A DNA stretch of 38,509 nucleotides from a virus, in IMG/VR virus record IMGVR_UViG_3300032288_000802, positions 1 to 38,509 of that record; one strand, written 5' to 3'. The notes under the pieces are model-generated. The model was given only the letters and a program-made list of their open reading frames with translations, was not told where the DNA came from and ran no database searches. The translations under genes were made by a program, and so were the position numbers. Below are positions 1 to 38,509 of this stretch, one piece after another (positions within the stretch are counted from its first letter, which is position 1; each line of letters begins with the position of its first letter).

Positions 1-336
1 ACGACTGGTAACTTAGCGTTCCAGACAAACAACGGCGTAACTGCGCTAACGATTGACACTAGCCAAAACGTTACCTTTGCCAACAACGTAACCTACACAG
101 GTACTATTACTGCGACTTCATTTAGTGGTGCGGGTACAGGGTTAACGGGTAATGCGGCTAGCTTAACTGCTGGTGTTGCTACTGTGGCTAGAAACATAAC
201 AAACTCTGGTGGTTGGTCTGTAACTCCATCAGGCACAAAACTATTTTTTAACTACAATGGTGCCAACGTTGCATCCTTAGACTCATCTGGTAACTTAATC
301 TGCTTAGCTAATATTACTGCTTACGGTACTCCATAA
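1..336 (+). CDS. Phage tail fibre protein, C-terminal part (5' end outside window)
   Basis: The reading frame is open from base 1 to a TAA at 334-336, so only the last 111 residues are visible. The sequence is Thr/Ser/Asn/Gly-rich with short beta-strand repeats, including TSFSGAGTGLTGNAASL around residues 40-56. This is a repeat type common in trimeric phage tail fibres. The end (GNLICLANITAYGTP) looks like the strand that normally leads into a C-terminal peptidase S74 intramolecular chaperone, but here the protein stops at that point. Its role would be host recognition as a tail fibre; the family match is from memory. The adhesin gene that follows starts 11 bases downstream. Confidence 0.7.
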   Translation, partial: TTGNLAFQTNNGVTALTIDTSQNVTFANNVTYTGTITATSFSGAGTGLTGNAASLTAGVATVARNITNSGGWSVTPSGTKLFFNYNGANVASLDSSGNLICLANITAYGTP

Positions 337-347
337 GGGATTAGATT

Positions 348-1340
348 ATGCCGATACCTTCTTCAGGCGCACTTTCAATGTCTACGATCAATACTGAATA
401 TGGTCTTGGTTTTGCGTTAAGTGCTTATCGTGGGGCTAGTTTTTATTACACAGCTAATGCCGCTGCTGGAACTTTCCCATCAACAAATTTGTCTTTTGCA
501 AGTTTTTATGGAACACAAGCCGCTAATCCAAATCCAACTGTAACTTATTTACTTGTTGCTGGCGGTGGCGGTGGCGGTGTTGGTGGTGGCGGTTATGCTG
601 GCGGTGGTGGTGGTGGTGGTGCTGGTGGTTTAAGAACTGGAACTACTCAATTAACTAAAGGAACTACTTATAGTTTTGTAATTGGTGGCGGTGGCCCAGT
701 TAATACAAAAGGAACAGATTCTACTGCTTTTGGTTTAACGGCTACTGGTGGCGGTAGAGGTGGTGCTCAAAGTGGTGGTGGTGCTGGTGGTTCAGGCGGT
801 GGCGGTTCTCAAGGAAATTTTGCAGCTGGCGCTGGAAATACTCCATCTACTACCCCATCTCAAGGAAATAATGGCGGTCAAGGTGGGCCAGGCTTTACAT
901 CAGCATCTGCTGGCGGTGGTGGAGGTGGAGCTAGTGCTGTTGGAACTGCCGCAACTAGTTCTGCTAGTGGTAATGGTGGAAATGGATCAATAACTACTAT
1001 TATTACTACTTCTCAAGCTACAAGCGCATCAGTTGGTCAAGTATCAGGTAGTGATGTTTATTTTGCTGGTGGTGCCGCTGGTGGTAAATCAGGCGACACT
1101 AGCGGAACACCAGGTTTAGGTGGTGGTGGTGGAGTTGGTCTTGCTGGTTCTGTTAATTCAGGCGGTGGCGGTGGCGGTGCTTCATTTGATGGTGGGTGGG
1201 CTGGTGGTTCAGGAGTATTTATTCTTGCTATACCTACTGCAAGCTATTCAGGAACTTATACAGGAAGCCCAACTATAGTTACAAATGGTTCAAATACTGT
1301 ATTGATATTTAAAGGTTCTTCAGGGAGCTATACAGCATGA
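348..1340 (+). CDS. Glycine-rich tail adhesin / receptor-binding protein
   Basis: 330 residues. The N-terminus (MPIPSSGALSMSTINTEYG) is a recurrent start of phage tip/fibre proteins. Residues about 60-330 consist of at least nine poly-glycine stretches separated by variable Ser/Thr/Ala segments, the layout of the glycine-rich receptor-binding domain of T-even gp38 adhesins, where Gly helices pack together and the loops contact the receptor. The gene overlaps its downstream neighbour by 4 nt (ATGA). Its place directly after a tail fibre supports a host-range role. The GGT/GGC/GGA-rich DNA produces false open frames in other phases. The exact homology to gp38 is inferred from architecture only. 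Confidence 0.75.
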   Translation: MPIPSSGALSMSTINTEYGLGFALSAYRGASFYYTANAAAGTFPSTNLSFASFYGTQAANPNPTVTYLLVAGGGGGGVGGGGYAGGGGGGGAGGLRTGTTQLTKGTTYSFVIGGGGPVNTKGTDSTAFGLTATGGGRGGAQSGGGAGGSGGGGSQGNFAAGAGNTPSTTPSQGNNGGQGGPGFTSASAGGGGGGASAVGTAATSSASGNGGNGSITTIITTSQATSASVGQVSGSDVYFAGGAAGGKSGDTSGTPGLGGGGGVGLAGSVNSGGGGGGASFDGGWAGGSGVFILAIPTASYSGTYTGSPTIVTNGSNTVLIFKGSSGSYTA

Positions 1341-1714
1341 GTTTATTTGCAGAAGTTAAAAATGGTATTGTTCAACAAGTTATTGTTGCAGATCAAGAAT
1401 TTATAGATTCTTTGTCAAATCCTAAAGAATGGATTCAAACTTCTTACAATACTAGAGGTGGAATTCATTACGCACCAAATTCAAATACTCCTGATGGTGG
1501 TGTTGCATTAAGGGCAAATTATGCTGGTATTGGATATACATATGATGTAATAAATGATGTTTTTTATGCCCCACAACCATATCCATCTTGGATTATTTCA
1601 AGCCCTACTTGGCTATGGGAAGCACCAGTTCCATATCCTGATGATGGAAAAAAATATGAATGGGATGAAACTATTCAAAATTGGGTGCTTTTTAATAATG
1701 AGCAAAATATATGA
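1337..1714 (+). CDS. Conserved small tail-region protein (unknown function)
   Basis: 125 residues, starting at an ATGA overlap with the adhesin. The C-terminal half is rich in Trp, Tyr and Pro (YAPQPYPSW, PTWLWEAPVPYP, YEWDE, NW). This resembles small proteins encoded next to fibres in cyanophages and other aquatic phages, and looks like a compact beta domain or a fibre-assembly partner. I cannot assign a function. No signal peptide or membrane segment is visible. The gene is more AT-rich than the tail genes further right (20 G+C in the 60 bases at 1621-1680), which hints at an accessory gene acquired with the adhesin. Confidence 0.6.
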   Translation: MSLFAEVKNGIVQQVIVADQEFIDSLSNPKEWIQTSYNTRGGIHYAPNSNTPDGGVALRANYAGIGYTYDVINDVFYAPQPYPSWIISSPTWLWEAPVPYPDDGKKYEWDETIQNWVLFNNEQNI

Positions 1715-1920
1715 TTAAAACAATTCAAGACACTATCGAATCAGGCGAGTTTAAGCCACGCCACACTATTGAAATCTACTGCCCTAACTGTGGGTACGAC
1801 GTTTCTGAAGCTGAGTTAGCTGCCAAGATGTGCAGTGATTGTGGGCATAGCCTTAAAGAACCAGAGAAGCACGTAGCTATTGTGGTAGCCAATATGTCAT
1901 TTGGTGGGTCAACACTCTGA
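1711..1920 (+). CDS. Small zinc-ribbon protein
   Basis: 69 residues, translationally coupled to the preceding gene by an ATGA overlap. Two CxxC pairs (CPNC at residues 24-27 and CSDC at about 41-44) form a classical four-cysteine zinc ribbon. The rest is short and polar. Zinc ribbons of this size in phages often bind nucleic acid or protein, but the sequence gives no specific function. It sits between tail-adhesin and lysis genes, so it is probably a late accessory gene. Confidence 0.65.
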   Translation: MIKTIQDTIESGEFKPRHTIEIYCPNCGYDVSEAELAAKMCSDCGHSLKEPEKHVAIVVANMSFGGSTL

Positions 1921-1938
1921 GGCAAAGAACAGTGAGAT

Positions 1939-2391
1939 ATGTCAGACGAACTGGGGTTATCAGCTGGTGCTAAAGGCATCAGTGAAGGGATAAAAACTGG
2001 GCGTGAGGCTGGGCGGGAGATTGGCAAGAACATCGAGGATGTTCAAAAAGAAGCAGTAGACGTAGCAAAAGAGCGGGCAAATGCCAAGATTCGTGAGCGC
2101 AGAGAAGCAGAGTTAAAGAAAGAACGGGCGATATTTAAAGCCCTTGAGGAGTACAAGCACCGCAAGAAAATAAGCGATGAAGAGTACAAATTAAGGGTGG
2201 AGTTTATAAAGCAGCACGGCACCAAAGAGTGGCAAAAGGTGCTAGACATCAAGACCGAGATTGAACGGCTTGAGAAGGAAGACAAGAAGTACTTTGACGC
2301 CGAGTTGTCAAAGGTTAAATGGGTGCAGTTTTGGTGCTTTATGGCAGCAGGCTGGATTGCTTATTACATAGTATGGGGGTCTAAAAGATGA
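1939..2391 (+). CDS. Coiled-coil protein with C-terminal membrane anchor, lysis region
   Basis: 150 residues. A Gly/Ala start is followed by a long, highly charged helical region (about residues 30-125, many Lys/Glu/Arg heptads). A single hydrophobic segment near the end (FWCFMAAGWIAYYIVW, about 131-147) is followed by a Lys/Arg tail. It overlaps the holin-like gene by 4 nt (ATGA), so it probably belongs to the lysis cassette. A spanin-like or holin-accessory role is possible. However, the anchor is C-terminal rather than N-terminal as in Rz, and no lipobox partner is seen, so function is left open. Confidence 0.55.
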   Translation: MSDELGLSAGAKGISEGIKTGREAGREIGKNIEDVQKEAVDVAKERANAKIRERREAELKKERAIFKALEEYKHRKKISDEEYKLRVEFIKQHGTKEWQKVLDIKTEIERLEKEDKKYFDAELSKVKWVQFWCFMAAGWIAYYIVWGSKR

Positions 2392-2870
2392 TTACTCTAT
2401 TTACAACATTAATATCGTTTTTATCGGGCGGACTACCTAGCCTATTAGGGTTTTTTCAAGACAAGTCCGACAAGAAGCATGAGATGGAAATGGCTCGTTT
2501 GCAGACAGAACGGGAACTTCAAATGATGGAGAGGGGCTTCCAAGCCCAAGCCCATGTAGAAGAAATTAAGACCCAGCAGATTGAGATGCAGACCCAAGCC
2601 CAAGAAAGGGCGTCTTTGTATGCTCACGACATCGAGATTGGCAAAGGTGCTTCCCAGTGGGTTACTAACTCACGGGCAATGGTAAGACCCGCCATTACCT
2701 ACGGCATGTTCATCATGTTTATGTTTGTAGAACTGTTTGGGTTCTGGTTTGCTTTTCATCGGGAAGTACCATTTGACGTAGCGCTTAACCTCTTATGGGA
2801 TGATGAGACCCAGATTATCTGGGCAAGTATTGTTTCTTTCTGGTTTGGAACACAGGCATTTAAGAAGTGA
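2388..2870 (+). CDS. Holin-like membrane protein (3TM holin type)
   Basis: 160 residues. There is an N-terminal hydrophobic segment (about 2-23), a charged Gln/Glu/Met-rich helix (about 26-80), and two C-terminal hydrophobic segments (about 103-121 and 140-154) ending in WFGTQAFKK. This order and the C-terminal motif match the 3TM holin family first noted in gene transfer agents (GTA_holin_3TM). Such proteins sit in the inner membrane and release or activate the endolysin. The gene directly precedes the lysozyme and overlaps it (GTGA), which supports the call. The family assignment is from memory. Confidence 0.7.
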   Translation: MITLFTTLISFLSGGLPSLLGFFQDKSDKKHEMEMARLQTERELQMMERGFQAQAHVEEIKTQQIEMQTQAQERASLYAHDIEIGKGASQWVTNSRAMVRPAITYGMFIMFMFVELFGFWFAFHREVPFDVALNLLWDDETQIIWASIVSFWFGTQAFKK

Positions 2871-3343
2871 AAGTAAGCGATAAAGCCATAAAAATGATTA
2901 AGCACCATGAGGGTGTTCGCCAGCGTCCATATCGCTGTCCCGCAAAATTGTGGACGATTGGTGTCGGGCATGTACTCTACCCACGGCAGGGCGCTTTAAA
3001 AATAGATGAGCGTGATGCTTACCCACTGGAGTACAAAGATGACCGTACCTTTTCGATGGAGGAAGTAGATGGCATTCTTAGAGACGATCTTAACCGCTTT
3101 GAGCGAGGTGTTGAACGCTTCTGTCCTGTCAAGCTCACTCAAGGTCAATTCGATGCTCTTGTATCTTTTAGCTTTAATGTTGGTTTGGGAACACTACAGC
3201 GCAGCACCCTCCGTCAGAAGGTTATTCGTGGCGATATGGCAGAAGCGGCAGAAGAGTTCTTGAAATATACGCTTGCTGGGGGTAAAGTACTGAAAGGCTT
3301 GGTAACTCGTAGAAACGACGAACGAGCGTTATTTTTATCTTAG
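2867..3343 (+). CDS. Endolysin, GH24 lysozyme (muramidase)
   Basis: 158 residues, GTG start overlapping the holin-like gene by 4 nt. The protein hydrolyses the MurNAc-GlcNAc bond of peptidoglycan. Visible GH24 features are HEG with catalytic Glu15, TIGVGH at 30-35, FDALVSFSFNVG in the C-lobe and a terminal RRNDERALFL motif. Spacing E15-x8-C24-x5-T30 shows that the T4 lysozyme Asp20 position is a cysteine, a known E-C-T variant of this family. There is no signal peptide or SAR-like N-terminus, so export should depend on the holin. Length is typical for the family. Confidence 0.93.
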   Translation: MKVSDKAIKMIKHHEGVRQRPYRCPAKLWTIGVGHVLYPRQGALKIDERDAYPLEYKDDRTFSMEEVDGILRDDLNRFERGVERFCPVKLTQGQFDALVSFSFNVGLGTLQRSTLRQKVIRGDMAEAAEEFLKYTLAGGKVLKGLVTRRNDERALFLS

Positions 3344-3354
3344 GGTAAACCCGA

Positions 3355-3945
3355 ATGAATATAAAGCACGAACAATTTATTGGTATTTACGAAGATGCTT
3401 TTTCAAAAGAGTATTGCGAATCAGTGATTGATTACTTTGAAAAAATGGTTGCGGCTGGGCATACGTTAAATAGGCAACAAGAAATAGAAAATACACTTAA
3501 ATCATTAAAAGACGATTCATTTCATTTTGCTAATAATGATCCTGCTATTAATCTTCGTGCAAATTCGGTATTAATGGGGCAATTTAATGAAATATTTTGG
3601 AGGCAATGTTACCCCCACTACACCAATAAATTTTGGGTTTTAAAAAATTTTGGTCCACATAATTCGTATTATTTTAAGATTCAAAAAACAGAACCCGGAC
3701 AGGGGTATCATGTTTGGCACTGTGAAGCTAGTAATAGAGAAACCTGCAACAGAATACTTGCTTGGACTCTTTACCTAAACGATATAGAAGAAGGCGGAGA
3801 AACTGAATTTATAAATCAACACATGCGAATAAAGCCTAAACAAGGTACGGTTATTATATCCCCTGCTGGACTTACTCATACTCATCGGGGCAACACGCCT
3901 CTTTCTGGCACTAAATATATTGTTACTGGATGGGTTGAATTTTAA
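3355..3945 (+). CDS. 2-oxoglutarate/Fe(II)-dependent oxygenase (prolyl 4-hydroxylase-like)
   Basis: 196 residues. The double-stranded beta-helix core runs from about residue 100 to the end. The iron triad reads H122-x-E124 (WHCE) and a distal His in LTHTHRG (H175, possibly H177). The 2OG carboxylate anchor is probably K187 in GTKYIVTGW. GGETEF and KPKQGTVIISPAG are typical strands of the fold. The family hydroxylates proteins, nucleobases or small molecules; no substrate is evident here. The DNA is AT-rich (18 G+C in 3361-3420, against 26 in 3961-4020), suggesting a transferred accessory gene between lysis and tail genes. Confidence 0.85.
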   Translation: MNIKHEQFIGIYEDAFSKEYCESVIDYFEKMVAAGHTLNRQQEIENTLKSLKDDSFHFANNDPAINLRANSVLMGQFNEIFWRQCYPHYTNKFWVLKNFGPHNSYYFKIQKTEPGQGYHVWHCEASNRETCNRILAWTLYLNDIEEGGETEFINQHMRIKPKQGTVIISPAGLTHTHRGNTPLSGTKYIVTGWVEF

Positions 3946-3947
3946 TT

Positions 3948-5876
3948 ATGGCGCTACAGAAACTACAATTTCGTCCAGGACTAAACCGAGAAGGTACAGA
4001 CTATTCTAACGAGGGTGGTTGGTACGATGCCGATAAAGTGCGTTTTCGCTCTGGTTTTCCTGAAAAGATTGGTGGCTGGAGGCGGTATGCAACAACGCAG
4101 TTCTTGGGTCTTGCTCGTTCTTTATGGAACTGGGTAGCCACAAATGCTAATAACTACTTGGGTGTTGGCACTAATCTTAAATACTACGTTGAACTTGGTG
4201 GCTTTTTCTTTGACGTAACTCCCATAGTCCATACCTCAACCAACGTATCTGCACCTGTTTTTTACACCACGGTTAACTCCTCTACGATTACTGTGGTTGA
4301 CGCTGCATATCATCCAAGCGTAGGTGACTACTTCATTATCTCTGGGGCTAATACGATTGCCAATACGGCTATTACGTCCACTATTTTGAATGCCGAACAC
4401 GTTGTAACTTCTTTAGTTAATGCTACGGCGTATACCTTTACCGTGTCTACAACGGCTACTAATACCGCTAACGGAGGCGGCAGCACAGTTACAATTAAAT
4501 ATGAGTACCCAGTAGGCTTAGATGTTGCCATTGTCGGTACTGGTTGGGGTGCTGGTCCATGGAGTCGAGGCACTTGGGGCTCTGCCTTTAACGGTGGGGT
4601 ACAAAATCAACTACGTTTGTGGACAAACGACAACTATGGTGACTATCTATTTATAGCTCCTCGTGGCGGTGCAGTTTATTACTGGATCCCAGAAGGCACA
4701 TACCCAGACGGAACCGTTGCTGGTAATACAACTAGAGCGCAGTCTTTGGCAACCCAAGCCACATCGGCTACTTATGCTGGTCAATTTGTACCAAATGCAA
4801 CAAATCAGGTTTTGGCTTCTTCCATTCAGCGTTTTATTATTTGCATGGGCGCTAACCCATATGACCCGCTTGACTCAGAGACTGACTTTGATCCTATGCT
4901 TGTGCGTTGGTCTGACCAAGAAAACCCTTATGAATGGGTGCCAGCAGTAACTAACCAGTCAGGCGAGTTTAGGCTTTCTAACGGCTCATTTATTATGTGC
5001 GCCCGTTCAACCCGCCAAGAGATCTTGGTATGGACAGATTCTGCTATTTACTCCATGCAATACCTAGGACCTCCTTATGTTTGGGGCTTCCAAATCCTGA
5101 TGGACAATATCTCCATCATTAGCCCTAATGCCGCAATTACTGTAAATAACATAACGTACTGGATGGGCGTTGATAGGTTCTATATGTACTCAGGTCGTGT
5201 TGAGACCCTGCCTTGTTCGCTCTGGCAGTACATTTATAACGACATTAACAAGAACCAAGGCTTCCAAGTCTTTGCTGGCGGTAATGATGGATATAGCGAA
5301 GTCTGGTGGTTCTATTGCTCTACCAATTCAAACGTAGTAGATAAATACGTCATCTATAACTACCTAGAGCGTACATGGGCTTACGGCACAATGGGTCGCA
5401 CGGCTTGGCTAGATTCCCCACTACGCCAATATCCAATGGCTGCCGACTATAACCGCAGGATTTTGTTCCACGAAGCGGCTGTCGATGATATAGCTGGTGA
5501 TACTGCTGTACCTATTAATGCTTATGTTCAGTCTTCGGACTTTGATATTGGGGACGGGCATAACTTTGGCTTTGTCTGGCGTATCCTGCCTGATATAAAC
5601 TTTAATGGTTCTAATGTAGACGGACCTTCTGTAACGATGACGGTTAAACCCCGCCAAAACTCAGGCGCTCCTTATGGCACTGCAAATAGTCCACGGGTGT
5701 TAAGCTCTAATAACTATGCAGTTTCAGGGGTATACAACATTCAAGAGTTTACTGGTCAGGTCTATACCCGCCTACGTGGTCGCCAACTTGCCTTTAGGAT
5801 TGAGTCTAATAACCTCGGTACACAGTGGCAGCTAGGTAGCCCACGGATTGATATTCGCAACGATGGACGCAGGTAA
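3948..5876 (+). CDS. Tail hub/nozzle structural protein, P22 gp10-like
   Basis: 642 residues. The start MALQKLQFRPGLNREGTDYSNEGGWYDADKVRFR... is characteristic of a structural protein conserved in aquatic podovirus-like phages. The middle contains beta-propeller-like strands (ILVWTDSAIYSMQYLG, FYMYSGRVETLP, WWFYCSTNSN) that resemble the P22 gp10 stabilisation/tail hub protein and T7 gp12 nozzle. The expected role is in the short tail below the portal. A Thr/Ser/Ala-rich insertion (about 95-185) may be a surface domain. The next gene starts on the last base of the stop codon. The gp10 relationship is inferred from pattern, not alignment. Confidence 0.65.
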   Translation: MALQKLQFRPGLNREGTDYSNEGGWYDADKVRFRSGFPEKIGGWRRYATTQFLGLARSLWNWVATNANNYLGVGTNLKYYVELGGFFFDVTPIVHTSTNVSAPVFYTTVNSSTITVVDAAYHPSVGDYFIISGANTIANTAITSTILNAEHVVTSLVNATAYTFTVSTTATNTANGGGSTVTIKYEYPVGLDVAIVGTGWGAGPWSRGTWGSAFNGGVQNQLRLWTNDNYGDYLFIAPRGGAVYYWIPEGTYPDGTVAGNTTRAQSLATQATSATYAGQFVPNATNQVLASSIQRFIICMGANPYDPLDSETDFDPMLVRWSDQENPYEWVPAVTNQSGEFRLSNGSFIMCARSTRQEILVWTDSAIYSMQYLGPPYVWGFQILMDNISIISPNAAITVNNITYWMGVDRFYMYSGRVETLPCSLWQYIYNDINKNQGFQVFAGGNDGYSEVWWFYCSTNSNVVDKYVIYNYLERTWAYGTMGRTAWLDSPLRQYPMAADYNRRILFHEAAVDDIAGDTAVPINAYVQSSDFDIGDGHNFGFVWRILPDINFNGSNVDGPSVTMTVKPRQNSGAPYGTANSPRVLSSNNYAVSGVYNIQEFTGQVYTRLRGRQLAFRIESNNLGTQWQLGSPRIDIRNDGRR

Positions 5877-6754
5877 TGGCAGTTAATCCTCAAATTAAGA
5901 CCCTAGACCTTAGACCGCCAAAAGCGCCTAATTTACTTGTTGCGCCAATTGACTACAGGCAGCAATACCACGATCAGATGAATAATGCCTTACGTCTGTA
6001 CTTTAACCAAATTGATAACTTTTGCCAGCCATTTAGCTCTAATACAGGTGGGGCGTTTTTAAAGTTTCCAAACGGTGCGTTTTCTCAAGACGGATATACA
6101 ACTTTAACTAATGCCATACCAAACTCAAGCTCAACTGCAACTATCGTGGTTGGGTCTACTACTGGGTTTGCATCTGCTGGCACTATTCTTATTGAAGAAG
6201 AGTTAATTAGTTATACGGGCAAAACAGCTACTTCATTTACGGGGATTACCCGATCACAATATGGCTCTAGCGGTTCTTCGCATTCGGCTGGTGTTTATGT
6301 AACTGAAGCTCAGGCAGTGCCTTCGGCAACCACGTCTTTGGCTATTCCATACGATACAACAGATACCAGCAATCAGGTGGCTTTAGACCCTGCAGATAAC
6401 ACCAAAGTTGTCTTTGCCGTAGCTGGTTATTACAACGTTCAATTTAGTATCCAGCTTATAAACTGCACAAGTTCGGTAGACAATGTAGTCCTTTGGTTTA
6501 GGAAAAACACGGTTGATATAGCGCAAACAGCTGGCACTGTGTCGATTCCGTCAAAACATGCTGGCGGTTTAGGTGCTGCAATTGTGTCTTGGAACCTAGT
6601 GGTGGCGGTAAATGCTGACGATAACATTCAGTTGATAATGGCTTCAGAATCAGGAAATACGGTAGCGGCTACATACCCCCCTGGCACAGCCCCCGTGCAC
6701 CCTGCATCTCCGTCTGTAATTCTTACCGCAACGTTTGTTTCGGCGTTATATTAA
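5876..6754 (+). CDS. Fibre or decoration protein with C-terminal C1q/TNF-like domain
   Basis: 292 residues. The N-terminal 60 residues (LRPPKAPNLLVAPIDYRQQYHDQMNNALRLYFNQID, here split by residue 36) form a virion-anchoring helix. Residues about 70-145 are a Ser/Thr/Gly-rich beta repeat (TTGFASAGTILIEEELISYTGK). The last 130 residues look like a C1q/TNF jelly roll: GYYNVQFSIQL, VVLWFRKNTVDI and IVSWNLVVAVNADDNIQLIM are the usual strands. Such domains trimerise at fibre tips or on capsids. Location after the tail hub gene favours a tail appendage. Specific receptor unknown. Confidence 0.6.
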   Translation: MAVNPQIKTLDLRPPKAPNLLVAPIDYRQQYHDQMNNALRLYFNQIDNFCQPFSSNTGGAFLKFPNGAFSQDGYTTLTNAIPNSSSTATIVVGSTTGFASAGTILIEEELISYTGKTATSFTGITRSQYGSSGSSHSAGVYVTEAQAVPSATTSLAIPYDTTDTSNQVALDPADNTKVVFAVAGYYNVQFSIQLINCTSSVDNVVLWFRKNTVDIAQTAGTVSIPSKHAGGLGAAIVSWNLVVAVNADDNIQLIMASESGNTVAATYPPGTAPVHPASPSVILTATFVSALY

Positions 6755-6791
6755 TGATAAACTTGACACCAAATAACCCCAAGGTACGCTT

Positions 6792-8417
6792 ATGAGCTTA
6801 CACAATCTAGCGCATCACGTTCGAGCAAAAGGGCGTGGCAAAGACAGCATGCTTGTCCATATGACTCCACGAGAAGTTCAAGGGTTACAAGCGCTTGCTA
6901 AAGCTAAAGGTGGCACATTAACAATTAACCCAGAAACAGGTTTACCAGAAGCTGGGTTTTTAGATCAAATTCTCCCAGTGGTAGCTATGGCTGCCGCTAC
7001 GTATTTTACGGCTGGTGCTGCCGCTCCTGCTTTGGCTGGGGCGTTAACTGGTGTAGGTGGTATGAGTGCCGCTACCGCAGCAACCGCAGGTGGTATCTTA
7101 GCTGGCGCTGGATCAGGAGCTCTTTATGGTGGTATTGGTGCTGGAATTCAAGGCGGAGACGTTGGCAAAGGCGCTTTAATGGGCGGTTTAGGTGGTGCTA
7201 TCTCTGGTGGTATGGGTGCGTATGACAACGTGTTTAGCGCTGCTGGTGCCACGGATGCGGGTTCACAATTAGTTAATGTTCCACCTGGAACTGTTGGAGA
7301 AGGGGCAGCTACTTCTATTCCCGCAGACGAATTAGCTAAACAACAAGCCACACAACAAGCTACACAACAAGCTTCATCAAATCTTGCTACAACTCCACCC
7401 GGAACTCCTCCTAGCTCTCCCGTTGCGCCAGAAGGCATGCGTATAAATCCTGAAACAGGGGATGCCTACAGACAACTTGCGTCAACGCCAAACCCGCAAA
7501 CTCCGGGTGGTATTGTTAACCCAACCAGCGCTTATCAAGGATATGGTCCAATAGGTAGAACACTTACCGCTTCTTTACCCGGTATTGGCGGCGCAATGGG
7601 CGAGAAACCAGATCAAGTACCCGGTCTTGAACCTTACAGCAGCCAATCCACGTTATCTCCTGATTTTCAAGGTTTTACTCCAGAGCGACCAAACCCATAC
7701 TACAGAGCTCAATACACACGGTATGCAGCAGGTGGCGGTTTAATGGATGCCTATCAAGCTGGGGGTCCTGTAGAACGTATGTCTATGATGAATACAGCAA
7801 TGAACCCACAAGGCGGTTTATATCCACAGGGCATGATTGATAAGACCCAATATGCTAGCCCTATCCAGCGCCCAGTAAGCTCTGAGATGGTATCTGAAGC
7901 CCCAGCTTATGAGCGGTCTAACCCAATGCTAATGGCTGGAGGTGGGGATACACGGAAGAAAAAACGTGCTTCTTTGACTGCTGATCGCACACTTAATAGC
8001 CTTGATTCATACAATGCGGCGCTAGCGCAACTTAACAATGCCCGCTATGGGGCAAATATGTCTGGTATTGGGGCGTTAAACCCATCCATGACGTCTCTTG
8101 GAGAGTTGCCAATAACTGCCGGTGCAAAAGGTGGTATTGCAGATTTAGGCGGGTTCTCGGACGGCGGGCGTATGTTAAAAGGTCCTGGTGATGGCATGAG
8201 CGACTCTATCCCTGCCACGATTGCTAATAAACGTCCAGCCCGATTGGCTGATGGGGAGTTTGTTGTCCCTGCTGATGTTGTGTCTCATCTTGGCAACGGC
8301 TCTACCGATGCTGGTGCTAGGAAGCTGTACAGCATGATGGACAAGATTCGCAAGGCTAGAACAGGTAAAAAGAAACAAGCTCCAGCAGTAAATACAGGTA
8401 GGTTTATGCCCGCATGA
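6792..8417 (+). CDS. Internal virion / ejection-type protein
   Basis: 541 residues. A short basic N-terminus contains VHMTPREVQGLQALAKAKGGTL. It is followed by a long Ala/Gly hydrophobic region (about 55-140) able to enter membranes, then a Gln/Thr and Pro-rich linker with QQATQQATQQ. The C-terminus carries a compact conserved block (about 458-525): GPGDGMSDSIPA, ADGEFVVPADVVSHLGNGS and GARKLYSMMDKIRKA. I know this block from internal virion or tail proteins of aquatic podovirus-like phages. The likely role is DNA ejection or inner core, but no activity can be assigned. AAGG lies upstream of the ATG; the next gene overlaps by ATGA. Confidence 0.55.
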   Translation: MSLHNLAHHVRAKGRGKDSMLVHMTPREVQGLQALAKAKGGTLTINPETGLPEAGFLDQILPVVAMAAATYFTAGAAAPALAGALTGVGGMSAATAATAGGILAGAGSGALYGGIGAGIQGGDVGKGALMGGLGGAISGGMGAYDNVFSAAGATDAGSQLVNVPPGTVGEGAATSIPADELAKQQATQQATQQASSNLATTPPGTPPSSPVAPEGMRINPETGDAYRQLASTPNPQTPGGIVNPTSAYQGYGPIGRTLTASLPGIGGAMGEKPDQVPGLEPYSSQSTLSPDFQGFTPERPNPYYRAQYTRYAAGGGLMDAYQAGGPVERMSMMNTAMNPQGGLYPQGMIDKTQYASPIQRPVSSEMVSEAPAYERSNPMLMAGGGDTRKKKRASLTADRTLNSLDSYNAALAQLNNARYGANMSGIGALNPSMTSLGELPITAGAKGGIADLGGFSDGGRMLKGPGDGMSDSIPATIANKRPARLADGEFVVPADVVSHLGNGSTDAGARKLYSMMDKIRKARTGKKKQAPAVNTGRFMPA

Positions 8418-8830
8418 ACTTAAAAGTCGTGCCCATCCCTACGCAGTTTGTTAACCAGATGTGGGGTCAGGTAGAAGCGCATATTAAAAGCGCTGAAGAG
8501 AAGTTTGGTGGGGCAGAGTACACAACCGAGCAGATTAAGGTATATCTAGTAACAGGGCAGTGGGTGTTGCTAGTAGCAGTAGATGAGAGTGATGTTGTAC
8601 ATGGTGCGGCAACTGTAAATTTTGTGAATTACCCGAATGACAGAGTTGCTTTTGTAACTGCAATAGGTGGAAAATTAGTAACAAATCCAGATACATTTAA
8701 ACAAATGTCCGACATATTTAAAGCCAACGGTGCAACCAAGATACAAGGGGTTGCAAAAGAAGCCATAGCTAGGCTGTGGAAGCGTTTTGGTTTTGAAGAA
8801 AAGGCTATTTTGGTGGAAGTTAAATTATGA
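8414..8830 (+). CDS. GNAT-like fold protein in virion operon
   Basis: 138 residues between ATGA overlaps at both ends. The pattern WVLLVAVDESDVVHGAATV, then FVTAIGG, then IQGVAKEAIARLWKRFGFEEKAILVEVKL matches the strand-helix ending of the GNAT N-acetyltransferase fold. The terminal RLWKRFGFEEK is the usual acceptor-side helix and strand. The acetyl-CoA pyrophosphate loop (Q/RxxGxG/A) is poorly conserved (IGGKLVT), so activity is uncertain. Small GNAT-like proteins are frequent among phage virion genes. It is tightly coupled to internal-virion genes, so it probably acts in assembly or travels in the particle. Confidence 0.55.
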   Translation: MNLKVVPIPTQFVNQMWGQVEAHIKSAEEKFGGAEYTTEQIKVYLVTGQWVLLVAVDESDVVHGAATVNFVNYPNDRVAFVTAIGGKLVTNPDTFKQMSDIFKANGATKIQGVAKEAIARLWKRFGFEEKAILVEVKL

Positions 8831-9876
8831 GCATCTTAAGATCAAAACACAGCGGTTGGACTCACGAAGGTCGACGCACACCATATTTTGGTGGCGGAGG
8901 TGGCGGTGGTCAACCTACTACTTCTACTACCCAGACAGCTAATATTCCTGAGTATGCTCGCCCGTATGTGGAGAACATGCTGGAGTCCACCCAAAAGCAG
9001 ATTTACACATATAACGACCAAGGACAACAGACTGGCTTTAGACCATATCAGCCTTACAGCACAAACCCAAGTGACTATTTAGCGCCGTTTAGTCCCATTC
9101 AACAACAAGCCCAAGCAGGTGTTGCTGCTTTACAAACTCCTGAACAACTTCAGGCTGGATCACAATTAGCTGGTGCTTCTGGTCTAGGTTCTCTTGGTTT
9201 AGCAGGGCAAGCCGCTGGTTATGGTCAACAATACGCACAACAAGTTACAAACCCAGCTATGACCCAAGCATATATGTCGCCATATATGCAAAACGTAGTG
9301 GACTATCAAAAAGCACAGGCGTTGCGTGATTATCAGATTGCTGCCCCAATGCGTGCTAGACAAGCTATTGGTGCTGGTGCATTTGGTGGTAGCCGTCAAG
9401 CAATTGCAGAAGCTGAAGCCGAGCGTTCGTTACAAAGCCAGCTACAAGGCATTGCAGCAACAGGTTCACAAAAAGCATTTGAAGATGCACAACGCCAACA
9501 ACAGTTTGGCGCTAACTTAGGTTTACAAGGCATTGGCGCTGGTTTACAGGGTATGGGTCAAGCTACTCAAGCGGCTGGTGCTTTAGGGCAGTTAGGTCAG
9601 CAACAGCTTGGCGCACAAACAGGCATATTGAATTTACAAAGCCAAGTTGGCGCTCAGCAACAAGCTCAAGAACAGCAAAAGATTAATCAAGCTATTCAAG
9701 ATTACGCTACGGCACAACAATATCCGTACATGCAGCTCGGCATTATGAACGCAATGCTTAGGGGTTTACCCTTACAAAGTACTACGACGCAGTCGTATCA
9801 AGCCCAGCCTAGTACTGGGCAACAGCTTTTGGGCTATGGTCTTGGCGCATTGGGCGCTTATAAAGCATTTAGTTAA
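8827..9876 (+). CDS. Gln/Ala/Gly-rich internal virion protein
   Basis: 349 residues. It begins with a GGGGGGG tract (about 22-28), then a Tyr/Pro-rich segment, and from about 90 is rich in Gln, Ala and Gly with helical repeats (QQQAQAG, QGIGAGLQGMGQ, QQQLGAQTG, QVGAQQQAQEQQ). The middle section AIGAGAFGGSRQAIAEAEAERSL resembles the conserved core of a virion protein common in aquatic phages. There is no signal peptide. The composition fits a flexible core or ejection protein. It is coupled to the gene before by ATGA and followed after 9 bases by the next gene, which has an AAGGA Shine-Dalgarno. Exact function unknown. Confidence 0.55.
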   Translation: MSILRSKHSGWTHEGRRTPYFGGGGGGGQPTTSTTQTANIPEYARPYVENMLESTQKQIYTYNDQGQQTGFRPYQPYSTNPSDYLAPFSPIQQQAQAGVAALQTPEQLQAGSQLAGASGLGSLGLAGQAAGYGQQYAQQVTNPAMTQAYMSPYMQNVVDYQKAQALRDYQIAAPMRARQAIGAGAFGGSRQAIAEAEAERSLQSQLQGIAATGSQKAFEDAQRQQQFGANLGLQGIGAGLQGMGQATQAAGALGQLGQQQLGAQTGILNLQSQVGAQQQAQEQQKINQAIQDYATAQQYPYMQLGIMNAMLRGLPLQSTTTQSYQAQPSTGQQLLGYGLGALGAYKAFS

Positions 9877-9885
9877 GGATTTACT

Positions 9886-11343
9886 ATGGCTATTCCTTCC
9901 GCACCCGCATCTTCGCCAGCCATGGCTGCTGGACGTGGCTCTCCTAATCCCATGCCAGCAGGGTTATCTGCGCTATTAAAGCCTGACTCTACGCCTCGTG
10001 GCATGCCATCGGGAAGCATTCAGCAGATTATGAACACCGCTCGCAAAATGAGCGACTCGCAGTTGGCTGATGTGTTGGCTGGCAAAAGCATAGATGTTCC
10101 ACAGTATGTTGCGATGACTGAAGCTATGGGGCGTAAGAAACTACGCACTGCCATGCAGGGCGCTCAAGCACAAGCCCAGATGCAGCAACCTAGTGTTAAA
10201 GATAAGTTATTAGCTGAAGAAGCTGTTAGTCCCATGATGGGACAACCCATGCCGGGGCAAATGCCCATGATGGCTGCTGAGGGTGGTTTGGCTAGTTTGC
10301 CTGCCCCCAATATGGACACTGTTGATATGGCTGACGGTGGGATTATTGCGTTTAACGGCGAAGATAACGAGCAAATAGTTAAAGATAAAGAAGGGCGTAA
10401 TTTCTTTGAGCGTCTACGAGATAGCCTATACACTCCTTCGGAAACGTATTTATCAGACATTATGCGGGGTAAAAAAGCTACACCACCTCCGGGCAATAAA
10501 GTCACAGAAAAAGACGTAGATTTAATGCGTCAAGGTAAAACACCGCTTGTAATGCCACAAACACCAGAGCAATTAGCTGAGTTACAAAGAGAATCCACTA
10601 GAGGCATTCGTGCTCCTCTGGCTAATATACCCGTTGCCCCTGCTCCTGCCCCTGCTCCTGCCCCTGCTCCAGCTCGGACTGCTGCCGCTGCTCCTACTGA
10701 TGGGCTAGGTGGCTTTAAATCTTACATGGACGCAATAAAAGCTAATCAAGAAGACTACTACAAAAAATTAGAGGGTTTAAGCGCTAAGCAACGTGAAGGT
10801 ATTGCTCAACTAAGAAATCAAGGCGGTGGCGAAGCATTGATGCAAATAGCACAAGGCATATTAAGTAAACCTGGATTGGCTGCTGGTATATCTGCTGGTT
10901 TACCCGGAGTAATTCAATCTGCAGCAGCGTCACGTAAAGAGCAACGCGCAGTTGATAATTTGGCTAACGAGTACGATATGAACTTAGCTAAAGCTCGTGC
11001 TGCTGACGCCAGAGGTAACACCGAAGCTGCTCTCAAATTTATGGAAATGGCTGATACGGCTAAGTACAGAATGGCTGCGCTCAATAAACCTGGTGAAGCA
11101 ATTCAGCTTTTAAATGCTCTTGGCGATCCAAAGATGATGGAGCGCTATCAAGCTATGAATGTAGCTAAGAGACCGGTAGATATTATCTCAAGAGAAAAAG
11201 CGTCAGAGCTATGGCAAAAAATGCCTAGGTCAGAAAAGAAAGATTATGGCGATTTTGAAAACTTTTACAGAATGCGTAACAACCAAGGTTTATATGCTAC
11301 ACTTCCCGGACAAGGCGCTGATGTAATTGGTTCAGTAAAGTAG
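9886..11343 (+). CDS. Internal virion-type protein with Ala-Pro linker
   Basis: 485 residues. Residues 1-110 contain a conserved helical block (IQQIMNTARKMSDSQLADVL, then MTEAMGRKKLRTAM). Around 125-160 come Met/Pro/Gly stretches and the motifs AAEGGLA and MADGGIIAF, similar to the AAGGGL and MLMAGGG motifs of the 541-residue protein. An Ala-Pro repeat linker (residues 251-262 or so) leads to a helical domain with DGLGGFKSYMDAIKANQEDYYKKLE and GGGEALMQIAQGIL. Such architecture is seen in pre-ejectosome proteins of podovirus-like phages. No enzymatic motif is visible. Confidence 0.5.
   Translation: MAIPSAPASSPAMAAGRGSPNPMPAGLSALLKPDSTPRGMPSGSIQQIMNTARKMSDSQLADVLAGKSIDVPQYVAMTEAMGRKKLRTAMQGAQAQAQMQQPSVKDKLLAEEAVSPMMGQPMPGQMPMMAAEGGLASLPAPNMDTVDMADGGIIAFNGEDNEQIVKDKEGRNFFERLRDSLYTPSETYLSDIMRGKKATPPPGNKVTEKDVDLMRQGKTPLVMPQTPEQLAELQRESTRGIRAPLANIPVAPAPAPAPAPAPARTAAAAPTDGLGGFKSYMDAIKANQEDYYKKLEGLSAKQREGIAQLRNQGGGEALMQIAQGILSKPGLAAGISAGLPGVIQSAAASRKEQRAVDNLANEYDMNLAKARAADARGNTEAALKFMEMADTAKYRMAALNKPGEAIQLLNALGDPKMMERYQAMNVAKRPVDIISREKASELWQKMPRSEKKDYGDFENFYRMRNNQGLYATLPGQGADVIGSVK
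10636..10671 (+). repeat. Three 12-bp tandem repeats coding an Ala-Pro linker
   Basis: The unit GCCCCTGCTCCT is repeated three times (last base of the third copy changed to A). In frame it encodes alternating Ala-Pro, a stiff linker between the N-terminal and C-terminal parts of the 485-residue virion protein. Slippage here would change the linker length without breaking the frame. Confidence 0.85.
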
Positions 11344-11377
11344 CACCGCCAGCTACTAAAAACTATAGTGAAAATCT

Positions 11378-14300
11378 ATGCCATATTTGCGTCTACCTAG
11401 TGGGTCATTCGTAGAAGTTCCGGAAGGAATGTCTCAAAGCGAGGCACTAGCAAAGGCAAGACAACAATTCCCAGACGCATTTGCCCCACCTATCAAACCA
11501 GATACGGGATTTACGGGCGCAGCTAAATCAAGTTTTGAACAACTTAAAGCAGATTTTGAACGTCTCAAAGGCAGAACCGGCATAAAAGATGTAGAAGAAG
11601 CCGAAAAAGAAGCGCAAAAATACGAAAAGAAAAGAGAAAAAGTATTTAAACCAACGGAAGAAAGTTGGGCTGAAGCGCCTTTTGAAAAGCTTAAAGAAAC
11701 TCTTGGTGGCAGTGTGCCTTATGCGGCAGCTCCGCTTGTTATTGGTGGTGCGGCTGCTCTTGGTGGTGCTCCTGTTGCCGTTGGTACGGGATTAGCAGGT
11801 CTTGCATCATTAGGTCAATTTACTGCATCAAACATTAGTCGTCAGGTTGGTACAGGCACACAACTTAAAGACACTGATTTGCTTGCGGCTGGTGCCGCTG
11901 CCGTGCCACAGGCTGCTTTAGATATTATTTCGTTCCGTATGATCCCCGGTATTGGCAGGATCTTTGGTGCGGCAGGCAAAGAGATTACGCCAGAGATGGC
12001 TAAGAAAATTGCCGAACAAAACATACTAAAAACAACAGGCGCATACGCACTACAGAGCGGTAAAACCGCAGGTATTGAAGGCACTACTGAAGCTGCACAA
12101 CAACTTTTGGAGCGTTTGCAAGCAGGTTTGTCTATTACAGATAAAGAAGCAAGAGACGAATATTTTGAAAGTTTTATTGGTGGTGCTGCACTTGGTGGCA
12201 CATTAGCTATACCCGGCACCGCCGTTAGAAGAAGCCAAATTAAATCCGAAGGGCGTCGCCTAGAAGCTGAAAAAGAAGCAAAAGCTAGCGAAGAACTTGC
12301 CGCTACCCGTGCCGCTGAACAGCAAATGGCGGATATTGCCGCTGAACAAAAGCCTCCTGTTATTAGCCCTGAGCAAAAACAAGAAAATATTACGCAGATG
12401 CGCCGTGAGATTTTTGAGCAAGAGCGTGTCCTTAAACAACAGCTTAACGAACTGCGCTCCACGGCAGCTAAAGAAACAGACGTTGATAAACTAGCCGCCC
12501 TTAGCGATCAAGCTAGGACAATACAAAACGCACTAAACGAATTAAACCCAGACAAACTTGGGCAACGCATTACCAAGATAACTGCTGAAACTAAAGCGCT
12601 TAATAAACAGCTTAAAGATGCTGAGAAAAAAGACGACGAAGAGGCAGCAGAACCTATTCGGCAACAGATTGCTACAAACAATCAGACCCTTGATACGTTA
12701 AAGACACGCTTAGAAGCTATTAAAGCTGTGCCTGCTCAAGCGCCTACTGCAAAAGACTTATCTACTGTTCTTGCTCAAATTAACAAAGCCAGAGAAACTG
12801 GCAACCTAGAGGCGCTGGGTAATTTAACTAAAAAGTACAAAGAAATGCAGTCGCAGTACACAGGTATGCAGATGCCCGGAGGTCCAGCAGAGCAAGCTAG
12901 TCTGTTTGAAGAAACCAAAGAAGGTGTGCGCTATCCTGAATATGAGAAACGTATGGCAGAAGAACGCCGTCAGCGTGAAGCCATATCTAAAGACATTGTT
13001 GAGCAAGAGCAGTTAGCAGGGTTAACCGAGGCTGAGATTGCCGCAGGGCAACGTGGTGCAGTAAAGCCTAAGTTTAAAGAGGACATGACGCCAGAAGAAT
13101 ACGAGACATACCTCGTAGATAAGTTGGTGTCTGCATATACAGAGCCTGAGAAAGTAGATCAAAGACTTACGCCAGAACAAAAGGCTACTGAATATAAGCG
13201 GGTTCGGGCGTTAACTGAAGCTAAAAAAGAACTAGATGATGCAGTTGCACGATACGATCGTTATGTAGCTTTTGCAGAAAAGAAAGCTCAAGCTAAAGCT
13301 GAGGGACGTGGCGAAAGACTATATGCTCCCCCAAAAGAAGGTCGTTCTCTTGAAGTTCTTAAAGCAGGTAAAGACTTACAGGATGTTTTAGACGCGGTAT
13401 TTGCTGCACGTAAAAAGTTTGCTGAAGCTATTCCAAAAGGCAAACGTACCCCAACAGAAGCAGTTCGTTCGTCCGATATGATGCGTGATTACATCATGCT
13501 AGACCTTACCGATGTCATTGACAGCATGCGTAAGGGGGAACGATTTGGCGGTACAAACCCCGCTATGGCAACAGGTTCTCAAGAAACCAAAGCTATCAAA
13601 GCTCGCAAACTGCTTGACCGCTACATTGAAGCGACTGTAAATAACATTAACTTTACCCGTCTAGCACAGGCGCAAACGCCGTTAAGCGACGCCGAGCGTG
13701 CTGAAGTTGTAGACCAGATTGAGTCGTTGATGGGTGGCAAAATCCAACGTGCTACAGGAAAACTTGCTGCCCAGATGAAAGCCGGTGAGCCCTCGCCTGA
13801 AACAGCAATGCGTACTGCACTAGAGAAAGCTGGGTTTAAGTTTGCCCCACTCCCGTCAGGTGAAGGCGAGATTAAGACAGGTTTTAGCCGTGAAGAGTTT
13901 AAAGATGTTGGCGACTTTATTAGCAAGTTAAAAGCAGAATACACCGCTAAAGAGCGCAAGTTTGGCAAGCTAACTAGAGAAACAGCCCGTGATTTGTTTG
14001 AAGAAGGGCGTAAAAAAGACACAGGTAAAAAGCGTCCAACCGATGTTGAAGCTGATGACATTACTCGTCTTGCCCGTAAATTAGACCGTGTTTTACAAAG
14101 CGATCTAAGCAAAGAACAACGTGCCGTATTTGAAAAGGCAGAGCGCATGCTTGCGGAAGGCAAGCGCACAATAGACAGAGAAGGTGTTACATCAACCGGT
14201 GTAACTAAAAATATACCCGGACTTGTTAACGCTACAGAAGCACAAGCAGACAGAGTTATTGCCGGTCTTGAACCTGACTTGCGTGATATTAATGACGCCA

Positions 14301-17300
14301 TAACTAATATTGAAGAGGCGCTGACTACTAGGGTTCCGTATACCAAAGAAGGTAAACAGATGCCCGGCGGGCAGATGGAGTTTTTCCCAGATCAAACTGC
14401 CACAATTCGTGCTACTGAGCAAAACTTTAAGCGCATTCAAAATATCAACAAGTTCCGTAGAGAAGGCAAAGATGTATACAGCCCTGTTCTAAGAGCTTTT
14501 GAGAAACAGAAAAACATTGTTACAAACCAGATTCGTGCTATAGAACGTATTGCTGAGGAGAAACGTACCCAAAAGCAGATTAAAGCATTGCGTCTTGCTC
14601 AAGCCCAAGAAAGAAAACTGCTCGATAACATTGAGAAAACTAAGAAGTCAATTGCCGAATCAGAAGCGCAAGCTAAACGTGTAACCGGTCTTGGTTTACC
14701 CGGCAAGAAACAAGAGTTTGAACCTCAAGCCAAAATGCAGGCTGCACTACCCCACAGATACGATGCTGTGCAGTCGCCGTTTAATTTTGCTCGCCAGTTC
14801 TACAAAGAGATGGTTGAGCGTCGTAGCCTTACGATGAACAAGAAACAGCAAGAGGCATACAAAAAAGCTGTTGAAGACTACAAAAAATCTCGTGAGAAGC
14901 TAGATAATGCGTTTAAGCAAAACAGGGTAGACCCACGCATTGCCAAAGTAATGAACTCCATGGTAGAAATGGAGGAAGGCATACCACGCTACCGCAAAGC
15001 AGAAAACCTTATTCTTGGTATTGAAGAAAAACTTCAGGGCGTAATTTTAGGTATAAGACCACCTACCAAGGTAACAGAAATTAAGAAGGCTACAACGCCT
15101 GAAGAAGAGAAAAAAGAAGAAAAGCTTAAGAAAGACCTTGGGCAAGTTGAGCCCAAAGCAACGCCCGATGAAAGGGCGGTTGGTCGCATCTCTGAAATTG
15201 AACTTGCTAAAGTCCGTAAAGAAAAGAACGACCGGTTTAACTATGTTAAAGAACGCTTGGATTCAAAAAGAGCCCCACAAGCAGAGCGTCCAAAACTTGC
15301 TAAAGAATTAGCAGCACTAGAAAAAGAAGTTAAAGCGTTTGACGAGATTCTTAATGCTCGTCGTATTGGTATGGTTGTTGGCAAAGCGCAAGAAGAGCAA
15401 GGCGCAAAACGCTACAAACCAACCAAAACTGAAAAGAAAATGGAGAAAGCCGGTAAGTTTGCTAAAGCCGGGGTGGCTCCTGAATCGTATAGTTTGGTTC
15501 GTAGATCGTTAAAAGAACGTGAAGAAATAGCAGAACGTAGGCTATATAAAAATACTCCCGTGTTTGTTCGTAGCGCTATATCCAAAATTGCGGAACTACA
15601 AGACCGCATGGAAAACGAAAAGCTTTCCGAAGAGCAAAAAACAAATATGGAGCGCACTATTGCGCGGCTAAAGACTGAAATTAGAGAAGCTACGTTTGGG
15701 GAAGTTGAACGGCAGGAAGCTGAAGCGTTTGGCATTGACGTAGAAAAATATCGCCGCTTTATGAATATGCTTGGCGGTTCGTTTAAGCCACGTATTGAAG
15801 CAGTTGCCGGAGAGAAGCGTCTTGATAAAGCCGAAGCTAAGAAAGCCTTGGCAGGCGTGAAGATACCTAAAGGTTTAGATATTCTGTTGTTTGATACCGT
15901 GCCTGAGAAAGTTAAAGAACAGGCAAGAGCCCAAGGCTATACAGAAGCCCAGATTGATGGCATCCGTGGTGGTGTAATGCCAGACGGTAGTGTGTTTGTT
16001 GTTTTCGGCACCCACGCAGATGTTAAAGACTTTCAACGCACACTAGCCCACGAGATTACTGGACACTTGGGCGTTGAGACTTTGCTTGGCGAAGCTGGGA
16101 TGACTGCCTTAGCAAAACGTGTTGCTAAACAAGATGGTGGGGTATTTGCGCTTGCGGATAAATTAGGTGTTAGCGAAGAAGCTACTGCTACCTACGCTGC
16201 CGCTAAGCGTGCAGGGGACACGGACGAGCAAGCCGCTAATAAAGCATTGCGTGAAGTTATTGCCCACGTTGAAGAGGCACGACCAGACAAGAACTTCTTG
16301 GCAAAAGCAAATGAGTTTATTAAGGCTTTAGTTGGCGCAGTTCGTGCTGCACTGCGGAAGATGGGTGTTGATCTTGATGTATCTACAAGTGATGTATACA
16401 AGATTTTACGAGATGCACGAAACAACTTTAATGAGTTTGCTCCCGGTGTTTATACAAAGAGCAACGGAGAAATCCAGTTTAGCGTTGGTGTTGCCGAGTA
16501 TGGTGCGGCAGGAGAAGGCTTTAAGCAAGCCGCTGAAAAGATACTTGTACAAAACAAGTCGTTAAGAGATAGAACCCTAGGCAATAATTTAGGTTTGCGC
16601 ATTAAGCAATTGTTTGTTAGCCGTAGTGCCGGACTAGAACAGGTATACGCTAATAAAGCCGCCGAAAAGTCTTCTAGCGCCCTACAGACTAAGTACTACA
16701 TTAATATGCACGACCAGCGTTACGCTTGGACTAATGCTGCTATGTCAAACGGCGTGCCTAAACTACGTCAGGAAAAAGGCGGTACCAAGTATGTTATTGA
16801 GTCCGTTAAAGGTGCTAATCTAAAACAGCTTGCTGAAATATTAAGTAGTGCTAAGTGGGGTAATGCTGAGGGCGTGCGTAACTCATACAGCGTTTATCGT
16901 ATTGCTAAGCGTGCCAAACGTGTTGGCTTAGACAAGTTGAACTTCAAAGATACCAAGGATGTTGAAAAGGCTATCAAAGCGCTTGAAGTTTCTATGAAAG
17001 CCAACCCAACGTTAATGGACACCTTTAAGAAGGCAGACGAGGTATACGACCAGTACAACAAAGACTTAATGGACTTCTTGGTACAGACAGGGCGCATATC
17101 TGAATCGCTTGCTAAAGAACTTACTAAGTACAACGACTACATTCCGTTCTATCGTAAAGATGCAAATGGCGACGTAGTGCTTGATGTTGGTGGCGCCCCA
17201 CGTGTACGGGTTGGTAACTTAAAAGACCAGCCATACCTGCATGAGTTGGCAGGAGACGATGAGCGTATTGTTGATATTTATACCGGTGCTTTGCAAAACA

Positions 17301-19144
17301 CCAGCCTGTTGATTGATATGGCGTTGGGCAACCTAGCCACACGTAACACAGCGTTTAGCTTAAATGAACTTGGCTTAGTTAAGCCACGTATGAAAAACGA
17401 CAAGCCTGTACCGGGCACGTATATTCGCAAAGGTACAGGTCCAGCTAGCGATAAAGTTATTCGTTTCTACGTTAAGCCGGTTGATGAGAACGACGATGGC
17501 AGACGCTATGTTGAGATTGACACCGATACTGTAGGCGTACCTGCTGAGTTTGTAGTCCAAGGATTAGCGGGGGTAAACACAAGCGTGCCGGGGGCAGTCA
17601 ATATTATGGGTATACCAGCCAGACTCTTGCGCACTTGGGTAACTAGAAGCCCTGTGTATGCCGCCCGTCAGGTTATTCGTGATCCGTTTATTGCGGTTAT
17701 GGCAAGCGGTGTTGATACTGCGCCTGTGCTTTCTTCTTTGAGAGAGATTGCCAAAACACTACCAAAAGCAATACGTGGTGAGACCATAGATAGCGAGATA
17801 ACACGCTTTGGTCTAATAAGCAGCAACGTATTTACCGGAACTGTTGAAGACCAACAAAAGATGATGCTTCAGCTAGCAGGTAAGTCAGGGCTAAAAGGGC
17901 AGATCAATAATTGGTTTGCTAAAGCAGACATCATGGCAATGCAGGGTGATGCTGCAACGCGTCAAGTATCGTTTAATAACTACCGCAGACAGGGCTTGTC
18001 TGAGATGGAAGCAATCTTGGCTACGCATGAGTTAATGCCATTTAGCCAACGTGGTACGTCTGCTAGTTTGTTCTTGCTATCTACCATGGTGCCATTCCTT
18101 AATGCACAGATCCAAGGCTTTAATGTTCTATACAAAGCATTTAGAGGCACAGGCACTTTCCAAGACAAACTACGTATTAAACAAAAACTGTGGCAGCGTG
18201 GAGCTATGATGTTTGGCGCCACAATGCTGTATGCCCTAATAATGAGTGAAGACGAGGCGTACCTAAATGCTAACGATGACGAAAGATACAATAACTGGTT
18301 TGTATATGTACCGGGAGTTGATGAACCAGTACGCATTCCTATTCCATTTGAGTTGGGTATCATATTTAAGGCTTTACCAGAGGCTATTGTCAATGTAATG
18401 CAAGGTGATAGAACGGCGGGCGAAGCAGCTACCGCTCTCTTAAAGATGGTAAAGAACGCAGTTCCGCTAGGACCAAGCGCTTTGCCACAAGCCATTAAAG
18501 CCCCAATTGAAGTTCTTTCAGACTATTCGTTCTATACAGGACGCAGTATCGTAGGAGAGCGCTTAAAAGATGTAGACCCATCCGAGCGCTTTAATCAAAA
18601 TACAACCGAGATTGCTAAGCTGATCGGCAAAGGCACGGGCAAAATACCTATCCTTGGCGAATACTTATCACCTGTGCAGATTGAATATTTAGTTCGTGGA
18701 TATACCGGCGGCTTGCCATTAGCGCTTGCTTCGTTGACCAACCCTGTGTTTGGTGGTGGCGGTACCGGTGGAGAGAAACCCGAAATGCGGGCTAGTGATT
18801 TGCCTGTCTTTGGTGCTGTGTTCCAGCCTAAAGATGCGGGTGGTTTGATTAACAGGGCTTACAAAGATGTAGAAAGCGTTGAGCGGGCTAAGAAGACCTA
18901 CAACAAGCTTGAGGAAGAAGGGCGTGAAAAAGATGCAGAAGCCTACTCTGACCAGTTTGCAGACTTGTTAAGCCTTGCACCTCTAGCCGGTCAGTTCCGT
19001 CAACGTATGGGCGAGTTGGCTAAGGAAGAGCGTGAAGTTAAGGCAGATCCAAATATGGCAGGCGCAGAGAAACGCAGGCTATTAGATGAAATACGCCAAG
19101 AAAGAATTGAGTTGGCTAAAGATTTGATTAGCGAACGCGAGTAA
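11378..19144 (+). CDS. Giant polyvalent virion protein with HExxGH metallopeptidase motif and C-terminal LPD38
   Basis: 2588 residues, the largest gene and last of the + strand block. The N-terminus (MPYLRLPSGSFVEVPEGMSQSEALAKARQQFP, about 1-32) is a common adaptor motif. Hydrophobic Gly/Ala segments at about 110-150 and 263-280 could insert in a membrane. Long charged coiled coils fill about 290-1500. AHEITGHLG places H1558-E1559 and H1563 in an HExxGH zincin motif, and EVIAHVEE further on may supply the third ligand. From about 2090 to 2450 the protein matches large polyvalent-protein-associated domain 38 (PVYAARQVIRDPF, MPFSQRGTS, VPFLNAQIQGFN). The family is thought to be packaged and ejected into the host with the DNA, where several domains act on cell targets. 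Ejection and proteolysis are inference. Confidence 0.75.
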   Translation: MPYLRLPSGSFVEVPEGMSQSEALAKARQQFPDAFAPPIKPDTGFTGAAKSSFEQLKADFERLKGRTGIKDVEEAEKEAQKYEKKREKVFKPTEESWAEAPFEKLKETLGGSVPYAAAPLVIGGAAALGGAPVAVGTGLAGLASLGQFTASNISRQVGTGTQLKDTDLLAAGAAAVPQAALDIISFRMIPGIGRIFGAAGKEITPEMAKKIAEQNILKTTGAYALQSGKTAGIEGTTEAAQQLLERLQAGLSITDKEARDEYFESFIGGAALGGTLAIPGTAVRRSQIKSEGRRLEAEKEAKASEELAATRAAEQQMADIAAEQKPPVISPEQKQENITQMRREIFEQERVLKQQLNELRSTAAKETDVDKLAALSDQARTIQNALNELNPDKLGQRITKITAETKALNKQLKDAEKKDDEEAAEPIRQQIATNNQTLDTLKTRLEAIKAVPAQAPTAKDLSTVLAQINKARETGNLEALGNLTKKYKEMQSQYTGMQMPGGPAEQASLFEETKEGVRYPEYEKRMAEERRQREAISKDIVEQEQLAGLTEAEIAAGQRGAVKPKFKEDMTPEEYETYLVDKLVSAYTEPEKVDQRLTPEQKATEYKRVRALTEAKKELDDAVARYDRYVAFAEKKAQAKAEGRGERLYAPPKEGRSLEVLKAGKDLQDVLDAVFAARKKFAEAIPKGKRTPTEAVRSSDMMRDYIMLDLTDVIDSMRKGERFGGTNPAMATGSQETKAIKARKLLDRYIEATVNNINFTRLAQAQTPLSDAERAEVVDQIESLMGGKIQRATGKLAAQMKAGEPSPETAMRTALEKAGFKFAPLPSGEGEIKTGFSREEFKDVGDFISKLKAEYTAKERKFGKLTRETARDLFEEGRKKDTGKKRPTDVEADDITRLARKLDRVLQSDLSKEQRAVFEKAERMLAEGKRTIDREGVTSTGVTKNIPGLVNATEAQADRVIAGLEPDLRDINDAITNIEEALTTRVPYTKEGKQMPGGQMEFFPDQTATIRATEQNFKRIQNINKFRREGKDVYSPVLRAFEKQKNIVTNQIRAIERIAEEKRTQKQIKALRLAQAQERKLLDNIEKTKKSIAESEAQAKRVTGLGLPGKKQEFEPQAKMQAALPHRYDAVQSPFNFARQFYKEMVERRSLTMNKKQQEAYKKAVEDYKKSREKLDNAFKQNRVDPRIAKVMNSMVEMEEGIPRYRKAENLILGIEEKLQGVILGIRPPTKVTEIKKATTPEEEKKEEKLKKDLGQVEPKATPDERAVGRISEIELAKVRKEKNDRFNYVKERLDSKRAPQAERPKLAKELAALEKEVKAFDEILNARRIGMVVGKAQEEQGAKRYKPTKTEKKMEKAGKFAKAGVAPESYSLVRRSLKEREEIAERRLYKNTPVFVRSAISKIAELQDRMENEKLSEEQKTNMERTIARLKTEIREATFGEVERQEAEAFGIDVEKYRRFMNMLGGSFKPRIEAVAGEKRLDKAEAKKALAGVKIPKGLDILLFDTVPEKVKEQARAQGYTEAQIDGIRGGVMPDGSVFVVFGTHADVKDFQRTLAHEITGHLGVETLLGEAGMTALAKRVAKQDGGVFALADKLGVSEEATATYAAAKRAGDTDEQAANKALREVIAHVEEARPDKNFLAKANEFIKALVGAVRAALRKMGVDLDVSTSDVYKILRDARNNFNEFAPGVYTKSNGEIQFSVGVAEYGAAGEGFKQAAEKILVQNKSLRDRTLGNNLGLRIKQLFVSRSAGLEQVYANKAAEKSSSALQTKYYINMHDQRYAWTNAAMSNGVPKLRQEKGGTKYVIESVKGANLKQLAEILSSAKWGNAEGVRNSYSVYRIAKRAKRVGLDKLNFKDTKDVEKAIKALEVSMKANPTLMDTFKKADEVYDQYNKDLMDFLVQTGRISESLAKELTKYNDYIPFYRKDANGDVVLDVGGAPRVRVGNLKDQPYLHELAGDDERIVDIYTGALQNTSLLIDMALGNLATRNTAFSLNELGLVKPRMKNDKPVPGTYIRKGTGPASDKVIRFYVKPVDENDDGRRYVEIDTDTVGVPAEFVVQGLAGVNTSVPGAVNIMGIPARLLRTWVTRSPVYAARQVIRDPFIAVMASGVDTAPVLSSLREIAKTLPKAIRGETIDSEITRFGLISSNVFTGTVEDQQKMMLQLAGKSGLKGQINNWFAKADIMAMQGDAATRQVSFNNYRRQGLSEMEAILATHELMPFSQRGTSASLFLLSTMVPFLNAQIQGFNVLYKAFRGTGTFQDKLRIKQKLWQRGAMMFGATMLYALIMSEDEAYLNANDDERYNNWFVYVPGVDEPVRIPIPFELGIIFKALPEAIVNVMQGDRTAGEAATALLKMVKNAVPLGPSALPQAIKAPIEVLSDYSFYTGRSIVGERLKDVDPSERFNQNTTEIAKLIGKGTGKIPILGEYLSPVQIEYLVRGYTGGLPLALASLTNPVFGGGGTGGEKPEMRASDLPVFGAVFQPKDAGGLINRAYKDVESVERAKKTYNKLEEEGREKDAEAYSDQFADLLSLAPLAGQFRQRMGELAKEEREVKADPNMAGAEKRRLLDEIRQERIELAKDLISERE

Positions 19145-19259
19145 ACAGTACGCCAATCTTACCCCCAAACGTACCAAACTCTGCCTTACCAAGAACGCCG
19201 TGATGTATAGCGGCGCTGATGCCTGTCTCTTTAACTTCTTGTAACTTTAGAGTAGGCAC

Positions 19260-19282
19260 AAAAAAAGCCCCCTTGACGGGGG
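19260..19282 (-). terminator. Rho-independent terminator of the primase-helicase operon
   Basis: Read on the - strand, a perfect 5-bp G/C stem (CCCCC 19278-19282 pairing with GGGGG 19268-19272) with a GTCAA loop is followed by a C and a run of seven T (complement of 19260-19266). It begins about 24 bases after the primase-helicase stop. It should end the - strand transcript and also insulate it from the converging virion operon. Confidence 0.85.
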
Positions 19283-19305
19283 TGTTAACCCAAGGATAGT
19301 GCACT

Positions 19306-22158
19306 TTAATTTTCCGCAATGTCTTCTTCAGATACAGGACGAGTGATCTGCATAACGTTAACCCGCATGGTAGGACCACGAGTTTTGGAAAGCATGTCCT
19401 TACGAAGGTAGTTTATTTTGTAATTTGGCAGTAACTCAAGCCCTTCCTTAAAGTCTTTGTAGCCATAACTCATGGTTACGCAATGCGCTTTAAGCAGTTG
19501 CTCTTCAATGTAATACTCCACATGTCCGGGCGTAAACCCATGCTCAACACGCCCTGCTACGTCAGATCGGGTAAGCGACTGATCAATCATGCCACTACCG
19601 CCTAGCGTTGCGTCGATGGTGCCGTTAACTGCTTTGACTACCACAAACTTACCAAAATACTCACGGGTATATGCGTTCAATACGTCTTCAGGGGTACGCT
19701 TACTGCCATGAATAATGCCACGAGCGCTGTATACCATGAGGCGCAGAACATCAATAATTGGACCCTTGGGGATGTCGATTAAGTTAGCGTGGTCTTTGCC
19801 AAGCAGTTGTAGTATGGTCACTATGCACGCGTTACCGGCAGTCCAGTAGCGCTCGTCAGCATTGGCTTCAAATTCAACCTTCAAGCGTTCTTGATTTTCT
19901 TTGACAAGTTTCTTGGCTACGTCGTGGTTCTTTACCAACCAACGAATTAATTCCTGACCAACAACACCAAAGTTTTCTTTCAGTAAGCCAAGGGTAGATT
20001 CTTCTTCGGGAGACCATTTCAGCTTTTTGCTAAGTTGCAACTCAAGCAGACGGAACATTTCACCCTGAGACGCATGCTTACGAGCGCCTGATAGGAAGTC
20101 CATGACGTGCGTATTGGACGATAAAAGAACCAGTAGCTTCCATGTAGAGGTGTTGATGCGTTCCTCGTTGGTGCCCTGCTTCATGCGGTCTTTGCCTTTA
20201 CCCTGCGTTAAATCAAGCAGGAACTCAGGCAACCACTCAAAGTCCTCACGGCTCTTACTGGTGGTCTCGTCAATAATAAACGGCAGACTGTTAAGTAAAC
20301 CCTGTCTTTGTTGCGATGCAACGATAGACGTACTCTGTGTTACACGATAGCCTTCGGGGTGTCCAAAGAAACTAGCCGCTAACTCAAGCGACAACGACTT
20401 ACCTGTGCCTGACTCAGACGAGCCTAGGTGGTATACACAGCCGTTGAACTTGGTAAAGTTCATGAGCAACGATGCCGGTCCAACCAAAGCCATTGCCAAC
20501 ACCTGCCACTCTTGGCGAGCAATCAGCATATTGAAGACCTTGCGCCAGTTGTCTAGCGTGCCGGTAGGTTTGGTCGAGTAGTTGATGTTATCAAGTGCAG
20601 GGGTTGGTACATACACTTCCCTGCTATCAGGGTAAAACACATGGCTGTTGTATACAAACGACTTGTCTTCCTGCCAACCGCAGTTATTCGGTACTTTAAT
20701 AGCCCTCTTATTAGCACTAACAAACTCCACGCAACCACGCACGTATTCAAATAAGTTCTTGTCGTTACCTGAACCGTATGCTGCAATGATGTTTTGATTG
20801 GCTAGCGCTTTGACTGTCTCGTCTTTACTGACGATGGACTTCTGTGGAATCAGCACGTCAACCGCACCTTCGGGTCTAAACGCCATGAGGTGAACTAAGT
20901 GGTCGCCGTTGCTATTAAGTATGTCAACCGCAAACAAGTCGTAAGACAACAACATAACTTGCTTACGGGTTTTCTTGCCGTCCTCGTCATCCATCAGCCT
21001 ATCCATAAAGATACCGCCGTTAGAGCCGTAGCTATATCCCTTGGGTGGGGTTGGGCGGGTAATGGTTTTTTGTGGTGCTTCTGGCGTGGAGTTTTCTGTC
21101 TCTATTACAACTTCTTTTGGAGCGTTGTCGACCTTGATCTCCCGCCCCAAAGCTAGTGGGTTGGTAATCTTGCCTTTGTGTGGGCATTTATCGCACACTC
21201 CTGGATTGGTCTCATCTAGTTTGATGCAGGCATAAGGACCTTTAATGGCTCGCCATTTGCTGTTGTGGCGGTCTGTATCGTAGGGGTGTAGCGCAGATAA
21301 CGCCAAGCCCTCTTCAATGCCGTCATCACAGAATTTAGCTATGCTGAGGATGCCCCGCCACAAGGGCTCCATGCCGTCCTTACTAGCGTTCTCACGATAG
21401 TAGTTGATCTGCCCACACTTATTGCCGATAGTTTTAAAGTATGTAACGCTGTTTTCTATTAGCTTGACGCTATTGGCTGTTGGAGCGGCTTTGGGGCGTT
21501 TTCCGGGGATTTGCAACGGCGGTACTGCTTTATATGCCTCTTCGCCAATCGCCTCTTTAAGGTGGTTTGCTAGCGCCTCAAACTCAAAAATATCGCCCTC
21601 TGCCTTGAGGATTACCTTGCGTGGCTTCTCTTGCTTGTAGTTGTGGGTGTCAGGTACACGAAGCACCCTAGCCGCATCGCCTGTAACGGAAGCGTCGATA
21701 TTAAAACCTAACTTCTTGCATAGCCTTTTTAAGTTCTCTGCAACAGGTTTCCAAGTGGCAATATCTACTTCTTCAGCAAACGGGAAATACACATGCAACC
21801 CACCACCGCTCGTTACTACCCAAGGCGAGCCTAGGTCAGTCAAGTTAGTGTCGGTTAAGAACTTAGCTAGTGCATTAACAGCGTCTACTTTTTTCTCGTA
21901 GTCCTTGCCTGCTCCACAATCAATATCCAAGAACAAGGATTTCATTTTTACTGCGTGTTCAGCCTTGCGCTCGCTAGCCCCAAACGTAGCCAATGCAAAA
22001 AAAGCGTTGTAGCCCTTTGCATCAAACGCCATAGCGGCGTCGTACAACTCGTTTATGGAGTCAACGAATACATGCTCTCTTTTTGCTGTGCTTATTTCAA
22101 CGGTGCAGTATTTACCCGAAGACGGTAGCACAGTCGCTAGGAATTCCTGCGACGTCAT
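19306..22158 (-). CDS. Primase-helicase: AEP primase fused to DUF927/SF3-type ATPase
   Basis: 950 residues. Residues 1-200 form an archaeo-eukaryotic primase domain: metal-binding LFLDID (D78, D80), SGGGLH (117-122) and DAARVLRVPDTHN (161-172). A cysteine set C248, C311, C322 and C325 (CDKCPHKGK) looks like the zinc-binding linker found in phage primases. The C-terminal half is a P-loop ATPase of the DUF927 helicase type: Walker A GSSESGTGKS (579-588, K587) and Walker B-like FIIDETTS. It should unwind DNA and make primers at the fork for the phage Pol A. It is last in the operon driven from about 23970 and is followed by a strong terminator. Confidence 0.85.
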   Translation of the reverse strand: MTSQEFLATVLPSSGKYCTVEISTAKREHVFVDSINELYDAAMAFDAKGYNAFFALATFGASERKAEHAVKMKSLFLDIDCGAGKDYEKKVDAVNALAKFLTDTNLTDLGSPWVVTSGGGLHVYFPFAEEVDIATWKPVAENLKRLCKKLGFNIDASVTGDAARVLRVPDTHNYKQEKPRKVILKAEGDIFEFEALANHLKEAIGEEAYKAVPPLQIPGKRPKAAPTANSVKLIENSVTYFKTIGNKCGQINYYRENASKDGMEPLWRGILSIAKFCDDGIEEGLALSALHPYDTDRHNSKWRAIKGPYACIKLDETNPGVCDKCPHKGKITNPLALGREIKVDNAPKEVVIETENSTPEAPQKTITRPTPPKGYSYGSNGGIFMDRLMDDEDGKKTRKQVMLLSYDLFAVDILNSNGDHLVHLMAFRPEGAVDVLIPQKSIVSKDETVKALANQNIIAAYGSGNDKNLFEYVRGCVEFVSANKRAIKVPNNCGWQEDKSFVYNSHVFYPDSREVYVPTPALDNINYSTKPTGTLDNWRKVFNMLIARQEWQVLAMALVGPASLLMNFTKFNGCVYHLGSSESGTGKSLSLELAASFFGHPEGYRVTQSTSIVASQQRQGLLNSLPFIIDETTSKSREDFEWLPEFLLDLTQGKGKDRMKQGTNEERINTSTWKLLVLLSSNTHVMDFLSGARKHASQGEMFRLLELQLSKKLKWSPEEESTLGLLKENFGVVGQELIRWLVKNHDVAKKLVKENQERLKVEFEANADERYWTAGNACIVTILQLLGKDHANLIDIPKGPIIDVLRLMVYSARGIIHGSKRTPEDVLNAYTREYFGKFVVVKAVNGTIDATLGGSGMIDQSLTRSDVAGRVEHGFTPGHVEYYIEEQLLKAHCVTMSYGYKDFKEGLELLPNYKINYLRKDMLSKTRGPTMRVNVMQITRPVSEEDIAEN

Positions 22159-22173
22159 GTGAAACCTTTCGAG

Positions 22174-22338
22174 TTAATAAATGCCGTTGTTTATTTTGTT
22201 TTGTAGACGCTTAATTAGTTCAAGTTGCCACGTTTTAGGTAGTTCTTGTTTATGCGCAAGGCGACTAGCGTACTCAACTAATTCACGGTCTGTATAAGCT
22301 GTTGGTGTCACTGGGTGTTCGTTTAAGCTTTGTTGCAT
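22174..22338 (-). CDS. 54-residue protein between HTH regulator and primase-helicase
   Basis: ATG at 22338 lies inside the last codons of the HTH gene (16-nt overlap) and the frame ends with TAA at 22174, 15 bases before the primase-helicase start. Upstream bases GAGGCGATGAGAAA supply a Shine-Dalgarno. The protein is polar and helical, with TDRELVEYASRLAHK and ELIKRLQNKI as two likely helices. It fills the only gap in a compact operon, which argues that it is real. No family recognised; it might be a partner or antagonist of the HTH protein. Confidence 0.7.
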   Translation of the reverse strand: MQQSLNEHPVTPTAYTDRELVEYASRLAHKQELPKTWQLELIKRLQNKINNGIY

Positions 22339-22586
22339 TTTCTCATCGCCTCTTCTGCTGTGTTGCTAGATTGTAGAATGTTCAACAAGGACTGAACCCG
22401 CATGCGGTAAGCAGGCGTTACATCCGTTCCGCTAAACCAGTTGTACACAGTTTGTCTTGTTGCGCCTGTAAATTTTGCTACTTCAATAACTGGGAAATCT
22501 AAATGCACCGCCCAACGACCAAGCTGATTGCCGAGCGTCTTCGGTGCTACTTTTATACTTTGTTTTATTGTGTCTGAATAAGCCAT
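22323..22586 (-). CDS. Small helix-turn-helix DNA-binding regulator
   Basis: 87 residues. VIEVAKFTGATRQTVYNWFSG (split: VIEVAKFTGA, TRQTVYNWFSG; residues 33-53) is a clear Cro/XRE-type helix-turn-helix with recognition helix RQTVYNW. Such small HTH proteins repress their own promoters or activate replication genes. It is the third gene of an operon whose promoter at 23969-23997 carries a palindrome over the -10, so autoregulation is an attractive inference. The start is preceded by AAACGAGAA. No other domain fits in the length. Confidence 0.8.
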   Translation of the reverse strand: MAYSDTIKQSIKVAPKTLGNQLGRWAVHLDFPVIEVAKFTGATRQTVYNWFSGTDVTPAYRMRVQSLLNILQSSNTAEEAMRKCNKA

Positions 22587-22593
22587 AATATTC

Positions 22594-22599
22594 TCGTTT
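22594..22599 (-). promoter_or_regulatory. AAACGA leader motif before the HTH gene
   Basis: On the - strand the start reads CAAACGAGAATATTATG. The AAACGA element followed by purines is shared with leaders of four genes of the AAA/VWA module. Confidence 0.35.
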
Positions 22600-22602
22600 G
22601 AT

Positions 22603-22619
22603 GGGGGGCTAAGCCCCCC
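22603..22619. other. G/C-rich hairpin between SSB-like and HTH genes
   Basis: GGGGGGC (22603-22609) and GCCCCCC (22613-22619) form a perfect 7-bp stem with a TAA loop, a few bases after the SSB-like stop codon. There is no T run on the - strand, so it is not a full terminator. It may cause partial termination or protect the upstream mRNA, lowering HTH and primase levels relative to the SSB-like protein. Confidence 0.6.
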
Positions 22620-22625
22620 TTATAT

Positions 22626-23528
22626 TTACTCGTCATCCCACTCATCAACAGTTGCGGCTAAGTTACTAGCTTTTTTCTGTGGGACTGCGCTTGCTTTTAC
22701 CGCAGGCTTGCGCTTCTCAGGCTCATCTACACCATCATCGGTATCGGCTTCAACCACAGGTGCTTTAGCTTTTGGCTTTGACCCTTCAAGTTGCAACGGC
22801 TTATCGGTTGTTGCTTTAGCCACCGTCATGGTGATAGCTTGCTTAGCGCTTGCAGACTGACCTTTCTCGGCAACAATCTCAAACTCGTCGTCCTCTAACC
22901 AACGAACAGGTTGGAAGAACAGCTTGGGTACTGCGGCTTTGGTATCAAAACGCAGGCGAGTTACAAGTGTCTCAGGGCTAATATTCTGAGCCGCAAGGTA
23001 TCTTGCATAGGCTTGCAACGGACGCTTATCGCCTTCTTCTTTACCGAAGATTGAGGTAGCGGCTAGGGTTAACTGCATTACATCACCGCCAATGTCATTA
23101 GCAAGAACTACTGCAAGGCGTTGTGAGAAACGGCAAGCCTTGGACTCGCCCTGACCTGAGCCTTTAACATTCATTGGGCATGATGCGCAGTCGCTAGACT
23201 GTGGGTTCTCAGCCGTTGGATCAGGCTTATCACCATCAGCAGACCAACAATCAGGTGCCTTGGATACACCCTCTTCATACGTACCCTCATAATAGGTACG
23301 GCTGATCTTTGGTGCCGCATTAACAATAACTACATCGAGGTGACGATCGTCAATCGAGGTAATCTCTTTACCATCTGCCATCAAACGGAATACACCGCCC
23401 TTGATAGAGATACGTTTTCCACCGCCACCTACTCCGCCACCTGCAAGGCTTTTAGCGAGGGTTGATAATTCGCCTTTGCGAGCAAAAGCGGGGGTTTGTG
23501 CAGGATTAAATTTGGCAATTTCGCCCAT
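22626..23528 (-). CDS. SSB-like protein with zinc-binding cysteines and acidic tail
   Basis: 300 residues from the ATG at 23528; an ATG at 23543 is also open, but AAGGA lies between the two, properly spaced for 23528. A Gly-rich stretch (VGGGGKR) is followed by a beta-rich domain (ISIKGGVFRLMADGKEI, LDVVIVNA, FFQPVRW). Four cysteines (C94, C114, C117, C132; CASCPMN and ACR) suggest a structural zinc. The Lys/Pro/Ala-rich region ends in an acidic tail (VDEWDDE) like those through which SSB and T7 gp2.5 recruit replication partners. The single-strand binding role is inferred from tail, fold pattern and operon position with the primase-helicase. Confidence 0.6.
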   Translation of the reverse strand: MGEIAKFNPAQTPAFARKGELSTLAKSLAGGGVGGGGKRISIKGGVFRLMADGKEITSIDDRHLDVVIVNAAPKISRTYYEGTYEEGVSKAPDCWSADGDKPDPTAENPQSSDCASCPMNVKGSGQGESKACRFSQRLAVVLANDIGGDVMQLTLAATSIFGKEEGDKRPLQAYARYLAAQNISPETLVTRLRFDTKAAVPKLFFQPVRWLEDDEFEIVAEKGQSASAKQAITMTVAKATTDKPLQLEGSKPKAKAPVVEADTDDGVDEPEKRKPAVKASAVPQKKASNLAATVDEWDDE

Positions 23529-23539
23529 GGTACTTTCCT

Positions 23540-23947
23540 TCATTTAGTTGGTTTACGAACTGTTACTGCATACTCAGACATCGAGTTAAGCCCAGCAGGT
23601 ACTACACCGGGGTTTTCTTCTAAAAACATAGACATGTTCTTCTGCGCAATGCGCTTCTCAAACAAATCTAATGCGTCGTGCTGTACAACAAACTGCTTGA
23701 ATGAATCCCAGTCGTCTGTGTAGTAGCGCGTCTTCTGTGACAAGATGATGGTGCCTTCCGCAGTCCTTACTGAGTTGGTGCCAAGCGCCATCATCTGATC
23801 CTTCATGGCATTCTTGATCTCATCTTGTTTTGCTTTAAGTTCTTCGATCTGACTTTCATATTCTTTTGTCAGTTCTTGAACCTTTGCGTACATCTTACGA
23901 TATACACGTGCTAGTTTATCTAGCGGTATTACTTCTTCGTTTGGCAT
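23540..23947 (-). CDS. Coiled-coil phage protein, first gene of the primase operon
   Basis: 135 residues. The N-terminal half is a charged helix (KVQELTKEYESQIEELKAKQ and onward to about 52). The second half has a conserved-looking block TNSVRTAEGTIILSQKTRYY, DDWDSFKQFVVQHDALDLFEKRI and a C-terminal VPAGLNSMSEYAVTVRKP. I know this layout as a widespread phage protein placed beside SSB and nuclease genes, somewhat like Gp157; function is not established. It is preceded by AAAGGAG and by the palindromic promoter, and its stop overlaps the alternative SSB-like start (ATGA). Confidence 0.6.
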   Translation of the reverse strand: MPNEEVIPLDKLARVYRKMYAKVQELTKEYESQIEELKAKQDEIKNAMKDQMMALGTNSVRTAEGTIILSQKTRYYTDDWDSFKQFVVQHDALDLFEKRIAQKNMSMFLEENPGVVPAGLNSMSEYAVTVRKPTK

Positions 23948-23959
23948 TTATATGCTCCT

Positions 23960-23977
23960 TTGTAAAATATTTTACAA
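23960..23977. promoter_or_regulatory. 18-bp perfect palindrome (putative operator)
   Basis: TTGTAAAATATTTTACAA is identical to its reverse complement. It covers the -10 box (23969-23974) and the expected transcription start of the promoter for the operon starting at 23947, and touches the AAAGGAG ribosome site. A dimeric HTH protein bound here would block RNA polymerase. The 87-residue HTH protein in the same operon is the obvious candidate. Confidence 0.7.
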
Positions 23978-23997
23978 CTAAAAAGACAGGTGTTCAA
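23969..23997 (-). promoter_or_regulatory. Sigma70-type promoter of the primase operon
   Basis: On the - strand, -35 TTGAAC (23992-23997), a 17-bp spacer and -10 TAAAAT (23969-23974, 5 of 6 matches). Transcription would start near 23962, giving a leader of about 15 bases. The -35 lies in the loop of the preceding terminator, so one short region ends one operon and starts the next. Confidence 0.65.
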
Positions 23998-24001
23998 CCT
24001 G
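23980..24001 (-). terminator. Terminator after the SNF2 helicase gene
   Basis: On the - strand CAGGT (23997-24001 strand complement) pairs with ACCTG (complement of 23987-23991) around a 5-base loop and is followed by TCTTTTT. It lies 15 bases after the helicase stop codon. The stem is only 5 bp, so termination may be partial. Confidence 0.6.
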
Positions 24002-24015
24002 ATATAGGGTTTTTC

Positions 24016-25575
24016 CTAGGAACTTAATTCCTCCCTATACAGGCTTAGCAAGAGATCGTGTCCTTCTACACGTTTCTCTAGGCGATCAAACATCCGCTTT
24101 TCTATTTCACTACCTTGTAAGTGTATCACCGTTACATTCGTAGAAGTTTGCCCAATACGATCTGCACGTGCAATACATTGCAAGTATGTTTCCACAGACA
24201 TAACAGGTCCGTAGAATACTACTGTATCAGCCGCAGTTAATGTTACACCATGTGATGCAGCTTGCGGTTGAATTACTAAAACTCTTGGCGAATCAGTTGT
24301 TTGAAAGCGCTTGAATATGTCAGTACGTTTATTAACACTTATATCACCATGTATAACTTCTGATGCAATGTTGTGCTTTTGTAGGTGTAAGTGTATGGTC
24401 TCGATGCTATGCCTAAATGGTGCAAAGATAATAACTTTACGGCTCGTTTCTTCTAGCACCTCAAGTAACACGTTCAAGCGAGGCGCACAATCAAACTCCA
24501 CAACTTCTTTTTCATCGGTATAAGCGGCTCCTGCACTTATCTGCAACAGCTTGCTAACACCTGCGGCGGCATTTACTGCGGTGATTGTCTCTCCCGCCGT
24601 TTGTACTAGCATGCGGTCTTTTAACATGCGGTAGTACTTAACTTGCTGTGCAGTAAGGGGTACGTCACGTGTTTCAGTAAGCACAGGCGGTAGATCGGTA
24701 CACTCCTCTTTTGTATAACGTATTGCAGGCTGTAAGGAGTTGTAAACGTCTTGCTGAGCAGAGGGCTTTGGTATCCACTTAAACTTGCTGACCTTGTGCA
24801 TAACCTTGTCTTGCCATGCTGTAAGGAACTTAGGTACGCCGTTAGGGTTTACTAACTTAGCCAAGCCGTAGGCATCCACAGGTGACTGCGATGCCGGTGT
24901 ACCCGTCATCATCCAAAGCATAGTGTCAGGTTTAAGTATTCTGTTGAGCGACTTCCATCGCTTGGTTGTCGGGTTTTTGTATGCGTTTGCCTCATCGACA
25001 ATCACAAGATCAAAGCGCCCATCATTAATAATCTCATCGACAATTAAATTTAAGCCATCGTAGTTCACCACAACAAACTCGTAGTCACCTTGAACCATCT
25101 CAATGCGTCGTGATGCTTGTGTGTGATGCGCCGCTACTACCGAACGATGAATAATACTTTTACCAATACTGCTTATCCATGCGTCGTGCATGATGGACAG
25201 CGGACATAAAACTAAGCATCTGCGTACTTGCTTTAGCTTCATTAAATAATCAGCCGCCCATAACGCAGAGAATGTTTTGCCGGTGCCGGGGTCATTAAAT
25301 ACGAACGCTCTGCGATTCATTGTGAGGAACGATGACGTCTCAATCTGATGCGCAAATGGTTTGTGCCGACCGGGCCAGTTGTATTTAGCGGTAATGGGTG
25401 ATGGTGGGTTCTTAACACCTAGATTGCGAAGCACCCGCACTTCATCTAGCCCCCAGTACACAGCCACTTCAAACACGCCGTTGCTCTCGCTTACAACTTT
25501 GCTTCTTGGTATTACGCTGTACTTGTCGGGACTACGTGTCTTAAATAACAGCGCCTTGTTTTCGATTATCTGCAT
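24016..25575 (-). CDS. SNF2-family (SF2) DEAD-like helicase / DNA translocase
   Basis: 519 residues. N-terminal ATPase lobe: HQIET (76-80), Walker A NDPGTGKT (94-101), motif II DEAN (194-197) and MTGTPAS (223-229). C-terminal lobe: VIIFAPFRHS, VIHGDIS, VLVIQPQAASHGVTL and motif VI QCIARADRIGQ (466-476). This is the compact SNF2 translocase common in phages. It moves on double-stranded DNA and is linked to replication, recombination or restart. The start overlaps the preceding stop (TAATG). A terminator follows. No extra nuclease domain is present. Confidence 0.92.
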   Translation of the reverse strand: MQIIENKALLFKTRSPDKYSVIPRSKVVSESNGVFEVAVYWGLDEVRVLRNLGVKNPPSPITAKYNWPGRHKPFAHQIETSSFLTMNRRAFVFNDPGTGKTFSALWAADYLMKLKQVRRCLVLCPLSIMHDAWISSIGKSIIHRSVVAAHHTQASRRIEMVQGDYEFVVVNYDGLNLIVDEIINDGRFDLVIVDEANAYKNPTTKRWKSLNRILKPDTMLWMMTGTPASQSPVDAYGLAKLVNPNGVPKFLTAWQDKVMHKVSKFKWIPKPSAQQDVYNSLQPAIRYTKEECTDLPPVLTETRDVPLTAQQVKYYRMLKDRMLVQTAGETITAVNAAAGVSKLLQISAGAAYTDEKEVVEFDCAPRLNVLLEVLEETSRKVIIFAPFRHSIETIHLHLQKHNIASEVIHGDISVNKRTDIFKRFQTTDSPRVLVIQPQAASHGVTLTAADTVVFYGPVMSVETYLQCIARADRIGQTSTNVTVIHLQGSEIEKRMFDRLEKRVEGHDLLLSLYREELSS

Positions 25576-25916
25576 TATTCTATGATCCTGTACACCTTGT
25601 CGTATGAATCGCCAAGTGTGTGTTTCTCTATCTTGTTAACGTTTTCTAAGCGCACAAACGCAATACGCCAAAAGTCATCGGCATCACGTATCTCATCTTC
25701 AGTCACCCATTTGTCTTGCCAACGTAGCACCCACATATCAATCAACGTTGATATAGAAACCCTGCATGCTTCACGATCTAAATCTTCGTTTTTCATTTTT
25801 AGGGGCGCAGATGCTTTAGCTGAAGAACCACTACTTATGTTTGTTGCGTGTATTTGTCTTACTTCTGCTCTTAGTTTATCAAGCTGTTCTGCATACGCAT
25901 CGTCTGAGATTCCCAT
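25575..25916 (-). CDS. Unknown 113-residue protein upstream of SNF2 helicase
   Basis: Not recognised. The first 45 residues are helical and polar (EQLDKLRAEVRQIHATN) with a Ser/Ala/Lys linker (SSGSSAKASAPLKMKNED). The rest forms a helical domain with STLIDMWVLRWQDKWVTEDE and DDFWRIAFVRLENV. No signal peptide, membrane segment or metal site is visible. It is coupled to the helicase by a TAATG junction and lies 3 bases after the gene before, so it belongs to the replication operon and may be a helicase partner. Confidence 0.55.
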   Translation of the reverse strand: MGISDDAYAEQLDKLRAEVRQIHATNISSGSSAKASAPLKMKNEDLDREACRVSISTLIDMWVLRWQDKWVTEDEIRDADDFWRIAFVRLENVNKIEKHTLGDSYDKVYRIIE

Positions 25917-25919
25917 CGT

Positions 25920-26279
25920 TTACTCGCTTTCTGCAAACTGTTCGCTCTTAACACTCATGAGGCGATCTTTTAATCCTTCTACTTTTGTAAACTTATTCAT
26001 GTGTAGCTGATCTGATGAATAGCACCTGCCGTCTTGTGGTTTGTACAACGAGCCAGTAACAGCATCCATCAACAACGGTTTCTTATGCTCGTCTGTAAGA
26101 ATATGAACCGCTACAAGAACTCGTTCCATACCGCTAATGTCCCCAAGGTATAGGTCTTTATCTTCTAACCATTTTTTCTTGGTTGCTGATTTGTTGCCAC
26201 TTGTTGGGAAACAACTGTTTGCTTGTGCGCAATAGTAGTTTATTGATTTGCGTACACCATATGTGTTTTGAAATTTCAT
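25920..26279 (-). CDS. Unknown 119-residue protein
   Basis: Not recognised. N-terminus is basic and polar (YGVRKSINYYCAQANSCFPT, KSATKKKWLEDKDLY). The middle has GMERVLVAVHILTDEHKKPLL and a short LMDAVTGSLYKP motif. Two N-terminal cysteines (C17 and C23) are too few for a convincing zinc site. It starts in an ATGA overlap with the HNH gene stop. Its place between nuclease and helicase genes suggests a DNA-metabolism accessory role, but that is context only. Confidence 0.5.
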   Translation of the reverse strand: MKFQNTYGVRKSINYYCAQANSCFPTSGNKSATKKKWLEDKDLYLGDISGMERVLVAVHILTDEHKKPLLMDAVTGSLYKPQDGRCYSSDQLHMNKFTKVEGLKDRLMSVKSEQFAESE

Positions 26280-26533
26280 TTTATTGACCCATCTGCCTTT
26301 CGTTTATATGATCTATTTTTACTTGCGGGTACTGCTTTTAAGTTACTACGTACTGTTGTGCCACCTTTGCTCAAGGGTGTCTTGTGATCTACGTCCATAC
26401 CATCACCCTTGTGTACTACACCTTCACGCATAAGCATGCGTCGTGCTTTGTTACGTTGCGCACGTTTCTTCTTAACCATCTCTGTGCCATCGTATGTTGC
26501 GTATTCTTTTGCGTAATTGCGCTTTGTTGCCAT
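26276..26533 (-). CDS. HNH-family endonuclease-like protein
   Basis: 85 residues from the ATG at 26533; another ATG at 26539 abuts the TTAGGAG site with no spacing, so 26533 (6-base spacing) is preferred. The basic N-terminus (KKKRAQRNKARRML) precedes the HNH core: DVDHKTPLSKGG (H50), NLKAV (N64) and SKNRS (N73). HNH proteins cut DNA with one metal ion. At this size it could be a free-standing nicking enzyme or a homing-type remnant. It lacks the CxxC zinc pairs of many HNH proteins, so it is a minimal version. Adjacent to a Cas4/RecB-like nuclease. Confidence 0.75.
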   Translation of the reverse strand: MATKRNYAKEYATYDGTEMVKKKRAQRNKARRMLMREGVVHKGDGMDVDHKTPLSKGGTTVRSNLKAVPASKNRSYKRKADGSIK

Positions 26534-26542
26534 GATCATCTC

Positions 26543-27208
26543 CTAATGTTTGGGGTTAAACTCACAACTCTTAACTGGGCACCAACCGCATAGCGGTGTG
26601 CTTGTGGGATTCCACACGTCATTGTCGTATGAAGCGGCTAACTTGGCTACCCTCTCCCGATACCTCCACCAGTTGAAGTCCTTCTCCTCTACGGTCATCG
26701 TTTGTGTAACCATCGAGTTCTTCACAACAAAGAGCAGGGCAGAACTAACTTGGCGTATGTGGGGAAAGTGAGCAAACACCATCAAAGACATGAGCGTGAG
26801 TTGGTCTCGGTCAGGATACTTGTCGTTGCCTGTCTTGTAGTCCACAACCCTAGCCTTGAGCCCATCGTCATCAATGATTAAAAGATCAGCTATGCCACGC
26901 ACCCACACATCTGCATCACCAAAAGCACAGGGGGTAAGGTCTTCTTTCAAGCCCATCTCGTACTCAGTCAGCTTGCGCCCTGTCTTCTTGTTAAGTGCGT
27001 CAAGAGTAGGTTGAATGAAGTTAAACTCAGGAGGTAGTGGTGTGCCATCTTTAATGTAAAGTTCGGCGGCTTCGTGTACTTGCTTGCCATAGATGGTATG
27101 TACTGTGTCTGTGAATGGGTAGTTCTTGAGTACCTTAACTTCATGGTAACGTCTTGCACAGCCTTCAAAGTCTTTGAGCCCTGAGTGACTCCATTTAATT
27201 TTCACCAC
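26543..27208 (-). CDS. PD-(D/E)XK nuclease, Cas4/RecB-like with 4-Cys iron-sulfur site
   Basis: 221 residues, starting at GTG 27208 (a second GTG at 27205 is better spaced from AAAGGAG). Motifs: SHSGLKDFEGC with C17, VHEAAE (H45), GIADLLII (D108), VVDYKTG (D123, K125) and RDQLTLM (Q136), the RecB-family nuclease set. The end has C207, C210 and C215 (CGWCPVKSC). Together with C17 these give the one-plus-three cysteine arrangement that binds a 4Fe-4S cluster in Cas4 and AddB. It should degrade or trim DNA ends as a 5' or 3' exonuclease. Context is replication and recombination. Confidence 0.9.
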   Translation of the reverse strand: MVKIKWSHSGLKDFEGCARRYHEVKVLKNYPFTDTVHTIYGKQVHEAAELYIKDGTPLPPEFNFIQPTLDALNKKTGRKLTEYEMGLKEDLTPCAFGDADVWVRGIADLLIIDDDGLKARVVDYKTGNDKYPDRDQLTLMSLMVFAHFPHIRQVSSALLFVVKNSMVTQTMTVEEKDFNWWRYRERVAKLAASYDNDVWNPTSTPLCGWCPVKSCEFNPKH

Positions 27209-27347
27209 GACTCCTTTCTTCTATGGCTTTGGCAAACTGTATTGCTGAAGAAAGAGCCTCAAGCGTATCGTCAAGCGCTTTTCTAAGAAACACAACTGCT
27301 GTTTCTAAATCGGCTATGCGGTCTTTTAGTTGTTCGTTTTCGTTCAT
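27195..27347 (-). CDS. 50-residue coiled-coil protein
   Basis: ATG at 27347 shares its A with the preceding TAA (TAATG), and the frame runs 50 residues to TAA at 27195, overlapping the nuclease start by 14 nt. The sequence is a single heptad-like helix (NEQLKDRIADLETAVVFLRK, then ALDDTLEALSSAIQFAKAIE). The junctions on both sides support a real gene. Its function is unknown; small coiled coils in this position may bind the neighbouring nuclease. Confidence 0.7.
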   Translation of the reverse strand: MNENEQLKDRIADLETAVVFLRKALDDTLEALSSAIQFAKAIEERSRGEN

Positions 27348-27649
27348 TAGAATCTCGCAGTCTTGATGGCTTGGTCAAGCCGTTGGGAAAAGGCAGTCAC
27401 AAATTTCTCGTTATAGCTCAAGCTATTTTTCATGTCGTGCAGTATGGCGTGGGTAAGCTCGTGCCAAAAGGTTTCGCTACGTTCGTCTTTGTCATACTTG
27501 TTGCCACGCACATCTTGCTTGGCTACGTCAATGCTGTTGTCTGCTCTATCAAAGCAACCCCTGCATGCTTGTTTGTTTACCCGTAGTGATTCGGGCTGAT
27601 CAATCTTAATCTTGGTCTTGCCGATTGTTACTTGCTTTGGTATTTTCAT
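27347..27649 (-). CDS. Small zincin-like metallopeptidase (HExxH)
   Basis: 100 residues. WHELTHAILHDM contains the zinc-binding HExxH (H63, E64, H67). Glu81 in YNEKFV is well placed as third ligand, as in gluzincin-type ImmA/IrrE or SprT-like phage proteins. N-terminal beta strands (QVTIGKTKIKI) and CRGC (29-32) precede it. Such minimal zincins in phages are of unknown substrate; cleavage of a host repressor or toxin is possible. ATGA overlap with the HTH gene before it. Confidence 0.75.
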   Translation of the reverse strand: MKIPKQVTIGKTKIKIDQPESLRVNKQACRGCFDRADNSIDVAKQDVRGNKYDKDERSETFWHELTHAILHDMKNSLSYNEKFVTAFSQRLDQAIKTARF

Positions 27650-27999
27650 TTGGTTAGTTCCTTTATTTGAGTTATGTGGGGTAGTAGTAATTTTAATATT
27701 TCGCTAGCGTTTCCCCTATCTGTGTAGGCTATACGCAAGTCTTGATTCTCTCGTGCGTTTGCGTAGCTTTCGTGGATGTCAGTAATCATCTGCCTTGCTC
27801 TGTCTATCCTACGTTGGCGTCGCTTTAAGTAGTTGCGAACCGTTGCCGTACCACACCGCAGAATGACAGCCGTCTGCTTAAGGGTAGCGCCATCTCTTTG
27901 CAAACGTCTTGCCGTATTCTCGCTTTCAGTAAAACACTCAGGGTTTTCGTCAACAACAGCCTGCAAGTCAGCTAAGCGTTTTTGATCTTCCTCCGTCAT
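27646..27999 (-). CDS. HTH protein (small-terminase or sigma region 4-like fold)
   Basis: 117 residues. ARRLQRDGATLKQTAVILRC followed by GTATVRNYLKRRQRR (residues about 30-64) is a helix-turn-helix with a strongly basic recognition helix. A long helical C-terminus follows (RARQMITDIHESYANARENQ). It may be a transcription factor or a DNA-binding accessory of the polymerase. It begins at an ATGA overlap with the DNA polymerase stop and ends in another ATGA with the zincin, so its expression is tied to replication. Confidence 0.65.
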   Translation of the reverse strand: MTEEDQKRLADLQAVVDENPECFTESENTARRLQRDGATLKQTAVILRCGTATVRNYLKRRQRRIDRARQMITDIHESYANARENQDLRIAYTDRGNASEILKLLLPHITQIKELTK

Positions 28000-29972
28000 T
28001 TTGCTTCTCCGTATCGTTTGTTACAACCTGTTTCCGCATCAAGCGGTATCCCTTTCATGTATGGTGGGTCTGCCACCATTTGCTCTAGCACCCATGCCTC
28101 AGCTTCTTTGGCTTCGTTCTCAGGTACTAAACATACAACCTCGTCGTGAACGGTTAATACGCAGGAATACCTCTTTTGTATCCTGAGCATGCCGTCCGTC
28201 ATCACACACCGAGCAACTGCTTGCACAATGTTTTCTACTACCTTACCGCCGTACAACTTCTTTTTATCGGCGCCATAATGCCATTGAACACGACCTTTTT
28301 CATCGGCGGTGCCAGTTAAGTTTGGGTATCGTAATGACAACCCACTTGGTAATCTTATGCTTTCTTTAGAAAATGTCAAGCACTTGTATGTGTATTCCTT
28401 ACCTTCTGCAAGACTATGCTTGATCAACCCACCGCATAAATCCCACAAGCTGACAACTGGTTGTGCCTTGTTACGATAGATGTCGATGATCTTCTTTGAC
28501 GCTAGGCTGTGAACCAACAACTCTTTATCTGTACATGTGTGCGGTATGTTAGCTAGCATCTCCATGTTGCGCTCCCAACTGACAAAGGTATTTACGTCTT
28601 CTGTACTTACGCCCAACTGCTTGGCAAACGCTTTGTCGTACATGGTAGGTGGCGCACCTAGAAAGCCTGTAAGAAGTTGTGCAGAAAAGCTAGCCCACCC
28701 CATGCCATAGCCACAACCTAGAAGGGCAGACTTAGCTGACTGCCTGAGATCGGGGTGATCTGTTTTGTTAAGCCCCGGTATACCGAACATCTGCGCACCA
28801 AACGCCGCATACGCATCCTGACCCGACGCAAAGATTTCAAGAAGGGGTTGATAGTCTGCGAGGTACGCAAGAACTCTTGGCTCAATCTGCGAGAGGTCGC
28901 ATACGACAAGGGTGAAACCTTTCGGCGCACAGATAGCCTTGCGTAAGAAAGACCCCCGCTTGAGGTTCTGTAAATTAAGCCCCGAACCCTTTGACGCCGA
29001 CCAACGACCGGTGTGTGCGCCGTAGTAGTGGAGCGGTACAGGGAGAGTACCCTTTTCTGCAATGTCAACAAAACGTTGCGCTCTTGTACGCTCAAGCGTG
29101 CTTTTAACTTTGAGACGCGCCTCACAGAGTAACGCAACATCTTCATTATCGGAATTGAGTAGCGCTTGGAATAGGGCGTCGTTCTTGGCAAACGCATACG
29201 CTTCTTTACCTGTCGTCTTGCTAATCTTCTTCGGTGGCGTAACTCCAAGTTCAAGCAATACATTTGCAAACTGTTCATTACTTGCAAGCGATGTCTCTTC
29301 AATCCCAATCTTTTCCAAGAGCGCTTCACGCTTTTGCCGTTCATCGGTAATCGCTTCATTGAGCATATCCTTGTCTAGTTCTAGTGTGGGGTTGGTAAAC
29401 ATCCTGAGCGTCATGTCGATTAGCTTGAGTTCTTTTAACGGAAAGCCACCCTCAACTTCTTTGGCAAGCCGTTCCAATATCTGCTCACACAGCCACACGT
29501 CATGCTTGCAATACTCAGCAAGTTCTTGCTCTATCTCAGGGGTCAGAAACTCCAAGCCATCGCTACTAGCCACAGCCTTACCTTTGGGCGGTAGTTCGTA
29601 GTATTCAGCTAGAGTTGCCAAGCCATTACCCCCATCTACACCACGCAAGGCACGAGCCATCGAGAGCGTATCAAAGATAAAACAAGGCTTAGCTCGATAC
29701 ACCCACGAGAGAATCGCCACATCGAACTGCGCATTATGCGCAACCACCGCCGTCCGATCCCAATCAACAGACTCGATCCATAGCGGTATGTCATCGTGCG
29801 ATACCCATGTGGGTGCCCCTTCTTCTGCAACGTCTTTATACGCAAGACCAAAGGCTTTGAATCGTGGGTCACGTATGTACTGCTCAGTCGTTAGTTTGGA
29901 GAGCGTGTACTCTTTTCTATCCCAACGTGTTTCAAAATCAATGACAAGTATCTTGTCGAATGGTGCGCTCAT
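27996..29972 (-). CDS. polA: DNA polymerase, family A, with 3'-5' exonuclease
   Basis: 658 residues, T7-like size without a 5' nuclease domain. Exonuclease (DEDDy): IDFET (D12, E14), AHNAQFD (N80, D84) and YCKHD (Y154, D158). Polymerase: motif A VVCDLSQIEPR (D359), O-helix RQSAKSALLGCGYG (R410, K414, Y422) and motif C TVHDEV (H609, D610, E611). The residue equivalent to E. coli Phe762 is Leu418. It replicates the phage genome with the primase-helicase encoded in the other operon. It overlaps both neighbours by ATGA. Confidence 0.96.
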   Translation of the reverse strand: MSAPFDKILVIDFETRWDRKEYTLSKLTTEQYIRDPRFKAFGLAYKDVAEEGAPTWVSHDDIPLWIESVDWDRTAVVAHNAQFDVAILSWVYRAKPCFIFDTLSMARALRGVDGGNGLATLAEYYELPPKGKAVASSDGLEFLTPEIEQELAEYCKHDVWLCEQILERLAKEVEGGFPLKELKLIDMTLRMFTNPTLELDKDMLNEAITDERQKREALLEKIGIEETSLASNEQFANVLLELGVTPPKKISKTTGKEAYAFAKNDALFQALLNSDNEDVALLCEARLKVKSTLERTRAQRFVDIAEKGTLPVPLHYYGAHTGRWSASKGSGLNLQNLKRGSFLRKAICAPKGFTLVVCDLSQIEPRVLAYLADYQPLLEIFASGQDAYAAFGAQMFGIPGLNKTDHPDLRQSAKSALLGCGYGMGWASFSAQLLTGFLGAPPTMYDKAFAKQLGVSTEDVNTFVSWERNMEMLANIPHTCTDKELLVHSLASKKIIDIYRNKAQPVVSLWDLCGGLIKHSLAEGKEYTYKCLTFSKESIRLPSGLSLRYPNLTGTADEKGRVQWHYGADKKKLYGGKVVENIVQAVARCVMTDGMLRIQKRYSCVLTVHDEVVCLVPENEAKEAEAWVLEQMVADPPYMKGIPLDAETGCNKRYGEAK

Positions 29973-30691
29973 TTGTTCTTTCTGTGTGTTGCTAAATTGT
30001 TTTGCCCTAGCTGTTGTATCTCGTAGCCGTGACTTTCTAGGTATTCAAACAACTCTTTGCGCTTGGGCTCAAACCATGGCTTCCACGTCCACGCTTCAAA
30101 GATAATTGGTGGGTAGTTGTTTGCTTTGATAGTTTTCATACCGCCATGTATTACCTCAAGTTCATGCCCTTCTACGTCAATCTTGATAAGCCGTACGTTT
30201 TGGTGTGCGCCTGAGTCCAAGGTAAATACTACCAATGGCTCTTTGGCACCCTCGGTTTTGCACTCGTATTCGTTCTCACGAACTTCTTTGTCCATACTAA
30301 ACGCACCGATGTTGCCCTCGTTAGCATAGTCGGGCATGGGTAATACTAGGCGTGCTTCTTTGTTAGACAATCCAAAGTTATGGCAATGAATATTATCTAG
30401 CCCATTAATAAACGTATTGGCACACAGTTGGTAATAGACTATCCGTTGTGGCTCAAACGCATGGTACGTATGCTTAGCTATTTTTCTAGCCAAAGGTACA
30501 CAAAACGTACCCAAGTTAGCGCCGATGTCTAGCACCTCACCCGCAGGCTCGTTAATTAAAAGCTTAAGGCTTAGTTGGTGTATGTCGTTCTCGTACAGTT
30601 CCTTCTTCAAGTGGTTTGAGATTAAGTCTTGCCCTTTGAACACAAGGAACTGTGTGCCATCAGTTTTTACTAGTTCACAATTAGGTAGCAT
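29969..30691 (-). CDS. FkbM-family SAM-dependent methyltransferase
   Basis: 240 residues. Motif I VLDIGANLGTF (53-63) binds S-adenosylmethionine, and HAFEPQRI is the acidic post-I motif. The FkbM signature LIKIDVEGHELEVIHGG lies in the C-terminal half, with PPIIFEAW after it. FkbM enzymes O-methylate sugars and other hydroxyl groups. Next to the GT-A glycosyltransferase upstream, methylation of a transferred sugar is plausible, on virion protein, DNA or host envelope; the target is not shown. AAGGA lies before the ATG; the polymerase follows with an ATGA overlap. Confidence 0.88.
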   Translation of the reverse strand: MLPNCELVKTDGTQFLVFKGQDLISNHLKKELYENDIHQLSLKLLINEPAGEVLDIGANLGTFCVPLARKIAKHTYHAFEPQRIVYYQLCANTFINGLDNIHCHNFGLSNKEARLVLPMPDYANEGNIGAFSMDKEVRENEYECKTEGAKEPLVVFTLDSGAHQNVRLIKIDVEGHELEVIHGGMKTIKANNYPPIIFEAWTWKPWFEPKRKELFEYLESHGYEIQQLGQNNLATHRKNK

Positions 30692-30692
30692 C

Positions 30693-31469
30693 TTAAGTCC
30701 TTGGTAGTTGACCGCTAAAGTTGTATGTACCGCTATGCGTCAGGTTTGCCCAAGGCGCCGCATATACTTTGAATCCTGCTTTGCGAGCGATCTTGCAGAA
30801 GTGATAGTCCTCTGATAGCAACCGATTGCCTGACTCTTCGTCAATGCTAGTGGTAAAGAACTCATCAATAATTTTCTTCTGTGGGTTTTTATCAACAATA
30901 AGAATCATGTCGTTGGTGTACTTAGGTACTGTGGGTTTTAGCGTCTCAAACACGTTGCGCTTGATGAGCATAAAGCCTGTACCGCCGTTGTCGATCTCCA
31001 TGGGTTCGTTGATATTGCCTGTGCTTTCCATTGCACCGCCTACTAGGTTTACTACAAACGACCCTGTGTAATTAGCCAAGTCTTTGTAATCAACCCCCTT
31101 TTGCACAGCATCATGCACTAACTTCCAATTAATTTCTTTCTTGGGGTATAGACCGCAGATGATGTCTTTGTCGGCATCAATCATGCGCACAATATCTTTT
31201 GGATCAAAACTAATATCGGCATCAATAAACATCAGATGTGTTGCGTCTGACTGCATAAAGTCGTAAGCCATGCCGTTACGAGCACGAGTAATCAAAGACT
31301 CATTCATCATGTACGAGTAATACATTTGAATATTGCGTGGTGAGAACGTCTGCACACAGTTAAGAATACCCATGGTGTAACCGCCTGTGCACAGCCCACC
31401 ATACATCGGTGTAGCTACAAATAATTTAGCGGGTTTTGGTGCTTGTATTGCTTCTACATTTTCTAACAT
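30693..31469 (-). CDS. GT-A type glycosyltransferase
   Basis: 258 residues. KLFVATPMYGG is the N-terminal nucleotide-sugar strand. ITRARNGMAYDFMQS leads to the metal-binding THLMFIDADISF (DAD, D83 and D85), typical of GT-A enzymes such as those found in aquatic phages. GGTGFMLIKR and EDYHFCKIARKAG match acceptor-side motifs. It should transfer a sugar from a nucleotide donor. AAAGGAG lies upstream of the ATG. One base separates its stop from the FkbM gene, so the two enzymes probably act in one modification pathway. Confidence 0.85.
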   Translation of the reverse strand: MLENVEAIQAPKPAKLFVATPMYGGLCTGGYTMGILNCVQTFSPRNIQMYYSYMMNESLITRARNGMAYDFMQSDATHLMFIDADISFDPKDIVRMIDADKDIICGLYPKKEINWKLVHDAVQKGVDYKDLANYTGSFVVNLVGGAMESTGNINEPMEIDNGGTGFMLIKRNVFETLKPTVPKYTNDMILIVDKNPQKKIIDEFFTTSIDEESGNRLLSEDYHFCKIARKAGFKVYAAPWANLTHSGTYNFSGQLPRT

Positions 31470-31636
31470 TTACTGCTCCTTTTGGTTTGTTTACTTCTTG
31501 CTTCTTTAATTTCTTCAAGCATTTTTTCCATTAGGTCTGCGCAATAACCCATAAACGGAAATTTGGTTGTTCCATTAGCGACACTACGTGCCAGCCCAAT
31601 AGTATTTTCAACTGTTCGTATGCTCACCTTTCTCAT
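31463..31636 (-). CDS. 57-residue basic protein
   Basis: ATG at 31636 overlaps the stop of the preceding gene (ATGA); the frame ends with TAG at 31463, overlapping the glycosyltransferase start by 7 nt. The gene body also carries the AAAGGAG that serves the glycosyltransferase. It has a VSIRTVENTIGLARSVANG start, one cysteine in FPFMGYCADLMEKMLEEI and a Lys/Arg/Ser-rich tail. Not recognised; likely helical and possibly nucleic-acid-binding through its tail. Confidence 0.65.
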   Translation of the reverse strand: MRKVSIRTVENTIGLARSVANGTTKFPFMGYCADLMEKMLEEIKEARSKQTKRSSKC

Positions 31637-31827
31637 TTCTCTTGTGCCTTTCTTAGTATTGCTCTAGCAAATTCGTATGTTGTATCGCCCATCCAACCTA
31701 TTGCACCAAAGCCATGTGCTATTTCTTGTATTTCCTCATCTGTTAGTTCTTTAGTAAAGGGTTTGTAACATTTTGCGCAGACAAGACCATCGTCTTTGTT
31801 TATATATGCTACTGGTTTATCGTTCAT
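31633..31827 (-). CDS. 64-residue protein with a CxxC pair
   Basis: Start chosen at ATG 31827 (MNDKPVAYI), which follows AAAGGA with 7-base spacing and overlaps the preceding TGA (ATGA). A longer frame to 31881 is open but would overlap the membrane-protein gene. It contains LVCAKCYKPF and a helical segment DEEIQEIAHGFGAIGW. Only one CxxC pair is present, so a zinc site would need dimerisation. Function unknown. Confidence 0.65.
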   Translation of the reverse strand: MNDKPVAYINKDDGLVCAKCYKPFTKELTDEEIQEIAHGFGAIGWMGDTTYEFARAILRKAQEK

Positions 31828-31997
31828 TTCTGAATCCTTTCCCATAACTCGGACAACGACATGCCTTTGACCTCTCTCCAACCAATGTGTACGCAGGCAT
31901 ACATGATGAACAAGAAGAAGCTAAACACCACCATAAATATCAGCACCGCACAGGTGGCTACGAATAAAGCAAACATGTTAAGTATCGTTACTATCAT
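31824..31997 (-). CDS. 57-residue single-pass membrane protein
   Basis: ATG at 31997 after AAGGAATAATAA, stop TGA at 31824, with ATGA overlaps at both ends. Residues 2-35 are almost wholly hydrophobic (MFALFVATCAVLIFMVVF, then SFFLFIMYA), followed by a charged tail (GWREVKGMSLSELWERIQK). It looks like an inner-membrane protein with a cytoplasmic tail. It lies in the early strand, far from the lysis genes, so a superinfection-exclusion or host-membrane role is possible but unproven. Confidence 0.7.
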   Translation of the reverse strand: MIVTILNMFALFVATCAVLIFMVVFSFFLFIMYACVHIGWREVKGMSLSELWERIQK

Positions 31998-32170
31998 TTA
32001 TTATTCCTTTCAAACCACCATTTCCAACGTCTTTGTTTAGCAATGAAAGCTACATATTCTTTTACATACTGCTCAATCGTTAGCCCTAACTTTTTGGCTA
32101 ACTCATGCTCAACTTTGGTAACTTTGATTGGCATCAGTTCGTTTTTGCCCCTTGCTTTTCTAACAATCAA
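31994..32170 (-). CDS. 58-residue basic protein with TTG start
   Basis: TTG at 32170 overlaps the preceding TGA (TTGA) and lies 7 bases after GGGGAGG, a strong Shine-Dalgarno, which decides for the rare start codon. The stop at 31994 overlaps the next start (ATGA). The protein is basic, with VEHELAKKLGLTIEQYVKEY as a likely two-helix unit and a Trp-rich tail RRWKWWFERNNK. I have seen similar LAKKLGLxxEQYVK segments in small phage proteins, but no function is known. Confidence 0.65.
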   Translation of the reverse strand: MIVRKARGKNELMPIKVTKVEHELAKKLGLTIEQYVKEYVAFIAKQRRWKWWFERNNK

Positions 32171-32328
32171 AATGGTGCCTCCCCTAGCATTGATAAATCA
32201 GGTTTTACTACTGGCATACGCACGCACTTGAATGTCCAACCATCACGCTGTTGCACAATCTGTTGTGCTTCTTCTTGCCTAGCAACTGTGCGCATGAGTT
32301 CTTTGTTCTCGTCGTAGATCATGTACAT
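32167..32328 (-). CDS. 53-residue protein
   Basis: Begins at ATG 32328 or, by analogy with the next gene, at TTG 32334 in a TTGA overlap with the preceding stop; no good ribosome site decides between them. The stop at 32167 overlaps the next start. Sequence: ENKELMRTVARQEEAQQIVQ helix followed by WTFKCVRMPV strand. Unknown function. Support comes from exact packing between neighbours. Confidence 0.55.
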   Translation of the reverse strand: MYMIYDENKELMRTVARQEEAQQIVQQRDGWTFKCVRMPVVKPDLSMLGEAPF

Positions 32329-32330
32329 GA

Positions 32331-32552
32331 TCAATGCGCCATCAAGATAATGGTTGCTATAAACAAAAGCACACCGACATAAATACGCTTAGCCCAATAC
32401 TCTTTGTTAAGTATGCGTGGGTCTTGGATCAGATAACTCTGCAACTCTAGCATGTCGTCATCACGCTCTACATATGGTTGATTTACCAACTTGTTGAGAT
32501 ACACTTCGTTGCCAATCTTTATCTTGCCGTTGTTGTATGGTGTGGCTTTCAT
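32331..32552 (-). CDS. 73-residue C-terminally anchored membrane protein
   Basis: Polar N-terminal part (YNNGKIKIGNEVYLN, ERDDDMLELQSYLIQDPR) and one C-terminal membrane helix (RIYVGVLLFIATIILMAH, about 56-73). The orientation would leave the N-terminal domain in the cytoplasm. Starts in an ATGA overlap with the gene before. It is one of two membrane proteins in this cluster of tiny genes. No family recognised. Confidence 0.6.
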   Translation of the reverse strand: MKATPYNNGKIKIGNEVYLNKLVNQPYVERDDDMLELQSYLIQDPRILNKEYWAKRIYVGVLLFIATIILMAH

Positions 32553-32776
32553 TGCAATGTCCTGTTCTTTAAGTCGTCCATATGGCTACCGCATACTTCA
32601 CTCGCCGCTTCTAGTAAAAGCGCAGGCACGTCTTCTTCGGTTATGTTTAGCCCATACACTCTTACTGTATTTTCTTTCTCGTTCACAACTACAACTACTG
32701 CTGAGTGGTGCGCTTTCTCTACTGTGCATAGATTCAAAGCATCTTGCACCATTTGATACGCCTGTTCCTTACTCAT
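32549..32776 (-). CDS. Unknown 75-residue protein
   Basis: Not recognised. A short helix (EQAYQMVQDALNLC) is followed by two beta strands (HSAVVVVVNEKENTVRVYGL) and an acidic helix (EEDVPALLLEAASEV). It is soluble, with no metal site. ATGA overlaps join it to the VRR-NUC gene before and the membrane protein after. Confidence 0.55.
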   Translation of the reverse strand: MSKEQAYQMVQDALNLCTVEKAHHSAVVVVVNEKENTVRVYGLNITEEDVPALLLEAASEVCGSHMDDLKNRTLQ

Positions 32777-33060
32777 GATATATCCCTCAATAAAATTGTT
32801 ACATCAGATATGTTGTCTTCGTTGACAACAAGTACCTGCCCATTGGCTTCTTTTATTTTGTTCATCTCTGCTTCTTGTAGTGCAGTAGGTTTGTTAGTAC
32901 CTGCCTTACACTCAATAGCAAAGAACACACCCCGATAGCAACCAACAATATCAGGAACCCCACTACGCCCATAGCCACCAGTAGCAGGGAAAAAATAATA
33001 AGCGCCACCTTTCTTAAGTACATCAACTACTTTCTTCTTTACTTTGGCTTCGGGGGTCAT
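32773..33060 (-). CDS. VRR-NUC domain nuclease
   Basis: 95 residues, a stand-alone VRR-NUC domain of the PD-(D/E)XK superfamily. Catalytic residues: GVPDIVG (D37), AIECK (E50, K52) and PTALQ (Q62). YYFFPATGGYGRSG precedes them, as usual. Phage stand-alone VRR-NUC proteins act on branched or flapped DNA, similar to Holliday-junction resolvases. It would process replication or recombination intermediates before packaging. It overlaps the preceding gene by 38 nt. Confidence 0.9.
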   Translation of the reverse strand: MTPEAKVKKKVVDVLKKGGAYYFFPATGGYGRSGVPDIVGCYRGVFFAIECKAGTNKPTALQEAEMNKIKEANGQVLVVNEDNISDVTILLRDIS

Positions 33061-33241
33061 AGCGTTTCCTCACTTCCTCAAGACGTTGTAGACAAATGAC
33101 GATTAAGTTCAGTTGGTTCTGTAATATCTCTTGCTCGTTGTACTGATACGCCTTGAGCGCCACGATTACCTCAGCTTCAAGATTACATAACGCAGCGTTC
33201 TCTCGCATCATTGCGAGTATCTCAACCTCTGACATGGGCAT
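33023..33241 (-). CDS. Unknown 72-residue helical protein
   Basis: ATG at 33241 lies 7 bases after AGGAG, inside the end of the winged-helix gene (20-nt overlap), and the 3' end overlaps the VRR-NUC gene by 38 nt. The protein looks all-helical (VEILAMMRENAALCNLEAEV, then NQLNLIVICLQRLEEVRKRY). The long overlap makes it less certain than its neighbours. Without it, however, 33061-33221 would be empty in a very compact region. Confidence 0.5.
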   Translation of the reverse strand: MPMSEVEILAMMRENAALCNLEAEVIVALKAYQYNEQEILQNQLNLIVICLQRLEEVRKRYDPRSQSKEESS

Positions 33242-33518
33242 GCTTTAACTCCTCTAAAAAAACCATTCCCTTACCTGTTGGTGCAAACTCACGCAGTCTG
33301 CTATCGTCTGATTTAACTGTATGCACAAACTTCTTGCGTTGTAACTCCTTAAGATATTTGTGCGCAGTCGATGGCGACATGGCGTTTTGTTTCTCTGCTA
33401 GTAAAAGAATACGTGATGTGCTTATTGGTTCTAACGAACTAACCATACCCAAGATGTACTCCTCTTGCATGGTAAGGTGATGCTTGTCACGAATTGATTG
33501 TGTCTTAAATGTGTTCAC
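33222..33518 (-). CDS. Winged helix-turn-helix protein (MarR-like)
   Basis: 98 residues, GTG start at 33518 after GGGGGAG. EEYILGMVSSLEPISTSRI, SPSTAHKYLKELQRKKFVHT (48-67) and the wing SDDSRLREFAPTGKGM match MarR-type winged helices. The HTH reads MSPSTAHKYLKEL. It could control early phage or host genes. It is located directly after the DUF3150-like gene and begins the chain of small coupled genes. There is no ligand domain. Confidence 0.7.
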   Translation of the reverse strand: MNTFKTQSIRDKHHLTMQEEYILGMVSSLEPISTSRILLLAEKQNAMSPSTAHKYLKELQRKKFVHTVKSDDSRLREFAPTGKGMVFLEELKHAHVRG

Positions 33519-33528
33519 TTACTCCCCC

Positions 33529-34401
33529 TTAAAAATCGAACTTACTGAGAATACCATCTACTTCTTTCTTGATGTCCTGACGTGTTGGCATATCCTTGCG
33601 CAAATCCTTGACGTCAACCCCATTGATTACTTTCTTCAACGTCTTGCGTGCGTCTTCGATCTGTGGGTCGTTGATTATATTCAATGACGTAGCCAAGTCG
33701 CACAGTTCATGCGCAGTTTCTAGCAACGAGTCGTGGAACTTGCGTGGCTTGACCTCACCTGCAATCACGTCAACCTCTAGCCTGTCTGACATACGCTTGA
33801 GATGTTCTACAAGTCGTTGCTTAAAGCCGTTAATCGCTGACTCAATACGCTCGTCTGCCAACTTCGACAGTTTGTTCTTGAGTTCTACTTGTGCGTCATT
33901 GCCAACGTCTACCCTGAAGTCACCCGATGCAGGCACAGGCATGTAGTTGGTATTGAACTTAAAGCGATGCTCAATATCGTTTGATGCGGGGTAGTCGTGT
34001 CGGTTGAACATATCACCCAATGCCATAGCTTGCGCAGTAATCAACGAGGGGTAGACAGTAACGAACTCTTTGACCAGTCCATAGAACTTATCCTCGTACT
34101 CTTGCATCTTGGCATTGAACTCCATGAACTTAACGCTTGGCAACAGGCGTATACCCGAATCACTCCATGGCAACGTGTTGTCGTAGACATAGCTACGTGT
34201 TTCTGTGACGTGCTGGTTGATCACTTCCAACTCGCTACGCCCTGCGAACAGGTGCTTGTTTACCCTCGCCGCGCCCTTATCTTGCGCCTTCTTGTTGCTG
34301 ACTAACTCCTCGGTCGTTGATTTGTCCAACTTCCTAGCAGTCCATTGTGAAACAGATAACTCTATTAGTAATGCGCATGTGTCGATGTTATATCGTGTCA
34401 T
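33529..34401 (-). CDS. DUF3150-like protein, partner of AAA+/VWA module
   Basis: 290 residues. Start region LIELSVSQWTARKLDKST, then GIRLLPSVKFMEFNAKM and long helices (VELKNKLSKLADERIESAIN, VEHLKRMSDRLEVDV) match my recollection of DUF3150, which is found in phages next to MoxR-like ATPases and VWA proteins. The fold is helical with no catalytic motif. It is the last larger gene of the module. The leader CAAACGAGGAAATCATG is shared with other module genes. It may be a substrate adaptor for the ATPase; this is inference. Confidence 0.6.
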   Translation of the reverse strand: MTRYNIDTCALLIELSVSQWTARKLDKSTTEELVSNKKAQDKGAARVNKHLFAGRSELEVINQHVTETRSYVYDNTLPWSDSGIRLLPSVKFMEFNAKMQEYEDKFYGLVKEFVTVYPSLITAQAMALGDMFNRHDYPASNDIEHRFKFNTNYMPVPASGDFRVDVGNDAQVELKNKLSKLADERIESAINGFKQRLVEHLKRMSDRLEVDVIAGEVKPRKFHDSLLETAHELCDLATSLNIINDPQIEDARKTLKKVINGVDVKDLRKDMPTRQDIKKEVDGILSKFDF

Positions 34402-34574
34402 GATTTCCTCGTTTGTTCGTTTATAAAAGCTTTCAAAACGTTACGTATTTCTGTGTCGTGGGTAAGAATAAGAAACAACGCCGTACGCACTCGTTCATGA
34501 AATACATCGTCAGGCTTAAACAACTCCATGTCTAGCATGGCGTCTTTAAGTTCTTTGGCTTCTTTCTCGTCCAT
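34398..34574 (-). CDS. 58-residue acidic helical protein in the AAA/VWA module
   Basis: ATG at 34574 shares its A with the preceding TAA (TAATG); TGA at 34398 overlaps the DUF3150-like start (ATGA). The protein is helical (DEKEAKELKDAMLDMELFKP, HERVRTALFLILTHDTEIRN). The precise junctions on both sides support a real gene. No family recognised. It may be a small partner of the DUF3150-like protein. Confidence 0.7.
   Translation of the reverse strand: MDEKEAKELKDAMLDMELFKPDDVFHERVRTALFLILTHDTEIRNVLKAFINEQTRKS
34409..34422 (-). promoter_or_regulatory. Double AAACGA leader before the DUF3150-like gene
   Basis: On the - strand two AAACGA copies (34417-34422 and 34409-34414) come before GGAAATCATG. 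The second gives CAAACGAGGAAATCATG, nearly identical to the leader of the 137-residue gene. Confidence 0.4.
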
Positions 34575-34987
34575 TATTTAATTCCTAACTGCGAAAACAA
34601 ATCGTCAAGATCATCTAGCTTCTCTGTGCGAGTCAATAGTACTGACTTCTTATCGCTTGATGTCCCGATCTTATGGCACCCGTTACCCCATGCTTTAGTA
34701 GCCATAGATGATGCCGAGCCGTACACCGAATCCAAATCATATTGCCCGATTGGAATGGTTACAGTTTGATTCACCGCACACGCATCAATGTATGGTCTGA
34801 TGTGTGTAGAAAGCGATCCATATGGATACTTCGGTGATGCTTTCTTCTGCTTGGATACTGCTTTCACGTCGCCATGCACAACACCCTCGGCGTCCTTGAT
34901 TGCATACTGCGCACCAATAGCGTTGAGTAATTTGATTGCGTTGGATAATGCTTTAGCGTGTAATACTGAAGTTCTTAATTGAGCCAT
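34574..34987 (-). CDS. Unknown 137-residue protein in the AAA/VWA module
   Basis: Not recognised. The N-terminal helix (TSVLHAKALSNAIKLLNAIG) is followed by a small mixed domain (YAIKDAEGVVHGDVKAV) and TVTIPIGQYDLDSVYGSASS. The acidic tail LDDLDDLFSQLGIK is typical of a short peptide that docks on a partner protein. It is conserved in position between the VWA protein and the DUF3150-like protein, so it is likely a component of the same complex. Confidence 0.6.
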   Translation of the reverse strand: MAQLRTSVLHAKALSNAIKLLNAIGAQYAIKDAEGVVHGDVKAVSKQKKASPKYPYGSLSTHIRPYIDACAVNQTVTIPIGQYDLDSVYGSASSMATKAWGNGCHKIGTSSDKKSVLLTRTEKLDDLDDLFSQLGIK

Positions 34988-34994
34988 GATGTCC

Positions 34995-35000
34995 TCGTTT
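34995..35000 (-). promoter_or_regulatory. AAACGA leader motif before the 137-residue gene
   Basis: The start reads TAAACGAGGACATCATG on the - strand; the motif covers the end of the VWA gene's stop codon. Confidence 0.4.
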
Positions 35001-36216
35001 AGTTAGAATAAATACGTACTGCCTTACCCTGCGGTGGTGTGAAGCTGTCGTTGTCAACAACACCCCATATTGCAGGTACATCTACTACTGCGTTACTGCC
35101 ATCAAGGTAGCCATCGGTAAGCCAAATGACACCCTTGGGTTGGTACTTCTTGTCACGAATGTATTGCACAACGCATTCGGGTGTTGTGCCACCGCCCCCC
35201 TGTGGAGAGAGTTGATGACCGATCCTCTCGTACTCGTGTGGCTTGAAGACTTGCTCACCGCATACGGCTGAGTCCCACCAAATGATGCGCACAGAGTCAG
35301 GCTTGACGTTCTCAGCAATACGTGCGATCTCACCGAATACAGTAGGGTAGATACCATTCATAGAACCTGATGTGTCACAGGCAACAATCAACTCGCCTGT
35401 TGCTTCGGAGAAGTGAGAGGGCATGACAACACCGAGAGGTAGCAAGCGCTTGTTGGGTGGTGCAAAGCGAGAATACTCATCACCCTCACACAGCGCAGTA
35501 ACCCACTCAGTCAGATACTCACGCCAATTAGTGTCACGCTTCTGTGTTGCACGATCGAGTGGGCTACCGAGTGATTGCTTGCCTGCCAACTTGTTGGCAA
35601 GGATCTTGCCCTGACGTACTGCATCGTCAATCTGTCGCCCTGTAACCTTGGCTTCTTCCTCAGTCAACGTACCCATGACATGCTCGTCAAAGGGTGTGTC
35701 ACCACCATCGCCGTCACCCTCAACAGGATCACCATTACCACCACCGCCGCCAACCTTCTTGGCTTTCTTGAGTAAGTCTTGCAACACCTCAACGAATGAC
35801 CAACCCTTGTACTGCTTGTCACAGAGCGGTGCAACAACTGCGCATGGCTCGATGAATGAGTAAGTCGGATCCATCTCCTCAAGCATGTTGTTAACGACAT
35901 GATCCATAGCCATGTTGGATAGGCGAGGATACTTAGTTACCAACGGCTTGTAGAGCGTGCAATGTTGCAAGGCTTTGTGACCCTGCTCGTGTAGGCATAG
36001 ATAGCGTAGTTGCTTGCGATTCTGTGCCATCAAGAACGCTGTGCCATACCATACGTCACGACCATTGGTGCCGGCGGTGGGTATGTCGTCGTTGATCTTG
36101 ACATCGCCAACGTAGGTGACACCTGATAGCGATGCGAAGTCTTTGTGATTGCTGATGTCCACGTGAACCGCAACGATGCGATCGTGTGGGTTTAGTTTTT
36201 CCCATGTCTTAGACAT
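34999..36216 (-). CDS. VWA protein with N-terminal zincin-like domain (DUF2201 type)
   Basis: 405 residues from ATG 36216, placed 6 bases after AAAGGA; an open frame to 36267 would overlap the ATPase gene. N-terminal domain: LCLHEQGHKALQH has zinc-binding HEQGH (76-80), and MAMDHVVNN (D105) is the usual following motif. A Gly/Asp-rich linker (about 155-175) leads to a VWA domain with MIDAS VACDTSGSM (D281, S283, S285), GGGTTPE (T345) and WLTDG (D368). This pairing is the DUF2201_N/DUF2201 family. VWA proteins of this kind work with MoxR-type ATPases, whose gene lies just upstream. Confidence 0.88.
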   Translation of the reverse strand: MSKTWEKLNPHDRIVAVHVDISNHKDFASLSGVTYVGDVKINDDIPTAGTNGRDVWYGTAFLMAQNRKQLRYLCLHEQGHKALQHCTLYKPLVTKYPRLSNMAMDHVVNNMLEEMDPTYSFIEPCAVVAPLCDKQYKGWSFVEVLQDLLKKAKKVGGGGGNGDPVEGDGDGGDTPFDEHVMGTLTEEEAKVTGRQIDDAVRQGKILANKLAGKQSLGSPLDRATQKRDTNWREYLTEWVTALCEGDEYSRFAPPNKRLLPLGVVMPSHFSEATGELIVACDTSGSMNGIYPTVFGEIARIAENVKPDSVRIIWWDSAVCGEQVFKPHEYERIGHQLSPQGGGGTTPECVVQYIRDKKYQPKGVIWLTDGYLDGSNAVVDVPAIWGVVDNDSFTPPQGKAVRIYSN

Positions 36217-36227
36217 ATGTTTTCCTT

Positions 36228-36233
36228 TCGTTT
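36228..36233 (-). promoter_or_regulatory. AAACGA leader motif before the VWA-zincin gene
   Basis: The start reads CAAACGAAAGGAAAACATATG split at the motif: CAAACGA, then AAGGAAAACATATG. It decides the VWA start at 36216. Confidence 0.4.
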
Positions 36234-36235
36234 GA

Positions 36236-37351
36236 TTACTTGGTTGAGAAGTAAATCTTGTTGTCATTCATCAACTGTTGGAACGGCTTAACAGTAACGA
36301 ACAACGATGCACGCACAGAGTTGGCAATGTTGTTAGCAAACATAGACTGCAACTCACGACGATTGCGCATGACATACTCGGTGCATGCTTCTGCTTCATC
36401 ACGACTGTTGGTCTGTGTAACGCACTTGAGTACAGTAATGATCTGCGCCACAGGATTGGTTGGGATAGGGCAAGTGCTTGGCGACTGAACTATCTTGGAG
36501 AACGCAGGCGTTTCGTCACCGAACCGAATGTACGCACCCATGATCTCCGCACCTGCACGACCAATCGTACCTGTGAGTAATGCCTGCAACGTATCGGCAT
36601 CAAAGTTCTCACGCTCAGCCACAATGTCTGACGCTGAGTGCAATGAGCGTGGTGTGATGTATGCCTGTTGAGATAAGCGTGGGTTGAAGATCAGATCGTT
36701 GTGCTTATCCTGTGGTGTACCCGCATACTTGCCACCCTCCTCGTAGTCGAGGAACGAGTCGAACCAATTCGTGTTCTGCTCAGTACATGCAAGCACGATA
36801 GGATCAATGTTGTTGTCGATACCCCATGTGTACCACTCAGGTTGCGTAGGCTTGCGCATGTAGGCAAACACCAAGCGATTGCGTAGGTGAGCCTGTATGT
36901 TGTCGCCCAAGCCCTCGGTGCTAAGGTTAGTAGCACAGAACACCACGCTACCCTCAGCCATCTCGTAGTTGCCAACACGTCGCTCGTAGACGATCGGTGC
37001 TAGCACGTCCTTGATGTACTGCTTAGCCTTGGCAATCTCGTCAAGGAATACAAGCGATGGCTTAGCGCCATTGATACCACGTTGATTAGCCTTGCTCACA
37101 CCGAACCGCTCGTTGGGTAACTCACGAGATACCCCTGTGTCACGATCGATGTCAGGCATCCACACCGAACCATCTGACATCTGCGTGCAGTCAAGACCGA
37201 CCGCAACGTGATTGGCAAAGTGTGGGTCTTTGCGCAAGGTATGAAACACCGCTGACTTACCGACACCATTCTCACCCTGTATGATGATGGTGCGCTTGTG
37301 ACCAACGTGCTTGATTGCGTTAACTACTTGTTTTGCATTTAGTAATAGCAT
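36236..37351 (-). CDS. MoxR-type AAA+ ATPase
   Basis: 371 residues. Walker A GENGVGKS (26-33, K32), Walker B LVFLDEI (D104, E105), sensor 1 CATN (N142) and arginine-finger region HLRNRL (R157, R159). This matches MoxR/CobS-type AAA+ ATPases, which pair with VWA proteins to remodel or load metal into partner proteins. The next gene encodes a VWA-zincin protein. The leader (CCAAACGAAGGAC) shares the module motif, and two direct repeats lie upstream. No DNA-binding domain is seen. Confidence 0.88.
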   Translation of the reverse strand: MLLLNAKQVVNAIKHVGHKRTIIIQGENGVGKSAVFHTLRKDPHFANHVAVGLDCTQMSDGSVWMPDIDRDTGVSRELPNERFGVSKANQRGINGAKPSLVFLDEIAKAKQYIKDVLAPIVYERRVGNYEMAEGSVVFCATNLSTEGLGDNIQAHLRNRLVFAYMRKPTQPEWYTWGIDNNIDPIVLACTEQNTNWFDSFLDYEEGGKYAGTPQDKHNDLIFNPRLSQQAYITPRSLHSASDIVAERENFDADTLQALLTGTIGRAGAEIMGAYIRFGDETPAFSKIVQSPSTCPIPTNPVAQIITVLKCVTQTNSRDEAEACTEYVMRNRRELQSMFANNIANSVRASLFVTVKPFQQLMNDNKIYFSTK

Positions 37352-37364
37352 AGTAATAAGTCCT

Positions 37365-37370
37365 TCGTTT
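37365..37370 (-). promoter_or_regulatory. AAACGA leader motif before the AAA+ ATPase gene
   Basis: On the - strand the leader reads CCAAACGAAGGAC and the ATG follows 9 bases later. It matches the leaders of three other genes of the same module. Confidence 0.4.
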
Positions 37371-37390
37371 GGTTGAGTAATAAATAATTA

Positions 37391-37434
37391 GTAGTGCTTT
37401 TTAGAAAGTATAACCTACTGCTTTATAGAAAGTA
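37391..37434. repeat. Two 20-bp direct repeats upstream of the AAA/VWA module
   Basis: GTAGTGCTTTTTAGAAAGTA (37391-37410) and CTACTGCTTTATAGAAAGTA (37415-37434) agree at 17 of 20 positions, 24 bp apart. On the - strand, TTGTAC and TATACT at 19-bp spacing in this area could be a weak promoter. The repeats are placed as operator or activator sites for the ATPase-VWA-DUF3150 transcript. Confidence 0.55.
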
Positions 37435-37455
37435 CAAAGAAAATGCCCTCCTTTC

Positions 37456-37470
37456 TAGGGATATACCCTA
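37456..37470. other. Short hairpin after the 331-residue gene
   Basis: TAGGG (37456-37460) and CCCTA (37466-37470) pair around ATATA, just after the stop codon at 37472. The stem is only 5 bp and no T run follows on the - strand, so it is at most a weak attenuator. Confidence 0.35.
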
Positions 37471-37471
37471 A

Positions 37472-38467
37472 TTAAAAGTGAAATCTATTTGGCAACGTGT
37501 TGCTAAACTGTGGTAGTGCCACCTTCTGTGACCCTTTGCCTAGATTGGCATACTTCATAAGGCGTGCGATCAGGCTCTTCTTATGGTCATCTGGCGTGAT
37601 GGCGTTGATGATGTCGTTGATCTTCTCCTCTGCATCTGCCTTCTCGTCAGGGTGCTTAGTGCCGTAGTACCCTTGGGCTTTCCAAAACAAACTACCGCTG
37701 TTGTAAGCCCCGTCGTTGTATACCCGCTTGCTTGCCAACATGTTGAACGCATCTTGCGATACCTCATCAAACAACTGAGCAAAGCGTGGGGTGTTAAGCG
37801 CTTCAGGTACTTGGCTTATGTCCCCTGTGAACGCACCGAACAAGCTGTTTATCTCTAGCCGTACTGAACTGTTCAACTTCTCTTCACCGAACGGACTGCC
37901 TTGATCTGCGTCGACCTTTGCATTAGCCTTGAGTGTAGGTAGCTTGAACATCTGAAGCGTGATGTATGCTTCGAGTTGTGCCTTGAGGGCTTTGCGCTTA
38001 GCCTTGTCCTCATCTGTACTAGCAAAACGATATACGTCAGAGTGCCATGACTCCTCCACAACAAGTTGGTCAGAACTATTAAAGCAAAGCACAGCCGAGA
38101 AGTCTTGCTCTTGATCCTTGTAGTGTGGGTTAAGCGGTACTTTGACTACCTCGCCTGTCGTCGTGGTGAGTGGCATGCACGAGTAGATCCTTGTGAACTG
38201 ATACATAAGATGTATGTCGTAGGTTGCGTACAGCCCACGTATTGCCACCTCGGATATGCCTTGCTCGTTGGGTGGGTAGTAGCGTGCTACCTCAGTCCTG
38301 TTGATCTTGACCACGTAACTGTTTGCGTCTTTCTGCAACATGAGCCATGACTCAGGCACCCTGCGTAACGGGCGTTGATTCTCGGCATACTTCTTACTGC
38401 GTGGTGGCTTGCGTGTGTTGTTGTACAGATTGTCAAAGTGTTGATACGTTGGGATTATATGGGTCAT
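37472..38467 (-). CDS. Conserved phage protein of unknown function, 331 residues
   Basis: Start ATG at 38467 after GGAGGACTAGC, a strong ribosome site. The protein has an N-terminal basic region (RKPPRSKKYAENQRPLRR), a beta-rich middle (WLMLQKDANSYVVKIN, FSAVLCFNSSDQLVVEESWH), and helical parts (KRKALKAQLEAYITLQMFK). The end VALPQFSNTLPNRFHF is Phe/Pro-rich. I do not recognise a domain. It is directly upstream of the AAA/VWA module but separated by the direct repeats and a short hairpin, so it is probably the end of an earlier transcript. Confidence 0.6.
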   Translation of the reverse strand: MTHIIPTYQHFDNLYNNTRKPPRSKKYAENQRPLRRVPESWLMLQKDANSYVVKINRTEVARYYPPNEQGISEVAIRGLYATYDIHLMYQFTRIYSCMPLTTTTGEVVKVPLNPHYKDQEQDFSAVLCFNSSDQLVVEESWHSDVYRFASTDEDKAKRKALKAQLEAYITLQMFKLPTLKANAKVDADQGSPFGEEKLNSSVRLEINSLFGAFTGDISQVPEALNTPRFAQLFDEVSQDAFNMLASKRVYNDGAYNSGSLFWKAQGYYGTKHPDEKADAEEKINDIINAITPDDHKKSLIARLMKYANLGKGSQKVALPQFSNTLPNRFHF

Positions 38468-38509
38468 GCTAGTCCTCCTGTGGTTAGTTGTCCGATTTTG
38501 TCTACTGCT

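What the first reader, a model, noticed from the sequence alone, without database searches (positions are those of the whole stretch)
33529..37351. Phage-encoded AAA+ / zincin-VWA / DUF3150 module with two unknown small partners
A MoxR-type ATPase, a VWA protein with an HEQGH zincin domain, a 137-residue protein with an acidic tail, a 58-residue protein and a DUF3150-like protein sit together without a gap. MoxR-VWA pairs are known to remodel or mature partner proteins (as CobS/CobT and CoxD/CoxE-like systems do), and related pairs occur in bacterial conflict loci. Its use in a phage is not explained. I infer a multi-protein machine made early in infection to disarm or remodel a host complex.
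Basis: partly seen in the sequence, partly recalled or inferred. Interest (0 to 1): 0.78.

Follow-up and report, generated by a model that had tools for sequence, protein, structure and literature searches.

The report
Phage ATPase, protease-like, DUF3150 gene module
This phage carries a three-gene protein machine (a ring ATPase, a protease-like clamp protein and a helper of unknown function) that also recurs in other phages and in over a thousand bacterial plasmids, usually beside DNA-handling genes, yet nobody knows what it does.

Summary
The fixed core is three genes: a MoxR-like AAA+ ATPase, a DUF2201 zincin-VWA protein and a DUF3150 protein. In the window's own phage group a 331-residue gene (37472-38467) always lies upstream. 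The 137-residue gene is optional, and the 58-residue gene is a private insertion absent from every relative found. The same trio occurs on Burkholderiales plasmids and, in a divergent form, on pCAR1 and IncC plasmids (DUF3150 in 1,118 plasmid records, 969 typed conjugative). There it lies beside or is interleaved with recombination genes. Zinc-site (HExxH) and metal-binding (MIDAS) residues are conserved, so both sites are probably functional. The ATPase/zincin-VWA pair is already described in phages (N4 gp24/gp25; jumbo phages). I found no paper naming DUF3150 or the trio. Best reading: an ATP-driven remodelling and cleaving machine working with DNA replication or recombination. 'Disarms a host complex' has no direct support.

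The parts
36236..37351 (-). MoxR/midasin-like AAA+ ATPase (core subunit 1; homologue of N4 gp24)
   Evidence: Walker A GENGVGKS, Walker B LVFLDE; PHROG 1297 1e-39; profile best PDB match midasin 2.4e-29; present in 41 of 44 viral DUF3150 loci, the other 3 being cut off by the contig end
34999..36216 (-). DUF2201 zincin-VWA protein (core subunit 2; homologue of N4 gp25)
   Evidence: Pfam DUF2201_N 1.6e-8 and DUF2201 9.4e-11; HExxHxxxxH, AxDxxxN and MIDAS DxSGS...T...D invariant in 13 diverse homologues
33529..34401 (-). DUF3150 protein (core subunit 3)
   Evidence: Pfam 26.0 bits vs cut-off 24.9; predicted fold matches viral DUF3150 proteins at TM 0.8
34574..34987 (-). optional 137-aa protein with winged-helix-like topology and conserved acidic C-terminal helix
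   Evidence: present in 19 of 23 relatives in the window's group, missing in L054, L055, L056, L060; model pLDDT 79.7; no confident fold match
34398..34574 (-). 58-aa open frame, private insertion, not part of the conserved module
   Evidence: absent from all relatives; clean ~150-bp insertion in the alignment; no relative in IMG/VR
37472..38467 (-). 331-aa protein of unknown family, always directly upstream of the ATPase in this phage group; not in the finding
   Evidence: present in all 19 group loci whose contig reaches that far; no Pfam, PHROG, PADLOC or NCBIfam match
33222..33518 (-). 98-aa winged-helix-like protein following DUF3150; part of the same gene run, probably not a subunit
   Evidence: weak sub-cut-off winged-helix matches; follows DUF3150 directly or after a few hundred bases in most relatives

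Best explanation
The core is one three-subunit machine. The MoxR-like ATPase forms a ring. The VWA domain docks on the ring and grips a target through its metal site. ATP hydrolysis pulls or twists the target, and the zincin domain on the same protein cleaves or holds it. DUF3150, a mostly helical protein, is the dedicated third subunit, most likely an adaptor that sets target choice. The machine is made with the replication and recombination genes of phages and conjugative plasmids, and its target is most likely a protein complex on DNA, of the element or of the host. Shown: three families fixed together across phages and plasmids, intact ATPase, zinc and metal-site residues, and DNA-metabolism neighbours. 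Inferred: that they form one complex, that the zincin cuts protein, the role of DUF3150, and the target.
For: Every testable viral DUF3150 locus (41 for the ATPase, 42 for the VWA) has both partners, in two gene orders. The trio recurs in MinM2, Burkholderiales and Rhodovastum plasmids, a Bryobacterales MAG and, in a diverged form, pCAR1, IncC, pM2-1 and pMAQU02 plasmids. Profile comparison links all three subunits between the two forms: ATPase 96%, DUF3150 90%, zincin region 80% probability. HExxH is in 45 of 46 VWA proteins, the exception being a decayed remnant. Closest solved ATPase by profile is midasin, whose partner is also a VWA/MIDAS domain (partner from general knowledge and PMC9976466). 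NorQ-NorD shows the docking, MIDAS target binding and pulling mode (PMC9976466, PMC13036017). Neighbours: ssb-bet-exo lie between ATPase and DUF3150 in IncC plasmids; RecT and lambda-type exonuclease lie beside it on pMAQU02; polymerase, helicase and nucleases follow it in the window.
Against: No contact between subunits was predicted or measured. DUF3150's predicted fold matches no solved structure, so its adaptor role is a guess. N4-like phages keep the ATPase/VWA pair without a DUF3150 detected in the one locus searched by profile or annotated in N4, and one Manganitrophus plasmid has DUF3150 beside a different ATPase with no VWA. Many phage early genes sit near replication genes, so neighbourhood alone is weak evidence for a DNA target.
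Confidence: 0.5

Rival explanations
1. A virion-assembly chaperone with a maturation protease: ATPase plus zincin-VWA folds and trims structural proteins, as proposed for jumbo phages and by analogy with the archaeal virus ATV.
For: Iyer et al. propose exactly this for the same pair in group 2.2 jumbo phages (PMC7824862); an AAA/VWA pair is reported in ATV and haloviruses (PMC7911831).
Against: The trio is on conjugative plasmids that make no virions. In the window it lies on the opposite strand from the structural genes, in the replication run.
Confidence: 0.15
2. A counter-defence or host-takeover machine: the ATPase extracts, and the zincin cleaves, a host complex such as an immune or DNA-degrading complex.
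For: Shared by phages and conjugative plasmids, both of which enter hosts as foreign DNA; related MoxR-vWA-peptidase systems occur in conflict loci (PMC7159879, PMC12839542). IncC plasmids and SXT/R391 elements are reported to repair CRISPR-made breaks (Roy et al. 2020; title seen in a reference list only).
Against: No defence or counter-defence family matched specifically; a paper on anti-defence genes of plasmid leading regions does not mention these families. The trio's wide host range does not point to any one defence.
Confidence: 0.2
3. A metal-insertion chaperone or chelatase of the CobS/CobT or NorQ/NorD type, with DUF3150 in the place of the client-binding subunit.
For: Same ATPase/VWA architecture; the pCAR1 ATPase has a CbbQ/NorQ C-terminal domain and its VWA is labelled NorD.
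Against: No CobN-type or metalloenzyme client gene was seen travelling with it. An active-looking zincin site is not needed for chelation; DUF3150 shows no similarity to a chelatase.
Confidence: 0.1
4. Three proteins inherited together by chance linkage on mobile elements rather than one machine.
For: Phage gene order is often conserved among close relatives, so many loci are not independent.
Against: The trio persists between lineages at 25-35% identity, in two gene orders, in phages and plasmids, while neighbours and small genes between them change.
Confidence: 0.05

Closest known systems
N4 gp24/gp25 pair of Schitoviridae
   Same: Same ATPase and zincin-VWA families; adjacent in N4, 1.245.O and RHEph16; core N4-like proteins of unknown role; the N4 VWA has both DUF2201 domains
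   Different: No DUF3150 detected in the N4-like locus tested; the window is not an N4-type genome by its other genes
MoxR / metallopeptidase-vWA pair of group 2.2 jumbo phages (Iyer et al. 2021, PMC7824862)
   Same: Same architecture: MoxR ATPase plus vWA with an N-terminal metallopeptidase domain
   Different: No DUF3150 partner mentioned; virion-assembly role proposed there
pCAR1 ORF101-103 and its relatives on R478, Rts1, SXT, R391 (PMC2642839)
   Same: ATPase - DUF3150 - VWA with an N-terminal HExxH; all three subunits linked to the phage ones by profile comparison
   Different: ATPase of CbbQ/NorQ type, VWA of 604 aa with a different (PF00092) VWA family; proposed there to act in conjugation; I did not examine R478, Rts1, SXT or R391 myself
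NorQ/NorD
   Same: MoxR ring plus VWA partner with an N-terminal domain; mechanism model
   Different: Dedicated to nitric oxide reductase; no DUF3150
VMAP and iSTAND MoxR-vWA ternary conflict systems
   Same: MoxR plus vWA-peptidase plus a third protein
   Different: Third protein is VMAP or an inactive STAND NTPase, not DUF3150; found as host defence

Membership tests
MoxR-clade AAA+ ATPase | Intact Walker A and B | tested here: met
   GENGVGKS and LVFLDE in the window; G, GK and D columns invariant
MoxR-clade AAA+ ATPase | Best match within the dynein-related/MoxR group | tested here: inconclusive
   AAA_5 17.9 bits, below its 22-bit cut-off; profile best PDB match is midasin, CbbQ also matches
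DUF2201 zincin-VWA | Both Pfam domains above cut-off | tested here: met
   34.9 vs 23.2 and 42.3 vs 26.4 bits
DUF2201 zincin-VWA | Zinc motif and MIDAS residues conserved | tested here: met
   H76 E77 H80 H85 D105 N109, D281 S283 S285 T344 D368 invariant in 13 sequences
DUF2201 zincin-VWA | Peptidase activity | not testable with these tools
   needs an assay
DUF3150 | Pfam score above cut-off | tested here: met
   26.0 vs 24.9 bits, narrowly
DUF3150 | Same fold as other members | tested here: met
   TM about 0.8 to viral DUF3150 protein A0A6J7WV52
Schitoviridae (N4-like phage) | Giant virion RNA polymerase | tested here: inconclusive
   the 2588-aa protein matches only LPD38 and two PHROGs of unknown function; contig incomplete
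CobNST cobaltochelatase | CobN large subunit encoded | tested here: not met
   no CobN-like match among the window proteins searched; only this incomplete contig was tested
VMAP-type MoxR-vWA conflict system | VMAP or STAND third component | tested here: not met
   third component is DUF3150; no specific PADLOC match

The most novel reading that the evidence does not exclude
ATPase, zincin-VWA and DUF3150 are one ATP-driven protease-remodeller, shared by phages and conjugative plasmids, that strips or cleaves a protein complex on DNA so that the element can replicate or recombine on entering a cell. DUF3150 would be a new class of adaptor for MoxR machines.
Probability: 0.3. Interest if true: 0.75.

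Novelty: new variant of a known kind. Interest (0 to 1): 0.5.

Why it matters
The ATPase/VWA pair is core to N4-like phages, and DUF3150 relatives lie on more than a thousand plasmid records, many of them IncC-type conjugative plasmids, yet the function is unknown. Recognising one trio across phages and plasmids gives a single testable hypothesis, and safe models (N4 in E. coli K-12, pCAR1 in P. putida KT2440) to test it.

Tried and rejected
Five-gene machine: rejected because the 58-aa gene is private and the 137-aa gene optional. 137-aa protein as a known DNA-binding fold: the topology looks winged-helix-like but no PDB match reached E 0.001. DUF3150 function from structure: no PDB match. 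Mycobacterium phage Dylan gp94 as a distant DUF3150 (weak fold match E 3.6e-3): rejected; profiles did not match it, and its neighbouring ATPase and locus do not match ours. L062 apparent DUF3150-VWA fusion: a decayed remnant, since the ATPase also lacks Walker A. Promoter and terminator scans: no more sites than in shuffles. DUF3150 and SXT/R391 literature: no paper names DUF3150; the Roy et al. 2020 paper on IncC break repair is not held.

Full report
What is there. Pfam confirms the two-domain DUF2201 protein (zincin-like N-terminal part plus VWA-like C-terminal part) and, narrowly, DUF3150. PHROGs place the ATPase and the VWA in two phage families, 1297 and 1314; 1314 is named 'HNH endonuclease', which is wrong for these proteins. 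The window is a 38.5-kb virus record, probably a fragment. Structural genes run on the plus strand; primase, helicase, polymerase and nucleases on the minus strand follow the module. Its polymerase is nearest, at 30-32%, to 61-64-kb Rhizobium and Pseudomonas KPP25-like phages.

What is conserved. IMG/VR relatives show the order 331-aa gene, ATPase, VWA, optional 137-aa gene, DUF3150. The 58-aa gene is absent from all of them; an alignment with three close relatives shows a clean ~150-bp insertion in the window between the 137-aa stop and the DUF3150 start, and a scan of IMG/VR found no relative. The 137-aa gene is missing in four of 23 group loci, and HNH-type genes have entered the same slot in L050 and L054. 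The 331-aa gene is present in all 19 group loci that reach that far, but has no known family.

Co-occurrence. Using DUF3150 proteins from MinM2, from L060 and from a Bryobacterales MAG as queries gave further viral contigs. In total 44 viral loci with DUF3150 were scored. 41 have the ATPase and 42 the VWA; the missing cases (L020, L073, L080; L063, L074) are contigs that end within about 720 bp upstream or 160 bp downstream. Two orders occur: ATPase-VWA-DUF3150 in the window's group, ATPase-DUF3150-VWA elsewhere. DUF3150 identity between the groups is about 25-34%. Loci within a group are not independent, so the count is not a probability; the independent facts are the separate lineages and the two orders.

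Plasmids. Plasmids of Robbsia and Rhodovastum carry ATPase-DUF3150-VWA contiguously, and Simplicispira carries DUF3150-VWA with an ATPase 3.6 kb upstream; the Robbsia copy lies a few kb from a PRTRC cassette. pCAR1, whose ORF101 (MoxR) and ORF103 (VWA) are reported to be conserved in R478, Rts1, SXT and R391 (PMC2642839), has DUF3150 between them (Pfam 8e-92). tblastn with the pCAR1 DUF3150 matches 1,118 plasmid records, 969 typed conjugative. In two IncC plasmids ssb/bet/exo genes lie between the ATPase and DUF3150 (only bet and exo are annotated in the second); pMAQU02 has RecT and a lambda-type exonuclease just upstream. All five plasmid VWA proteins examined have HExxH near the N-terminus, followed by a conserved N-x-x-E-D motif. 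Profile-profile comparison links ATPase (96%), DUF3150 (90%) and the zincin region (80%) between plasmids and phages. hmmsearch with the phage profiles is weak for some of these pairs, so the link rests mainly on profiles and synteny.

Chemistry. Across 13 VWA proteins from the window's group, an N4-like phage, Thermus phage phiFa, phage G, an rV5-like phage, MinM2 and plasmids, HExxHxxxxH, AxDxxxN and the MIDAS residues are invariant. In the larger set HExxH is in 45 of 46, the exception being a decayed remnant. The MIDAS pattern search missed sequences with DCSGS or DASGS, which keep the metal-binding residues in those aligned. This argues that both sites are used. The ATPase profile is closest among solved structures to midasin.

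Structures. DUF3150: pLDDT 82.7, pTM 0.71, mostly long helices; no PDB match, clear matches to viral DUF3150 proteins. 137-aa protein: helix, winged-helix-like core, C-terminal acidic helix; no confident match. Its invariant Asp residues could be a ligand for the MIDAS site, since VWA-MIDAS proteins use an acidic residue of the target (PMC9976466); that is inference only.

How it probably works. In NorQ-NorD the VWA protein docks on the ring through a finger, the MIDAS site binds the target, and ATP hydrolysis pulls or twists it (PMC13036017; PMC9976466). I take the phage trio to work in that way, with a zincin that can cut or hold the target and DUF3150 as adaptor. The repeated neighbourhood of recombination and replication genes points to a target on DNA. 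The virion-assembly role proposed for jumbo phages (PMC7824862) does not fit the plasmid occurrence. Host disarming remains possible but unsupported.

Novelty. The pair is known in phages. DUF3150 as the fixed third member across phages and plasmids is, as far as the searchable literature goes, not described; absence from an open-access library is not proof. I rate it a new variant of a known kind.

Noticed in passing
NC_008720.1 (L085:2165-3307) and many RefSeq phage records: N4 gp25 and relatives are labelled 'HNH endonuclease' in RefSeq and PHROG 1314, but carry DUF2201 zincin-VWA domains (3e-87 and 1e-46). A propagated misannotation.
   Followed up: yes
L062:6625-8963 (Pseudomonadales MAG): Decayed copy of the trio: ATPase without Walker A, and the N-terminal part of DUF3150 joined to the C-terminal part of the VWA.
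   Followed up: partly
L069:10365-10817: HslV-like peptidase (PHROG 1040, 7e-26) about 2.5 kb downstream of an ATPase-DUF3150-VWA trio.
   Followed up: no
L032:5866-9139 (Manganitrophus plasmid): DUF3150 beside a different ATPase, DUF1257 and DUF2997, with no VWA.
   Followed up: no
   Followed up: no
window 11378-19144: 2588-aa protein with an LPD38 domain (3e-34), which Pfam describes as a large polyvalent protein associated domain.
   Followed up: no
window 3355-3945: 2OG-Fe(II) oxygenase-like protein (PHROG 61, 8e-50) next to the endolysin gene.
   Followed up: no
window 32773-33060: 95-aa Holliday-junction-resolvase-like nuclease (Pfam Hjc 1e-5; PHROG 93 endonuclease 3e-18) close downstream of the module.
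   Followed up: no
L002 and its two relatives: Synechococcus phage MinM2 and Planktothrix phages Pag-Yong1 and Pra-JY27 all have records of 65,014 bases although filed under different hosts.
   Followed up: no
window 37472-38467: Conserved 331-aa orphan family directly upstream of the ATPase; best candidate for a fourth, group-specific partner.
   Followed up: partly
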